This document shows, piece after piece, positions 1-64,000 of a stretch of DNA of 64,000 nucleotides. Under the pieces are notes generated by a model that was not told the DNA's origin, made no database searches, and worked only from the letters and a program-made list of their open reading frames with translations. Made by a program: the position numbers and the translations under genes. This DNA comes from Xanthomonas hydrangeae (lineage in GTDB: Bacteria > Pseudomonadota > Gammaproteobacteria > Xanthomonadales > Xanthomonadaceae): the NCBI GenBank assembly GCA_905142475.1, contig LR990730.1:2976001-3040000 (forward strand), given 5' to 3'. Each line of letters begins with the position of its first letter. The first letter of the stretch is position 1.

Positions 1-1120
1 AAGCGACCAATCCAATGACGCCGGGATGCCACTCGGCATCGAACAGGCACGCCGCGATCGGCAATTCGCCATCGGCATCCAGCACCACCTTGGTGACGGC
101 TTGCTCGGCGTCGTCGGTCATCAACTGCTGCACCGCGCGGCGCTCTGCGTTGATCTCCTCCAGGGTGCCGGCGATCTCGCGTGCGCGGCTCCAGTCTTCG
201 CTGAGCAATAGCTCGATGCCCAAGGCCATGTCTTCGAGCCGGCCCGCGGCATTGAGGCGTGGGGCGAGCGCGAATCCGATGTCGCTGGCGCTCAGGCGTG
301 CCACATCGCGGCCGCTGGCATCGATCAGGGCGCGCAGTCCGATACAGCCCCTGCCCTCGCGCAGGCGACGCAAGCCGGCCGACACCAGCGCGCGGTTGTT
401 GGTATCCAGCGGCACCAGATCGGCAACCGTGCCGACGGCAACCAGATCCAGCAACACCGACAGATCCGGTTCGGCGCGCTCGGCAAATGCGCCGCGCGCG
501 CGCAGCACACTGCGCAGCGCAAGCAGCACATAGAAGATCACCCCGACGCCGGCCAACGACTTGCTCGGGAAGGTGTCGTTGGCCAGATTCGGATCCACGA
601 TCGCATCGGCCGGCGGCAACACCTCGCCGGGCAAGTGATGATCGGTGACCAGCACGGTCCAGCCGCGCGCCTTCGCGGCGGCCACACCGGCATGACAGGC
701 GATGCCATGATCGACGGTGACCAGCAGATCCGGCTGCAACGCGGCCAGTTCGTCCACCAGCGCAGGCGACAGGCCATAGCCGTGCACCATGCGATTGGGC
801 ACCGCGTGATGCACATCCAGCGCGCCGAGCATGCGCAAGCCGCGCACGCCAACCGCGCAGGCGGTGGCGCCATCGCAATCGAAATCGCCCACCACCAGGA
901 TGCGGCGCTGGTGGGCGATCGCATCGGCCAGCAGCTCGGCGGCAGCCCCGCTGTTGTGCAGCAACTCCGGCGACAGCAATTGCCCCAACCGCGGATGCGC
1001 GCCGTGCGTATCGGTGACGCCACGCGCGGCATAGATGCGGCGCAACAGCGGCAACATGGCATCGGGCCAACTGCCGGCCTGCCCGGGCGGGCGCCGGACG
1101 ATCTGCGGAGTGGACGTCAT
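1..1120 (-). CDS. recJ: Single-stranded-DNA-specific exonuclease RecJ (partial, C-terminus outside window)
   Basis: RecJ is the 5'-3' single-strand DNA exonuclease of recombination and mismatch repair. About 373 N-terminal residues are visible; the rest runs off the left edge. The DHH-superfamily metal-binding motifs are present: DFDCDGATA at about residues 79-87, then VTVDHG and VTDHHLPGE about 70-90 residues later. The ATG at 1120 overlaps the stop of the upstream rpfE-like gene by 4 bases (ATGA), so the two are translationally coupled. The short reading frames within this stretch are in other frames. Identification is confident from the motif series and from the recJ-rpfE-greA order. Confidence 0.93.
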   Translation of the reverse strand, partial: MTSTPQIVRRPPGQAGSWPDAMLPLLRRIYAARGVTDTHGAHPRLGQLLSPELLHNSGAAAELLADAIAHQRRILVVGDFDCDGATACAVGVRGLRMLGALDVHHAVPNRMVHGYGLSPALVDELAALQPDLLVTVDHGIACHAGVAAAKARGWTVLVTDHHLPGEVLPPADAIVDPNLANDTFPSKSLAGVGVIFYVLLALRSVLRARGAFAERAEPDLSVLLDLVAVGTVADLVPLDTNNRALVSAGLRRLREGRGCIGLRALIDASGRDVARLSASDIGFALAPRLNAAGRLEDMALGIELLLSEDWSRAREIAGTLEEINAERRAVQQLMTDDAEQAVTKVVLDADGELPIAACLFDAEWHPGVIGLVA

Positions 1121-2037
1121 TGCGCCAGCTGTAAGCGCGGCTTGCGCCAGAAACGCCAGCGTTGCGCGTGCGTCAGCGAAATGGTTTGCCCGTCCTGGAA
1201 ATCCAGCACCAGCCGATCCAGCTCGCCACGCGCCATCGCCGCCAACAACGGGGCCACCGCGTCGTCGCTGAATTGCTGCAGCGACCGCAGATGACGCAGA
1301 TCCACCAAGGCATCCACGCGCTGTTCGCCCTGCGCATCGGCGCCGGCCGCCAGCGCCAGCGCACGCAGCAGCGACTCGCGGCTGCGCACCTGACGGTGCG
1401 GCGATGTCACCGCATGCGGCAGCACGCCGCCGCCCCAGAACCACAGCGAATTGATCGCCGGTTTGCCGCTGGCCACGCGGCCTTCGTTCCAGGGATGTTG
1501 ATGCAGCAGCACCTGCGCCTCAGTCAACAACGCGCGCCAGCGCCGGCCGATATCGCCTGCGGGAAGATGCTCGAACAAGTCGTCGCCGATCGCCAAATCC
1601 GGCGGCGCAAATTCCGGCAGCGTGGCGTCCGGCGACAAGCGCAGATACCAGCGCGAGGGCGTCGGCGCATCCAGCAGGAAGCCGGCATCGCCGAACATCG
1701 GCTTGAGGACGGGCAACAACACCGCCAGATCTTCTGCAGTGGGACCAAGCGCTTCGCCATACCCCATCAACCGCGCGCCCTGCATGTCCGGCACCACATA
1801 GGCCGGATCGGCACGCACCCAGGTCGCGCCGGCGGCATCGCCGGCATCGAGCTGACGGGTCAGCGCTGCCACCGGCCACTGCGCAGGCGTCAGCGTGAAG
1901 TGGCGTTGCAACTGCGCCACTTCGCCTGCTTCCGCAGTGTGCTGGTCGGCGCGCGCAAGCGCACGCGCCACCGCCGTGTCGCCCAACGCACCGGGCAGAC
2001 GGCGTGTTTCCGGCAGCAGCAGCGTGGCGGTCGTCAT
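1117..2037 (-). CDS. rpfE: RpfE-like conserved protein of the rpf region
   Basis: This 306-residue protein has no signal peptide or membrane segment that I can see. It belongs to a conserved proteobacterial family sometimes labelled as phosphoglycerate-mutase-like, but I see no diagnostic catalytic motif. A Trp/Gly-rich patch (NSLWFWGGGVLPHA) is the most recognisable feature. The symbol rests on position: in xanthomonads rpfE lies beside recJ and greA at the edge of the rpf (regulation of pathogenicity factors) region. It overlaps recJ by 4 bases and lies 43 bases after greA. The biochemical role is unknown to me. Confidence 0.65.
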   Translation of the reverse strand: MTTATLLLPETRRLPGALGDTAVARALARADQHTAEAGEVAQLQRHFTLTPAQWPVAALTRQLDAGDAAGATWVRADPAYVVPDMQGARLMGYGEALGPTAEDLAVLLPVLKPMFGDAGFLLDAPTPSRWYLRLSPDATLPEFAPPDLAIGDDLFEHLPAGDIGRRWRALLTEAQVLLHQHPWNEGRVASGKPAINSLWFWGGGVLPHAVTSPHRQVRSRESLLRALALAAGADAQGEQRVDALVDLRHLRSLQQFSDDAVAPLLAAMARGELDRLVLDFQDGQTISLTHAQRWRFWRKPRLQLAQ

Positions 2038-2080
2038 TGGTCGGTGGCGTCGATCAAGCCGAGTCGATCAGTGCAGGCAA

Positions 2081-2553
2081 TCAATCGAGATACGCAACGC
2101 TGACGACTTCGTACTCGCGCTGGCCGGCCGGCGCATCGATGGTCACCGAGTCGCCTTCCAGCTTGCCGATCAACGCACGCGCCAGCGGCGAGGAAATCGC
2201 GATCATGCCCAGCTTGATGTCCGCTTCCAGATCGCCAACGATCTGGTAGCGCTTCTCTTCGTCGGTCTCGGTGTCGGCCAGCGTCACCGTGGCGCCGAAC
2301 ACGATCTTGTTGCCGGCCGACAGCTTGGTGATGTCGATGATCTCGGCATGCGAGAGCTCGCCTTCCAGCTGCTTGATGCGGCCTTCGATAAAGCTCTGCT
2401 GCTCGCGCGCGGCGTGGTATTCGGCATTTTCCTTCAGATCGCCGTGCGCACGCGCTTCGGCGATCGCACTGATAACCGCCGGGCGCTTGACCGACTTCAG
2501 CTGATCGAGTTCTTCGCGCAGACGCTGGGCGCCCTTCGCGGTCATGGGTGCTC

Positions 2554-2557
<4 letters not shown>
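2081..2557 (-). CDS. greA: Transcription elongation factor GreA
   Basis: GreA rescues backtracked RNA polymerase by stimulating cleavage of the 3' transcript end. The 158-residue length is standard. The N-terminal coiled-coil hairpin carries the acidic tip motif ([14 protein letters not shown]), and the C-terminal FKBP-like domain has the [12 protein letters not shown] signature. I chose the ATG at 2557 because it follows an AAGGAGC ribosome-binding site and overlaps the carB stop as ATGA. A longer frame from 2593 would add 12 unlikely residues, and a second Met four codons in is possible. It is probably co-transcribed behind carB. Confidence 0.93.
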
Positions 2558-5796
<3,239 letters not shown>

Positions 5797-5910
5797 TTCT
5801 TTACTCGATTAAGGACTTGCGGCGAGCCGCAAGTGCGGAAGAGTGGCCGCGGCGATCGCATCGCGACGCGGCATGATGTTGCATCGACTCCACGGAGCCG
5901 AAAGCCGGGT

Positions 5911-6267
5911 TCATCCGGCGTATCCATAGCCCAGGGCGCGCAGGGTGTTCTGCATCCACTGATGCAGCGCGAACGCGGCGGCGAAGCTGACCAGGAGCAA
6001 CAGCCAGCCGGTCCCGGAGGTCTTGCCCCAACGACGCGCCTTGTCCGGGTCGGTGTTCTGCATGCGATGGTGAAAGGATCCTCCTCCAACCACATAGCCG
6101 ATGCCGAAAACGACACACATCGGCACCAGCAAGGCCAGCTTCATGCCGCCGTGCAGCGTGATCGACTCGGCACCGGCCCGCGCCTGCTCCAGCGGCATCC
6201 AGATGCCCCAATAGGCCACGACTGCGCCCACCAGCAGAATCAGCACACCCATCAATCGAGCGCTCAT
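5911..6267 (-). CDS. Small membrane protein between carA and carB
   Basis: This 118-residue protein starts at an ATG overlapping the carA stop as ATGA, so it is coupled to carA. Three hydrophobic segments are visible: about residues 5-22 ([20 protein letters not shown]), 43-62, and 87-104. A Gly-rich turn and the charged stretch [12 protein letters not shown] lie between the last two. It ends 114 bases before carB. I do not recognise a named family, and its link to pyrimidine or arginine metabolism is positional only. The larger 286-residue frame that contains it extends into carA out of frame and is not a gene. Confidence 0.75.
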
Positions 6268-7397
6268 GCGTGCTCGGCATCCTTGGCCATCAACTCCACG
6301 AACCGATCGAACAACGGCCCCACATCGCGCGGGCCGGGTGAAGCTTCCGGGTGGCCCTGGAACGAGAACGCCGGGGCGTCGGTCAGTGCGATGCCCTGGT
6401 TGGTGCCATCGAACAGCGAACGATGGGTCACCCGCACATTGGCCGGCAACGTGCTTTCGTCGACCGCAAAGCCATGGTTCTGCGAGGTGATCATCACTCG
6501 CCCGCCATCCAGATCCTGCACCGGGTGATTGGCGCCGTGGTGGCCGGTGGCCATCTTGACCGTGCTGGCGCCGGCGGCCAGCGCCAGCAGCTGATGGCCC
6601 AGACAGATGCCGAAGGTCGGCACTTTTTGGGCAATCAATTCCTGGATCGCGCTGATGGCGTAATCGCACGGCTCCGGATCGCCCGGGCCGTTGGACAGGA
6701 ATACGCCGTCCGGATTCATCGCCAGCACCTCGGCCACCGGCGTGCGTGCCGGCACCACGGTGACGTCGCAACCACGATCGGCCAGCATGCGCAGGATGTT
6801 GAGCTTGACGCCGTAGTCGTACGCGACAACCTTGTGCTTCAGCTCGGCCCGCACGAAGGTGTCGGAGTTCAGATCCAGCGAGCCTTCCTGCCAGTTGTAG
6901 CTGGTCTCGGTGGAAACCACCTTTGCCAGGTCCATGCCCTTCAGACCGGGGAAATTGCGCGCCGCTTCCAGCGCCTTTTCGACGTCGATCTCGCCGGCCA
7001 TCAGCGCGCCGTTCTGGGCGCCCTTCTGCCGCAGCAGACGGGTCAGCTTGCGGGTGTCGATGCCGGAAATGGCCACCACACCGCGAGCCTGCAGCAATTC
7101 CGGCAAAGCCACTTCGCTACGCCAGCTGCTGGGACGACGCGGCACATCGCGCACGATCAGACCGGCAGCCCAGATCTTTGTGGCCTCGTCGTCCTGATCG
7201 GTGAAGCCGGTATTGCCGATATGCGGATAGGTCAGCGTGACCATCTGGCGGGCATAGGACGGATCGGTCAGGACTTCCTGATAGCCGGTCATGGCGGTGT
7301 TGAACACCACTTCGCCGACGGAAAGCCCGTTGGCGCCTACGGATTCGCCCTCGAACACGGTGCCGTCTTCGAGGACAAGGATTGCGGGTTGGGTCAC
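6264..7397 (-). CDS. carA: Carbamoyl-phosphate synthase small subunit (glutamine amidotransferase)
   Basis: CarA hydrolyses glutamine and passes ammonia to CarB. The 377-residue protein has the N-terminal CarA domain ([18 protein letters not shown]) and a class I amidotransferase domain with the nucleophile in [16 protein letters not shown] and the catalytic His-Glu in GHPEASPGP. The start is a GTG at 7397 ([12 protein letters not shown]), matching the family N-terminus. An upstream ATG at 7574 would add 59 low-complexity residues and is rejected. About 240 bases separate it from dapB and presumably hold its promoter. Confidence 0.96.
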
Positions 7398-7637
7398 GTG
7401 GGGGTCTCGCTCTGGCTGCCTGGGACTCCGATGCGCTTCCGGCCAAATTCCGGTTGCAGCAAAGCGCGGACGCGGTGCTGAGGACCGGTCCGACGCTGGT
7501 TCGGGCAAGCGAGAATTGTAAAGGCAAGTGCCCCGGCATGCCAGCCTGAAGAGCACGCGATGCCGCAGTGCCATCGCAACAGCAAGGTGAATGCGCTGCT
7601 AGAGCAGCTCGCCATTCATGCGCGGTTGCGCGCCGGG

Positions 7638-8354
7638 TTACAGCACCAGGTCGCGCACCCGATAGCTGCCGGCCGGCTTGCCGATCAGCCGTTTGGCCGC
7701 ATGAAGCGCACCACGCGCGAAGATGTCGCGGTTGCTGGCGCGGTGAATCAGTTCCACCCGCTCGCCCAGCCCGGTGAACTGCACCGTGTGCTCGCCGACG
7801 ATATCGCCGGCGCGCAGGCTGGCAAAGCGCGGCTGCGCGCCACTACCGGTGGCCGCTTCGCCCAGTGTCAGTGCGGTGCCGGATGGCGCGTCCTGCTTGT
7901 GCACGTGATGCGCCTCGACGATGTCGCAATCCCAACCCGGCAGGCTGCCGGCGGCACGCTCCACCAGCCCGGTGAGCACCGCGACACCCAGACTGAAGTT
8001 GGACGCCCACACCAATGGGATCCTGCCCGCAGCGTCGAGCAACGCGGCAAGCTGCGCTTCATCCAGCCCGGTGGTGCCGGACACCAGCGCTTTACCGCGT
8101 TGCGCACACAAGGCCAGGATCGGTGCGAAGCCTTGCGGCAGGCTGAAGTCGATTGCCACATCGAAGGCCGGCGCGCCGCCGAGTTCGCTGGCGGCAAAGT
8201 ACGGCACGCCGTCCACCACGCGTTGCGACGGCGAACGCCCCACCACAGCGCCGACGACGTGCAAGCCCTCGTCTTCGGCGGCCAAGCGCAGCAGTGCCTT
8301 GCCCATCCGCCCGGAGGCGCCGTGGATCAGAACTTTCACAGGAGACGTTGTCAT
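7638..8354 (-). CDS. dapB: 4-hydroxy-tetrahydrodipicolinate reductase
   Basis: DapB catalyses the NAD(P)H-dependent reduction in the diaminopimelate/lysine pathway. The 238-residue protein has the Rossmann motif GASGRMG near the N-terminus and the catalytic signature EAHHVHKQDAPSGTAL. It is shorter than the E. coli enzyme (273 residues) but has both domains. It lies on the same strand as carA and an aminotransferase with gaps of 130-240 bases, so it is probably transcribed independently. Confidence 0.95.
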   Translation of the reverse strand: MTTSPVKVLIHGASGRMGKALLRLAAEDEGLHVVGAVVGRSPSQRVVDGVPYFAASELGGAPAFDVAIDFSLPQGFAPILALCAQRGKALVSGTTGLDEAQLAALLDAAGRIPLVWASNFSLGVAVLTGLVERAAGSLPGWDCDIVEAHHVHKQDAPSGTALTLGEAATGSGAQPRFASLRAGDIVGEHTVQFTGLGERVELIHRASNRDIFARGALHAAKRLIGKPAGSYRVRDLVL

Positions 8355-8484
8355 GGCGGCAGGCTAGCTAGGCGATGTGGGTTGTACAAGATAGTCGGGA
8401 TTGGGGATTCGGAAAACGCAAAAGCGCCGAGCAGTGCCGGCGTTGTCGCGATCGGTGCGCCTTGCAGTGGCGTGCTGGCCGAGG

Positions 8485-9687
8485 TTATGCGCCCTGCCCT
8501 GGCAACTCGGCCAGCGCCTCGCGCAGCACCTCGCCCAGGATCCGGATGCCGGCATCGATCTTCTCGCCAGGCACAGTGACGAACGACAGCCGCAAGGTAT
8601 TGGTCTGCGGCAACGTGGCGTAAAACGGGGCGCCAGGCACGAACGCGACATTGCGCGCGATCGCACGCGCCAGCAGTGCGGTGCCATCCAGTCCGGGAGG
8701 CAGGGTCACCCACAGGAACATGCCGCCTTCTGGGCGATTCCACTGCACTTGGCCCGGAAAATGCCGATCCAAAGCCTCAAGCATCAAACTGCATTGACGT
8801 GCGTACAGTGCGCGAATTTTCGGGATGTGCGTCTCCAGAAAATCGTCCTGCAGTGTCTGGTAGACCAGGCGCTGGGTGAAAGAAGGCGTATGCAGATCGG
8901 CCGCCTGCTTGGCCTGGATCAGCTTGCCCAGCACCGCCTCCGGTGCGACCACATAGCCCAGTCGCAGCCCGGGCGCGAGCACCTTGGAGAACGAGCCCAT
9001 ATAGATCACGCCCTCCGGGTTGAGCGAAAGCAGGCTCGGCAACGGCTGGCCGCTGTAGTACAGCTCGCCGTACGGATCGTCTTCGACGATCGGCACGCCC
9101 GCTTCGGCTGCGCGTGCGACCAAGGCCTGACGCCGCGCCAGCGGCAAGCGGCGGCCGGTGGGATTCTGGAAATTCGGCAGGCAATACAGAAAACGCGCAT
9201 CGGACAGCATCGCCGGATCCAGCGCATCCACCACCACGCCGTCCTCGTCGGACGGCATGCCGACGAACGCCGGCTGGAACAACGAGAACGCCTGCAACGC
9301 ACCCAGGTAACTCGGAGTTTCCACCAGCACCTTGCTGCCTTCGTCGATAAAAACTTTGCCGAGCAAATCCAGGCCCTGCTGCGAGCCGGTAGTGATCAGC
9401 ACCTGGCTGGGCCGGATGCTGGCGCCGTCGCGACTCAGGCGTGCGGCAACCCATTCGCGCAGCGGCGCATGGCCTTCGGTGGGGCCGTATTGCAATGCCG
9501 CCTGTGGCGCATCGCGCAGCACCTGATCGCTGGCCGCGCGCATGCGCTCCACCGGAAAGGTGGCCGGCGACGGCAAGCCACCGGCGAAGGAAATGACCTC
9601 CGGCCGCTCGGTCACCTTGAGGATTTCGCGAATCGCCGAACTGGTCAGCGCCTGCGCACGTCGGGAGATCTGGAAGGAGGTCGTCAT
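8485..9687 (-). CDS. PLP-dependent aminotransferase, class I/II (LysN/AadAT-like)
   Basis: This is a 400-residue fold-type I aminotransferase. Family marks include FAGGLPSPATFP near the N-terminus, the YGPTEGHAPLREW substrate-binding segment, NFQNPTGRRL, VEDDPYGELYY, and the PLP-binding Lys in MGSFSKVLAPGLRLGY (about residue 232). This subfamily contains 2-aminoadipate and aromatic or branched-chain aminotransferases, so the substrate cannot be fixed from sequence. Proximity to dapB suggests lysine-related amino-acid metabolism, but that is weak evidence. No DNA-binding MocR domain is attached. Confidence 0.85.
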   Translation of the reverse strand: MTTSFQISRRAQALTSSAIREILKVTERPEVISFAGGLPSPATFPVERMRAASDQVLRDAPQAALQYGPTEGHAPLREWVAARLSRDGASIRPSQVLITTGSQQGLDLLGKVFIDEGSKVLVETPSYLGALQAFSLFQPAFVGMPSDEDGVVVDALDPAMLSDARFLYCLPNFQNPTGRRLPLARRQALVARAAEAGVPIVEDDPYGELYYSGQPLPSLLSLNPEGVIYMGSFSKVLAPGLRLGYVVAPEAVLGKLIQAKQAADLHTPSFTQRLVYQTLQDDFLETHIPKIRALYARQCSLMLEALDRHFPGQVQWNRPEGGMFLWVTLPPGLDGTALLARAIARNVAFVPGAPFYATLPQTNTLRLSFVTVPGEKIDAGIRILGEVLREALAELPGQGA

Positions 9688-9945
9688 CGGTCAAGCATAG
9701 CGAAGGCGCGTGACCGAGGCGCTGTGCACTGCAGCGTTGACGACGGCACTCGGCCAATGCCGGTGTTACCGGTGCATCCACCATCGCCACGCGTCGCGAT
9801 GCGCCTTCTCGCGTTGCGGTGACGCTACCGACATCGTCCTGCGGCGACGCCGATGTACACGCGTTCTCGCCATCCACCAAGGCAATCGTCACGCGCGCAT
9901 CGATGGCGCAGGCCGGACGATGGGTAGCGATAGTGCCAGCGGCGC

Positions 9946-10446
9946 TTATTCGTACGCCGGGCCAACCCAGGCAGTGCCTTCGCTGTGTTCGATCAAGGTC
10001 TTCCAGCGTTTGCGGATCACCTTGTCGCGCGAGCGGAAGGTCATGCGCAAGCCCGGCAAACCGAGCGTGGCGCGCGTCTCGACCATGGCCGAGGCTTCAT
10101 CGGGAGCAATCTCGATCTTGGTGATCGAATGCTTGTAGTCGATCAACTCTTCCGGCGGTGCCACATGGCGCATCTGACCCAGCACCTGCGCCCATTCGCC
10201 ATTGGATTTGCAGTATTTCTCGCGTGTGGCGGTCTGCCGCTTCTGGTGCGAGTCCATGCGGTACAACACCACCATTTCGAATTCCGGCGCGGTCATCGCG
10301 CAGAGCGCCTCGCCGTCCTGGCTCAGCATCGCTTTATCGTGCGCAGCGTAGAAATCGCGCACCTGGGTTTCGTCGAGCGCATTGCCGCCGTAGTTATAGA
10401 TGCCCGCAACGGCGGCCAAGATTGCCAACAACACCAACAAACGCAT
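9946..10446 (-). CDS. Small exported or membrane-anchored protein of unknown function
   Basis: This 166-residue protein begins MRLLVLLAILAAVAGIYNYGG, a signal-anchor-like hydrophobic start. The remainder is soluble: alternating helix and strand with three Cys-containing stretches (ALCAMTAPEFE, EKYCKSNGEW) that might suit an NTF2/SnoaL-like fold, although I cannot confirm this. The start at 10446 is preferred because an upstream frame from 10653 gives Arg-rich nonsense. It sits 58 bases after the feo-associated gene and about 260 bases before the aminotransferase. The function is not recognised. Confidence 0.7.
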   Translation of the reverse strand: MRLLVLLAILAAVAGIYNYGGNALDETQVRDFYAAHDKAMLSQDGEALCAMTAPEFEMVVLYRMDSHQKRQTATREKYCKSNGEWAQVLGQMRHVAPPEELIDYKHSITKIEIAPDEASAMVETRATLGLPGLRMTFRSRDKVIRKRWKTLIEHSEGTAWVGPAYE

Positions 10447-10504
10447 GATCTGTCCCCTGTACCGCCGCATCCTGCGGCCACGCAAGTGTAGAGGACCAGG
10501 CGCG

Positions 10505-10759
10505 TCAGTGACTACGCGGCGGCGTGGGCCCGCAGCTGTCGCAACCACCGCAGGCCGCGGCGCTCTGCGTCGCCGGTGGTGCCACGCGACGGCCCAGCGA
10601 TTGCATCCATGCAGGTCGCCCATCGCGCAGCAGACCGATCGCCAGCGCGCCACGCATGCGTCGCAGGACGCCGGGGAACTGCTTCTTCAGCACCACCCAC
10701 ACGCTCAGCAGCACTGCGCATGCGATGACAACGTATTGCAGGGTGAGCGAGAGATCCAC
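10505..10759 (-). CDS. FeoB-associated Cys-rich small membrane protein
   Basis: This 84-residue protein has one N-terminal membrane segment (LTLQYVVIACAVLLSVWVVL) and a C-terminal Cys motif (AAACGGCDSC). That architecture is typical of the small proteins found at the end of feo operons in place of the classical FeoC. It starts at a GTG one base after the feoB stop, so it is translationally coupled. It probably sits in the inner membrane beside FeoB. Whether the CxxCxxC cluster binds iron is inference. Confidence 0.75.
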   Translation of the reverse strand: MDLSLTLQYVVIACAVLLSVWVVLKKQFPGVLRRMRGALAIGLLRDGRPAWMQSLGRRVAPPATQSAAACGGCDSCGPTPPRSH

Positions 10760-10760
10760 C

Positions 10761-12620
10761 TCAACCGGCTCCGAGCAGCACGGCCACTTGGTAGGTCACC
10801 AGCGAGGCCAGATAGGCCAGCGCGAACAGGTACACCGTACTGATGGTCATCTGCTTCCAAGAATTGGTTTCGCGCTTGATGGTCGCCAGCGTGGAGATGC
10901 ACATCGGCGCGTAGATGTACCAGACCAGCAGCGACAGCGCGGTGGCCAGCGACCAGCCATCGCTGATCAGCGGCGACAAGGCCTGCGCGGCGGCATCGTC
11001 GTCGGCAGCCGACAGCGCATACACCGTCGCCAGCGAGGCCACCGCCACCTCGCGCGCTGCCAGGCCGGGGATCAGCGCGATGCAGATCTGCCAGTTGAAG
11101 CCCAGCGGCGCGAAGAAGATCGCCATCGCATGGCCGATGCGCCCGGCGAAGCTGTAATCGATCGCCGGCAAGGTGGCGTCGGCCGGCGCGGCCGGGAACG
11201 TCAGCAGAAACCACAGCAGGATGGTCAGGGCCAGAATGATGCCGCCGACGCGCTTGAGGAAGATCAGCGCACGCTCCCACAGCCCCAGCGCCAGGTCGGG
11301 CAGATGCGGCAGGCGATAGGACGGCAGCTCCAGCATCAACGGATGCTCGCTCTTGTCGCGGCGCCACTTCTTCATCGTCCACGACACCAGCAGCGCGCTG
11401 ACGATGGCCGTGGCATACAGCGCGAACAGGATCAGGCCTTGCTGATTGAAGATGCCCCAAACAGTCTTCTGCGGGATGAAGGCGCCGATCAGCAACGCAT
11501 ACACCGGCAATCGCGCCGAACACGTCATCAATGGCGCGACCATGATGGTGGCCAGCCGGTCGCGCGGGTCCTGGATGCTGCGGGTGGCCATGATGCCGGG
11601 CACCGCGCAGGCAAAGCTCGACAACAGCGGGATGAACGAGCGCCCGGACAAACCAGCCGCCGACATCATGCGATCGAGCAGGAAGGCCGCGCGCGGCAGG
11701 TAGCCGGATTCTTCCAGCGCCAGGATGAAGGCGAACAGGATCAGGATCTGCGGCAGGAATTTGATCACCCCGCCCAGGCCGGTGACGATGCCGTCCTTGA
11801 GCAGGCTGTTGAGCGGGCCCTCCGGCAGCGTGGTGCCCACCCACTCGCCCAGCATTGCGGTGCCGGCATCGATCAGGTCCATCACTGGGTTGGCCCAGGC
11901 ATACACCGCCTGGAAGATCAGGAACATCACCACCGCCAGCGTGACCAGGCCCCAGAGCGGGTGCAGCAGCCAGCGGTCCAGCGCATCGTCCACGCGCGAG
12001 GTCCGCGTCGGCATGGTCACCGCCGCACTCAGGATCTGTCGCACCTGCGCATGGTAGTTACCATCGGCAGGCGGCGTGGCGCTCGGTGCCGCCAGGCTCG
12101 CGGCCTGCGCGTCGATGCGCTCGACCAGCGCCTTGGCACCGCCGCGGCGCACCGCCACCGTTTCCACTACCGGCACCCCGAGCGCCTGTTCCAGCGCCGG
12201 CAGGTCGATGACGATGCCGCGCCGCTGCGCGGCGTCGACCATGTTCAGGGCCACGATCATCGGCCGGCCCAACTCACGCAGCTCCAGCGCAAAGCGCAGA
12301 TGCAGGCGCAGGTTGGTGGCGTCCATCACGCAGACCAACACGTCTGGCGCCGGCTCGCCCGGATAGAAACCGCGGCACAGGTCGCGGGTGATCGCCTCGT
12401 CCAGGCTGGCCGGCTGCAGGCTGTAGGCGCCGGGCAGATCCAGTACCGCGAAGTCGCGTCCGGACGGCGCGCGGAAATGCCCTTCTTTACGCTCGACGGT
12501 GACGCCGGTGTAATTGGCGACCTTCTGCCGGCTGCCGGTCAGCTGATTGAACAGCGCGGTCTTGCCACTGTTGGGGTTGCCGACCAAAGCCAGGCGCAGC
12601 GGGACACTTGCCGCATTCAT
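10761..12620 (-). CDS. feoB: Ferrous iron transporter FeoB
   Basis: FeoB is the inner-membrane Fe(II) permease with an N-terminal G domain. Visible G motifs are GNPNSGKT (G1), DLPG (G3) and NMVD (G4). These are followed by the helical spacer and the two gate regions of the permease (LSSFACAVPGIMATRSI and APLGFNWQICIALIPGLAAREV). At 619 residues it is shorter than E. coli FeoB (773) but within the range of the compact xanthomonad type. It overlaps feoA by 4 bases (ATGA) and is followed by the Cys-rich partner after one base. Confidence 0.96.
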   Translation of the reverse strand: MNAASVPLRLALVGNPNSGKTALFNQLTGSRQKVANYTGVTVERKEGHFRAPSGRDFAVLDLPGAYSLQPASLDEAITRDLCRGFYPGEPAPDVLVCVMDATNLRLHLRFALELRELGRPMIVALNMVDAAQRRGIVIDLPALEQALGVPVVETVAVRRGGAKALVERIDAQAASLAAPSATPPADGNYHAQVRQILSAAVTMPTRTSRVDDALDRWLLHPLWGLVTLAVVMFLIFQAVYAWANPVMDLIDAGTAMLGEWVGTTLPEGPLNSLLKDGIVTGLGGVIKFLPQILILFAFILALEESGYLPRAAFLLDRMMSAAGLSGRSFIPLLSSFACAVPGIMATRSIQDPRDRLATIMVAPLMTCSARLPVYALLIGAFIPQKTVWGIFNQQGLILFALYATAIVSALLVSWTMKKWRRDKSEHPLMLELPSYRLPHLPDLALGLWERALIFLKRVGGIILALTILLWFLLTFPAAPADATLPAIDYSFAGRIGHAMAIFFAPLGFNWQICIALIPGLAAREVAVASLATVYALSAADDDAAAQALSPLISDGWSLATALSLLVWYIYAPMCISTLATIKRETNSWKQMTISTVYLFALAYLASLVTYQVAVLLGAG

Positions 12621-12865
12621 GCCTGTGCTCCTTCGACGCGCACCTGCACGCGCGCGGCCTCACTGCGTCGCAGGGCGAACCGCGTGTAACCGACCTGCAC
12701 CAGCAACGGTTCACGTCCAACCGGCCCGGTCGCCAATACCGTCACTTCCTCGCCGGCGACAAAGCCCAGTTCGCGCAGGCGCCGGGCAATCGTGTCGTTG
12801 GGGAGGCGATCCTCCACGGAATCCACGATGGCGGCGCGATGCAAGGGCATGTCGGACAGCGTCAC
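12617..12865 (-). CDS. feoA: Ferrous iron transport protein A
   Basis: FeoA is a small cytosolic SH3-like protein that works with FeoB. The sequence shows the family core (ARRLRELGFVAGEEVTVLA, then GPVGREPLLVQVGYTRFALR). Three starts are possible: ATG 12907, GTG 12865 and ATG 12850. I prefer the GTG because its length of 82 residues suits the family, and because the longer form would run through the putative Fur-like site upstream. It is coupled to feoB. Confidence 0.85.
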   Translation of the reverse strand: MTLSDMPLHRAAIVDSVEDRLPNDTIARRLRELGFVAGEEVTVLATGPVGREPLLVQVGYTRFALRRSEAARVQVRVEGAQA

Positions 12866-12879
12866 AAAGACGGCCTGAT

Positions 12880-12900
12880 TGTTAGGAATGGTTCTCAATT
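12880..12900 (-). promoter_or_regulatory. Possible Fur-type operator upstream of feoA
   Basis: On the minus strand the AT-rich stretch TTGAGAACCATTCCTAA resembles a degenerate Fur box (the GAGAAnCATTC core) in an otherwise GC-rich background. It lies 15-35 bases before the likely feoA start and faces the divergent enoyl-CoA hydratase gene. Fur control of feo is well established in other gammaproteobacteria. The match here is imperfect and was judged by eye. Confidence 0.35.
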
Positions 12901-12966
12901 CTAGCATCGACGCACCGCGTCATGGCTGGGGCCAGCAGTGCCGCTATCATGGTTCGCATCCCATTC

Positions 12967-13779
12967 ATGGACGTCGATGCAATGCAGGACACCGGCTTGA
13001 TCGTGGAAGACCAGGGAGCGGTCCGCACGCTGCGTCTGAACCGCCCGGCGGTGCATAACGCCTTCGACGCGACCTTGATCGGCGCCCTCACCGAAGCGTT
13101 GCAGCAGGCCGGCCAGGCGGCCCAGATCCGGGTAGTCGTGATCACCGGCGCTGGCGTCGCGTTCTCCGCGGGCGCCGACCTGAACTGGATGCGCGGCATG
13201 GCCAGCGCCAGCGAGGCCGACAACGCTGCCGATGCATTGGCACTGGCCCGGCTGATGCGCACGCTCGACGAATTGCCCAAGCCGACCATCGCACGCGTCA
13301 ATGGCGCAGCCTTCGGCGGCGGCGTGGGCCTGGTGGCATGCTGCGATATCGCCATCGGCTGCACCGAGGCGCGCTTCGGTCTGACCGAGAGCAAGCTAGG
13401 CCTGCTTCCAGCGGTCATTTCACCGTATGTGATTGCAGCGATCGGCGCGCGCCAGGCGCGGCGCTGGTTCGCTACTGCCGAAATCTTCGACGCCGGCACG
13501 GCGCAGTTGCTGGGCCTGTTGCACCAACTGGTCGCTGCCGACCAACTGGATATCGCGGTGGAGCGCCAGGTCCGCTTGCTGCTGGCGGCCGCACCACTGG
13601 CGGCGGCCAGCGCCAAATTCCTGGTGCGTTCGGTGTTGCCGCCTGCCGACCGCGATGCCATCGATGCGGCCAATGCCGCGTGGATCGCGCGCCTGCGCGT
13701 CTCGCCCGAGGGCCAGGAAGGCTTGAGCGCCTTTCTCGACAAGCGCGCGCCAGCCTGGGTGCCTGAGGACATGGCATGA
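12967..13779 (+). CDS. liuC: Enoyl-CoA hydratase/isomerase, probable methylglutaconyl-CoA hydratase
   Basis: This 270-residue crotonase-fold protein has the oxyanion-hole motifs AGVAFSAGADLNWMRGM and NGAAFGGGVGLVACCDIAI, and a SKLGLLPAVISPYV segment typical of 3-methylglutaconyl-CoA hydratases. Its stop overlaps the start of HMG-CoA lyase (ATGA), which supports a role in leucine catabolism: hydration of methylglutaconyl-CoA to HMG-CoA, then cleavage. Starts at 12967 (MDVDAMQD) or 12982 (MQDTGL) are equally plausible. The other liu genes are not in this window, so the substrate is inferred from the neighbour. Confidence 0.8.
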   Translation: MDVDAMQDTGLIVEDQGAVRTLRLNRPAVHNAFDATLIGALTEALQQAGQAAQIRVVVITGAGVAFSAGADLNWMRGMASASEADNAADALALARLMRTLDELPKPTIARVNGAAFGGGVGLVACCDIAIGCTEARFGLTESKLGLLPAVISPYVIAAIGARQARRWFATAEIFDAGTAQLLGLLHQLVAADQLDIAVERQVRLLLAAAPLAAASAKFLVRSVLPPADRDAIDAANAAWIARLRVSPEGQEGLSAFLDKRAPAWVPEDMA

Positions 13780-14672
13780 GCGCGTTCGTGCGCATTGTCG
13801 AAGTCGGCCCGCGCGATGGCTTGCAGAACGAAGCGCAACCGATCGCGACAGCCGACAAGATCGCCTTGATCGATCAGCTGTCGGCCACCGGCCTGCGCAC
13901 CATCGAGGCAACCAGTTTCGTCAGCCCGCGCTGGGTGCCGCAACTGGCCGACGCGGCCGAGGTGTTTGCCGGCATCACGCAGGCACCGGGCATCGCCTAT
14001 CCGGTGCTGGTGCCGAACCTGCAGGGCTATGTGCGGGCACGCGCAGCCGGTGCGCAGGAAGTGGCGGTATTCACTGCGGCGTCCGAAGCCTTCAATCGCA
14101 CCAATACCAACGCCGGCATCGACGAATCGATCGAGCGCTTTCGCCCGGTCCTGGAACAGGCCGCGCTCGACGGTGTGCGCGTGCGCGGTTACGTCTCCAC
14201 CGTGCTGGGGTGCCCGTCTCAGGGCGCCGTGCCGGTGGCTGACGTGGTGGATGTCGCGCAGCGGCTGTACGCGCTGGGCTGCTACGAGATTTCGCTGGGC
14301 GACACCATCGGCGTCGGCACGCCGGTCAAGGCGCGCCAGATGTTGGCCGCAGTGGCGCAAGTCGTGCCGATGCAGGCATTGGCCGTGCATTTTCACGACA
14401 CCTACGGCCAGGCGCTGGCCAATATCGCCGCCTGCCTGGAGCAAGGCGTGCGCGTGGTCGATGCGGCGGTGTCCGGCGCCGGCGGCTGCCCGTATGCCAA
14501 GGGCGCCAGCGGCAATGTGGCCAGCGAAGATGTGGTCTATCTGCTGCACGGATTAGGCATGCAAACCGGCATCGATCTGGCTGCCCTCGCCCGCACCGGC
14601 TGCTGGCTGGCGCAACTGCTCGGCCGCGAGACCGGCAGCAAGGTCGGCAAGGCGTTGGCGGCGGCTGGCTGA
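13776..14672 (+). CDS. mvaB: Hydroxymethylglutaryl-CoA lyase
   Basis: HMG-CoA lyase splits HMG-CoA into acetyl-CoA and acetoacetate at the end of leucine degradation. The 298-residue TIM-barrel protein shows VGPRDGLQNE near the N-terminus, the SFVSPRWVPQ and FNRTNTN segments, HFHDTYGQALANI (metal ligands), and the Cys-containing signature SGAGGCPYAKGASGNVASED. It is translationally coupled to the preceding hydratase by a 4-base overlap. The family is also called liuE in pseudomonads. Confidence 0.94.
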   Translation: MSAFVRIVEVGPRDGLQNEAQPIATADKIALIDQLSATGLRTIEATSFVSPRWVPQLADAAEVFAGITQAPGIAYPVLVPNLQGYVRARAAGAQEVAVFTAASEAFNRTNTNAGIDESIERFRPVLEQAALDGVRVRGYVSTVLGCPSQGAVPVADVVDVAQRLYALGCYEISLGDTIGVGTPVKARQMLAAVAQVVPMQALAVHFHDTYGQALANIAACLEQGVRVVDAAVSGAGGCPYAKGASGNVASEDVVYLLHGLGMQTGIDLAALARTGCWLAQLLGRETGSKVGKALAAAG

Positions 14673-14822
14673 GGCGTTAACGCAACAGCTCGCCCACGGC
14701 CTGCTCACGCCCCCTGCCGCCAAGGCGATCGCCTGGACGCTTCGGCTAGAATTGCCGACCGCTTCGCCCACCGATCGCCGCCAGCCTCCATCGGCATCCA
14801 ACGTTTCCCGGGGAACCACCGC

Positions 14823-15593
14823 ATGCAGCCATCTTCTGTTCTTGCCATTGTCACCGGCGGCGTGTCCGGCCTGGGCCTGGCCGTGGCGCAGCGCATCTTG
14901 GCCGACGGCGGCAAGGTCGCCTTGTTCGACGTCAATGCCGACAAGGCCGAGGCAGCGCTGGCGCTGCTTGGCGCCGGCAACGCGCAGTACTTCGCCACCG
15001 ACGTCACCGACGAGGCGCAGGTTGCCGACAACGTGGCGCAGGCCGCGCAGGCGCTGGGCGGGCTCAACCTTGCGGTGAACTGCGCCGGCATCCTGGGCTC
15101 GGGCCGCGTGTTGGGCAAGGAAGCGCCGATGCCGCTGGCGACCTTCCGCACCACCGTGCTGGTCAACCTGGTCGGCAGCTTCAATGTCGCCAAGGCGGCG
15201 GCCGATGTGATGCAGCACAACGCCGCCGGCGACGATGGCGAGCGCGGGGTGATCATCAATACCGCGTCGGTGGCCGCCTATGAAGGCCAGATCGGTCAGG
15301 CGGCCTATGCCGCCAGCAAGGGTGGCGTGGTCGGCATGACCTTGCCGATGGCACGCGAACTGGCGCGCTTCGGCATCCGCGTGATGACGATCGCGCCGGG
15401 TGTGTTCTGGACCCCGATGGTGGATGGCATGCCCGAGGCCGTGCAGCAATCGCTGGCTGCGTCGATCCCGTTCCCCTCGCGCCTGGGCCAACCCGACGAA
15501 TACGCCGACACCGTCGCCTTCATCCTGCGCAATCGCTATCTCAATGGCGAAGTGATTCGCCTGGACGGCGGTGTGCGGCTGGCCCCCAAGTAG
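14823..15593 (+). CDS. Short-chain dehydrogenase, 3-hydroxyacyl-CoA dehydrogenase type-2-like
   Basis: This 256-residue classical SDR has [10 protein letters not shown] (cofactor binding), NCAGI, an active-site Ser in [15 protein letters not shown], and YAASK. The spacing and the late segment [14 protein letters not shown] resemble the type-2 3-hydroxyacyl-CoA dehydrogenase group (HSD17B10-like), which oxidises short branched 3-hydroxyacyl-CoAs. It follows HMG-CoA lyase by 150 bases and may join the same branched-chain catabolic unit. An NAD preference is suggested by Asp after the second strand (LFDVNADK). Confidence 0.83.
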
Positions 15594-15595
15594 CC

Positions 15596-15700
15596 GGGAA
15601 TGGGGAATCGGGAATGGGGAATCGTAACGACGCCCTACTCTCAGTGCCCCGGCCCCGGCTTTTTCGATTCCCCATTCCCAACTCCCGATTCCCGATTCCC
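15596..15700. repeat. Palindromic GGGAATC/GATTCCC repeat element
   Basis: Two runs of the GGGAATCGGGAATGGGGAATC type on the left (about 15596-15627) are answered by their complement, GATTCCCCATTCCC...CGATTCCC, on the right (about 15666-15700), with about 40 bases between. The two arms can pair into a long hairpin. Such elements are dispersed between genes in xanthomonads. Here the right arm touches the efpL start codon. Confidence 0.75.
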
Positions 15701-16267
15701 ATGAAAGCCAACGACATCAAGAAAGGCAACGTCGTCGAATACAACGGCGGCATTTACCAGATCCGCGACATCGAACGCAGCTCGCCGCAGGGCCGCGGCG
15801 GCAATGTGCGCTTCCGCTTCATCATGTACAGCGTGCCGGGCGGAGTGAAAACCGACGCCAGCTTCGATGCCGACGACAACCTGCCGGAAGTGGAGCTGCT
15901 GCGTCGTCTGTCCACGTTTTCGTACAAGGACGGCGAGGCCTTCGTGTTCATGGACGACGAAGACTTCACCCCGTACACGCTGGACGCGGATGTGATCGGC
16001 ACCGATGCCGGCTACATCACCGACGGGCTGACCGGCATCTACGTGCAGGTGATCGACGACCAGCCGGTAGCCGTGCAGTTGCCGCAAACGGTGACGCTGG
16101 AAGTGATCGAGACCCCACCCGAGCTCAAGGGCGGCACCGCAACCAAGCGCCCCAAGCCGGCCAAGCTCAATACCGGCCTGGAAATCATGGTGCCCGAGTA
16201 CATCACCAACGGTGAGCGCGTGCTGGTCAATACCACCACCGGCGAATTCGCGGGTCGCGCCGACTGA
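15701..16267 (+). CDS. efpL: Elongation factor P-like protein EfpL (YeiP)
   Basis: EfpL is an EF-P paralogue that relieves ribosome stalling. The 188-residue, three-domain protein has the N-terminal KOW-like domain ([20 protein letters not shown]), the extended YeiP-type tip loop SSPQGRGGN with Arg32 instead of the modified Lys of EF-P, and the C-terminal OB signature [18 protein letters not shown]. The ATG at 15701 matches the family start. The frame is open back to 15614, but that part is a translated repeat. There is no recognisable ribosome-binding site because the repeat arm abuts the ATG. It overlaps the next gene by one base. Confidence 0.92.
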
Positions 16268-16659
16268 TGCGCAAGCTGGTCGTTGTGCTGACGCTGGGGC
16301 TGTTGGCTGCCTGCACGGAGCAATCCGCCCCGGCGCCGACATCCGCATCCAAGCCCGCGCCGGTGGCCTGCACCGACGCCAAGGTGGACGACGAGTGGCT
16401 GCAACATCCCCCGGGCCTGTGCGGCATGCCGGAGGATGTGCGCACGCTGGTGGAGGACTACGACACCTGCGAGCACTTCGCGGGCGAGGAGCCGTACGAT
16501 GCCGACCGTCGGCATGAGATCGAAGTGGCGATTGCGCAGTTCTGCACGCCGGCACCGGCGCGGCTGGCCCGGCTATTAAAGCAGTACCGCAGCGATGCGC
16601 ATGTCATCGAATGGCTGCGCAAGTATTCGGTACAAGCGGATTTGAAACCAACTGGCTAA
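16267..16659 (+). CDS. Small Cys-rich lipoprotein of unknown function
   Basis: This 130-residue protein has a lipoprotein signal peptide ([16 protein letters not shown], lipobox LAAC with Cys16). The mature part has four further cysteines (VACTDA, GLCGMPE, DTCEHF, QFCTPA), suggesting disulfide bonding in the periplasm. Its ATG shares a base with the efpL stop (TGATG), so the two are co-translated. I do not recognise a family beyond xanthomonad conservation. Confidence 0.8.
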   Translation: MRKLVVVLTLGLLAACTEQSAPAPTSASKPAPVACTDAKVDDEWLQHPPGLCGMPEDVRTLVEDYDTCEHFAGEEPYDADRRHEIEVAIAQFCTPAPARLARLLKQYRSDAHVIEWLRKYSVQADLKPTG

Positions 16660-16675
16660 GGTATGCCGGTGTAGC

Positions 16676-16804
16676 CCTTCTCCCATCGGGAGAAGGTGCC
16701 CCGCAGGGGCGGATGAGGGTACGGGAGCCTCGTGCAGCTGGACCCACACGAGAGCTTCGCCCCGTACCCTCACCCCAACCCTTCTCCCGATGGGAGAGGG
16801 GCTT
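16676..16804. repeat. Palindromic intergenic repeat, copy 1 (CCTTCTCCC...GGGAGAAGG type)
   Basis: The element begins with the hairpin CCTTCTCCCATCGGGAGAAGG, continues GGATGAGGGTACGGG, and ends with the complementary CCCGTACCCTCACCCC plus a second CTTCTCCCGATGGGAGAGG hairpin. The two halves are inverted with respect to each other around a short spacer. A second copy of the same design lies at about 21897-22016. It sits between convergent genes, so it could also act as a terminator. Confidence 0.8.
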
Positions 16805-16836
16805 GTACTGCTCAGCTAACCCGGGAGTCCGGGGCG

Positions 16837-18696
16837 CTACTGCGCTTCCGGCGGCATGCCCATATCCGACTGCACCTTGTCGGCGGCCGCGTCGCCGCGC
16901 GCAAGCACGCGCAGTCGCGCGCGCAAGCGCTCAACATTCGCCTCGCCTCGCTCCAAGCCAATACGCACGTCGGCCGGTAATTGCTGCCGACCCAGCGCTT
17001 GTAGCTGCTTCCAACCGTCGATCAACACGCCACTCTCTTGCGCCACGCGTGCGGTCAGTTGTTGTTGCTCGTCTGCCTGGGGCACTCCGTAACCGGACGT
17101 TCCCAGCAGCGTAGCCGGGTGACTGAGTTGCGCCTGCCGCGCGAACAACGCCTGTAGCTGGCCTCGCACAACGTCGCGCCCGGCAGCACCCGGTTGCAGC
17201 AGGCGCTTGAGCGCATCGCGCGCCAGCAATTCCTGTCGCCGCAATGCAGCTTGTTCGAGCAGCAACGCAGCTGCCGTTTCGCGCAAACCGCCTTGGTCGA
17301 CCCATTGCGCACGCGCGTCCGGTCGCGCATCCAGCCATTGCTCCACGCTCGTCTGCGGCACCGGCATGCCGCGGCGGATCACCTCGAACATGGTCTGGTA
17401 ATGCGCGGCTGCCGATTCGAAGTAATAACCTTGGCGAATCGCCTGCGCACGGTTGTCCAGCACCTGCATGTTGGCGACGCCGGCGCGTTGCAGGCGATGC
17501 CGCACACCGCGCGGTGTGATCGACGATAACCTGGCTGCGGCCAGGCGTGGCACGCCGTCGTGCAGCAGCTTGAAGGTCTCCACCGCACAGTTGTTGCCGA
17601 TGAAGTAGTAGCGCCCGTCGTAGCTCCAATGCACCTGCGCCACGCGGGCGAGCAGCGCGGCGATGTCGTCGGGTGTCAACTTCAACGGGACCGACGACAA
17701 GGCGCGCAGTTCGACCTTGGTGTACTCGTCGACGACCTGATTCAAGGGCAGCACGAACAGCCGCGATGGATAGGAACCGGTCAGCCCGCGCCAGCTGGAA
17801 ATCTGCACATCGCCGACAAACGCGCGAAACGACAGCACGCGGTGATACTGCAGATCCATGCGGCAATCCGGGCCAGGTAGACGGCCAGGCGCGCAGATCA
17901 CCAGACGCAACATGCTGTGGCCCCAGCGACTCATCGGCTGCTCGTTGCCTTCAGCAAGCAGATAATCCACTGCATACACGCGCGACGGATCCAGTTTCAG
18001 CAGCGACATCGCACCGGCATCGCTATCGGCCTGCAGGTACGGCAGCGTCGTGTCGCATGCCACCACCGCGCGTGGCGCGCCAAGCTGCTCACCGAACCAG
18101 GCAGACAGCGCCGGGCGCCGACAGTGATAGTCGACATCCAGCACGTAATGTTCGAGATTCACCGCAACAAACTCGGCGGGGCTACGCCGTTCGTAGTCGT
18201 CGGGGCTACGATCGCTAAATTGATTTTCGCCACGCCCGAGCCGCCATGGGCGCACCTGCCAGCCAGCCAGATCGCGCAGACGCGGGTCGCGCGACAACCC
18301 GCCTTGCGGGCCACGATCGAGCACATGCGCCAGTTCGTGCACCACGGCGGCCATTGCCGCGCGCGTGGCCGGTGCATCGATATCCGCCTGCGCCGTCGCC
18401 GATTGCGCGCTCCACGCCTGCAGCAACGCGCGATCGAGCAGAACGCGCTGGCCGATCGCACGACCATGCACGTGCGCCGGTAGATCCGTGCGCCATTGCA
18501 GCTGGATCGGCTTCGTGATGCGCTCCGTCCATCCTTGCGGCAGACGTTGAGCAACTTGTTCAATCAATGCATGCGTGGCATCTATCTGCGCCGGACCAAG
18601 GCCCGACGCAGCCACTTCAACATGCAACTCGGCCTGCGCCGCAGGTGCGATCACGGCGGCCAACCACAGCCACCGGCACCAGCGGCGCAAACTCAC
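16837..18696 (-). CDS. Exported DUF4105-type protein with HELAH metalloprotease-like motif
   Basis: This 619-residue protein has a signal peptide (cleavage after about Ala22, PAAQA). The N-terminal part contains HELAH at residues 120-124, a HExxH zinc-peptidase-like motif followed by a plausible downstream acidic ligand region (EFVAVNLEHYVLD). The central part carries the DUF4105-type block with SRWGHSMLRLVICAPG and YYFIGNNCAVETFKLL, the conserved His, Asn and Cys pattern of that family. The C-terminal third is helical. It is coupled to the DUF2388 gene upstream by a 4-base overlap. Peptidase activity is inference. Confidence 0.75.
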   Translation of the reverse strand: MSLRRWCRWLWLAAVIAPAAQAELHVEVAASGLGPAQIDATHALIEQVAQRLPQGWTERITKPIQLQWRTDLPAHVHGRAIGQRVLLDRALLQAWSAQSATAQADIDAPATRAAMAAVVHELAHVLDRGPQGGLSRDPRLRDLAGWQVRPWRLGRGENQFSDRSPDDYERRSPAEFVAVNLEHYVLDVDYHCRRPALSAWFGEQLGAPRAVVACDTTLPYLQADSDAGAMSLLKLDPSRVYAVDYLLAEGNEQPMSRWGHSMLRLVICAPGRLPGPDCRMDLQYHRVLSFRAFVGDVQISSWRGLTGSYPSRLFVLPLNQVVDEYTKVELRALSSVPLKLTPDDIAALLARVAQVHWSYDGRYYFIGNNCAVETFKLLHDGVPRLAAARLSSITPRGVRHRLQRAGVANMQVLDNRAQAIRQGYYFESAAAHYQTMFEVIRRGMPVPQTSVEQWLDARPDARAQWVDQGGLRETAAALLLEQAALRRQELLARDALKRLLQPGAAGRDVVRGQLQALFARQAQLSHPATLLGTSGYGVPQADEQQQLTARVAQESGVLIDGWKQLQALGRQQLPADVRIGLERGEANVERLRARLRVLARGDAAADKVQSDMGMPPEAQ

Positions 18697-18986
18697 TGGG
18701 CCAGGATGGACTGAGCCAGTTGCAGGTCGCTGGACAGCCGCGCCGCATCGTTGCGGCTACGCAGCTGCAGCAGCGCCGCTTCCAGACGCGCGCCACGGAT
18801 GGCGCCATCGCTGGCGACGAAGCCGGCCGCGTCTTCGCGCGCATCGGCAACCACTTTGTCGTCGCCCGAACTGCTGCTGTCGGACGAACCGGCCGACGAG
18901 GCACCCGCCGAGGTACCGGCCAGGCTGGTTGCGAAAGCTGCCAGCGGCAGCAGCGTCAAAGCGCAAAACACGAGAGAGCGCATCAT
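18693..18986 (-). CDS. DUF2388-type small secreted protein
   Basis: This 97-residue protein has a signal peptide ending near AAFA|TS. A Ser/Gly-rich linker follows, then the conserved block DDKVVADAREDAAGFVASDG ahead of IRGARLEAALLQLR, with the C-terminal DLQLAQSIL, typical of the DUF2388 family common in pseudomonads. The function of the family is unknown. Its stop overlaps the start of the DUF4105 gene, so the two are co-expressed and both exported, suggesting a joint envelope role. Confidence 0.8.
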   Translation of the reverse strand: MMRSLVFCALTLLPLAAFATSLAGTSAGASSAGSSDSSSSGDDKVVADAREDAAGFVASDGAIRGARLEAALLQLRSRNDAARLSSDLQLAQSILAQ

Positions 18987-19020
18987 CGGCGTATCGATTC
19001 CATGTGAAGGTGGTGAGAGA

Positions 19021-20439
19021 CTAACCGGCGCGCGTGGTGCCGGGCAGCTCGTCCATCTCGAACAGCTTGCCGGGATTCAGCAAAAGATGAGGATCGAGCA
19101 CATGTTTGATGCCGCGCATCAAGGCGATTTCCGCCGCAGAGCGCGTACTCCACAGGTACGCCTTCTTGACCAACCCAATCCCGTGTTCGGCAGAAATGCT
19201 GCCGCCGAAACGCTGCAAGGCCTGCGCCAGCAGCTTGGTGACGTGGTCGCAGGCAGCAACGAAATCGGCCTGCGTCATGTCATCGGGCTTGAGCACATTG
19301 ATGTGCAGATTACCGTCGCCGATATGGCCGAACCACACCACATCGAAATGCGGATAGGCGTCATGCAACAACGCCTGCGTTTCGGCCATAAACGCCGGCA
19401 TTGCCGAGATGCGCACCGAGACGTCGTTTTTATAGGGCGTGTAGCGCGCTAATGCTTCGGTAATGCCTTCGCGCAGCCGCCACAGCTGCGCAGCCTGCGC
19501 ATCGCTTTGGCTGATCACGCCGTCGCTGACCCAGCCCTGCTCCATGCAGGTCTCGAACGCCGCCATCGCGGCGGCTTCCTGCACCTCGTCGCCGGCAGCG
19601 AATTCAGTAACCACGTAATAAGGGTGGACTTCCGCAAATGGCGCCTGTGCGCCATGCGCCAGCACGTGTTCCAGTGCGCGGTCGGTGAAGAATTCGAACG
19701 CTTCCAGACGCAGCTGCGCGCGGAACGCGGCAAATACCTGCATCAATACCTCGAAGGACGGCAGCGCCAGCAGCATCACGTTGCTCGGCGGCGGCGGGTC
19801 GGTCAGCCGCAGCGTCGCTTCGACCACGATGCCGAGCGTGCCTTCGGAGCCGATCATCAGATGGCGGAAGTCGTAACCGCTGGAGTTTTTCACCAGCGCA
19901 TTGTTGAGGTCGAGCACTTCGCCGGCGCCGGTGACCACTTTCAAGCCGGCCACCCATTCGCGCGTATTGCCGTAGCGGATCACCCGGATGCCGCCGGCAT
20001 TGGTGGCGATATTGCCGCCGATCGAACACGAACCGCGCGCAGCGAAATCCACCGGATAGATCAAGCCATGTTCACGTGCGGCATTGTGCACCGCTTCCAG
20101 CGGCATGCCGGCCTGCACGGTGAGCGTGCGGTCCACCGCGTTGAACTCCAGCGGCTTGTTCAAGCGCTCCAGGCTCAGTACCAGCTCGCCGTTGGCCGCC
20201 ACCGCGCCGCCGGACAACCCGGTGCGCCCGCCCGACGGCACCACTGCCACACCTTGCGCATTTGCCCAGCGCACCACCGCTTGCACGTCGTCCACCGAGC
20301 CGGGCAAAGCGATCGCGAGCGGGTTGGGCGTCCAGCGCCGCGTCCAGTCGCGGCCGTAATGCTCCAGGTCGGCCGGCTCGGTCTTCAAACGCAACGCGGG
20401 CACGGCCTGTTGCAACGAAAGGATGCGGGGATCGGTCAT
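19021..20439 (-). CDS. FAD-linked oxidase, probable D-2-hydroxyglutarate dehydrogenase
   Basis: This 472-residue flavoprotein of the GlcD/D-lactate dehydrogenase family has an N-terminal FAD-binding PCMH domain (VVPSGGRTGLSGGAVA, GNIATNAGGIRVIRYGNTRE) and a C-terminal oxidase domain (WFGHIGDGNLHINV, ISAEHGIGLVKK). The ATG at 20439 is used; the much longer frame from 21981 is antisense to serA. It is divergent from serA across 210 bases. In other bacteria this pairing removes D-2-hydroxyglutarate made by SerA. D-lactate or glycolate oxidation remains possible. Confidence 0.85.
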   Translation of the reverse strand: MTDPRILSLQQAVPALRLKTEPADLEHYGRDWTRRWTPNPLAIALPGSVDDVQAVVRWANAQGVAVVPSGGRTGLSGGAVAANGELVLSLERLNKPLEFNAVDRTLTVQAGMPLEAVHNAAREHGLIYPVDFAARGSCSIGGNIATNAGGIRVIRYGNTREWVAGLKVVTGAGEVLDLNNALVKNSSGYDFRHLMIGSEGTLGIVVEATLRLTDPPPPSNVMLLALPSFEVLMQVFAAFRAQLRLEAFEFFTDRALEHVLAHGAQAPFAEVHPYYVVTEFAAGDEVQEAAAMAAFETCMEQGWVSDGVISQSDAQAAQLWRLREGITEALARYTPYKNDVSVRISAMPAFMAETQALLHDAYPHFDVVWFGHIGDGNLHINVLKPDDMTQADFVAACDHVTKLLAQALQRFGGSISAEHGIGLVKKAYLWSTRSAAEIALMRGIKHVLDPHLLLNPGKLFEMDELPGTTRAG

Positions 20440-20649
20440 GGCACGCGGCGCTGCGGTAGGAACCGCACAGCCTGCCAGTGTGCGCCAGCCTCGTCCAGCT
20501 GCGTTGCGTGGCCCCGACGCCGCGTTGGATTCAGCTGAAACCGTTGCGCTGCAAGGGCTTTGCGTGCGCAAACACTGCGTTGCGGCCGCCAAATCCGGCA
20601 CCCCATCTGGCATAGTTGCCGACCCGATTGCTACAGTACGCCCCCCCTC

Positions 20650-21891
20650 ATGTCGCCGAAGAGAACCTCGTTTCCCAAGCAGGACATCCGCGTCCTGTTG
20701 CTGGAAGGCATCAGCCAGACCGCCGTGGATGTGCTGCGCGCCGCCGGTTATTCGCAGATCGAACTGCATGCCAAGTCGTTGCCGGAAGACGAACTCACCG
20801 CGCGCATCGCCGAGGCGCACATCGTCGGCATCCGCTCGCGCACGCAATTGAGTGCCGAGGTGCTGGCGCATGCCAAGCGCTTGATCGCCATTGGCTGCTT
20901 CTGCATCGGCACCAATCAGGTCGATCTGGACGCGGCCGAGCTGGCCGGCATTCCGGTCTTCAACGCGCCCTACTCCAATACCCGCAGCGTGGCCGAACTG
21001 GTCATCGCCGAGGCAATCTTGCTGTTGCGCGGCATTCCGCAGAAAAACGCCGAATGCCATCGCGGCGGCTGGTCCAAGTCGGCCGCTGGCAGCCACGAAA
21101 CGCGTGGCAAGGTGCTGGGCATCGTCGGTTATGGACACATCGGCACGCAGGTCGGCGTGCTGGCCGAATCCTTGGGCATGCAGGTGATCTTCCACGACAT
21201 CGAAACCAAACTGTCGCTGGGCAACGCGCGCGCGGCGATCGATCTGAACGACCTGCTGGCGCGCTCGGACGTGGTGACCTTGCACGTGCCGGAGACGCCG
21301 TCCACCAAGGACATGATCGGCGCCGCAGAAATTGCCCGCATGAAGCATGGCGCGCATCTGATCAACGCCTCGCGCGGCACCGTCATCGACATCGACGCGT
21401 TGGATGCGGCGCTGACCTCCGGCCAGATCGGCGGCGCGGCAGTGGACGTGTTCCCGATCGAGCCCAAGGGCAATGGCGATGCGTTCGAGTCCCCGTTGAT
21501 TGCGCACGACAACGTGATCCTGACCCCGCACGTGGGCGGCAGCACGCTGGAAGCGCAGGACAACATCGGTGTCGAAGTGGCCGCCAAACTGGTGCGCTAC
21601 AGCGACAATGGCAGCACCTTGTCGGCGGTGAATTTCCCCGAGGTCACCCTGCCCGAACATCCCGACAGCCTGCGCTTGCTGCATATCCATCGCAACGTGC
21701 CGGGCGTGCTGTCCAAGATCAACGAACTGTTCTCGCGCCATAACGTCAACATCGACGGCCAGTTCCTGCGCACCGACGTCAAGGTGGGCTACGTGGTGAT
21801 CGATGTCAGCGCCAGCGAGGCGCAGGCCACCGCGCTGAAGGAAGGATTGGCGTTGATCGAAGGGACGTTGCGGACGCGGATTTTGTATTGA
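20650..21891 (+). CDS. serA: D-3-phosphoglycerate dehydrogenase
   Basis: SerA starts serine synthesis by oxidising 3-phosphoglycerate. The 413-residue protein shows the substrate domain (CIGTNQVDLDAAE), NAD-binding GIVGYGHIGTQVG, the catalytic Arg in INASRGTVIDIDAL, the His of LTPHVGGST, and a C-terminal ACT domain for serine feedback (HRNVPGVLSKINELF). The ATG at 20650 gives the E. coli-like N-terminus. Ninety residues upstream in frame are rejected as low complexity. Confidence 0.96.
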   Translation: MSPKRTSFPKQDIRVLLLEGISQTAVDVLRAAGYSQIELHAKSLPEDELTARIAEAHIVGIRSRTQLSAEVLAHAKRLIAIGCFCIGTNQVDLDAAELAGIPVFNAPYSNTRSVAELVIAEAILLLRGIPQKNAECHRGGWSKSAAGSHETRGKVLGIVGYGHIGTQVGVLAESLGMQVIFHDIETKLSLGNARAAIDLNDLLARSDVVTLHVPETPSTKDMIGAAEIARMKHGAHLINASRGTVIDIDALDAALTSGQIGGAAVDVFPIEPKGNGDAFESPLIAHDNVILTPHVGGSTLEAQDNIGVEVAAKLVRYSDNGSTLSAVNFPEVTLPEHPDSLRLLHIHRNVPGVLSKINELFSRHNVNIDGQFLRTDVKVGYVVIDVSASEAQATALKEGLALIEGTLRTRILY

Positions 21892-21896
21892 GGTGG

Positions 21897-22016
21897 TCCC
21901 TTCTCCCGCCGGGAGAAGATGGCCCGAAGGGCCGGATGAGGGTACGGATGACTCGAGAACTCTAGCCGCCCGTACCCTCACCCCAACCCCTCTCCCGACG
22001 GGAGAGGGGCTTTAAG
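21897..22016. repeat. Palindromic intergenic repeat, copy 2
   Basis: The design matches the element at 16676-16804: CCTTCTCCCGCCGGGAGAAG, then GGATGAGGGTACGG, a short variable middle, CCGTACCCTCACCCC, and a CCTCTCCCGACGGGAGAGG hairpin. The copies differ mainly in the middle. It lies immediately after serA and could terminate its transcript. Confidence 0.8.
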
Positions 22017-22071
22017 CAGCGCGCCATTAACTCACTCAAGACCTTCCAAGGTCATGACAAGAAATTGCCGA

Positions 22072-22184
22072 GGCAGCAGCGTGGCCGGGGATTGGCGGAG
22101 AGCGGCACACGGATGTGCCGCGGCGGCGAGTCAGACAGGATGTCTGACCGAGCCGAGGAGCCGATCCCCGGCCGCGCTGCTGCC
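22072..22184. ncRNA. Three-way-junction element with two GGA-loop hairpins
   Basis: A 24-25-bp outer stem (left 22072-22095, right 22160-22184; GGCAGCAGCG...GGCCGGGGAT against ATCCCCGGCC...CGCTGCTGCC) encloses two hairpins. Hairpin 1 at 22102-22121 has an 8-bp perfect stem with loop CGGA, giving ACACGGATGT. Hairpin 2 at 22130-22148 has an 8-bp perfect stem with loop GGA, giving ACAGGATGT. Both present the CsrA/RsmA consensus ACAnGGAnGU or close to it. No reading frame here looks coding. Transcription is unproven, and it may be a dispersed repeat. The flanks 22017-22071 and 22185-22347 hold nothing I recognise. Confidence 0.55.
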
Positions 22185-22347
22185 GCCCACCGAAGCCAGT
22201 AAGCGAAACAGGCAGTGCTCGGCCGCGCCTGAGTCCGCACATTCGCCCCAACCCCCGCTCTGCCCCCGGCCCACGTTTTCGGCACGAGCGCTCCAAGGCG
22301 CGCAGGCAGCGTTTCATCGCCCCGGCGGAGAGGCTTTAGCAAGCTGC

Positions 22348-22896
22348 TTAATTCGCGCGCGCCACCCACTTCTGGGCCATGCGCCGCATCGACGGATCCA
22401 GTTCCGGCTCGGCAAGCAGCTCTGCGATCGGCCGCCAGGCCAACGCCAGCGACTCTTCGCTGACTTCGAACGCCTCGTCAGCCCCAGCCACCACCACATA
22501 GCGCGCGTCGTAGTGCCAGTGCCCGGCCACCTCGCCCCGCGCTGGAATCCAGTGCCGGTCCAGGTCGAAGATTGCCGTCTCGGCCAGGCGCAGCCCGCTC
22601 AAGCCAGACTCCTCCTGCGCCTCGCGCAAGGCCACCTGCGCCAGGTCGCGGTCGCCGTCGGCGTGTCCGCCTAGCTGCAGCCAACGCTGCAGCTTGCGGT
22701 GATGGGTCAGCAACGTGCGCGTGCCATCGGCGCTGACCACCCACGCAGAACCGGTGAAATGACCTTCGACACGCTCGCGCACGAATGGATTACTGGCATC
22801 GTCCAGCAGTTGCGCGAATTGCCCGGCCAGCTCGGCTTGGTCCGGCCAGCGTGCGCGGTAGGCAGCCAATTGCTGTTGCAGCGTCGCATCCACCAT
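22348..22896 (-). CDS. Nudix hydrolase
   Basis: This 182-residue protein has a Nudix domain. The Nudix box starts at GHADGDRDLAQ and ends REAQEESGL; the core REAQEESG is intact, although the first acidic position of the box is Arg. It is preceded by RTLLTHHRKLQRWLQLGGH, typical of the NUDIX group near pyrophosphohydrolases of unknown substrate. The start at 22896 (MVDATLQQQLAAY) is preferred over 22935, which adds 13 residues. The substrate cannot be inferred from context. Confidence 0.85.
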   Translation of the reverse strand: MVDATLQQQLAAYRARWPDQAELAGQFAQLLDDASNPFVRERVEGHFTGSAWVVSADGTRTLLTHHRKLQRWLQLGGHADGDRDLAQVALREAQEESGLSGLRLAETAIFDLDRHWIPARGEVAGHWHYDARYVVVAGADEAFEVSEESLALAWRPIAELLAEPELDPSMRRMAQKWVARAN

Positions 22897-23068
22897 CTGT
22901 CGTTCTCGGTCGCCCGTTGCGGGCCAGGCGACCATTATCGTCGTTCATGCTGCGTACGTGCTTGTCGTGAGCGTGTAGCTTTGGCAAGGTAGGCCGCTTG
23001 CCTGTCCCACCGGGATGCGGCGTACCACCTTCGTCCGGGCGCCTGCGCCTTAGCTTTGCCACTTAGGG

Positions 23069-24550
23069 ATGTACCGAATGCTGAAGTCTTTGTTGAGGGT
23101 CAAACCGATCGAACCCGCCGGACGTGTCGATGCGGGCGAACCGGTCGAAGGCAGCCTGCAAGGCGAAGCCACCCTGCAACGCACCCTCACCGCCAAGCAC
23201 CTGATCATGCTCGGCATCGGCGCGGTGATCGGCGCCGGCATCTTCGTGCTGACCGGCCAGGCCGCTGCCAACCACGCAGGACCGGCGGTGATGCTGTCGT
23301 TCGTGTTTGCCGGCATCGCCTGCGCGTTCGCCGGCCTGTGCTACGCAGAGTTCGCGGCGATGATGCCGGTGTCCGGCAGCGCCTATTCGTACTCATACGC
23401 CACGCTCGGCGAGGGAATCGCCTGGTTCATCGGCTGGTGCCTGGTGCTGGAATACCTGTTCGCCGGCTCCAGCGTCGCCGTCGGCTGGTCCGCCTACCTG
23501 ATCAGCTTTTTGACCGGCACGCTCGGATTGCCGTTCCCGGCAGAACTTGCCGGTGCGCCATTGGCCTGGGACGGCCACAACTTCGTCAGCTCCGGCAACC
23601 TCATCAACCTGCCGGCCGTGCTGATCGTGGCTGCGGTAAGCATGCTGTGCTACGTCGGCGTCACCCAGTCGGCGTTCGCCAATGCCATCGTGGTGGCGAT
23701 CAAGGTGGTGGTGATCTGCCTGTTCGTCGGCTTCGGCATTTCGTATATCGACCCGGCCAACTGGCACCCCTTCATCCCGGAAAACACCGGGCCGGGCAAG
23801 TTCGGCTGGGACGGGGTATTCCGTGCGGCGTCCATCGTGTTCTTCTCCTATATCGGCTTCGACGCGGTCTCTACCTCCGCCGGCGAGACCAAGGATCCGC
23901 AGAAGAACATGCCGATCGGCATCCTGGTGTCGCTGGCGGTCTGCACCGTCATCTACATCATCGTCTGCGCGGTATTGACCGGATTGCTGCCCTATACCCA
24001 GCTCGGCACCGCCAAGCCGGTGGCCACCGCACTGGAAGCGCACCCGCAGCTGACCTGGCTCAAGACCGCGGTGGAAATCGGTGCGATCGCCGGGCTGTCC
24101 TCGGTGGTGCTGGTGATGCTGATGGCGCAGCCGCGCATCTTCTACACCATGGCCAAGGACGGGTTGATGCCCAGACTGTTCGGCAAGGTGCATCCGAAGT
24201 TCCACACGCCCTATGTCGGCACGATCTTCGTCGGCGTGGTCGCGGCGCTGCTGGCCGGGTTGGTCCCGCTCAGCGTGCTGGGCGAACTGGTGTCGATGGG
24301 CACCCTGCTCGCCTTCGCCACCGTGTGCGCCGGGGTGATGGTATTGCGCTTCACCAAGCCCGGGCTGGAGCGCCCGTTCCGGGTGCCGCTGGCGATGGTG
24401 ATCTGCCCGCTGGGTGCGCTGGCCTGCCTGTTCCTGTTCTTCCAGGCCTTCCAGGAGCACTGGAAAGTGTTCGTGGGCTGGACCGTGATCGGTCTGTTTA
24501 TCTATTTCGGTTACGGCATTCGCCATAGCCGTCTGGCCCGTAAGGTGTAA
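23069..24550 (+). CDS. APC-superfamily amino-acid permease 1
   Basis: This 493-residue inner-membrane transporter has about 12-14 hydrophobic helices. The first carries the APC substrate-backbone motif GIGAVIGAGIFVLTGQAA. Later family marks are FAAMMPVSGSAYSYSYATLGE, FFSYIGFDAVSTSAGET, and QPRIFYTMAKDGLMP. It belongs to the cationic-amino-acid-transporter-like branch of APC permeases; the exact substrate is unknown. It is followed after about 110 bases by a paralogue on the same strand. Starts at 23069 (MYRMLK) and 23078 (MLKSLL) are both possible. Confidence 0.9.
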   Translation: MYRMLKSLLRVKPIEPAGRVDAGEPVEGSLQGEATLQRTLTAKHLIMLGIGAVIGAGIFVLTGQAAANHAGPAVMLSFVFAGIACAFAGLCYAEFAAMMPVSGSAYSYSYATLGEGIAWFIGWCLVLEYLFAGSSVAVGWSAYLISFLTGTLGLPFPAELAGAPLAWDGHNFVSSGNLINLPAVLIVAAVSMLCYVGVTQSAFANAIVVAIKVVVICLFVGFGISYIDPANWHPFIPENTGPGKFGWDGVFRAASIVFFSYIGFDAVSTSAGETKDPQKNMPIGILVSLAVCTVIYIIVCAVLTGLLPYTQLGTAKPVATALEAHPQLTWLKTAVEIGAIAGLSSVVLVMLMAQPRIFYTMAKDGLMPRLFGKVHPKFHTPYVGTIFVGVVAALLAGLVPLSVLGELVSMGTLLAFATVCAGVMVLRFTKPGLERPFRVPLAMVICPLGALACLFLFFQAFQEHWKVFVGWTVIGLFIYFGYGIRHSRLARKV

Positions 24551-24650
24551 CTGCGAGTCCCTCGCAAGAGCCCGCATCTCCACATGCGGCGATTTGGTAA
24601 CGCGAACCCCTCGCACACGCCCGCACCGCCATGTGCAGGGATTCAACAGG
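24550..24650 (+). repeat. Imperfect direct repeat between the tandem permease genes
   Basis: Two units of about 45 bases follow each other: GCGAGTCCCTCGCA, GCCCGCA, CCACATGC, GGCGATT; then GCGAACCCCTCGCA, GCCCGCA, CCATGTGC, GGGATT. The second ends just before the second permease start. Each unit holds a short palindrome (GCGAGNCCCTCGC type). The origin is unclear: a duplicated leader or spacer. Confidence 0.55.
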
Positions 24651-24659
24651 AACCGCTGC

Positions 24660-26090
24660 ATGTTCAAGCAACTCTGGGCTACCAAACACCCGCACGCCAG
24701 CCATGAGGCGGCAGACGGGCTGGGCTTGCAGCGCGCGCTCGGGCCGTGGGGGCTGACCGCCCTGGGCATTGGCGCGGTGATCGGCGGCGGCATCTTCGTC
24801 ATCACCGGGCAGGCAGCGGCCGACCATGCCGGCCCGGCGATCATGCTGTCGTTCGTGCTGGCAGCGGTGTGCTGCGCGTTCTGCGCGATGGCCTACGCCG
24901 AATTCGCCGCGATGGTGCCGGTGTCCGGCAGCGCCTACACCTATACCTACGCCACCTTCGGCGAGCTGGCGGCCTGGTTCATCGGCTGGATGCTGGTGCT
25001 GGAATACGGCGTCTCGGCCTCGGCGGTAGCGGTCAGCTGGACCGGGTATTTCCTCAGCCTGCTGGAACATTTCGACATCCATCTGCCGGCCGCGCTGGTC
25101 AGCGCGCCACTGGACGGCAAGCTGCAGCGCACCGGTGCGATCGCCAACCTGCCTGCCGCCGGCATCGTGCTGCTGCTGACCTGGTTGTGCTACGTGGGCA
25201 TCCGCAAGTCGTCGGCGATGAACATGGCCATGGTGATCCTCAAGACCGGGCTGATCCTGTTGGTGATCGGGGTGGGCTGGAAGTACGTGGATACCGCCAA
25301 CTGGCACCCGTTCATCCCGGCCAACGAAGGCCCGGGCAAGTACGGCATGGAAGGCGTGCTGCGCGGCGCGGCGATGGTGTTCTTCGCCTACATCGGCTTC
25401 GAGGCGGTGTCGGTGGCGGCGCAGGAATCGCACCGCCCGCAACGCGATCTGCCGATCGGCATGATCCTGTCGCTGGTCATCTGCACCGTGCTCTACATCG
25501 CGATGGCTGCGGTGATGACCGGGCTGGTGCCCTACACCCTGCTCGGCACCGACGAGCCGGTGGTGACCGCGGTGGCGGCGCATCCGCAGCTGGCCTGGTT
25601 GCGCGTGGTGGTGGAAGTCGGTGCGTTGATCGGGCTGTCGTCGGTGGTGCTGGTGATGATCATCGGCCAGCCGCGCATCTTCATGATCATCGCGCGCGAC
25701 GGCCTGCTGCCGTCGATCTTCACCCGCATCCATCCAAAGTACCGCACCCCGCACGTCAATACCGTGATCACCGGTGTCGGCATTGCCTTGCTCGCAGCGG
25801 TGTTCCCGCTGGATGTGCTGGGCGAGCTGACCTCGATGGGCACGCTGATCGCGTTCGCGGCGGTGTGCGCGGGCGTGTTGATCCTGCGCCGCACCCACCC
25901 GGAACTGCCGCGTCCGTTCCGCATGCCGGTGGCCTGGCTGATCTGCAGCGCCGGCGTATTGAGCTGTCTGGCGCTGCTGTCGGCGATGACCCTGCACAAC
26001 TGGATGTTGATGGGGGTGTGGACGCTGGTCGGGCTGGTGGTCTATTTCGGCTACGGCTACCGCCACAGCCGTCTGCGCGACGGCCGCTGA
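24660..26090 (+). CDS. APC-superfamily amino-acid permease 2
   Basis: This 476-residue paralogue of the preceding permease has the same order of motifs: GIGAVIGGGIFVITGQAA, FAAMVPVSGSAYTYTYATFGE, FFAYIGFEAVSVAAQES, QPRIFMIIARDGLLPSIF. The ATG at 24660 (MFKQLWATKHPH) is used because the in-frame extension upstream runs through the direct repeat. The two genes are similar along their whole length and probably arose by tandem duplication. Their substrates may overlap. Confidence 0.9.
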   Translation: MFKQLWATKHPHASHEAADGLGLQRALGPWGLTALGIGAVIGGGIFVITGQAAADHAGPAIMLSFVLAAVCCAFCAMAYAEFAAMVPVSGSAYTYTYATFGELAAWFIGWMLVLEYGVSASAVAVSWTGYFLSLLEHFDIHLPAALVSAPLDGKLQRTGAIANLPAAGIVLLLTWLCYVGIRKSSAMNMAMVILKTGLILLVIGVGWKYVDTANWHPFIPANEGPGKYGMEGVLRGAAMVFFAYIGFEAVSVAAQESHRPQRDLPIGMILSLVICTVLYIAMAAVMTGLVPYTLLGTDEPVVTAVAAHPQLAWLRVVVEVGALIGLSSVVLVMIIGQPRIFMIIARDGLLPSIFTRIHPKYRTPHVNTVITGVGIALLAAVFPLDVLGELTSMGTLIAFAAVCAGVLILRRTHPELPRPFRMPVAWLICSAGVLSCLALLSAMTLHNWMLMGVWTLVGLVVYFGYGYRHSRLRDGR

Positions 26091-26186
26091 TCACCCGCGC
26101 GAGCCAGCAGCCACTGACAAAACGACCGCCCGCCGGTTTATGGCAGAGCGGGTGACAGGTCTTCCGCTGCTGAGGCGGTTGAGCTG

Positions 26187-26262
26187 TGACTTGGTCGCAG
26201 GGCCCTGATCTGCAGCTTGGCTGCAGGGTCCTGATCTGATCTGCGGCTTGGCTGCAGGGCCC
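26187..26262. repeat. Short tandem repeat, three imperfect units
   Basis: Three units of about 22-28 bases carry the core GGCTTGGCTGCAGGG or a variant, each followed by CCTGATCTG-like bases. The third runs into the structured element that starts at 26263. No coding potential is seen. Origin and role are unknown. Confidence 0.6.
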
Positions 26263-26364
26263 CCTTGCCCGCCCACCATCGCGGGACACGCCGTGAATCC
26301 GTTCATGGAGGCTCTTACGCGGCATCCATGCCGCGTAAGGTCCCGCGATGGTGGGCGGGCAAGG
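26263..26364 (-). ncRNA. TwoAYGGAY-like structured element, copy A
   Basis: A perfect 25-bp closing stem (26263-26287 with 26340-26364, inner end GCGGGAC/GTCCCGC) surrounds two hairpins read on the minus strand. One at 26315-26338 is TTACGCGGC-ATGGAT-GCCGCGTAA, a 9-bp stem with loop AYGGAY. The other, near 26290-26306, exposes ACGGAT between TGA and TCA. Two AYGGAY loops in tandem are the defining mark of the published TwoAYGGAY RNA motif, proposed to resemble CsrA targets. I assign the class by eye only. The surrounding gap 26091-26872 contains no gene. Confidence 0.6.
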
Positions 26365-26571
26365 ACCAGTCGAGATGGTCGGTGTGCCTAAATTAAGAGC
26401 AAGACATGACGTGTGCTGGTCGGGTCGTTGTGCGTCGACCAACTTCTCACCACCTTCCCATCGCAAGCCGAGCAACAGACAGGCTTTTTAACGCGCACCC
26501 TGAAAACGTCCCGCCTGCCACCGCAGGCCGAGCAACATGCTTTCAAGAAAGCCGCCGACCAACTGTCTGGT
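26365..26571. other. Non-coding spacer between the two structured elements
   Basis: No gene is supported here. Two related segments of about 65 bases, around 26455-26500 and 26518-26560, share CGCAnGCCGAGCAACA followed by an AAAGCC or TTTTTAA stretch, so this is an old partial duplication. Nothing else is recognised. Confidence 0.4.
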
Positions 26572-26674
26572 GCGGTGCCCTCGCCGCTTGCGGGACCGTG
26601 TGGCGGCATGGATGCCGCCACCGAGCCTACATGGACGTACTTGCGGCGTGTCCCGCAAGCGGTGAGGGCACCGC
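26572..26674 (+). ncRNA. TwoAYGGAY-like structured element, copy B (inverted relative to copy A)
   Basis: The closing stem pairs 26572-26596 with 26650-26674 at 24 of 25 positions, the odd one being G-T compatible, and again ends GCGGGAC/GTCCCGC. Hairpin 1 at 26601-26620 is GGCGGC-ATGGAT-GCCGCC. Hairpin 2 around 26627-26640 is TAC-ATGGAC-GTA, which reads ACATGGACGT, an exact match to the CsrA/RsmA consensus ACAnGGAnGU. The sequence between hairpin 2 and the right arm (GCGGCGTGTCCCGC) also recurs in copy A. The bases from 26675 to the mtnB start hold no gene. They contain an AGCTAACAAAAC/TGTCAGG stretch that recurs near 29030. Confidence 0.6.
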
Positions 26675-26872
26675 GCCCTCGACCGACTCAGCGTTTGCGT
26701 TTGACCTGGGCGTCTGACTGCATCCAACAAGAGAAAGCTAACAAAACCGCTGCACTCACTGTCAGGCGCGCGCTCTACGTTTTTGCCAGCCGCTTCTCGG
26801 CCCGGGCGTAGCAGCAACAAACCCTGCTGCGCTGCACCTGACCGTAATCCGGCGGGGCAGTAGAATAGGTCC

Positions 26873-27526
26873 ATGAATGCGACCACTGCCCCCCTGCCCT
26901 ATAGCGCCGCGCGTCTGCACGAGCTGGCGCAGTTGTTGATCGGCAACATCCGCGAGCTGGCCCAGGCCGGCTGGACGCCCGCCACCAGCAGCAATTTCTC
27001 CCATCGCCTGGACGAACAGCACGCTGCGATCACCGTCTCCGGCCGCGACAAGGGCCGCCTGGTCGAAGAAGACATCATGGTGGTGGATTTCGATGGCCTG
27101 GCCGTCGGCCGTCCGTTGCGCCCCTCCGCCGAAACGCTGCTGCACACCCAGTTGTATCGCCGCTTTCCGGAGATCGGCTGCGTGCTGCACACACATTCGC
27201 CGGTGCAGACCATCGCCTCGCGGCTGTACGCCGGCAACGGCGTGATCCGGCTGGAGGGCTACGAGCTGTTGAAAGCCTTCGAAGGCAACACCACCCATGA
27301 AACTGCGGTGGACGTGCCAGTGTTCGCCAATACCCAGGACATGCAGGTGCTGGCCGCGCAGGTCGAAGCCCTGCTGGACAAACAGAACCTGTGGGGGTAT
27401 CTCATCGAAGGACACGGCCTGTATGCCTGGGGCCGCAACATGGCCGAGGCGCGCCGTCACCTGGAGGCATTCGAGTTCCTGCTGCATTGCGAACTCGAGC
27501 TGCTGAAACTGCGCGGCACGCGCTGA
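26873..27526 (+). CDS. mtnB: Methylthioribulose-1-phosphate dehydratase
   Basis: MtnB dehydrates 5-methylthioribulose-1-phosphate in the methionine salvage pathway. The 217-residue class II aldolase-fold protein has the N-terminal [13 protein letters not shown] and [10 protein letters not shown] motifs, zinc-ligand histidines in [10 protein letters not shown], and a late ligand in [10 protein letters not shown]. It is the first of three salvage genes on the same strand (mtnB-mtnD-mtnC), with 39 bases before mtnD. Confidence 0.94.
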
Positions 27527-27565
27527 GTCCTCGCCACCTCCCCTTCCCTTGTGAGCCAGACCGCC

Positions 27566-28833
<1,268 letters not shown>

Positions 28834-28962
28834 GCGCGCTCGACAAACCGGCTGGGCGCATTGGCATGTGAGTGCAGTCGGTGTTCGGTGCGGCATGTAG
28901 CGCGCGCATGTGGTACGGGCTTTGGGCGCGTCGTCCAGACCCATAGGACGGCCGCCGGCTTG

Positions 28963-29170
28963 GTTTTGTTAGCCGGTTATGCCGACGGATGATGCCGATG
29001 AAGTATCGGCGACGCATGCACTTGGAGCGGCTAACAAAACTGTCAGGTGGGCGCGGAGGGCGTGGAGGAACCGGAGTGTACAAGTGGTACATGCCGATTC
29101 CGAGCACCGCTCGCGCCCGCCTGGCGGCTGCGCAGTAGTTTGCCAGCCACTCTTAAAGGCGCGCTCTACA
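28963..29170. repeat. Intergenic inverted-repeat element(s)
   Basis: A perfect 13-bp inverted repeat (GTTTTGTTAGCCG at 28963-28975, CGGCTAACAAAAC at 29028-29040) encloses about 50 bases. Adjacent is a second structure where GGAACCGG, TGTAC, GTACA and CCGATTCC pair around AAGTG (about 29068-29104), flanked by GGGCGCGGAGGGCG and CGCTCGCGCCCGCC. The CTAACAAAAC...TGTCAGG and GCGCGCTCTAC pieces recur at 26739-26782. It looks like a small non-autonomous repeat. No gene is seen in 28834-29299. Confidence 0.55.
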
Positions 29171-29299
29171 AAACGTGTTCCGCAAGACCTGTTCTTCAAG
29201 AGATGCATGGATCGGTGGACGTCGTGCAACGTCGCGGTCTGCGTTGCGATCACTGCGCCCAGGCGCTCCACCCGTTTCTCTCAGACCTCGGCGTTTTTC

Positions 29300-30391
29300 A
29301 TGTCGCTGCATTTCACCATCGGACCGAACGCCTTGCTGCAGCGCCTGTCGCTGTTGATCGTCATCGTGACCTTGATGGCCGGCTGCCATCCCGATGCCGG
29401 TGCCACGTTGCCGAGCCAGTCTGCGACGAGCCAGGCTGCGGCAACCCAGGACGAGGTCGATGCAGTCGACCAGGCCGCACTCGCGCAGGCATTGAAAGCG
29501 CTGCAGCCGCAACGCCCCGGCATCACCGATCTGTATGTGGTCGGCTTCGCCGGCGATGCCAGCGACGACGTGTTCCGCAACGAGACGCTGTACCTCAAGC
29601 AGCTGTTCGAGCAGCGCTTCGATGCGCGCGGCCGCGTGGTCACGCTGGTCAACAACCCGGACAATCTGGGCGAGCAGCCATACGCACCGCTGGCAACCTA
29701 CGACAACCTCTACGACACGCTTGCCGCAGTCGGCAAGCGCATGGATCGCAAGGAAGACGCGCTGCTGCTGTTCGTCACCACCCATGGCACCGAAGACCAC
29801 GCGCTGTACGTGCAGGTGGACGAGAACGAAGAAGATTTCATCAGCCCGCAGGACTTGCGCAAGGCGCTGGACGATGCCGGCATCGGCAATCGCATCATCG
29901 TGCTGTCGGCCTGCTACTCGGGCGGTTTCATTCCGGCGCTGCGCTCGCCGGACACGCTGATCCTCACCGCCGCGCGTGCCGATCGGCCTTCGTTCGGCTG
30001 CGGCAACACCTCCAACGCGACCTACTTTGGTCAGGCCTGGCTGATCGATGCAATGAACCGCAGCGACGACCCATTGGCCGCGTTCGACATGGCCAAAGCG
30101 GCGATCACCGCACGCGAGAAACAGGACGGCCAATTGCCGTCGTTGCCGCAGCAATCGCTCGGCAAGCGCATCGCGCCGGTGCTGGCACGCTGGCGTGCAG
30201 GGCTGCAAGCAAGGCCGGCGGTTGCCTATCCGTATCCGCCGCTGGAGGTTGCGCCGGACGCCGAGCAGGAAAGCGATCCGAAGGCCGACTCCGAGGCTGA
30301 GTCAGCGGACAGCCCGAGGCAAACCAAGCTGCCGACGGCCTCCACCACTGCGCGCAAACCGTCGCCTGCACCTGCGCCGTCGACACCCTGA
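29300..30391 (+). CDS. C13-family (legumain-like) peptidase, lipoprotein
   Basis: This 363-residue protein has a lipoprotein signal (lipobox LMAGC, Cys29). The domain from about residue 75 to 260 has the clan CD layout: His162 in LLFVTTHGTEDHALYV and Cys205 in IIVLSACYSGGF, each after a hydrophobic strand, as in legumain and caspases. The tail (about 310-363) is Pro/Ser/Glu-rich and probably disordered. The ATG at 29300 starts the signal peptide; the frame is open 107 codons further upstream but reads through repeats. It stands alone between repeat-rich gaps. The substrate is unknown. Confidence 0.82.
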   Translation: MSLHFTIGPNALLQRLSLLIVIVTLMAGCHPDAGATLPSQSATSQAAATQDEVDAVDQAALAQALKALQPQRPGITDLYVVGFAGDASDDVFRNETLYLKQLFEQRFDARGRVVTLVNNPDNLGEQPYAPLATYDNLYDTLAAVGKRMDRKEDALLLFVTTHGTEDHALYVQVDENEEDFISPQDLRKALDDAGIGNRIIVLSACYSGGFIPALRSPDTLILTAARADRPSFGCGNTSNATYFGQAWLIDAMNRSDDPLAAFDMAKAAITAREKQDGQLPSLPQQSLGKRIAPVLARWRAGLQARPAVAYPYPPLEVAPDAEQESDPKADSEAESADSPRQTKLPTASTTARKPSPAPAPSTP

Positions 30392-30524
30392 CAGCTGCAA
30401 CGCGCTGAGACTAATTCTCATTTCGTCAGCGCGCGCGGCCTCGCTACACTCGCGCAGCCAGCCAGCTCACGCCAGCCAGCCTCGATCCCCGCCAGCGCGC
30501 CATCGCCTGCCAGCCCGGATCCCA

Positions 30525-30549
30525 AAACGCCTCCCTTGTGGAGGCGTTT
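30525..30549 (+). terminator. Probable intrinsic terminator after the C13 peptidase gene
   Basis: A perfect 10-bp stem AAACGCCTCC/GGAGGCGTTT with a 5-base loop lies about 135 bases after the stop, ending in a short T run. The A and T tails on both sides make it usable in either direction. The rest of 30392-30676 shows no gene. Confidence 0.65.
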
Positions 30550-30610
30550 GTGTGTCTGGCGACAGGGTTGATGCGTCGCATCCAACGCAAACGTTTCGAC
30601 CAATAAATGC

Positions 30611-30640
30611 CGTAGGAGCGCATTTATGCGCGATGGGCTC
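30611..30640. repeat. GTAGGAGCGC-type REP unit
   Basis: CGTAGGAGCGCATTTATGCGCGATGGG is a single REP-like unit whose GCGCAT/ATGCGC core pairs. It shares the CGTAGGAGCGC...GCGCGATGGG frame with the larger hairpin at 32357-32427. Similar GTAG-headed units are dispersed in Xanthomonas and Stenotrophomonas. Confidence 0.6.
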
Positions 30641-30676
30641 CACACCAAGAACCCACGCACGACGCACGCCTCTCCA

Positions 30677-32263
30677 TCAAGGATCCGCACGCTGCAAGCG
30701 ATACACAGTGTTTGCGCTGTACTCACCAGTCGGCAACGCAGCGCGCACTTCAACGGTGTGCTCGCCAACCTCCAGCGTGGTCGGCAACGCGCCACGCCAT
30801 AGATGCGTGGACGGTGTGGCCTCTGGCGAGCGGTCGTAGCCGCGCAATTGCTCGGCCGCATCGTCGCGCACGTTCTCGGCCAGCAAGCGCGGGTCGGCAC
30901 GCTCCACCCGCTTCATCGGCTGCCATGCGCCATTGTCGATACGCATCTGAACAACGGTATCGTCCTGCCCCATGAACACATTGGCGTAGATGCCCCACGC
31001 CGCATACGCGCCCTGGCGCAGCATCTTGGGCGCATGCAACAGCAGTTGCGCGTCATCGGCCAAGCGCGCGGCGTGATACGCCAGTGCGTAGTCGCCGCTG
31101 GGCGCCACCTGCAGCACCGCATAACCGTTCGGCGTGCCGTCGCTCATCGTGGCGGTGGGAATGCCGTCGCCGTCCTTGGCGCCCGACCAGAACGCACCGC
31201 AGGCCGCGCCCACGTTGTATTCGTGCAACGGGCGGGCGCCCTGCCACCCTTCGTCGGCGCCGTGATCGACCTGCCGCTGGGTATGGCTGTGCCCGCTGAG
31301 CACCAGTACATGCGGAAACTCCTTCAACAGCGCAAACAAACGACTGCGATCGGCATGCCGGAAGGTTTCCTGTCCTGGGGCTGCATCGAACAATGGAATA
31401 TGCATGCCCAGCACCAGCAGGCGCTCGCGCGGCAACTGCGCCAGATAGGCTTGCAGAAACACGAATTGATCCTCGCGCAGTCCGCCGACATACGCCGGCT
31501 TAGCGCCGGGCGTATAGATCACATCGTCCAGAAACACGAAGCTGGCGTTGGCCTCTTCCACCGCATAGGTGTCCGGGCCGTAGACCGCACGCCAGCTATC
31601 CAGCGAATGCGCATCGTCGCCAGCATCGACGTTGAGATCGTGATTGCCCGGCACATGGAACCATGGCACGCCCAACTGCGTGGTGACCTTGTTCAAGGCC
31701 GGATACAGGCTCAGATCGTCGCTGACGATATCGCCCAGCGTGGTGCCGAGCCGGGCCGAGGTCTTGCCGACGATCGGCGCCACGATGTCGCGCTGGTAGT
31801 AACCCACGTCAACGAGGCTGGCGGTCTGGCTGTCGGCGAACACCAGCATCTGAAAGCCATCGGCGGCAGCACTTGCGCGCGGGGTCAGTGCGAAATCCCA
31901 GTTGCGCGTATTGCGCCCGGTGGCGGCGATGCCTGGGTACTTGCGCCTGGCCGACCCCTTGGGCGCGTAGTGACGCCAGAAACCCGGTAGTCCGTCGGCG
32001 GTTGGTACAAAGCTGCGGTCGCCCGGCTTGATCACGAACACCGTCTGCCCGTCGCGCACCGGCAAGCGGTAACGGCCTTGCGCATCGGTACGCACCAGCT
32101 GCTCGCCGTTGGAAACTGTCACACCGGCGATGCCCGGGTCATCCGCGCTGCGTCCGGCCCGCCCGTCGCGCTCTTCGTAGACGATGCCGTCGATAACCGC
32201 ATCGCGCGCGTATGCGCTTCCCGCGAGCAATCCCAGGGCCAACAGAGCGATACGAAGCTGCAT
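30677..32263 (-). CDS. Exported calcineurin-like metallophosphoesterase
   Basis: This 528-residue protein has a signal peptide (MQLRIALLALGLLAGSAYA). An N-terminal beta-rich domain (about 20-130) precedes the phosphoesterase domain, with LVFADSQ, FHVPGNHDLNVD, LGMHIPLF and VLSGHSHTQ as the metal-binding series. The first motif has Asp-Ser instead of the usual Asp-x-His. The C-terminal domain (about 400-528) is the MetallophosC type. The start at 32263 is chosen for the signal peptide. It is monocistronic and periplasmic or secreted; the substrate is unknown. Confidence 0.85.
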   Translation of the reverse strand: MQLRIALLALGLLAGSAYARDAVIDGIVYEERDGRAGRSADDPGIAGVTVSNGEQLVRTDAQGRYRLPVRDGQTVFVIKPGDRSFVPTADGLPGFWRHYAPKGSARRKYPGIAATGRNTRNWDFALTPRASAAADGFQMLVFADSQTASLVDVGYYQRDIVAPIVGKTSARLGTTLGDIVSDDLSLYPALNKVTTQLGVPWFHVPGNHDLNVDAGDDAHSLDSWRAVYGPDTYAVEEANASFVFLDDVIYTPGAKPAYVGGLREDQFVFLQAYLAQLPRERLLVLGMHIPLFDAAPGQETFRHADRSRLFALLKEFPHVLVLSGHSHTQRQVDHGADEGWQGARPLHEYNVGAACGAFWSGAKDGDGIPTATMSDGTPNGYAVLQVAPSGDYALAYHAARLADDAQLLLHAPKMLRQGAYAAWGIYANVFMGQDDTVVQMRIDNGAWQPMKRVERADPRLLAENVRDDAAEQLRGYDRSPEATPSTHLWRGALPTTLEVGEHTVEVRAALPTGEYSANTVYRLQRADP

Positions 32264-32356
32264 GCGTTTTCCCGCGAAAAGATCAGCGGAAATTGTACCT
32301 GTGGTGGCGAGGCGCACGGCGCGGGTTTGAAGGCCGAAAGACACAACGACACATCC

Positions 32357-32427
32357 TCGTAGGAGCGCGCTTGGGCGCGATGGGCGTTATCGATAACGCC
32401 TCATCGCGCCCAAGGGCGCTCCTACGA
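32357..32427. repeat. Long REP hairpin between hisIE and the metallophosphoesterase
   Basis: The arms TCGTAGGAGCGC...GCGCGATGGGCGTTATCG and CGATAACGCCTCATCGCGC...GGCGCTCCTACGA form a near-perfect 35-bp palindrome centred on GTTATCGATAAC. It lies 8 bases after hisIE and probably also ends the his transcript. Confidence 0.75.
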
Positions 32428-32434
32428 CGCCACG

Positions 32435-33061
32435 TTATTTGTGCCGCGACTCCAGCAACGCCACCGCATCGCCCAGGCCCAGGCCGCGTGCGCGCAGCAG
32501 CACGATCAGGTGATACAGCAGATCGGCCGATTCGCCCAGCAACTCGGCATCGCCCTGCACCACGCCGGCCAGTGCGGTTTCTACGCCCTCTTCGCCCACT
32601 TTCTGCGCGATGCGGCGGATGCCCTGCTCGAACAGTTTGGTGGTGTAGCTGCCGTGCGGGCGCTCTTTTTCGCGCGTGGCGATCAAGGCATCCAGACTGC
32701 CGAGGAACTGGCCTGGCGCGCTCGGGAAGCAACTGGTGCGACCAAGATGGCAGGTTGGCCCATGCGGGCGGGCCTGCACCAGCAGCGTATCGGCATCGCA
32801 ATCGGTCTCGATCGACACCACGCGCAACACATTGCCCGAGCTCTCGCCCTTGGTCCACAAACGCTGCTTGCTGCGGCTGAAGAAGGTGACTTCGCCACGT
32901 TGCTGGGTGACCGCAAGCGCTTCGGCATTCATGTAGCCCAGCATCAGCACGCGCAGGTTGTCGGCGTCCTGCACGACCACCGGCAGCAAGCCGTCGCCCT
33001 TGCTCCAGTCCAGCGCGGCGAGCGCGTCGCCCGCTGCCGTCTCGTTGTCGTTACTGCCCAT
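32435..33061 (-). CDS. hisIE: Phosphoribosyl-AMP cyclohydrolase / phosphoribosyl-ATP pyrophosphatase
   Basis: This bifunctional enzyme performs steps 2 and 3 of histidine synthesis. The 208-residue protein has HisI (about residues 1-115: [51 protein letters not shown]) fused to HisE (about 120-208: [23 protein letters not shown]). The ATG at 33061 overlaps the hisF stop by 11 bases. It is the last gene of the operon, followed by the REP hairpin. Confidence 0.96.
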
Positions 33062-33827
33062 CACGTACCTCGATCTGTTGCGCGCGCAGGAATTGCTTGA
33101 GTTCCGGGATCGGAATCGCGCCGCTATGAAACACGCTGGCGGCCAATGCGCCATCGACATCGGCTTGGTCGAACACGTCGGCGAAGTGCTGCATCTCACC
33201 GGCACCGCCCGAGGCGATCAACGGCACGTGGCACAGCGCGCGTACCTGGCGCAGCTGCGCGATGTCGTAGCCGCGCCGCACCCCATCGTTGTCCATGCAG
33301 TTGAGCACGATCTCGCCGGCGCCCAGACGCTGCGCTTCGGCGACCCACTCCAGCGTGCGCATCGGCAGGGCCTGGGTCTTGCTCGGATCGCCGGTGTAGC
33401 GGCGCACGCGCCACTGCCCATCGTCCTCGCGGATCGAGTCGACACCGACCACCACGCATTGCACGCCGAAGGCATCGGCCAGCTCAGAGATCAGCTGCGG
33501 CCTGCCGAGTGCGGGCGAGTTGATCGAAATCTTGTCGGCACCGGCATGCAGTACCGCGCGCGCGGTGTCCACATCGCGAATACCACCGGCCACGCAGAAC
33601 GGGATATCGATCAGCCGCGCCACCCGCTCGACCCAGGTGTAATCGACCGAGCGTCCTTCCGGGCTGGCGCCGATGTCGTAGAACACCAGTTCGTCGGCAC
33701 CTTGCGCGCGATAACGCAATGCCAGCTCGACGATGTCGCCCATGTCGATGTGGTCGCGGAATTTGACGCCCTTGACCACGCGCCCGTCGCGCACGTCCAG
33801 GCAGGGAATGATGCGGCGGCTCAGCAT
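33051..33827 (-). CDS. hisF: Imidazole glycerol phosphate synthase, cyclase subunit
   Basis: HisF closes the imidazole ring using ammonia supplied by HisH. The 258-residue (beta-alpha)8 barrel starts [20 protein letters not shown] with the catalytic Asp of CLDV, and has [10 protein letters not shown] and [13 protein letters not shown] phosphate-binding loops. It overlaps hisA by 7 bases and hisIE by 11. A longer 454-residue frame is a wrong-frame extension through hisA. Confidence 0.97.
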
Positions 33828-34555
33828 GCCAGTGCCTCCTTCAAGGCCAGATGCCCTTCCAGCAAGGCCTTGCCGAGCACGATGCCGGCGCAGCCTGCGG
33901 CCTTGGCGGCAGCCACATCGGCCAGATTGCGCGCGCCGCCGGAAACCTGCACCTGCAGTTGCGGCGCCAGCATGCGCAGATGTGCGTACAAGTCCATGTT
34001 CGGGCCGGACAGCATGCCGTCGCGGGCGATGTCGGTACACAACAGATGCTGCAGGCCGGCCTGCGCGTAACGCACGGCCAGCAGATCCAGCGTGGCCTCG
34101 GCCGCTTCGGTCCAGCCATGCACTGGCAATTGCCATACGCCGTCGGCGTCCTGGCGCGTGTCCAGCGCGATGGTCAGCCGATCGGCGCCGAATTCCTGCA
34201 GCCAGCCGATGACGGTATCGGCCTGGCGCACCGCCAACGAGCCGATCACCACGCGCGCGGCGCCGGCATCGAGGATGCGCGCCACGTCCTGGCGTGAGCG
34301 CACGCCGCCGCCGGTCTGCACCTGCAGGCCAGTCTGACGCACGATCTCGCCGAGTGTCGCGGCCAAGGTGTAGCCGCCCGCCTTCGCCGCATCCAGATCG
34401 ACCAGATGCATCCACTGCGCGCCAGTATCGGCAAACGCCTGCGCGCGCGGCAGTACATCGTCGCCGTACTGGGTTTCGCGCGCGTAATCGCCTTGCAGCA
34501 AACGCACCACGCGGCCATTGCGGATATCCAGCGCCGGGTAAACGGTGAAACTCAT
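33821..34555 (-). CDS. hisA: Phosphoribosylformimino-5-aminoimidazole carboxamide ribotide isomerase
   Basis: HisA converts ProFAR to PRFAR. The 244-residue barrel starts [20 protein letters not shown], contains the [16 protein letters not shown] loop, and carries the second catalytic Asp region in [16 protein letters not shown]. It overlaps hisH upstream and hisF downstream. Confidence 0.97.
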
Positions 34556-35154
34556 GGGAAGCTCATCTCAAGAAAATTGCGCAGGATGCGTGCACCGGTC
34601 TCGGCCGAACGCTCGGGGTGGAACTGCGCGCCGCAACGCAGGCCTTGCTGCACCACTGCGGTAAACAAGCCACCGTGATCGCAGGCGGCTACTGTGTCGG
34701 CCGTCACCGGTGCGGCGTAACCATGTACGAAATAGGCGCTTGCACGCTCCGGCAGACCGGCCAGCAACGCGGATTCGCGCATCGGCACCAGCTGATTCCA
34801 GCCCATATGCGGCACGCGAATGCCGAGCGCAGGCGTCATGTGGCGCACGATGCCCGGCAACAGCCCGAGGCAATCGACATCGCCTTCTTCGGAATGTTCG
34901 AACAGCAATTGCATCCCCAAGCAGATGCCGATCAGCGGCACCTGCAGTTGTCGCAAAGGTTCGATCAAGCCCTGCGCGCGCAGGCGCGACATCGCCTCGG
35001 GTGCGGCGCCGACGCCGGGCAGGATGACGCGCTGCGCGCCCTGCAACCCTTCGGGATCACGTACCACGCGCGCTTCCACGCCCAGCCGCTCCAACGCATA
35101 GCGCACCGAGCCCAGATTGGCGCCGCCGGCATCGATCAGCGCAAGGTCGGTCAT
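34552..35154 (-). CDS. hisH: Imidazole glycerol phosphate synthase, glutamine amidotransferase subunit
   Basis: HisH provides ammonia to HisF. The 200-residue class I amidotransferase has the nucleophile in [16 protein letters not shown] and the His-Glu pair in GAQFHPERS. The ATG at 35154 overlaps the hisB stop by 4 bases. A longer frame to 35481 is antisense-like noise across hisB. Confidence 0.97.
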
Positions 35155-36278
35155 AGCGCACCCTTGGTCGATGGCAACGCGGTACCTTCGCGACGGATCG
35201 CCTGACGCAGCGCACGCGCCAGGGCCTTGAAGCAGGCTTCGACCTTGTGGTGATCGTTCTCGCCGCGCACGCTCAGGTGCAGATTCAAACCGGACGCATC
35301 GCAGATCGAGCGGAAAAAATGCGGCACCAGTTCGGTGGGCATGTCGCCCACGCGCTCGCGCTTGAAATCGCCTTCGAACACGAAGTACGGCCGGCCGCTG
35401 AAATCCAGCGCAGCACTGGCGATGGTTTCGTCCATCGGCAGCGTGAAGCCATGTTGCGCGGTGTCGCCGGCAACACGCCATGGGCTGTCTTCAGGATCGA
35501 AGCCGTAACGGCCGATGCCGCGCTTGTCGCCCAGCGCTTCGCGCAAGGCCTGGCCTAGCGCAAGACCGGTGTCCTCGATGGTGTGGTGCTCATCGATGTG
35601 CAGATCGCCTTCGGCGCGGATGTCCAGCGCAAAGCCGCCGTGTTTGCCGATCTGTTCCAGCATGTGATCGAAGAACGGCAGGCCGGTGGCGGTGTGCGGT
35701 TCGGCCACGCGATCCAGATCCAGCTCGACGCGGATCCTGGTTTCCTTGGTGTTGCGCTGGACGACCGCGCGCCTTGGTGCATCCGCGAGCTCGTGCGCAA
35801 TACCGGGCCAGTCCCACTCGCCTCCGAACTCGTCGGTACGCAGCTGGAAGCCACGGATATTGAGGTTCTGCGCGAACTGGATGTCGGTGATGCGGTCGCC
35901 CACCATCGCCGAGCGTGCCCAGTCGATATTGCGATCCTGCAGATACGGCACCATCAGACCGACGCCGGGCTTGCGCGTGGGTGCGTTGTCGGCGGGCCAG
36001 CTGCAGTCGATCAACACTTCGCGGAACACGATACCCTGGCTGGCGAAGATCTGCAGCATCAGGTTGTTGGGGCCGTCGAAGGACGCACGCGGATAGCTCT
36101 CGCTGCCCAGGCCGTCCTGATTGCTGACGATGACGAACTGGTAGCCGGCATCGCGCAGCTTGAGCATCGCCGGAATCACGTTGTCGACCAAGCGCAGTTT
36201 TTCGTAGGCGTCGATCTGGTAATCGGCCGGCTCGGTGATCAGCGTGCCGTCGCGGTCGACGAAAAGAATCGGGGTCAT
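35151..36278 (-). CDS. hisB: Histidinol-phosphatase / imidazoleglycerol-phosphate dehydratase
   Basis: This bifunctional enzyme covers two steps. The 375-residue protein has an N-terminal HAD phosphatase domain ([41 protein letters not shown]) of about 165 residues and a C-terminal IGP dehydratase ([48 protein letters not shown]). It is the enterobacterial-type fusion and is coupled to hisC and hisH by 4-base overlaps. Confidence 0.97.
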
Positions 36279-37362
36279 GCGGCGGCCTCCTGCTTGCGTT
36301 GCAGCGCGTTCAACACGCGCGCGTTCTGCTCGTGCGTGCCCAGGGTGATGCGCAAGGCATCGAACAGCTGCGGCACCGCGCGTTGATCGCGCACCACCAC
36401 ACCGGCCTCCAGCAATGCCTGGAACGCCGCTTCGGCATCGTCGAAGCGCACCAGCAGGAAGTTGCCTTGCGAGGGATACACCTGACGCACACCGGCCAGT
36501 TGTTCAAGCGCGGTGTGCACGCGTGTGCGCTCGCTGCGCACCTCCGCAATGCGCCGACGGGTGACTTCCAGCGCCGGCGCCGACAAGGCCTGCTCGGCCA
36601 TCGCCGCGCACGGCGTCGGCACCGGATACGGCGCCTGGCAGCGCCGCAGCAAGGCGATGAATTCGGCATCGGCGATCAGGCTGCCGATGCGTGCCGCCGC
36701 CAGCGCATGCGCCTTGGACAGCGTGCGCAACACCGCCAGATTGGCGTAGCGCGCAAGCAAGCCCACTGCCGACGGCACGTCGGAGAATTCGCCATAGGCT
36801 TCGTCGACCACCACCAGCGCCTTGCCCTGCAGGGCCTGCAAGGCGGTTTCGATGTCGTCCAGCGGAATCGCCGAGCCGGCCGGGTTGGACGGCGAGCAAA
36901 GAAAGACCAGCTTGGCCTGCGAGCTCAGCGCTGCTTCGACAATCGCCGGGATATCCGCGTGGAAACCTTGCGGTCCATCCACCAGCGGCACTTCGACCAA
37001 CGGCGCGTTCTGCAAGCGTGCGCATACCGCGTACATGCCGAACACCGGCGGCGTCACCACCACCGCATCGCGCTCGGGCACGCACAGTCCGCGCACCAGC
37101 AGATCGATCGCCTCGTCGCTGCCACGGCCGATCAACAGCTGCTCGGGCGCGCAGCCGTACAGCGCCGCCAGCGCGCTACGCAAACCCTTGGGTTGCGGAT
37201 CCGGATAGCGCCGCGTGCTGGCGCCCGGGTCGGCTGGATTTCCCCACGCCGACTCGTTGGCGTTGAGCCAAACATCGCCCTGCAACGCGCTGGTACGTGC
37301 CGACGAGTAGCCGGCAAACGCACGCAGATCCTCGCGCACAAGATCCAGAATCGATGAGGTAC

Positions 37363-37366
<4 letters not shown>
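36275..37366 (-). CDS. hisC: Histidinol-phosphate aminotransferase
   Basis: HisC is a PLP enzyme. The 363-residue protein has [43 protein letters not shown], and the PLP Lys in [16 protein letters not shown]. The ATG at 37366 overlaps the hisD stop by 4 bases; a 26-residue upstream extension is rejected. Confidence 0.97.
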
Positions 37367-39578
<2,212 letters not shown>

Positions 39579-39905
39579 TCAGTGGGATTCGTCAGGGCGC
39601 GCCGATTGCTCGCGCAGGGCCGTGGCATAGCCGCCGGCACCGTGTTCCAGGGTGCGTGCAACGCGCCCGATGGTGGTCACGCTGACCTGGGTCAGCTCGT
39701 GAATCTCGCGATACGGCACGCCCTTGATCAACAACGGCACCACCCGCCAACGGTCGGACATGGCCTCCAGCTCGGCAGGCGTGCACAGATCGCGCAGGAA
39801 AGCCTCGACCGCGCCGGGCTCCTTCAGGCACGCCAGCGCATCGGCCAGCATCTTGAGGGAAGCGGCGGCGTCGGCACTTTCGCGGGGGGCAGGTCGTTGT
39901 TTCAT
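39579..39905 (-). CDS. TrpR-family regulator of the YerC/YecD type (candidate HisR)
   Basis: This 108-residue protein has the TrpR-like helix-turn-helix: TPAELEAMSDRWRVVPLLI, then GVPYREIHELTQVSVTTIGR as the DNA-binding part. It is the first gene of the his operon. The start at 39905 places the ATG next to a perfect inverted repeat that is a strong operator candidate. Comparative work has proposed TrpR-family HisR repressors for his operons. Here the role as an autoregulated histidine repressor is inferred from family, position and operator. An upstream frame extension is rejected. Confidence 0.85.
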   Translation of the reverse strand: MKQRPAPRESADAAASLKMLADALACLKEPGAVEAFLRDLCTPAELEAMSDRWRVVPLLIKGVPYREIHELTQVSVTTIGRVARTLEHGAGGYATALREQSARPDESH

Positions 39906-39942
39906 TGCGTTAATGTAATAGCGTGTTAGCACATTAACGCAA
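39905..39942. promoter_or_regulatory. Inverted-repeat operator of the his operon
   Basis: TTGCGTTAATGT (39905-39916) and ACATTAACGCAA (39931-39942) are perfect 12-base complements with a 14-base spacer. The left arm includes the first base of the regulator's start codon. A bound protein would cover the translation start and probably the transcription start. The half-site GTTAAT is TrpR-operator-like in style. Confidence 0.75.
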
Positions 39943-40010
39943 ATATGGTCCGTAGGACAAGCGCTGCAGTCCGAAGCGTTCAGCGAAGTAGCGGACTCTG
40001 CTGCGGACCG

Positions 40011-40049
40011 GAAACGAAAAACCCACCGACAGCGAGGCGTCAGTGGGTT
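40011..40049 (-). terminator. Intrinsic terminator downstream of hisS
   Basis: On the minus strand, ACCCACTGAC and GTCGGTGGGT pair (one mismatch) around GCCTCGCT and are followed by TTTTCGTTTC. It lies about 80 bases after the hisS stop and faces the his operator, separating the two his loci. Confidence 0.8.
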
Positions 40050-40129
40050 TGTTTCCGCATCTGTACCGGGGGCGCCGTCGCGTACGCTGTACCAACCTGG
40101 CTGCATTCCCTATCTGGCCGGCCAGCGCC

Positions 40130-41566
40130 TCAATCGGCCTTGATGCCACCAGCCACCAGCATCGCCCTGGCCTGCTCCAGCTCCACCAGCAAGGTGCTGG
40201 CCAGCTCGTCGCGGACGACGTCGAATTGCTGCTCGCGCACCAGGTCCTTGACCGCCACCACCCCGCGCGCCAGCTCGTCGTCGCCGGCCAGTACCACAAA
40301 GCGGATGCCCGCACGCGCGGCGTACTGGAATTGCTTGCCGATCTTCTTCGGCTCCATCTGCACTTCGGTATTGATGCCACCGATGCGTAGCCGGCGCGCG
40401 ATATCCAGCGCATCGCCCAGGCGCGACTCGTCCATCAGCGCGACCATCGCGTGCACGCTGCTTTCGGCGATGCCCTGGATCAGACCGGCTTCGCGCAGCT
40501 GCCAGAACAGCCGGGTCAGGCCGATGGAGATGCCCACGCCCGGCAGATTGGACTTGGTATAGTGGCTGGCCAGGCTTTCGTAGCGGCCGCCCGAGCAGAT
40601 CGAGCCGATCTGCGGGTGGTCGGTCAGCGTGGTCTCGTAGACGGTGCCGGTGTAGTAATCCAGCCCGCGCGCGATCGAAAAATTCAGGCAATACGCCGTC
40701 TCCGGCACGCCCAGGGCCTTGACCAGTTCCAGCACCTCGCGCAATTCGGCAATGCCCTCGCCCAGGGTCGCACTCGCGCCGACCGAAGCCTCAAGCGCCT
40801 GCAACTGCGCCAGCGCATCGGCATGCCCGTTCGAGCGCACCGCCACGAAGGCCAGGATCTTGTCGACCTGTTCGGCGGCGATGCCGAAGCCCTCGCCCAC
40901 CAGCGTATCGCGCACGTAATCGGCACCGCGCTTGTCGATCTTGTCGACCTCGCGCAGCACCGCCAGCTGCAGCTCGCCCTCGGCCACGCCCAGGCTTTCG
41001 AAAAAGCCGCGCAGCAGCTTGCGGTTGTTCAACTGCACCTTGAACTCGCCGATGCCCAGTTCGGCAAACACCGCGTGGATCACCGCCAGCACTTCGGCGT
41101 CGTAGCGGATGCTCAACGCATCCTTGCCGATCACGTCGATGTCGCACTGGTAGAACTCGCGGAACCGTCCCCGCTGGGCACGCTCGCCGCGATACACGCG
41201 CTGCATCTGATAGCGGCGGAACGGGAAGCTCAACTCGTGCTCGTGCTCGGCCACGTAGCGCGCCAGCGGCACGGTCAGGTCGAAACGCAACGCCAGCTCC
41301 GGCAGACCGCCACTCTCGGCGCCCTCGTCGGCGGCGGCAGCCGCATTGGCCAGCGCGCCGGTGGACTGCACGAAGTACACCTGGCGCTCGGTTTCGCCGC
41401 CGGATTTGGTCAACAGCACGTCGGAGAGCTCGAACACCGGGGTTTCGACCGGCAGGAACCCGAACCGCTCGTAATTGCGGCGGATGACGTCCAGCATGCG
41501 CTGGAACGCGATCTGCTCGCGCGGCAGCAATTCCATGATGCCGGGCGGCGTACGGGGCTTGATCAC
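40130..41566 (-). CDS. hisS: Histidyl-tRNA synthetase
   Basis: HisS charges tRNA-His. The 478-residue class II synthetase has motif 2 ([30 protein letters not shown]), the HisA-type motif [13 protein letters not shown], motif 3 ([12 protein letters not shown]) and a C-terminal anticodon-binding domain. I choose the GTG at 41566 ([15 protein letters not shown]) because AGGAG lies just upstream; an ATG at 41635 would add 23 unlikely residues. It is divergent from an FNR-type regulator and lies next to, but is not part of, the his operon. Confidence 0.95.
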
Positions 41567-41673
41567 GAGCGAAACTCCTGCAGGGCAATGTGGCGAACGC
41601 GCAATTCTACCGGCTGGCGGCCGCGCTGACCGCATGGCGTATCATTGCAGCGCCTCTTGGCAATGCGTGGCCC

Positions 41674-42435
41674 ATGTACCGGCAGCTTTCAGATCCCAGC
41701 ACGAACTGTGCGGTGCCAAGCGCCGTATCGGGCAGCGACGCGCGCCATTCCGAATGCGCGCAGTGCGCGGTGCGCGGCCGGGCCATCTGCGCGGCGCTGT
41801 CGCCACAGGAAATGGAAGCACTGGATCAGGCCACCCACGCCCAGACCTGTGCGCCCGGCAGCACCCTGGTGCGCGCAGGCGAGAGCCGCCATCACGTCTA
41901 CACCGTCACCTCCGGCGCGTTGCGGCTGGTGCGCACGCTGGCCGACGGGCGCCGCCAGATCACCGGATTCGTGTTGCCCGGCGACTACGTCGGGCTGACC
42001 GAAACGCCACAGCACCGCCACGACATCGAAGCCATCATCGACAGCAGGGTCTGCCGCACGCCGATCACACAGATGCGCCGGTTGCGCGAGCGCTACCCGC
42101 AGCTGGAACGCAAGCTGCTGCAGCGCGCCAGCATGGAACTGGCCGCCGCGCAGGACACCGGCCTGCTGCTGGCACGCCTGCAACCGGGCGAACGGCTGGC
42201 GCATTTCCTGCTGCGGCTGGCGGCGCGCTCCACCCAGCCCGGCGCCAGCGGCGACACCGTGGCGCTGCCGATGAGCCGCAGCGATATCGCCGACCATCTC
42301 GGGCTGACCGTGGAAACGGTGAGCCGCACGTTCACCAAGCTCAGGCAACAGCAGCTGATCGCGCTGCCGCAACTGCATCTGGTGCAGATCCTGGATTACG
42401 CGGCACTGCGCAGCCTGGCCGGCGATACGGCTTGA
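41674..42435 (+). CDS. FNR-type Crp-family transcriptional regulator
   Basis: This 253-residue regulator has an N-terminal Cys cluster, Cys28-x2-Cys31-x7-Cys39, plus Cys117 in the sensor domain, the pattern expected for an oxygen-sensitive 4Fe-4S cluster in FnrN/FnrL-like proteins. The cNMP-like beta-roll follows. The HTH (MSRSDIADHLGLTVETVSRTF, about residues 190-210) has the E..SR recognition helix of FNR, predicting TTGAT-N4-ATCAA sites. The ATG at 41674 is preferred over 41590, which adds 28 poorly conserved residues. It is divergent from hisS. Confidence 0.87.
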   Translation: MYRQLSDPSTNCAVPSAVSGSDARHSECAQCAVRGRAICAALSPQEMEALDQATHAQTCAPGSTLVRAGESRHHVYTVTSGALRLVRTLADGRRQITGFVLPGDYVGLTETPQHRHDIEAIIDSRVCRTPITQMRRLRERYPQLERKLLQRASMELAAAQDTGLLLARLQPGERLAHFLLRLAARSTQPGASGDTVALPMSRSDIADHLGLTVETVSRTFTKLRQQQLIALPQLHLVQILDYAALRSLAGDTA

Positions 42436-42683
42436 GGTATGGCGGTTCTGGTCAGACCTGTTCATCTAGCTAACGCGCGCGCACTCAACAAGCGCGGCCG
42501 GCAGCACCAAGCACATAACCTCTGCACGCCTGCCCGCACCGGATCACTGAAGACCGCTGCCGACGCGTTGCAGGTCGCCCCGGTAACCGCATCGCCGAGT
42601 GACCGACTCGCCAGTTCGAAAGCATTGCCAGCGTAGCGGGCCGATCGCGCTGGTGACAGCCCCGCGACGCAGACGCTAAGAAA

Positions 42684-43430
42684 TCAGCGCCCGCCCACGT
42701 TCGCACTCGCCACCGATGCGCCACATCCGCCACTCAGCAACCGCGATTGGCGTAGCCAGGCACGGTCCGGGTAGTAGGCGAACACGAAGGCCCCTTCACG
42801 CAAGGTATCGATCAATTGCTTGGCCACCGCCGGTCGCACGGCCGGGCAGCCCAGGCTGCGCCCGAGCCGGCCCTGGGAGCGGATCACCGCCTCGCTGACG
42901 TAGGGCGCGCCGTGGATCACGATCGCGCGGTCGCGCGCATGGTCGTTGAACCCGGGCTCCAGGCCCTTGAGCCGTAACGAATAGCCGTTGTGGCCGGTAT
43001 ACGATTCCTGCGCGGTGAACGCGCCCAGGCTGGACTGGAAACTGCCGTCGTCGTTGGAAAACTTCGCCGCCAGGTTGTTGCCGGTGTTGCGCCCGTGCGC
43101 CACCCATTCCTGGAACAGCAGCCGCTGCCGCTGCAGATCGAACACCCACAGCCGGCGCTCGGTCGATGGCCGGCTGTAGTCGATGACGCTGAGCACACGC
43201 TCGGCGCCCACCTGCTGGCGCTGCCGCGCGCATTGCAGCGCCTCGGCAGCCAAGGTCAGCACCTGGCGGTCCAGCGACGGCGCCTGGCGTGCCAGGGCAT
43301 CCACCAACCCCATGCTGGGTGTCCCCAACGATGCCAATGGGGCGGCGGAAATGGCATCGGCCGCACTGGCCGTTCCAGCCGCTGCCCAACCGCATAAGGC
43401 GATGGCAGCGGCTATCACTCGATAAGACAT
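42684..43430 (-). CDS. Periplasmic murein L,D-transpeptidase catalytic-domain protein
   Basis: This 248-residue protein has a signal peptide (SYRVIAAAIALCGWAAAGTASA) and a YkuD-like domain of the bacterial murein L,D-transpeptidase-C group: RLWVFDLQRQRLLFQEWVAHG, then VIHGAPYVSE and the Cys motif RLGRSLGCPAVRPAVAK. The catalytic His and Cys are both present. The start at 43430 sets the signal peptide. The gaps on both sides (42436-42683 and 43431-43531) contain nothing recognised. Confidence 0.88.
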   Translation of the reverse strand: MSYRVIAAAIALCGWAAAGTASAADAISAAPLASLGTPSMGLVDALARQAPSLDRQVLTLAAEALQCARQRQQVGAERVLSVIDYSRPSTERRLWVFDLQRQRLLFQEWVAHGRNTGNNLAAKFSNDDGSFQSSLGAFTAQESYTGHNGYSLRLKGLEPGFNDHARDRAIVIHGAPYVSEAVIRSQGRLGRSLGCPAVRPAVAKQLIDTLREGAFVFAYYPDRAWLRQSRLLSGGCGASVASANVGGR

Positions 43431-43531
43431 GCAACAACCCACGGCGGACGCGGCGCCACGCCGGGGCCGCACCGGATAGAGATAGCCCCATGTGCGGAAC
43501 TTTCCAACCCCTGGCGCCTGAATGCGTTGGG

Positions 43532-44839
43532 TCAGGCCGCATCCGCAAGCAGGCGCTGCCGGAAGGCGGCGTAGTCCGGCGCAAGCGCTTCAGCGTGTGC
43601 GGGACGCTGCAACAGCGCGGCCAGTGCCGGTGGAACCTCGACAGCGCGGCCGATCAGCGGTTCCACCACGCCCTCGAACTTGGCCGGATGCGCAGTGGCC
43701 GCCACCGCCCAGTCGCCGGTTCCGCCCTCGGCCCCTTCTGCGCGCAGTTGTTCGAGCACGTGCACGGCGGTGGCGGTGTGCGGGCAGTGCACTTCGCCGT
43801 AGCGCGCAAAGCGCTGCTGCACGGTGTGGCGGATCGCCGCATCGTCCACCGACAACGCACGGAATGCCTCGCGCAACGCGGCATCGTCGCCTTGGTAGAG
43901 CCAACGCAGGCGTTCGAAATTGCTCGGCGCACCCACGTCCATCGCATTGGCCAGCGTCGCCACGCTGGGCTGCGGCGCGTAATCGTCGCCGGCAAAATAA
44001 TCCGGCAACACGTGATTGGCATTGGACGCCAGCGCGATGCGGCCCAGCGGCACACCGAGCGCACGCGCCAGGATCGCCGCCAGCCCGTTGCCCAGATTGC
44101 CGGTGGGCACCACCAGATTCAGCGCGGCGCCCGCGCCGGCATGGTGTTGCAGAGCGGCATGCGCGTAGTAGCTCATCTGCGGCAGCAAGCGCCCCAGGCT
44201 GATGCTGTTGGCCGAACTCAGCGGCACCTGCGTCTGCAGCGCGGCATCGCTCAAGGCCTGCTTGACCATTGCCTGGCAATCGTCGAACGAGCCGGCCACG
44301 CGCAAGGCCTGGATGTTGTCGCCGAAGCAGCCCAGCTGATGCGCCTGGCGCGGCGACACGCGCCCGTCCGGATACAGCACCACCACGCGCAGGCCCGGCT
44401 GGCGATGGAAGGCCGCAGCCACCGCAGCGCCGGTGTCGCCGGAAGTGGCGACCAGAATGGTGAGCGGGCGGTCTTCGGCGCGGCGCAGGCGGGTCAGGCA
44501 GGCGGCAAGAAAGCGCGCGCCGAAATCCTTGAATGCGGCGGTCGGCCCATGGAACAGCTCCAGCGCGTAATCGCCGGGCGTAGCCAGCGCCACCAACGGC
44601 GCGGGGAAGTCGAACGCTTCGGCGCAGATGGCCGGCAGCTCTGTTGCCAGCGCATCGCCTTCGAAGAAAGGCTGCAGCAACGTAGCGGCGGTTTCGACCA
44701 GAGTGGCGCCGGCAGCGAGCGTGCGTGCCGGCGGCAGGATCTGCGGCACGTACAGGCCGCCATCGGGCGCCAGGCCGGCGGCGATCGCCTGACTCAGGCT
44801 TGCGGCAGGCGCGCCGCCGCGGGTGGAGATGAAGTTCAT
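43532..44839 (-). CDS. thrC: Threonine synthase
   Basis: ThrC converts O-phosphohomoserine to threonine with PLP. The 435-residue protein starts NFISTRGGAPAASLSQAI, has the PLP Lys in ELFHGPTAAFKDFGARFLA, VATSGDTGAAVAAAF, and VVPTGNLGNGLAA. The ATG at 44839 matches the family start. Unlike the enterobacterial thrABC operon, 562 bases and an opposite-strand gene separate it from thrB, so it probably has its own promoter in 44840-45012. Confidence 0.96.
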   Translation of the reverse strand: MNFISTRGGAPAASLSQAIAAGLAPDGGLYVPQILPPARTLAAGATLVETAATLLQPFFEGDALATELPAICAEAFDFPAPLVALATPGDYALELFHGPTAAFKDFGARFLAACLTRLRRAEDRPLTILVATSGDTGAAVAAAFHRQPGLRVVVLYPDGRVSPRQAHQLGCFGDNIQALRVAGSFDDCQAMVKQALSDAALQTQVPLSSANSISLGRLLPQMSYYAHAALQHHAGAGAALNLVVPTGNLGNGLAAILARALGVPLGRIALASNANHVLPDYFAGDDYAPQPSVATLANAMDVGAPSNFERLRWLYQGDDAALREAFRALSVDDAAIRHTVQQRFARYGEVHCPHTATAVHVLEQLRAEGAEGGTGDWAVAATAHPAKFEGVVEPLIGRAVEVPPALAALLQRPAHAEALAPDYAAFRQRLLADAA

Positions 44840-45012
44840 GGTGACTCCAGACAAAGCGAGAACGAGGTGGGCAATGCGGCATTGCCCGGGAATGCGGAGA
44901 CAGGGATTGGCGCTTGGGCCGATGTCGGTGCCCTGGCCGCACCGGGCCAGATGGTCATCCACCGCCGGCGCCGCGGCGCTATGCTGCGGGCACCTTTCCG
45001 TGGAGCAGGCAG

Positions 45013-45327
45013 ATGATCAAGGTCAGCGTGATGTACCCGTACCGCGACGGCGCCCGCTTCGACCACGCTTACTACCGCGACACCCACATGCCGCTGGTGT
45101 GCGCGCGGATGGGCGCGGCTTGCCTCAGTTACACGGTGGATAAAGGCATCAGTGGCGGTGAGCCGGGCAGCACCCCGCCCTACATCGGCATGTGCCACAT
45201 TTTTTGCGAATCGGTGGAGGCCTTCGGCGCCAGTTTCGGGCCGCATGCCGAGGAAATCCTGGGCGACATCTCCAACTACACCGATCTTGCGCCGGTGATG
45301 CAGATCAGCGAGGTCGTGGTCGGTTGA
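45013..45327 (+). CDS. EthD-family protein on the opposite strand between thrB and thrC
   Basis: This 104-residue protein has the ferredoxin-like EthD fold signature MIKVSVMYPYRDGARFDHAYY with RDTHMPLV. The EthD family is linked to ring-cleavage or ether degradation in a few cases, but the function here is unknown. The ATG at 45013 has GGAGCAGGCAG upstream. It is transcribed against the thr genes and its 5' side faces thrC, so the two starts are divergent. Confidence 0.83.
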   Translation: MIKVSVMYPYRDGARFDHAYYRDTHMPLVCARMGAACLSYTVDKGISGGEPGSTPPYIGMCHIFCESVEAFGASFGPHAEEILGDISNYTDLAPVMQISEVVVG

Positions 45328-45401
45328 ATGCTGCGTCGCAGGTTGCACGGCATGCGTGCACTGCAAGCGTGATTGGTCGAGTACTGCAGGCGCGCGCCGC
45401 C

Positions 45402-46415
45402 TCATGCGAGCAACCGCGCGGCCGGGCTGGCAATCGGAGACACCCAGTGCTGGCTGTCCAGGCCGACGCCTGCGAATGCAGCCTTCACCGATGCGGCCGC
45501 AGCGTCGGCGGCCGCGCGCGATTCGAACCAGGCGAACACACTGGGGCCGGCGCCGGAAATGCTGGCACCCAGTGCGTCATGATCCAGCGCAGCTTGCTTG
45601 GCAGCCGCGAACCCGGCGATCAACGGCGCGCGGCGTGGCTCGATCAACACATCGCGCAAGCCTGCGCGGACCAGGCCCGCATCGCCGGCATGGCAGCCAG
45701 CCAACACCAACGCCAGGTTGGTGCTCTGCGCGACGAACTCGCGCAATTGATAGTCGCCGGCCAGGGCTTCGCGCGCGCGGCGGGTTTCCAACACCGCATC
45801 CGGATGCACCAGCAGGCTATGCCACGCGGCCGGCACACTGATCGGCACCAACCGTTCCAGCGTGCATAACACGAGGCCGCCTAAAAACAGCGGCCCCAGG
45901 TTGTCGCCATGGCGACTCCCGCTGGCCACCGCCTCGCCATCGAGTGCGTACTGATACAGCTGCTCGTTACTCAGCGGCGCATCCAGCAGCGCGTTGGCGG
46001 CAACCAACGCCGCCACGCATGACGCTGCCGAGCCGCCCATGCCCGAACTCAGCGCGATGCCTTTGTCGATTTCGATTTCAAAGCCGAACGGCAGCGACAA
46101 CGCCGCGCGCAGCGACATCAAGGCCGCACCCGCAGTGTTGCGTTCGGCATCCAGCGGCAAGGCCACGGTAGTGCCGCGGATGGCGGCGATGCGCACCAGT
46201 GGCGCATCGATGCGGCGCACCGTGACGGTGTCGCCGACGTCGTCGATGGGATAACCGAGCAGATCGAATCCTACTGCCACATTCGCCACCGAAGCCGGTG
46301 CGAAGGCGCGTGCTTCGTGCAGGCGCTGCGTCGCGGTCGCCACGTGATTCGCTTCGGTTGTCTGATTTAGCGCCGTTTGATTAACAGCCGCCTGGTTTGC
46401 AACCGCCTGATTCAC
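45402..46415 (-). CDS. thrB: Homoserine kinase
   Basis: ThrB phosphorylates homoserine. The 337-residue GHMP kinase has [19 protein letters not shown], the ATP loop [20 protein letters not shown], and the C-terminal [17 protein letters not shown]. The start is a GTG overlapping the thrA stop (GTGA). The first 25 residues are an odd NQ-rich run ([13 protein letters not shown], then TALNQ) before the conserved part, so a later GTG at [12 protein letters not shown] is also possible. Confidence 0.93.
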
Positions 46416-48919
46416 AACCGCGCCCCCTCGCCTGCCGCAACCCGCAGCAGATCGGCAAACACACCTGCCGCAGTGACTTCCGGCCCCGCGCCAGGCCCCT
46501 GCACCACTAGCGGGTTCTCGCAATAACGGCGCGTGGTGAATTGCACCACGTTGTCGGTCAAACGCAGATTGGCGAACGCGTGATCGGCCGGCAGCTCGAC
46601 CAGACCCACGCTGGGCACACGATCCGGCGGCAGCTGCGCGACGTAACGCAACACATTGCCGCGTGCACGCGCATCGGCCAGACGCCGTGCGAACGTGGCA
46701 TCCACTTCATGCAGGCGCGCCATGAAATCGTCCACGCTGGCCTGGCGCAATGCTTCGGGCACCAGGCTCTCGACCTGCACGTCCTCCAGGCTGATCTCGC
46801 GCCCGGCTTCGCGCGCCAGGATCACCAGCTTGCGCGCCACATCCACGCCGGACAGATCGTCGCGCGGATCCGGCTCGGTATAGCCCATGCCGCGCGCCTG
46901 CGTGACCAGCTCGGCGAACGGCACGCTGCCATCGTATTTGTTGAACAACCAGGCCAGCGTGCCCGAAAAGATGCCTTCGATCGAGGTCACCGCATCGCCC
47001 GTATCGACCAGATCTCGCAGCGTGGTGATCACCGGCAGCCCCGCGCCCACGGTGGCTTCGTAACGGAAACGCGCACCGCTGGCATCGGCCGCCGCACGGA
47101 TGGCCCGATAGCGCTGCAACGGGCCGGAGCCTGCCTGCTTGTTCGGCGTCACCACATGGATGCCGGCGGCCAGCCACTGCGCGTAGCGATCGGCCACTTC
47201 CGCGCTGCCGCTGCAATCGATGATCACCGTATGCGGCAGATGCGCAGACAGCAGATGCGTGGTGAACTGTTCCAGATCGGTGGCGGTGGCTGCGGAGGCA
47301 AACGCATCACGCCAGTTGCCGACCAGGCCGCGCTCGTCGAGCAACATGCGGCCGCGCGAAACCACTGCGCGCAGGCGAAGATCGATGTTGGCCTTGCCCA
47401 GCAATTGCGGCTGCGCAATGCGCAGTTGATCCAGCAACGCCGCGCCCACATTGCCCGGCCCGATCACGCCCACCGAAAAGGTCTGCGGCGACAACCAGAA
47501 GCCCGCATGCGCCGCACGCAAGGCCTTGGTCGCATGTGCCGCATCGATCGCCACCGAGATATTGCGCTCCGACGAGCCCTGCGCGATCGCCAGGATATTG
47601 ACCTGTGCACGCCCCAACGACTCGAACAACCTCGCTGCCACACCGGGCTGCCCGGCCATGCCATCGCCCACTGCAGCGAGCACACTGATGCCGGTGGTCA
47701 GCTGCACGCGCTGCACCTGACCAACCGTGAGTTCGTGCGCAAAGGCCTGCAACAAGGCATTGCGCGCGCGCTCGGACTCGTGCTGCTTGACCACGCAACA
47801 GATCGAATGCTCGGACGAGCCCTGCGAGATCATCACCACCGACACCTGCGCCGTGCGCAGTGCCGCGAACACCCGCTCGGCCGTGCCCGGCACGCCGATC
47901 AGGCCGGTGCCTTCAAGGTTGAGCACCGCCAGATCCGGGCTCAAGGTCAGCCCCTTGATCGGCCCGCTCACCTTGCTGTTGGCGGTGATGCGCGTGCCCG
48001 GATGTTCGGGCTGAAAGGTATTGCGGATGATGATCGGCAAACCGCGCTCGATCGCCGGCGACATCGTCTGCGGATGCACCACTTTCGCGCCGAAGTACGC
48101 CAGCTCGCAGGCCTCGTCGTAACTCAGTGTTTCCAGCTGCACCGCTTCGGGCACCACGCGCGGGTCGGCCGACAGCACGCCATCCACATCGGTCCAGATA
48201 TGCAGCTCCTCGGCATCGAACAAGGCCGCGAAGATCGCACCCGAATAATCGCTGCCATTGCGGCCCAACGTGGTGATGCGGTCGGCACGGTCGCGCGCCA
48301 CGAACCCGGTGACCACCACACGCGTCTGCGGATGCGCCTGGCGCCAGGTCTGCAAGCGCTGCGCGCTGACGTCCCAATCCACATCCACGCCGAGTTCGCC
48401 GCGATTGACCACCAGCACATCGCGCGCATCCAGCACCGCGCAATCCTCACCGAGCGCGCGGAAATGATCGCCGAGCAATTGTGCCGAATACACCTCGCCC
48501 AGGCCTTGCACGCGGTCGAGCACCTCGCGTGGCAGCTCGCCGATCACCGCCAGCGCGCCGAGGATTTGCGCCAGATGCTCGAAGCGCTCGTCCAGCCACT
48601 CTACCGTTGGCCCGGAATGTTCGCCCAGCAACGCCACTGCCGCACCGCGATGGCGCGCCCGCGTTTCATGCCAGCGATCGCGCCACTCGGGGCGGTCTTG
48701 CGCCGCCAGTTCGGCCAATTCGATCAACGCGTCGGTCACGCCCTTCATCGCTGACACCACGGTGACCTGCACCGTCTCCTCGCGTGCAAGCAACAGCTGC
48801 GCCACATGCCGGTAGCGCTCGGCATCGGCCACCGAGGTGCCGCCAAATTTGTGCACAACGGTGCGCGCAGCGGACACGGGAACAGCAGCGGGTTCGAACG
48901 AAACGACAAGCGATGACAT
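46412..48919 (-). CDS. thrA: Bifunctional aspartokinase I / homoserine dehydrogenase I
   Basis: ThrA catalyses the first and third steps of the threonine branch. The 835-residue protein has an aspartokinase domain ([50 protein letters not shown]), paired ACT domains around 330-470 ([40 protein letters not shown]), and a homoserine dehydrogenase domain ([54 protein letters not shown]). It is preceded by a Thr/Ile leader and a terminator-like hairpin, indicating attenuation. Confidence 0.97.
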
Positions 48920-48965
48920 CGACAGACCTCGTTAGGGAGGCCCCGTCCGCATCAGATGAGGGAGG

Positions 48966-48999
48966 AAAGCCCCCGCATCCTGATCCGGGTGCGGGGCCG
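48966..48999 (-). terminator. thr attenuator terminator hairpin
   Basis: On the minus strand GCCCCGCA and TGCGGGGGC pair around CCCGGATCAGGA, followed by TTTCC. It lies between the leader peptide stop (49013) and the thrA start (48919), the standard place for an attenuator. The T run is short. Confidence 0.7.
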
Positions 49000-49012
49000 T
49001 TGTTTTCGGAAG

Positions 49013-49081
49013 TTACGCGAAGACGACGAACCGCACCGGGCGAATGGTGGCGGTGGTAATGGTGGTGCTAATGCCGGCCAC
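49013..49081 (-). CDS. thrL: thr operon leader peptide (Thr/Ile-rich)
   Basis: The small frame ends VAGISTTITTATI and RPVRFVVFA, followed by TAA. Five Thr and three Ile codons fall in a ten-codon run, as in E. coli ThrL (ISTTITTTITITT). A GTG at 49081 gives 22 residues; the frame is open upstream to an ATG at 49207, so the start is uncertain. It lies 94 bases before thrA, ahead of the attenuator hairpin. Starvation for charged tRNA-Thr or tRNA-Ile would stall the ribosome here. Confidence 0.75.
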   Translation of the reverse strand: MAGISTTITTATIRPVRFVVFA

Positions 49082-49441
49082 GCCCGCACCCTGCCGCAGA
49101 TGCGGCTGGCAAAGGAGCGATGCGATGGCGGAAGCGTTAGGCATGTATGCAAAAGACATCACCAGACCGAACGCTGTCAAGCACTGCGTGTGTTTGCTGA
49201 CCAGCAAGCCGAGCGTCCTTTACAGAAAACCTTGCAGGACAAAGATTTAAGAGATGCAACCACAAGCGATTGATTGCTATGGAAACTTTTAATGCGCTGG
49301 GCCAAGCCGTGCTTGCGCAGCATGGTGTAGCGGAGACCTGGTGCCAGACGAGGTCGGATTCGGCCGATTCCGCCTAGCGGCCGCGCGCCCATCTCGCGCC
49401 GAACGCAGAAGTGCATCAGCCACTTTTGATCCATACAGCCC
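49082..49441. other. Intergenic region upstream of the thr leader
   Basis: No gene is supported. The part next to the leader presumably holds the thr promoter, which I cannot place exactly. The AT-rich stretch near 49225-49290 is the likeliest zone. The rest shows no repeats or conserved elements that I recognise. Confidence 0.4.
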
Positions 49442-49930
49442 TCAGCCAAGCACCTGCGGATTGAGCTGCCACACCGAATAGTTCAACGCCGCCGCAAAAC
49501 TCACCCACAGCAGATACGGAACCAACAACCACGCAGCAACCCGTTGCCACTTGGCAAACGCCACGATCGTCAGCACCAATGCCACCCACAGCGCCACGAT
49601 ATCGACAAACGCCCAGGCGCCCATGTGCCAGGCAAAGAACAACCAGCTCCACAACCCGTTCAACCCCAACTGCAGCACGAACAGACTCAGCGCCGCACGC
49701 GCACTGCTCCACCCACCGCGCCGCCAGACCAACCACACCGACACCGCCATCATCCCGTACAACGCGGTCCATACCGGCCCGAACAGCCACCCGGGCGGCG
49801 CCTAGGCCGGCCGCTGCAACTCGGCGTAGAAGCTCGCCGCTTCAATAGACGCCATCGCTCCCAGGGCCGCCACCAGATAGCAGAGCATCAGCGAACCCAG
49901 CAGTCCAAGCCACTGCGATTTCTTCGTCAT
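49442..49930 (-). pseudogene. tspO: TspO/MBR family protein with internal amber codon
   Basis: Read through, the 162-codon gene encodes a five-helix TspO: MTKKSQWLGLLGSLMLCYLV, ASFYAELQRPA, then stop, then APPGWLFGPVWTALYG, and later LNGLWSWLFFAWH and YLLWVSFAAALNYSVWQLN. Codon 43 is TAG (49804-49802) where the family has the conserved Trp of the RPxWAPPGWLF motif, so one base change (TGG to TAG) explains it. The frame is otherwise intact on both sides. A second start (Met at 49762) could yield only helices 3-5. A sequencing error is possible. Confidence 0.85.
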
Positions 49931-50042
49931 CGACATCTCCATACAGAACTAGCGAGTGAGAGCATGCTATTCAGGCATCCGGATGTCGGGCACGTTGCCA
50001 CATAGCCTGTCCAGGCAATGCAAACAGAACGCACACCTATGA

Positions 50043-51032
50043 TCATGGATGGATCAACTTTACGGGAGGCTGACACGGTTGCAGGTCGTTGCCTGCCAAT
50101 ATCACCAGGTCCTTGCCTGTGGTGACGGAGACAGCATCGCCACCGCGCAGCAAGCCATTGTCGTTGCGCAAGGCGCTGGGCGTGAGACTGAGGTTGTTGC
50201 CTGCGATCAACGCCGCGCTGCCATCGGCCTGCACGCGGGTGCCGGTCAGCGTCATGTCGTTGCCGGCGAATAGTTGCAGGGTGTTACTGGCGCTGATGCC
50301 GGACAGGATGCCGACACCGTTGACGGCCTTGGATGCTTCGCTGACCAGGTTGTTGCCGGCAACCAACGCCACATCGCGGCCCTGGATCTGGCCCTGGTTG
50401 AGCAGGTCGTTGCGCGCTTCCAGGGCCACGCTGCCGGTGCCGCTGATGCGGCCCTGGTTGAGCAGGTTGCCGGCGGTGATGCTGACATCGGCACCCGCGA
50501 TGACGCCCTGGTTGCTCATGGCGTTGGTGGCATTGAGCTCGACATTGCCGCCGGCGATCAAGGCGCCATTGCCACGCAACTGCAGCGAGTTGGAGGCCAG
50601 ATACACGACCGGCACCAGCACCTTCTGGCCCTGGTAGTCCTGCTCCACCATCCACACGATGTCTTGCGTGAGCGCGGCAGCCTGCGCGGCCGTCAGGCCG
50701 ACGCCCATGCTTAGCTGCAGCTGCCCTGCGGCCGCGACGCCGGATTCCAGCAGGGCGCGGTACTGCGCCACGCCATCGGCGTAGTTGCCCAGATAGCGGC
50801 GGCCGGTGAGCTGGGTGATCTGATCCAGCACCAAACGCTGCTCATAGAAGCCATCGCCCAGGCGGGTCTGGGTCCACTCCGGGTCCACGCCCAGCTTGTC
50901 CAGCAGGAAGTCGCTGCTGATGAAGTTGTCGTAGTTGACGAAGCGCGGATCGGTCTCGATCAGGTAACGGCGGCCCGGGCCGTTGCTACGCCAGGCGTTG
51001 ATGCCACCAAGGCCGGTTGCTGCGCGACCCAT
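50043..51032 (-). pseudogene. Orphan fragment of the CdiA/FhaB exoprotein
   Basis: This 329-residue frame (MGRAATGLGGINAWRSNGPGR, RYLIETDPRFVNYDNF) is nearly identical to an internal piece of the giant gene at 53993-64000. It has neither the TPS secretion domain nor a toxin end, and after NDLQ it runs into unrelated sequence and stops. It is a duplicated remnant rather than a functional gene. Its DNA match extends over 50078-51050. Confidence 0.85.
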
Positions 51033-51050
51033 TGCGGTGCGATCGGTGCC
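50078..51050. repeat. 0.97-kb direct repeat, copy 1 (orphan copy)
   Basis: It matches 57535-58507 at a constant offset of 7457 bases with only scattered substitutions where sampled by eye (about 95% or more). Both copies are in the same orientation. The left boundary is at GTTGCAGGTCGTTGCC and the right boundary at GCGGTGCGATCGGTGCC. Confidence 0.9.
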
Positions 51051-51279
51051 AAGTGGTCAATGCACGCGCCGCAAACGGAGGCTGCAATTTACAGACTCCG
51101 GCCTCAGCGATCAGATTGATGGCTAGAGCCGTGCCGATCATAACCACACCCACCGAGCATAATTTTGAGCTGGCTATTACTAAATTTTCAAAGAGCAAAT
51201 TCCGGAGGAACTTTACTTGCTGGGTCCAGCACTATGAGTGCCATATCTAACCAATATCAAATCCACCACCGTCCCACTA
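51051..51279. other. AT-richer spacer after the candidate immunity gene
   Basis: It has a lower GC content than the genome norm. A 70-residue minus frame (MLFENLVIASSKLC, from 51198) runs out of frame into the duplicated fragment and has one hydrophobic stretch. I cannot support it as a gene. It may be the remnant of another toxin or immunity cassette. Confidence 0.3.
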
Positions 51280-52191
51280 TTAAGGACGAAATGGCTCACT
51301 CCAATCGCTGAAGTCAAATTGACCCGGTTTGCGGCGCAATACATGAGCGCAATAACGATCTATCGCATCCTCCGGATTACGCAACACGCGTAAATTTTCA
51401 ACATCCCCTTCATGGACATGGTAGACCACCTGATCCTGACGGGTCGAGCAAACGAAGAATTGATCTCCCTCTGGACCACCGACGCCTACCGGCCTCGTAT
51501 CCAAAAAGCATCTAAACTTAATTCTTTTTACGCCATTTATATTCGTCACTGCATCAGGGAATAATTCTTTTATTTTCGGTAAATACTTCTTTTTCCACCC
51601 TTTACCCAGGCTATCCAAATAAGTATCCGCATCCCGCCACCTTGATGAAGGATGCCCAATCAACTGACGATTGGTCATAGGACCTTCACCTACACTTCCT
51701 GGAATACGCCATCCGTCGGTTCGCCACAACCAGGACTTCGCCAAGCCATCCGGCAAGCTGAGCAAAGAACCGAAGCAGTCGTTACCGTCCTCGTAAGTCG
51801 AGCTTGGGAACGTTGCGAAGACTTCCACCATCCTACCATGCACCTCTAGAAATAAAATTGGCCGAACCATCGGAGGACCTCCTGGGTTCCTCAAATCCTC
51901 GATTAACATAACACCGAGCAACAATGGCTCCGCAGCTTCTTGAAAAGCTTGATAGGAGTTCGGCTGGAGCAGCCGCAAAGGCTCTAGAGTCCAATTCTTA
52001 CCATTTAAAAGCAACCCAGAATAGTCGACATTCCTATATCCAGCACCGTCTCGCTCATGCAAAAAATTATATTTATCACAAATACCATCCACATCAGAAT
52101 AAATACCCCCATTGAATTCCAAAATAAACTCATCTTTGAAGACACCCATCAACTCCCATGACCGATCGCTTCGACCCGACAAATTCTTCAT
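51280..52191 (-). CDS. Candidate immunity protein to the HNH toxin
   Basis: This 303-residue cytosolic-looking protein starts MKNLSGRSDRSWELMGVF, with no signal peptide or membrane segment. Aromatic and acidic residues are frequent, and I recognise no family. Its ATG directly follows the toxin stop (TAAATG) with no gap, the arrangement seen in contact-dependent inhibition loci where cdiI follows the cdiA C-terminus. Base composition is clearly more AT-rich than the housekeeping genes nearby, consistent with horizontal exchange of toxin-immunity cassettes. At 303 residues it is long for an immunity protein, so the role is inference. Confidence 0.65.
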   Translation of the reverse strand: MKNLSGRSDRSWELMGVFKDEFILEFNGGIYSDVDGICDKYNFLHERDGAGYRNVDYSGLLLNGKNWTLEPLRLLQPNSYQAFQEAAEPLLLGVMLIEDLRNPGGPPMVRPILFLEVHGRMVEVFATFPSSTYEDGNDCFGSLLSLPDGLAKSWLWRTDGWRIPGSVGEGPMTNRQLIGHPSSRWRDADTYLDSLGKGWKKKYLPKIKELFPDAVTNINGVKRIKFRCFLDTRPVGVGGPEGDQFFVCSTRQDQVVYHVHEGDVENLRVLRNPEDAIDRYCAHVLRRKPGQFDFSDWSEPFRP

Positions 52192-52563
52192 TTACTTTCC
52201 TTTTAACGCATTATTATCATCAATAATCTTTGAAACTTTCATCCGAAAATCTTGCTGCGCCTCTTCCAAGTACATCTTGTACCTTTCACTAACCGGCTTT
52301 CCATTCCACGTCATCCACCCCGCACCCTCGGCCTCTACCTTACACCCCTTTGAACAGTTCGCTGATTTGATCATTGGCTGCAGATTCGCAGGGTCTTTCA
52401 GAATCTCATTCTGAACGCTTTTTGGCAAAGAATCAAAACCTTCAATTTGCCGAATAGCATTTTGTGGCAGGACGTGATCCACATGAATTTTAGCCGTTGC
52501 AGGAACTGCTTCCTTCGCACCAGTCAGTGGATTGATCCAAGTCAGCTCATTCTTGGCATTCAT
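52192..52563 (-). CDS. Detached C-terminal HNH-type nuclease toxin domain of the CdiA-like protein
   Basis: From an internal ATG, 123 residues are open. The centre is an HNH-like core: AKIHVDHVLPQNAIRQ, then DPANLQPMIKSANCSKGCK, giving the D-H, N-L-Q and N-x-x-K-G pattern of HNH endonucleases. Excising the IS upstream restores the frame NGQVIS-STWMNAKNELTWINPL, so this is the native C-terminus of the giant exoprotein. In its present state it lacks a secretion domain and would act in the producing cell if translated. It is followed at zero distance by the candidate immunity gene. Confidence 0.8.
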   Translation of the reverse strand: MNAKNELTWINPLTGAKEAVPATAKIHVDHVLPQNAIRQIEGFDSLPKSVQNEILKDPANLQPMIKSANCSKGCKVEAEGAGWMTWNGKPVSERYKMYLEEAQQDFRMKVSKIIDDNNALKGK

Positions 52564-52577
52564 CCAAGTACTACTAA

Positions 52578-54023
52578 TCCTACTGTGTCATAAAAATGTT
52601 ACTCTGCAGGCAATCCACACCGCGCTGAGATGAACATGGCCGCAGTCAGTCCCCAAGCGCGTTTTTCCGCCTATCTGGATGACCTATCCGCTGCGCTTGG
52701 TCATGCTGACCGCGCGGCGAGCTTAGACGGTTATTGCCGGGGATTGATGCTGCCGTTGGAGCGCAAAAGCGTGGAGCCGCTGGCGGCGCATGTGGATCCG
52801 CTGCGGACCCGGGCTCGACATCAAGCGTTGCACCATTTCGTGGCCAAGTCGGATTGGTCCGATGCGGAGGTGCTGGAGCGCGTCCGTCAGTACGTCTCAT
52901 CGCATATGGATTTGAAGGGCGAGGTGTACTGGATCGTGGACGACACGGGTTTTCGCAAGAAGGGCAAGCATTCGGTCGGTGTGGCCCGACAGTACTGCGG
53001 GGAGATCGGCAAACAGGACAACTGCCAGGTGGCGGTGAGCGTCTCGCTGGCGACGCCGGCGGCGAGCGTGCCGATCGCCTTTGGGCTGTATCTTCCTGAG
53101 GCTTGGGCGACCGATGCGGCGCAGCGGGAGAAGGCCGGTGTTCCGGAAGAGATCGCCTTCGCCACCAAGCCAGAGATAGCGCTGGCGCAGATGCAGGCCG
53201 CGTGTGCTGCAGGTGTCGTTCGCGGCACCGTGTTGGCCGATGCAGCCTATGGCAGCAATACGGCTTGGCGTGATGCGCTGACTGCCTTGGAACTGACTTA
53301 TGCAGTGGGGATTGTTTCGAGCGTCAAGGTCTGGCCGCCGGGGCAAACGCCCGAGCCGCCCGCGCCTTGGAAGGGGCAGGGCCGTCCTGCGATTCGTCAT
53401 CGCCGCACGGCTGATCGCCAGCCACAGTCGGTGGAGGCACTGGCGCAGTCCTTGCCTCGGCGTGCCTTCCAGACGGTGTCATGGCGGGAAGGCAGCAACG
53501 CAGCGTTGTCCGGACGCCTTGCTGCCCTACGCGTGCGTGCCGCGCAGGGGGATCGTTTACGCCAGGAGGAGTGGCTGTTAATCGAATGGCCCGAAAACGA
53601 AGACAAGCCAACGCGCTATTTCCTCTCCAACTTGCCGGCAAACACGCTCTGCAAGGATCTGGTGAATACGGTCAAAGCGCGCTGGCGGGTTGAACGCGAT
53701 TATCAGGACCTGAAGCAAGAGTTTGGCCTGGATCACTACGAAGGACGCGGTTGGCGGGGGTTTCATCATCACGCCACGCTATGCATTGCTGCTTACGGGT
53801 TTCTGGTTGCTGAGCGCTTGCGTGGAGCGCATCAAAAAAAACCGTCACAACGCCCGCAACCTGCCCTACCCGAAGATTACCGCCCGCGCGGGGCGGCCGA
53901 TGCGGGCTCAGCGCCATGTAGTGGACTCGATCGCGACGCTGCGCTGGACAATCGCCGTAGAAATCGCAGTGACACTACTTGGACAGATGCTTCTACACCT
54001 TCGCATTTAATGACACAGTAGGA
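52578..54023 (+). mobile_element. IS701-family insertion sequence, 1446 bp, with CTAA target duplication
   Basis: The left end begins TCCTACTGTGTCATAAAAATG, and the complement of the right end begins TCCTACTGTGTCATTAAATG: 14 identical terminal bases, then a close match. CTAA flanks it directly on both sides (52574-52577 and 54024-54027), fitting the 4-bp YTAR target typical of IS701 members. It carries one transposase gene and interrupts the CdiA-like gene near its 3' end. Confidence 0.88.
52630..54021 (+). CDS. IS701-family transposase
   Basis: This 463-residue DDE transposase has an N-terminal helical domain, first Asp in WIVDDTGFRKKGKHSVGVARQ, second Asp in GTVLADAAYGSNTAWR, and a late Glu in RWRVERDYQDLKQEFGLDHYEG. 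The last 50-60 residues (after PALPEDYRPRG) read AADAGSAPCSGLDRD, whereas the +1 frame gives RPMRAQRHVVDSIATLRW, the usual family tail. An extra G in GGGG near 53890 may therefore have shifted the frame. The ORF ends inside the right terminal repeat. Confidence 0.88.
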   Translation: MNMAAVSPQARFSAYLDDLSAALGHADRAASLDGYCRGLMLPLERKSVEPLAAHVDPLRTRARHQALHHFVAKSDWSDAEVLERVRQYVSSHMDLKGEVYWIVDDTGFRKKGKHSVGVARQYCGEIGKQDNCQVAVSVSLATPAASVPIAFGLYLPEAWATDAAQREKAGVPEEIAFATKPEIALAQMQAACAAGVVRGTVLADAAYGSNTAWRDALTALELTYAVGIVSSVKVWPPGQTPEPPAPWKGQGRPAIRHRRTADRQPQSVEALAQSLPRRAFQTVSWREGSNAALSGRLAALRVRAAQGDRLRQEEWLLIEWPENEDKPTRYFLSNLPANTLCKDLVNTVKARWRVERDYQDLKQEFGLDHYEGRGWRGFHHHATLCIAAYGFLVAERLRGAHQKKPSQRPQPALPEDYRPRGAADAGSAPCSGLDRDAALDNRRRNRSDTTWTDASTPSHLMTQ

Positions 54024-57000
54024 CTAATGACCTGACCATTTAGCCAGAGCGTTTCGTCAGCCGCCTTCGCCAGAGGGCGCAACAGGGGACCAACTGTTTT
54101 TCCTACAATTGTCGGCATCGCCGCAAGAGCGATGCTCGTGCCGGCAGCCTGGGTGTCGCCTTGTGCAATATTACGGATGATGCCTGCCGCCATCCCTACA
54201 TCACCGGTAAACGTCTCGAGCATGGCCACACCGTCCGACCCACGCGTCGCAGTAGACCAAGCCAACAGCTCGCTCTGATATACCTGCTGCAAGGAGTCCT
54301 TCGCTATTCCAGATGCGCCAAGAGCGTTATATACCTCGCGGAATTGATCCGGATTCTTCGTAAGAAGATTTCCATACTGGTGGAAATTGGCATACTCGTC
54401 ATCAGTTGCTTTAAAGGCCTGACCCCACTTGTATTCATTTTTATTGGAATTCAGAAAAGCTAGCGCTTCTGTGTCGATATTTTCGATACCGACCTTCTTT
54501 GCGATCACTGAATCCACTTGCGCCGCAGCTTCCACCGTCAGACGCTGCTTCGCTTCACTGACACTGATGCCTTCCTGTAATGCAAACGCTTCAGCGTTCT
54601 GGCGAATCCATGTCACTTCATCAGGATGCAACTGCCGATTGAACTGATCTCCCGCCAGCGCGGTTGTTGCGCCAACCTGTCCCCCCGCAATACCACCAAG
54701 CGCCGCACTTCCTAGCTCCATGAGTGCGTTGTAAGTGGCTGGGTCGGTAACGCCGTTCTTGACCAAATAATCCGACATCGCAACCTTGGCTGCTTCAGCA
54801 CCCGCTGCACCAGCTGCTGTTTGCAGAACGTCTTCGCCGCCGAGTGCCGCAATCGCCGCACCTGTCAGGCCATGCAGCAAAATCTTGTTCGTACCCCCAT
54901 CGCTCCATGCGTCCAGACGTGCCAGTGCCTGAGCTTTCGACGCTTCATCCGGTGCGCTGGCCAAATCAAGCTGGGCTTTCTGATACATAGCCGAGGCAAC
55001 ATCACCCGCTATCCGAAATCCAATCTCTCCAGCAAGCCCCATCAGCTCTTTCTGATCATTGATCTTTTTCTGATCGAAAATCTCCTTCAGCCCAGACTGC
55101 TGCAACTCGGTGGCACTGCGATCCAACCCTGCCAGCGTAGACTCGTCGCCATTGCGGATTTGGATCGTGCCAGCCGCGATATCGCTCTTGGTCGTGCTAC
55201 TTGAGCTGTCGCTGGCATTGCCCAACATGCTCAGTCCGGCACCGATGCCGACACTGGCCATGCTGCTACCTGTGCCGCCGGCAACTGTCACACCGCTGGT
55301 CTTGTACTCCGCCTTGTTTTGGAGGTCCTCGACGGTCAGGCTGCCGGTTGACAGCCGATTGAGGCTGGAATCGGCTGCACTGGCTATCGCGCCGCCGACC
55401 AACTTTGTGTTACCGCCCACAGTGATGTCGAAGCCACCATTGCCAGCCTGGATGCCGCTCTGCTCGGTCACGCTGGTGTAGCTGCTGTTGACCTTCTGCT
55501 GGCTATAGCTGCCGCCACTGCCCGAGCCGGTCGCCAGGGTCAGACTGGCCTGCTGTTGTTTGCTCTTGTACTCGTTGGTGTCCTGCTCGCTCTTGATCAG
55601 CAGATCGCCGCCGACATTCGCCAGGACCTTGTTGCCAACAGCTTGTGCACCTTGGATCGTAGTGTCGTTGCCGCTCACCAAGGTCAACGTGTCGTTGGCA
55701 GTGACCACGCTTTCTGCGCGAAGATCGCTATTACCCTTGGCGCTGCCCTTGCCTGCCGACACTGTCAGATAGTAGCCAGTCGTTGCACCGACGCTGACAC
55801 CAATCTCACCGCCAGCGTTCTTGTTCTCGGACTTAGTGGTGTTGGTCTCCTGATTGCTGAGCAGGTTGAGATTGTTTGCTGCGGCCAATGCCACGTTGTT
55901 ACCGGCAATCTTGCTGCCGATGACATTGAGATCGCCGTCGGTGGCTGCAATGGTGACATTGCCGTTGCTGAGGATACGGCTGCCCCCGGTGCTTTCTTCA
56001 TGTGTGCTGGTCTTGCTTGACGAACTGCTCGCACCAATGCCGAGACGAAAGCTCATGCCAGTTGCGGCACCTGCCCCTTCAAGTCCACTCGCTGGCTCTT
56101 TGCCAGGTTTTGCCACATTGCCACCGACCGCTTGACCTTGATAGCCAGCCAAGAAATTGTCTGGTGTTGTTTTGGCTTGATCGACCGTCGCACCTGTCGC
56201 GTAAGCAGCACGCGCCGCATAGAGCGCTTTCAACCTATCGTCGTCCACATCGGAAATTCGCTTGGCGGCACCATAGGCCGCCAATGCGGTATCGACGACG
56301 CCACCACTGATACCCAAAGTAATGCCCGCGCTCTGCTGCTTGGACGTCTGCACCGTATCTACGGTATTTTCCGCTGCGGCAATCGTGACTTCCTTACCCA
56401 CGATCGTGGTGCCGGTGGCGCTCAGCACATCGCTACCGGTGATGGCCACCTTGTTGCCGGCGGTCATCGTCACCGACCCATCGGTACTGCCGACCAGGCT
56501 GCCGTTGTTGGTGACCTCAGTGACGTCCAGGCCGTCGGTCTTTTTGGTGACGCCCAATGCGACGCTGAATCCGCCACCGCCATATAGGCCGGACTTCTTG
56601 ACGGTCTTTTCGTGTTCCTCGCTGTGCGTGTTCTGCACCGTGTCCAGCGTCAGGTTGTTGCCGGCGGCCAACACCACATCGCCGGTGCTGGCGACCTGTG
56701 CGCCTTGCGACAGCAGATCATTACCCGCCGCGATCTGCACCGTGTCGCCACTGAGCGTGGTGGTGACCGCCACGTTGTCGTGCCACTCATCATGCGTGGT
56801 GGTCGTCTTGCTCGAGAACGTGCCCTTCTTCTTCTTGGTCATGTCCTGCACGGCATCGTGCTGCTCGCTGGCGGCGAGCAGGTTGACGTCGTTGCCGGCG
56901 GCCAGGGTGATGCCGCCTTCCTTGGTGGCGACTGTGGCAGCGGTGAGGTTGATGTCGTTACCGGCCTGCATCGCCAGATTGCCGCCGGCACTGAACTCGG

Positions 57001-60000
57001 TGCCGTGGACGGTTTCGTCGCTGGTCGTTGTGGTCTGCTTGAAGCGCTTGCGCGTTTCTAGTGTGTTGCTGGTGTCCACCGTGGTCAGCGTGCTGGCGTT
57101 GATGTCGTTGCCGGCGCTGATGCCGAGGCCCTTGCCGGCGTCCAGCTTGGCCGCGACCAAGTTGACGTCGTTGCCGGCGCTGAGGATCAGGTTGCCGCCG
57201 GCAGTGAGTGCCTGCTGGTCGATGGTTTGCGTGGTTGTGGTGGTGGTGACGCGGGTCTTGCCGTTGCGGGTCTTGTAGCTGTTAGTTTCGCTCTCGTTGA
57301 GCACCGATTCGACATTGAGGTTGTTGCCGGCTGCGGCGATCAGATCACCGCCTGCCTTGACTTCGGCCTGGCGGATAGTCAGGTCGTTGCCGGCGGTGAG
57401 TTGCAGGCTGTCGCCGGTGCTGATGTTGGTACGGGCAGCGACCTTGCCGTCGAGACCAGTGGTCGGGGTCAGCGAGAGGTTGTTGCCTGCCTGCAGCGCG
57501 GCGCTGCCGCCGGCCTTGATGGTGACGCCGTGCAGTTGCAGGTCGTTGCCTGCCGAGACCACTAGGTCCTTGCCTGTGGTCACCGACACGGCATCGCCAC
57601 CGCGCAGCAAGCCGTTGTCGTTGCGCAACGCGCTTGGGGTAAGGCTGAGGTTGTTGCCTGCGATCAACGCCGCGCTGCCATCGGCCTGCACGCGGGTGCC
57701 GGTCAGCGTCATGTCGTTGCCGGCGAACAGTTGCAGGGTGTTGCTGGCGGTGATGCCGGACAGGATGCCAACACCGTTGATGGCCTTGGATGCTTCGCTG
57801 ACCAGGTTGTTGCCGGCCACCAGCGCCACATCGCGGCCCTGGATCTGGCCCTGGTTGAGCAGGTCGTTGCGGGCTTCCAGGGCCACGCTGCCGGTGCCGC
57901 TGATGCGGCCCTGGTTGAGCAGGTTGCCGGCGGTGATGCTGACGTCGGCGCCTGCGATGACGCCCTGGTTGCTCATGGCGTTGGTGGCGTTGAGCTCGAC
58001 GCTGCCGCCGGCGATCAAGGCACCGTTGCCGCGCAACTGCAGCGAGTTGGAGGCCAGATAGACCACCGGCACCAGCACCTTCTGGCCCTGGTAGTCCTGC
58101 TCCACCATCCACACGATGTCCTGCGTCAACGCGGCGGCCTGCGCGGCGGTCAAACCCACGCCCATGCTCAGCTGCAGCTGACCTGCGGCCGCGACGCCGG
58201 ATTCCAGCAGGGCGCGGTACTGCGCCACGCCATCGGCGTAGTTGCCCAGATAGCGGCGGCCGGTGAGCTGGGTGATCTGATCCAGCACCAAACGCTGCTC
58301 ATAGAAGCCATCGCCCAGGCGGGTCTGGGTCCACTCCGGGTCCACGCCCAGCTTGTCCAGCAGGAAGTCGCTGCTGATGAAGTTGTCGTAGTTGACGAAG
58401 CGCGGATCGGTCTCGATCAGGTAACGGCGGCCCGGGCCGTTGCTGCGCCAGGCGTTGATGCCGCCAAGGCCGTTGGCGGCGCGGCTCATTGCGGTGCGAT
58501 CGGTGCCGGTGCCGCTGGAGAGGCGATATAGCCCGCCAATGGGCAGATCGATCTGCGTCAGCGAGGTTTGCGCGCCGCCAACAATATTGGTCACAGGAAT
58601 GCTGGCCAGGTCAACGCGGGTGCGGCTTTCGTTCGCACCTGCAACAACGCCGGTGCCAGCAGCGGTGGTCTGCACGTTTGCCTGATCGACAGTGCTGTGC
58701 ACAAGCCCGCTGTCGTTGGACATCACCGGTGCCACCGACATCTTGACGATGCCGCCCGATGTGGCAAGCGTTGCGTCCTGCGTATTGGCGCCGACTTGGG
58801 TGCCTGCGCTACCGGCAGTACCGGTGGCCACACTGATGCCGGACGCGCCGCCGTTTGCACGGCCGATCACTGCTTGACCGCCAACTCCACCGGCGCTTTG
58901 CGTGGTGCGCCCGTTCAACCCACCTTGTGCACCAACGCCAGTGAGTGAGGCGCCGCTGATGCTGCGACCATCGCTGCCGACGGCGCCGTTGCTGATGTTG
59001 GCACCGTTGATGCTGACGCCTTGGCCGCCGGTCATGCTCGCACCTAGCGCAAGGTAGCTGCTATCCAAGGTGCCAGAGCCCACGACGCGCTCATCGGTTT
59101 CCCAATAGCAGACGACGCTCTGGCCGGGCCGCTGCATGCAGTCGTTATAGACTGCCCTAGCTGTGTATTCGGTATCTGTGTAATCAGCTACCTGCTTTAG
59201 CGCCAATGCTTGATTCAGCACGTCATCGCTGCTCGCAAGCATTCCGTCTGACAAACCTCCGACGCCACGTTGATTCACCAGCAGCGCGCCTGCCGCGGCT
59301 ACCGTCGACGCGTTATTGATCACATAGCCCGACAAACCGATATTTCCGCCTGCTGCAATACGTCCTTCTGCACTGGCCGAAATTAACTGCTCACGCTCGC
59401 GCACGTTATAAGTGCGATAAACGCCAGGATCATGACCCGCATAACGGACACCGCCAGCGCCCGAAGTGCCGGGTCTCGGATCTCGTCTAATGACATCCTC
59501 AGGCATTGCCGCATTGGCCGCAGCCCGCTCTGCATCTGTTAGCGGTCCAGTTTTAGCATCGACTACGCGCCGTCGATTATTCAACTGCCCAGCCGCGATC
59601 AAAATATTCCCATCCGCCTCAATACTGCCCGACAGGTTATTCACCACACCCGTACGCGCTACCAACGTACCGCCGCCATCCTGCGCGCCACCGACGGCGA
59701 TATTGCCCAGGCTGAAGATGCGCGCGTCGCGGTTAAGCAGCTGATCGCGCACGATCAGGTTCATGTTGCCGGTGGAGCCGAGCAAGGCAGAGCCATAGGC
59801 AGCATTGCCCGTAGCACCACCGAAATCTGCACCGTTGACCAAAGTGCCGGTATTCACCGAGACATTGCCGCCGACGATGCTGCCGGTGTTGTTGATGCTG
59901 TTGGCCACCAGCGACAGTGCGCCATTGCCGGAAATACTGCCGGCATTGTCGATGCTGCTGCCATTGAGGCGAGTGTCGTTGGACAGGATGCTCGCGCCGG

Positions 60001-63000
60001 CGCGGTTGGTGATGCTGCCAGCCGTAATATCCAGGGTGCGCGCAGCCTTGAGCGTGGACTCGTTGACCAGACTCCCGCCCACGCGCAGGTTGAAATTCCC
60101 GTTGCTGGTGAGGTCAGCACCTGCGCGATGCGTGTAGTCGCTACGCAAGGTCAGATCCAGCAGATTCTGCGCAAGAATGCTGCCGCCGCCATCGAAGCCG
60201 ACGGTATCGATCACCACATCGCCAGCACCACCGGTCGCGCTGCCGGCACCGATCTGACCACCGGCATTGCTCAGGTTCTGCAGATTCAGGCGGACAGCCT
60301 GCTCGGCCTTGATCCTGCCGTTCTGGTTGTCCAGCGTGGCGCCTGCGCGTTGCAACAGAAAGCTCGCGCCGGCATAGACATTGCCGCCCTGGTTGTTCAA
60401 GCCGTTGGTATTGGCGATGAGATCGCCACCAGCAACCAGCTGGCCGCCGTTGTTGGCAATGCGGGCGGCATCGATGACCACGCTGCCGCGCCCACCGAGA
60501 TTGCCGCTGGTGTTGGTCAGGGCCCCGCCCGTGGTGATGCGCGTCAGTCCGCCACCGTTGTTGACGATGCTGCCCTGGGTATTGTCGATGAGGCCGCCCG
60601 ATGCGGTCAGCGTGTTGCCGGCATCGAGCTGGCCGCCGCTATTGAGCAGCGCACCGGTGACGACAACGTTGAGATCGCGCCCCGCACTGAGCTTGCCGCC
60701 TTGGTGATTGTCCAGCTGGCCGCGTGCGGTGACGCTGAGGTCGCGTCCGGCTTGCAGGCTGCCGCCGGCACTGCTGAGATTTTCTGCCGTGATCACTGCA
60801 TCGGTGCTGGCACCAATGGTGCCGTTGCCATTGTCCAGGCCGCGGTTGAGATCCACGCGCAAGCTGCCGCCCGCGCCCGCATTGGCAACTGCCTGCACGG
60901 TACCGCCTGCATTGCTGAGACTGTCGGCGCGCAAGGTTAGCGCGCCACCACTGGCCTGCAGCAAGCCGTTACGGTTGTCGACTGCGCCAGTGCTTTGCAC
61001 GCTCAATCCACGTGCGGACACCGAACCACCGACGTTATTGAGGCCGGCAGCAGTCAACACTGCATCGCCCGCTGCGGCAATCGCGCCGCCCTGGTTGTTC
61101 AACACGCCGCTGGCGTCCAGGGTCAGTTGACCCTGGGTGAGGATGCGCCCACTGCCGTTGCCCAGCGCACTACGGCTGGTGACCGACAGGGCGCCGGTGC
61201 CGGCGTGTTCGATCCGCCCCTGCGCATTCTCCAGGCTGGCCGCAGCAATGGTCAGATCCTGCGCATTGCTGGCCAGCGTGCCGCCGGTGTTGTCGATCGC
61301 GCCGCCCATGCTGATGCGGGTCAGCCCGTTTCCACTTTGCACCAGTCGGCCGCCGACATTACTCAAGCTGCCGCCGTCGATGCTCAGCTGGTTGGCCTGC
61401 ATTTGACCTGCGACGTTGTTGAGACGCCCGTTGTCGATGTTGCCGCCTGCCTGCACGGTGAGCGTTCCACCAGCGAGCAAGTCGCCACCGCGATGATCGA
61501 GGTTGCCGCCGGTGGTCAGTGCAACATTGCCGGTGGCACGTGTGCTGGCACCCGCCAGTTGCAGCTGACTGCCCTGTGCGGTGAGGTTGCCGCCGGCCAG
61601 CAATTTGCCGGAGGCGCTGAGCTGGCGATCGGCGATCAGGCTCAGCGTGCGTCCGCTGCCCAGGCTGCCGTCTGCGTTGATACCGGCACCCACCGTGCCG
61701 GCGATGCTGATCTCACCCGCACGCAGGCTCAAGTTACCCGAGGCGGTGGTCTGCCCCGCATTCTCGATACGCGCACCCTGCAGACCCACCGTCGTACCGC
61801 TGACCGTGCCCTGTTGACGCAACACTGCATCGCTGGTCAAGGTGACCTGCTGAGCGCCGACCTGGCCGGCCACGCTCAAGTCGCCCTTCGAGCGCAATTC
61901 CAGCGTGCTGCCCGCGCTCAGGGTGCCGCTCTGTGCCAGCGTCCCATCGGCCTGCGCCAAGAAGCTGCCAGCCGATGCCAGGCTGCCGCCGAGCTGCAGG
62001 TCGCTGCGGCTGATCAATGCGACATCGCCACGCTCGCTGCCCAACTGGCCGCTGCTGCTGAGTTGCGCGGCTTCCACGCGCAAGCCGTTGCCGCCGATCA
62101 GGTCACCGCGATTGTCCACCGCTCCGGTGGCGATCACACCCAAGCGTTGCAGGCCATAGGCCTGCCCGGTCTGACGCAACGAACCGACACCCAATGTGAG
62201 TTGGTTGCCGGCACGGACGGCACCGGCATTGTCGAGCAAGCCGCCGATGGCGAAGGTGGCGTCGCCTTGCGCGAGCAAGACGCCGTTAGCGGCATTACTT
62301 GCGCTTGCTGCCGTAACGTTCAAGGTCTGACCAGCGACGACTTGCGCTGCGTTGGTCAAGGCGCCGGTTGCGCTCAGCACCACGTTGCGATCGGCTTGCG
62401 CCACACCGGCAACTGCCAGGTCGCCGGTGCTGCGCAGATTCAGATCAGTGGCTGCATCGAGTGCGCCACGGCTGTCGATCGACGCGCCATCCAGGCTGAT
62501 CGCGCCACCGCTCTGCAGCACTGCAGCCTGCCCGGTTGCAATACGCGCGCCGCGCAACGTGGCATTGCCTGCAGACACGGCCTGCCCGTTGAAGTTCAGT
62601 GTGCGTTGTGCCTGCAGATCGAGCTGGGTTGCCGACTGCAGCGTGCCTGCGGCGGTGAGATCGCGACCTGCCTGCAGCGCGATCGATTGCGCTTTGAGCG
62701 AGCCGGCCTGCTGCAGATCGCCAACCGCCGTTGCCTGCAGTGTGGTCGCTGCGGCGACAACGCCTTGCAGCGTCATATCGCCTTGGCTGGTCAGAGTGAC
62801 ACTGGCGGCTTCGCTCCCGAGCTGGCCGCTACTGCGCAAGGTGCCTGCCTCCACCAGCAGCGCATCCTTGGCGATGAGGTTGCCACGGTTGTCCAGTGTT
62901 CCAGTCACGGTTGCAGTCAATGCTTTGCCTGCGATGGCAGTCCCGCTCTGATCCATGCTCGCGGCGGTGATGCGCAGAACGCCGCCACTCTGCAGGCTGC

Positions 63001-64000
63001 CGGCGTTCTGCAGCGCGCCGGTACTCAGCGTGACGCTGCCATCGGCCGCCAACACACCAGCGGCCAGGTTATTGACGTTGCCGGCTTGCACCGACAGATC
63101 ACGGCCTGCAACGACCTGGCTCGCGTTGCTCAAGGTCGCGGCTGCGCTCAGCACAACATCACGATTGGCTTGCGCCACGCCTGCGAGCGCAAGACCACCC
63201 GTGCTACGCACACCCAGATCCGTAACGGCATCGAGCGTGCCGCGGCTGTCGATTGCCGCACCATCCAGGGTGATTGCGCCGACGCTTTTCAGCACGGCAT
63301 CGCGACTGGTGGCGATGGTGTTACCACGCAAGCTGGCGTCGGCACCGGCTTGTGCCTGACCGTTCAACGTCAAGGTGCGCTGCGCCTGCAGATCCAGCGT
63401 AGACGCGGACTGCAGCGTGCCACCGGCAGTGAGATCGCGGCCAGCCTGCAGCGTGACGGCCTGCGCGTTGAGCGAGCCGGCCTGCAGCAGGTCGGTACCC
63501 GCCGTTGCTTGCAGTGTGGTCTTCGCAGCCACAAGGCCTTGCAGATCGATATTGTTCTGGCTGGTCAGCGTCAGTGCGCCGTTGACCGAGCCCAGTTGCC
63601 CACTGCTGACGATGCTGTCGGCAGCGATGGTCAGGTCCTTGCCGGACACCAACTGGCCCGCGTTCTCGAATGCGCCCGTCGAAGTGATCGACACCGCGTC
63701 GCCGCTATAAACACGGCCGTGCTGCAGCAGGGCTCCGGTGTTCAGTGCAAGGCCACGTTCGCCATGCAGGCTGCCATTGTTTTCCAACACGCCAGCCACA
63801 TCGACACGCAGGTCGCGTAGCGCGCCCAAGGTCGCAGCCGTGGCGTTGTTGACAGTAGCCGCTTCCACACGCAGATCGCGCGCCGCGACGACTTGAGCGC
63901 CATTGTTCAATGCACCCGCAGCAGTCAGCGCAACATCGCGCCCGGCCTGGACCACGCCAGCCAGTGCAAGATCACCGTCACTGTGCACGTTCAAATCGGT
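53993..64000 (-). pseudogene. CdiA/FhaB-type filamentous haemagglutinin exoprotein, 3' end interrupted by IS, 5' end outside window
   Basis: An open frame of 3335 codons continues beyond the right edge. From the N-terminal side it shows hundreds of 20-residue FHA repeats (NNGAQVVAARDLRVEA type), then a non-repetitive block at about 59.5-58.5 kb with a few Cys and RYLIETDPRFVNYDNF, VVYLAS, then FHA-2 repeats (LTAGNDLTI, NDINLTAATV types), and a helical pre-toxin region ending NRQLHPDEVTWIR...DETLWLNGQVIS. The last nine codons (PTVSLNAKV) are IS sequence. The secretion (TPS) domain and any partner transporter lie outside. It is a two-partner-secretion adhesin or contact-inhibition protein now without its toxin. 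Confidence 0.9.
57535..58507. repeat. 0.97-kb direct repeat, copy 2 (inside the giant gene)
   Basis: This is the parent copy of the orphan segment at 50078-51050. It encodes the junction between the non-repetitive block (GINAWRSNGPGRRYLIETD) and the first FHA-2 repeats (VSVTTGKDLVVSAGNDLQ). Confidence 0.9.

What the first reader, a model, noticed from the sequence alone, without database searches (positions are those of the whole stretch)
52192..64000. An IS701 insertion has cut a CdiA-like exoprotein from its own toxin domain, and the junction can be rejoined exactly
Seen directly: the giant minus-strand frame reads ...NGQVIS and then nine codons of IS end before a stop. CTAA flanks the IS on both sides. 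Deleting the IS and one CTAA gives GTC ATT AGT AGT ACT TGG ATG, so the protein continues VISSTWMNAKNELTW into the HNH domain without a frame change. The strain therefore keeps an adhesin without its toxin tip. Whether the truncated protein still works as an adhesin, and whether IS excision restores it, are open questions.
Basis: seen in the sequence. Interest (0 to 1): 0.78.

Follow-up and report, generated by a model that had tools for sequence, protein, structure and literature searches.

The report
Jumping gene splits a broken toxin system
In this Xanthomonas genome a mobile element sits between the predicted delivery arm and the predicted DNA-cutting tip of a giant surface protein, and two further breaks in the same gene pair mean the strain likely can neither export the protein nor poison neighbours with it, although the predicted immunity gene beside it is still whole.

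Summary
A 1,446-bp IS701-family element (52578-54023, intact transposase, 14-bp perfect terminal repeats, CTAA duplicated) interrupts a minus-strand FhaB/CdiA-like frame. Uninterrupted natural relatives (an X. hydrangeae protein identical over both pieces; an X. hortorum pv. cynarae contig) read straight from the upstream piece into the HNH piece with three residues between, so the two were one protein. The genome holds one copy of the element, so a repeat misjoin is unlikely. Just outside the window the TPS-domain frame of tpsA ends after a 34-bp tandem duplication absent from the 7 nearest matches, and transporter tpsB stops right after its VRGF motif, its last ~90 codons lying in another frame. 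No second TPS exoprotein or tpsB match was found in the genome. What stays whole is a 303-aa ORF, the predicted immunity gene: it follows the HNH domain in 4 of 4 named loci and occurs in the same 2 of 35 genomes. IS-interrupted and decayed fhaB/cdiA loci are already in print; the tip resembles phage endonuclease VII, while its partner matched no family in four libraries. A new example of a known kind.

The parts
54024..64000 (-). 3' part of the tpsA (fhaB/cdiA-like) frame: filamentous haemagglutinin repeats and pre-toxin region; followed by 9 codons of IS end and a stop at 53993-53995. Lacks the TPS domain, which lies outside the window in another frame
   Evidence: open frame 53993-64000, 3335 codons; Fil_haemagg and Fil_haemagg_2 repeats, no TPS domain; 98.6% identical to P0005 residues 1221-4553
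54024..54700 (-). last 226 codons before the insertion: conserved pre-toxin start (NRQLHPDE) and predicted entry region, partly shared with TpsA proteins that carry other tips
   Evidence: matches in proteins with other C-termini end at residue ~153-162, 198 or 214, in other genus genomes at 171-175 or earlier; the last codon shares its third base with the IS end
52578..54023 (+). IS701-family insertion sequence, 1,446 bp
   Evidence: DDE_5 transposase; 14-bp perfect terminal inverted repeats; only copy in the genome; IS701-family names on some homologous plasmid records
52630..54021 (+). intact transposase ORF, 463 aa
52574..52577 (.). target duplication, copy next to the HNH side (CTAA on +)
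   Evidence: single copy in the empty site of L041
54024..54027 (.). target duplication, copy next to the exoprotein side (CTAA on +)
52192..52563 (-). cut-off C-terminal tip: 123-aa ORF with the predicted HNH / endonuclease VII-like nuclease domain
   Evidence: PHROG endonuclease VII, E=4.2e-6, residues 21-111; GmrSD_C below cut-off, E=0.0058, in 9 of 12 sequences; 26 invariant columns among 12 sequences in an alignment trimmed to this stretch; weak nuclease fold matches
51280..52191 (-). 303-aa ORF, predicted immunity gene, intact
   Evidence: follows HNH in 4 of 4 named loci; found with HNH in the same 2 of 35 genus genomes; 99.3% nucleotide identity to L041; no family in Pfam, NCBIfam, PADLOC or PHROGs
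50043..51050 (-). downstream fragment of tpsA without a toxin tip (ORF 50043-51032; homologous stretch 50078-51050)
   Evidence: 94.9% identical, ungapped over 973 bp, to tpsA 57535-58507; also present in L041

Best explanation
A 1,446-bp IS701-family element lies in an FhaB/CdiA-like exoprotein gene between its predicted entry region and its predicted HNH nuclease tip, and because the same gene pair is also broken near the start of tpsA and near the end of tpsB, the locus is likely a dead two-partner (contact-inhibition type) system next to an intact predicted immunity gene. Shown: the element, its duplicated CTAA, the empty site and continuous protein in relatives, the 34-bp tandem duplication, the truncated tpsB frame, the single copy of the element, the pairing of HNH with a ~300-aa ORF in relatives, and lower divergence of the tip/partner stretch than of its flanks. 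Inferred: in intact relatives TpsB exports TpsA and the HNH tip is delivered into neighbouring bacteria as a nuclease, with the ~300-aa protein as immunity. In this strain the TPS-bearing piece stays native for only about 1,064 residues, the long remaining piece has no secretion domain, the TpsB barrel lacks its last strands, and the tip stands alone without delivery, so neither adhesion nor killing by this protein is expected; the immunity gene may still protect against kin that carry the same tip. The order of the three breaks is not known.
For: IS anatomy and empty site. Continuity in natural relatives: P0005 100%/100% with 3 residues between; among the proteins, 11 others have a whole or nearly whole HNH match at the same spacing (3-4 residues between matches), and P0010 a partial one. 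tpsA frame break: TPS domain in ORF L003:2384-5728, aligned to P0005 1-1064, while the other frame picks up at P0005 1054; 34-bp tandem unit; 7 of 7 matches with at least 84% identity are 34 bp shorter there. tpsB: 521-codon open frame against 581-611 reported for 20 of 22 other genomes with a match of at least 80% identity; in 11 of 11 of these loci that I checked, the frame runs exactly 90 codons past the point where it stops here; the C-terminal ~92 residues, with GLDAG, lie in another frame here and the first frame ends 6 residues after VRGF. A review says the VRGY/F and F/GxDxG motifs pair by a salt bridge and that the loop bearing VRGY/F is essential (PMC5422565, passage). No other TPS exoprotein, no other tpsB match at E <= 0.001. 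Nuclease. Immunity. Cassette: 27 of 1692 against 123 of 1953 differences from L041. Tip diversity: up to 15 C-terminal types among 63 proteins.
Confidence: 0.78

Rival explanations
1. One reading: the strain still exports a full adhesin that lacks only its toxin tip. This needs the tpsA and tpsB frame breaks outside the window to be sequence errors.
For: The 3,325 codons of the frame in the window before the IS have no stop and are 98.6% identical to P0005, so any decay is recent; the tpsB break is small and next to an A5 run.
Against: A 34-bp perfect tandem duplication is not a typical error and shifts the frame; the neighbouring tspO also has an in-frame stop, which fits a decaying locus.
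Confidence: 0.12
2. The cut-off HNH ORF and the 303-aa ORF still act as a small stand-alone toxin-immunity pair inside the cell.
For: The 123-aa ORF starts with ATG and covers the domain as matched by endonuclease VII and by relatives; orphan toxin tips elsewhere are toxic when expressed (PMC3150448, passages).
Against: No promoter-like site at the IS end ahead of the ORF, and promoter-like sites in the region number 4 against 1.9 (sd 1.3) in shuffles; no evident ribosome site (read by eye); orphan tips usually lack translation starts, and the one examined did not appear to be made (PMC3150448).
Confidence: 0.05
3. The IS junction is an assembly artefact and the chromosome is really uninterrupted.
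For: No reads available.
Against: Single-copy element, both ends inside one 5.36-Mb contig, matching 14-bp ends, target duplication on both sides, empty site in a relative.
Confidence: 0.03

Closest known systems
XacFhaB/FhaC two-partner system of Xanthomonas (fhaB next to the pga operon)
   Same: Same place: PgaA-like gene on the tpsB side (L003:8077-10176) and a TspO gene on the other side, as described for X. arboricola (PMC12448352, passages).
   Different: Here both tpsA and tpsB frames are broken and the tip is cut off by an IS701-family element.
Transposase-interrupted FhaB of X. arboricola pv. juglandis and pv. corylina (PMC12448352)
   Same: Incomplete FhaB followed by transposases and a further haemagglutinin piece; the authors infer interruption by transposases (passages).
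   Different: IS5-family element named there for juglandis, IS701-family here; the passages seen do not discuss a toxin tip or immunity gene of that FhaB.
CDI loci with orphan cdiA-CT/cdiI modules (E. coli EC93, EC869; Poole 2011, PMC3150448)
   Same: Two-partner exoprotein, exchangeable C-terminal tip plus downstream ORF, extra cdiA fragments downstream (some without VENN or cdiI), IS-disrupted tips (passages).
   Different: No VENN motif; the interrupted tip is that of the main gene, not an orphan; the predicted immunity protein is long (303 aa).
HNH / endonuclease VII and GmrSD C-terminal nuclease domains
   Same: PHROG endonuclease VII E=4.2e-6; sub-threshold GmrSD_C match in 9 of 12 sequences; BrxU (GmrSD family) among weak fold matches.
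   Different: Below Pfam's curated cut-off; no significant Foldseek match; no NCBIfam or PADLOC family.

Membership tests
IS701 family | DDE transposase of the DDE_5 type | tested here: met
   E=2.1e-84, profile positions 2-271 of 272; some homologous plasmid copies are annotated IS701 family
IS701 family | terminal inverted repeats and 4-bp target duplication (YTAR preference is recalled) | tested here: met
   14-bp perfect ends, CTAA on both sides
CDI (CdiB/CdiA/CdiI) | TPS-domain exoprotein with FHA repeats next to a TpsB transporter | tested here: met
   domains present here but in separate frames; TPS and FHA domains in one frame in P0005
CDI (CdiB/CdiA/CdiI) | conserved body with exchangeable C-terminal tips | tested here: met
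   up to 15 types among 63 proteins by the last 90 residues; 8 of 71 judged truncated, rearranged or at a contig edge were left out, and a few singletons may be broken tips
CDI (CdiB/CdiA/CdiI) | cognate immunity gene directly after the tip | tested here: met
   by position only: ~300-aa ORF after HNH in 4 of 4 loci; same 2 of 35 genomes; neutralisation untested
CDI (CdiB/CdiA/CdiI) | VENN motif or one of its stand-ins at the tip boundary | tested here: inconclusive
   no VENN and no (E/Q)LYN in P0005; a review lists other motifs in other genera (PMC9086364, passage)
CDI (CdiB/CdiA/CdiI) | contact-dependent growth inhibition | not testable with these tools
   needs co-culture
HNH / endonuclease VII nuclease | family-level sequence match and conserved motif residues | tested here: met
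   PHROG endonuclease VII E=4.2e-6; D29, N60, N69, K72 invariant and H30 in 11 of 12 sequences (that these are the motif residues is recalled); Pfam GmrSD_C only below its cut-off
HNH / endonuclease VII nuclease | beta-beta-alpha-metal fold | tested here: inconclusive

The most novel reading that the evidence does not exclude
The HNH tip and its ~300-aa partner are an undescribed toxin-immunity family of Xanthomonadaceae two-partner exoproteins, and this strain is a 'disarmed but shielded' genotype: weapon lost by three separate hits, shield kept. Such loss is favoured mechanically because the tip cassettes are AT-rich islands packed with the YTAR words that such elements cut (8.5 and 5.9 per kb in the cassette against 1.6 in the exoprotein body and 1.0 in 1-49000 of the window), so mobile elements preferentially clip toxins off rather than destroy the whole gene.
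Probability: 0.3. Interest if true: 0.55.

Novelty: new member of a known kind. Interest (0 to 1): 0.33.

Why it matters
FhaB is usually discussed as an adhesin in plant-pathogenic Xanthomonas; this locus, with its natural relatives, shows a tip-plus-partner cassette that looks exchanged between lineages, as in contact-inhibition systems, and a strain in which the weapon is broken while the partner is kept. It warns that a long open frame within a 64-kb window need not be a working gene, and it offers a testable question: do strains that lost the tip stay immune to those that kept it?

Full report
What was checked. The finding covers 52192-64000, minus strand. The long frame ends ...NGQVIS + PTVSLNAKV + stop, the nine last codons being element sequence. 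The element spans 52578-54023 (1,446 bp); its first and last 14 bases are perfect inverted repeats and CTAA stands on both sides. Its plus-strand ORF (52630-54021, 463 aa) is a nearly full-length DDE_5 transposase match. It is the only copy found in the 5,578,501-base genome by DNA and by family, so a repeat-driven misjoin is unlikely. In the genus sample 9 of 35 genomes, this one included, have any match: mostly short or distant ones, pieces at up to 97% in G014 and ten copies at 79-80% in G020.

Was it one protein? Instead I compared each piece with natural uninterrupted relatives. Of 54 proteins found with the 226 residues before the insertion, P0005 (named X. hydrangeae, 4,672 aa) is 100% identical over those 226 and over the 123 residues of the HNH piece, with three residues between; ten others (P0006-P0009, P0011-P0016) have the same spacing, P0029 shows four residues between its two matches, and P0010 has the same spacing with a partial HNH match. 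The rest have other or no tips. In the genus sample the upstream piece over its full length, and the HNH piece, occur in the same 2 of 35 genomes; 8 more have only part of the upstream piece. The other of the two (G023, whose contig equals L041, X. hortorum pv. cynarae CFBP4188) has one open frame and a single TTAG at this point. In P0072 the HNH domain stands behind a largely different upstream region (no match at E 1e-3, a 30% match to residues 10-95), and its likeness to the others resumes near the first residues of the cut-off ORF, so the insertion lies close to the edge of a separately moving domain.

What the window does not show. The long frame opens only about 570 bases beyond the window (L003:2571). 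The TPS secretion domain is in another frame, L003:2384-5728. That frame matches P0005 residues 1-1064 and the other frame takes over at residue 1054; between them lies a perfect 34-bp tandem duplication. Orthologous DNA in 7 of 7 matches with at least 84% identity is 34 bp shorter. The transporter gene tpsB (ShlB and POTRA domains) has an open frame of 521 codons against 581-611 reported for 20 of 22 other genomes with a match of at least 80% identity; the two exceptions, G011 and G027, are split as well. Seven of the 20 have stops inside the matched stretch; in the four of these that I looked at, the stop lies at query residue 36, near its beginning, which leaves 567 codons, close to the 566 aa given for FhaC (PMC12448352). 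In all 11 relatives checked the frame goes on 90 codons past the point where it stops here. Here it ends six residues after VRGF, and ~92 residues including GLDAG lie in another frame. A review says these two motifs pair by a salt bridge and that the loop with VRGY/F is essential (PMC5422565, passage). I found no second TPS exoprotein and no second tpsB match in the genome. Adhesion and delivery through this protein are therefore unlikely. The 3,325 codons in the window before the IS contain no stop and are 98.6% identical to P0005, so the damage is recent; its order is unknown.

Cassette behaviour. Against L041 the stretch from about 54,315 to 51,178 (IS left aside) differs at 27 of 1692 positions and the flanks at 123 of 1953; the 100-bp bin 51177-51078, with 3 differences, was counted on neither side, and the flanking bins are uneven. 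Silent codon differences are 5 of 303 in the 303-aa ORF, 6 of 123 in HNH and 27 of 226 before the insertion. This fits exchange of tip and partner as a block between lineages. The limits were chosen after seeing the data. The lower limit falls close to the start of a tip-less tpsA fragment (50078-51050, 94.9% to tpsA 57535-58507). Among 63 of the 71 proteins there are up to 15 types of C-terminus; the other 8 I judged truncated, rearranged or at a contig edge, and a few of the singletons may be broken tips too.

Repeated loss. Of 13 cluster representatives at least 90% identical in the matched part of the upstream piece, P0064 stops at what is probably a contig edge; of the other 12, 8 have a whole HNH tip and 4 do not: P0010 (X. 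hortorum) and P0059 leave the frame inside HNH, P0044 and P0045 (X. arboricola pv. corylina) end earlier. These are representatives, not strains, and sequence errors were not excluded. Published precedents: fhaB interrupted by transposases in X. arboricola (PMC12448352, passages), fhaB in two frames in 'Xcv' (PMC3071791, passage), an fhaB remnant downstream of fhaB in X. fuscans (PMC3826837, passages), and a fha region missing from some X. oryzae strains (PMC2432079, passages). IS-disrupted cdiA tips and lone fragments are described for CDI loci (PMC3150448, passages), as is the idea that lone immunity genes are kept for protection (PMC9086364, passages).

Target words. YTAR words (target preference recalled; both copies of the duplicated site counted) occur at 8.5 per kb in 51280-52577 (G+C 0.458), 5.9 per kb in 54024-54700 (0.530), 1.6 per kb in 54701-64000 (0.630) and 1.0 per kb in 1-49000 (0.655). 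The AT-rich cassette is simply the easiest target. This is one insertion and a composition effect, so it is a hypothesis only.

Verdict. The case is a recent, multiply broken FhaB/CdiA-type system with its predicted immunity gene intact.

Noticed in passing
window 49468-49930 (-), stop at 49802-49804: The TspO gene next to the locus has an in-frame TAG where X. hortorum pv. cynarae (L041:3185-3820, TspO_MBR) has a tryptophan codon; a further decayed gene at this locus.
   Followed up: partly
G000:C1 about 3040467-3040534 (L003:2468-2535): 34-bp perfect tandem duplication in the 5' third of tpsA, absent from the 7 nearest matches; its stability was not tested.
   Followed up: partly
L043 11317-12970: Vulcaniibacterium tengchongense carries a second, orphan-like HNH piece plus ~308-aa partner directly after the first pair.
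   Followed up: no
P0010, P0059 (proteins): Two other sequences with the same tip allele leave the reading frame inside the HNH domain, suggesting repeated loss of this tip.
   Followed up: partly
window 52213-52242 (-): Weak promoter-like match (9 of 12) about 20 bases ahead of the 303-aa ORF; close to chance level in the scan.
   Followed up: no
G014, G020: Related IS701 elements are present in many copies or pieces in two other Xanthomonas genomes, while this genome has one.
   Followed up: no
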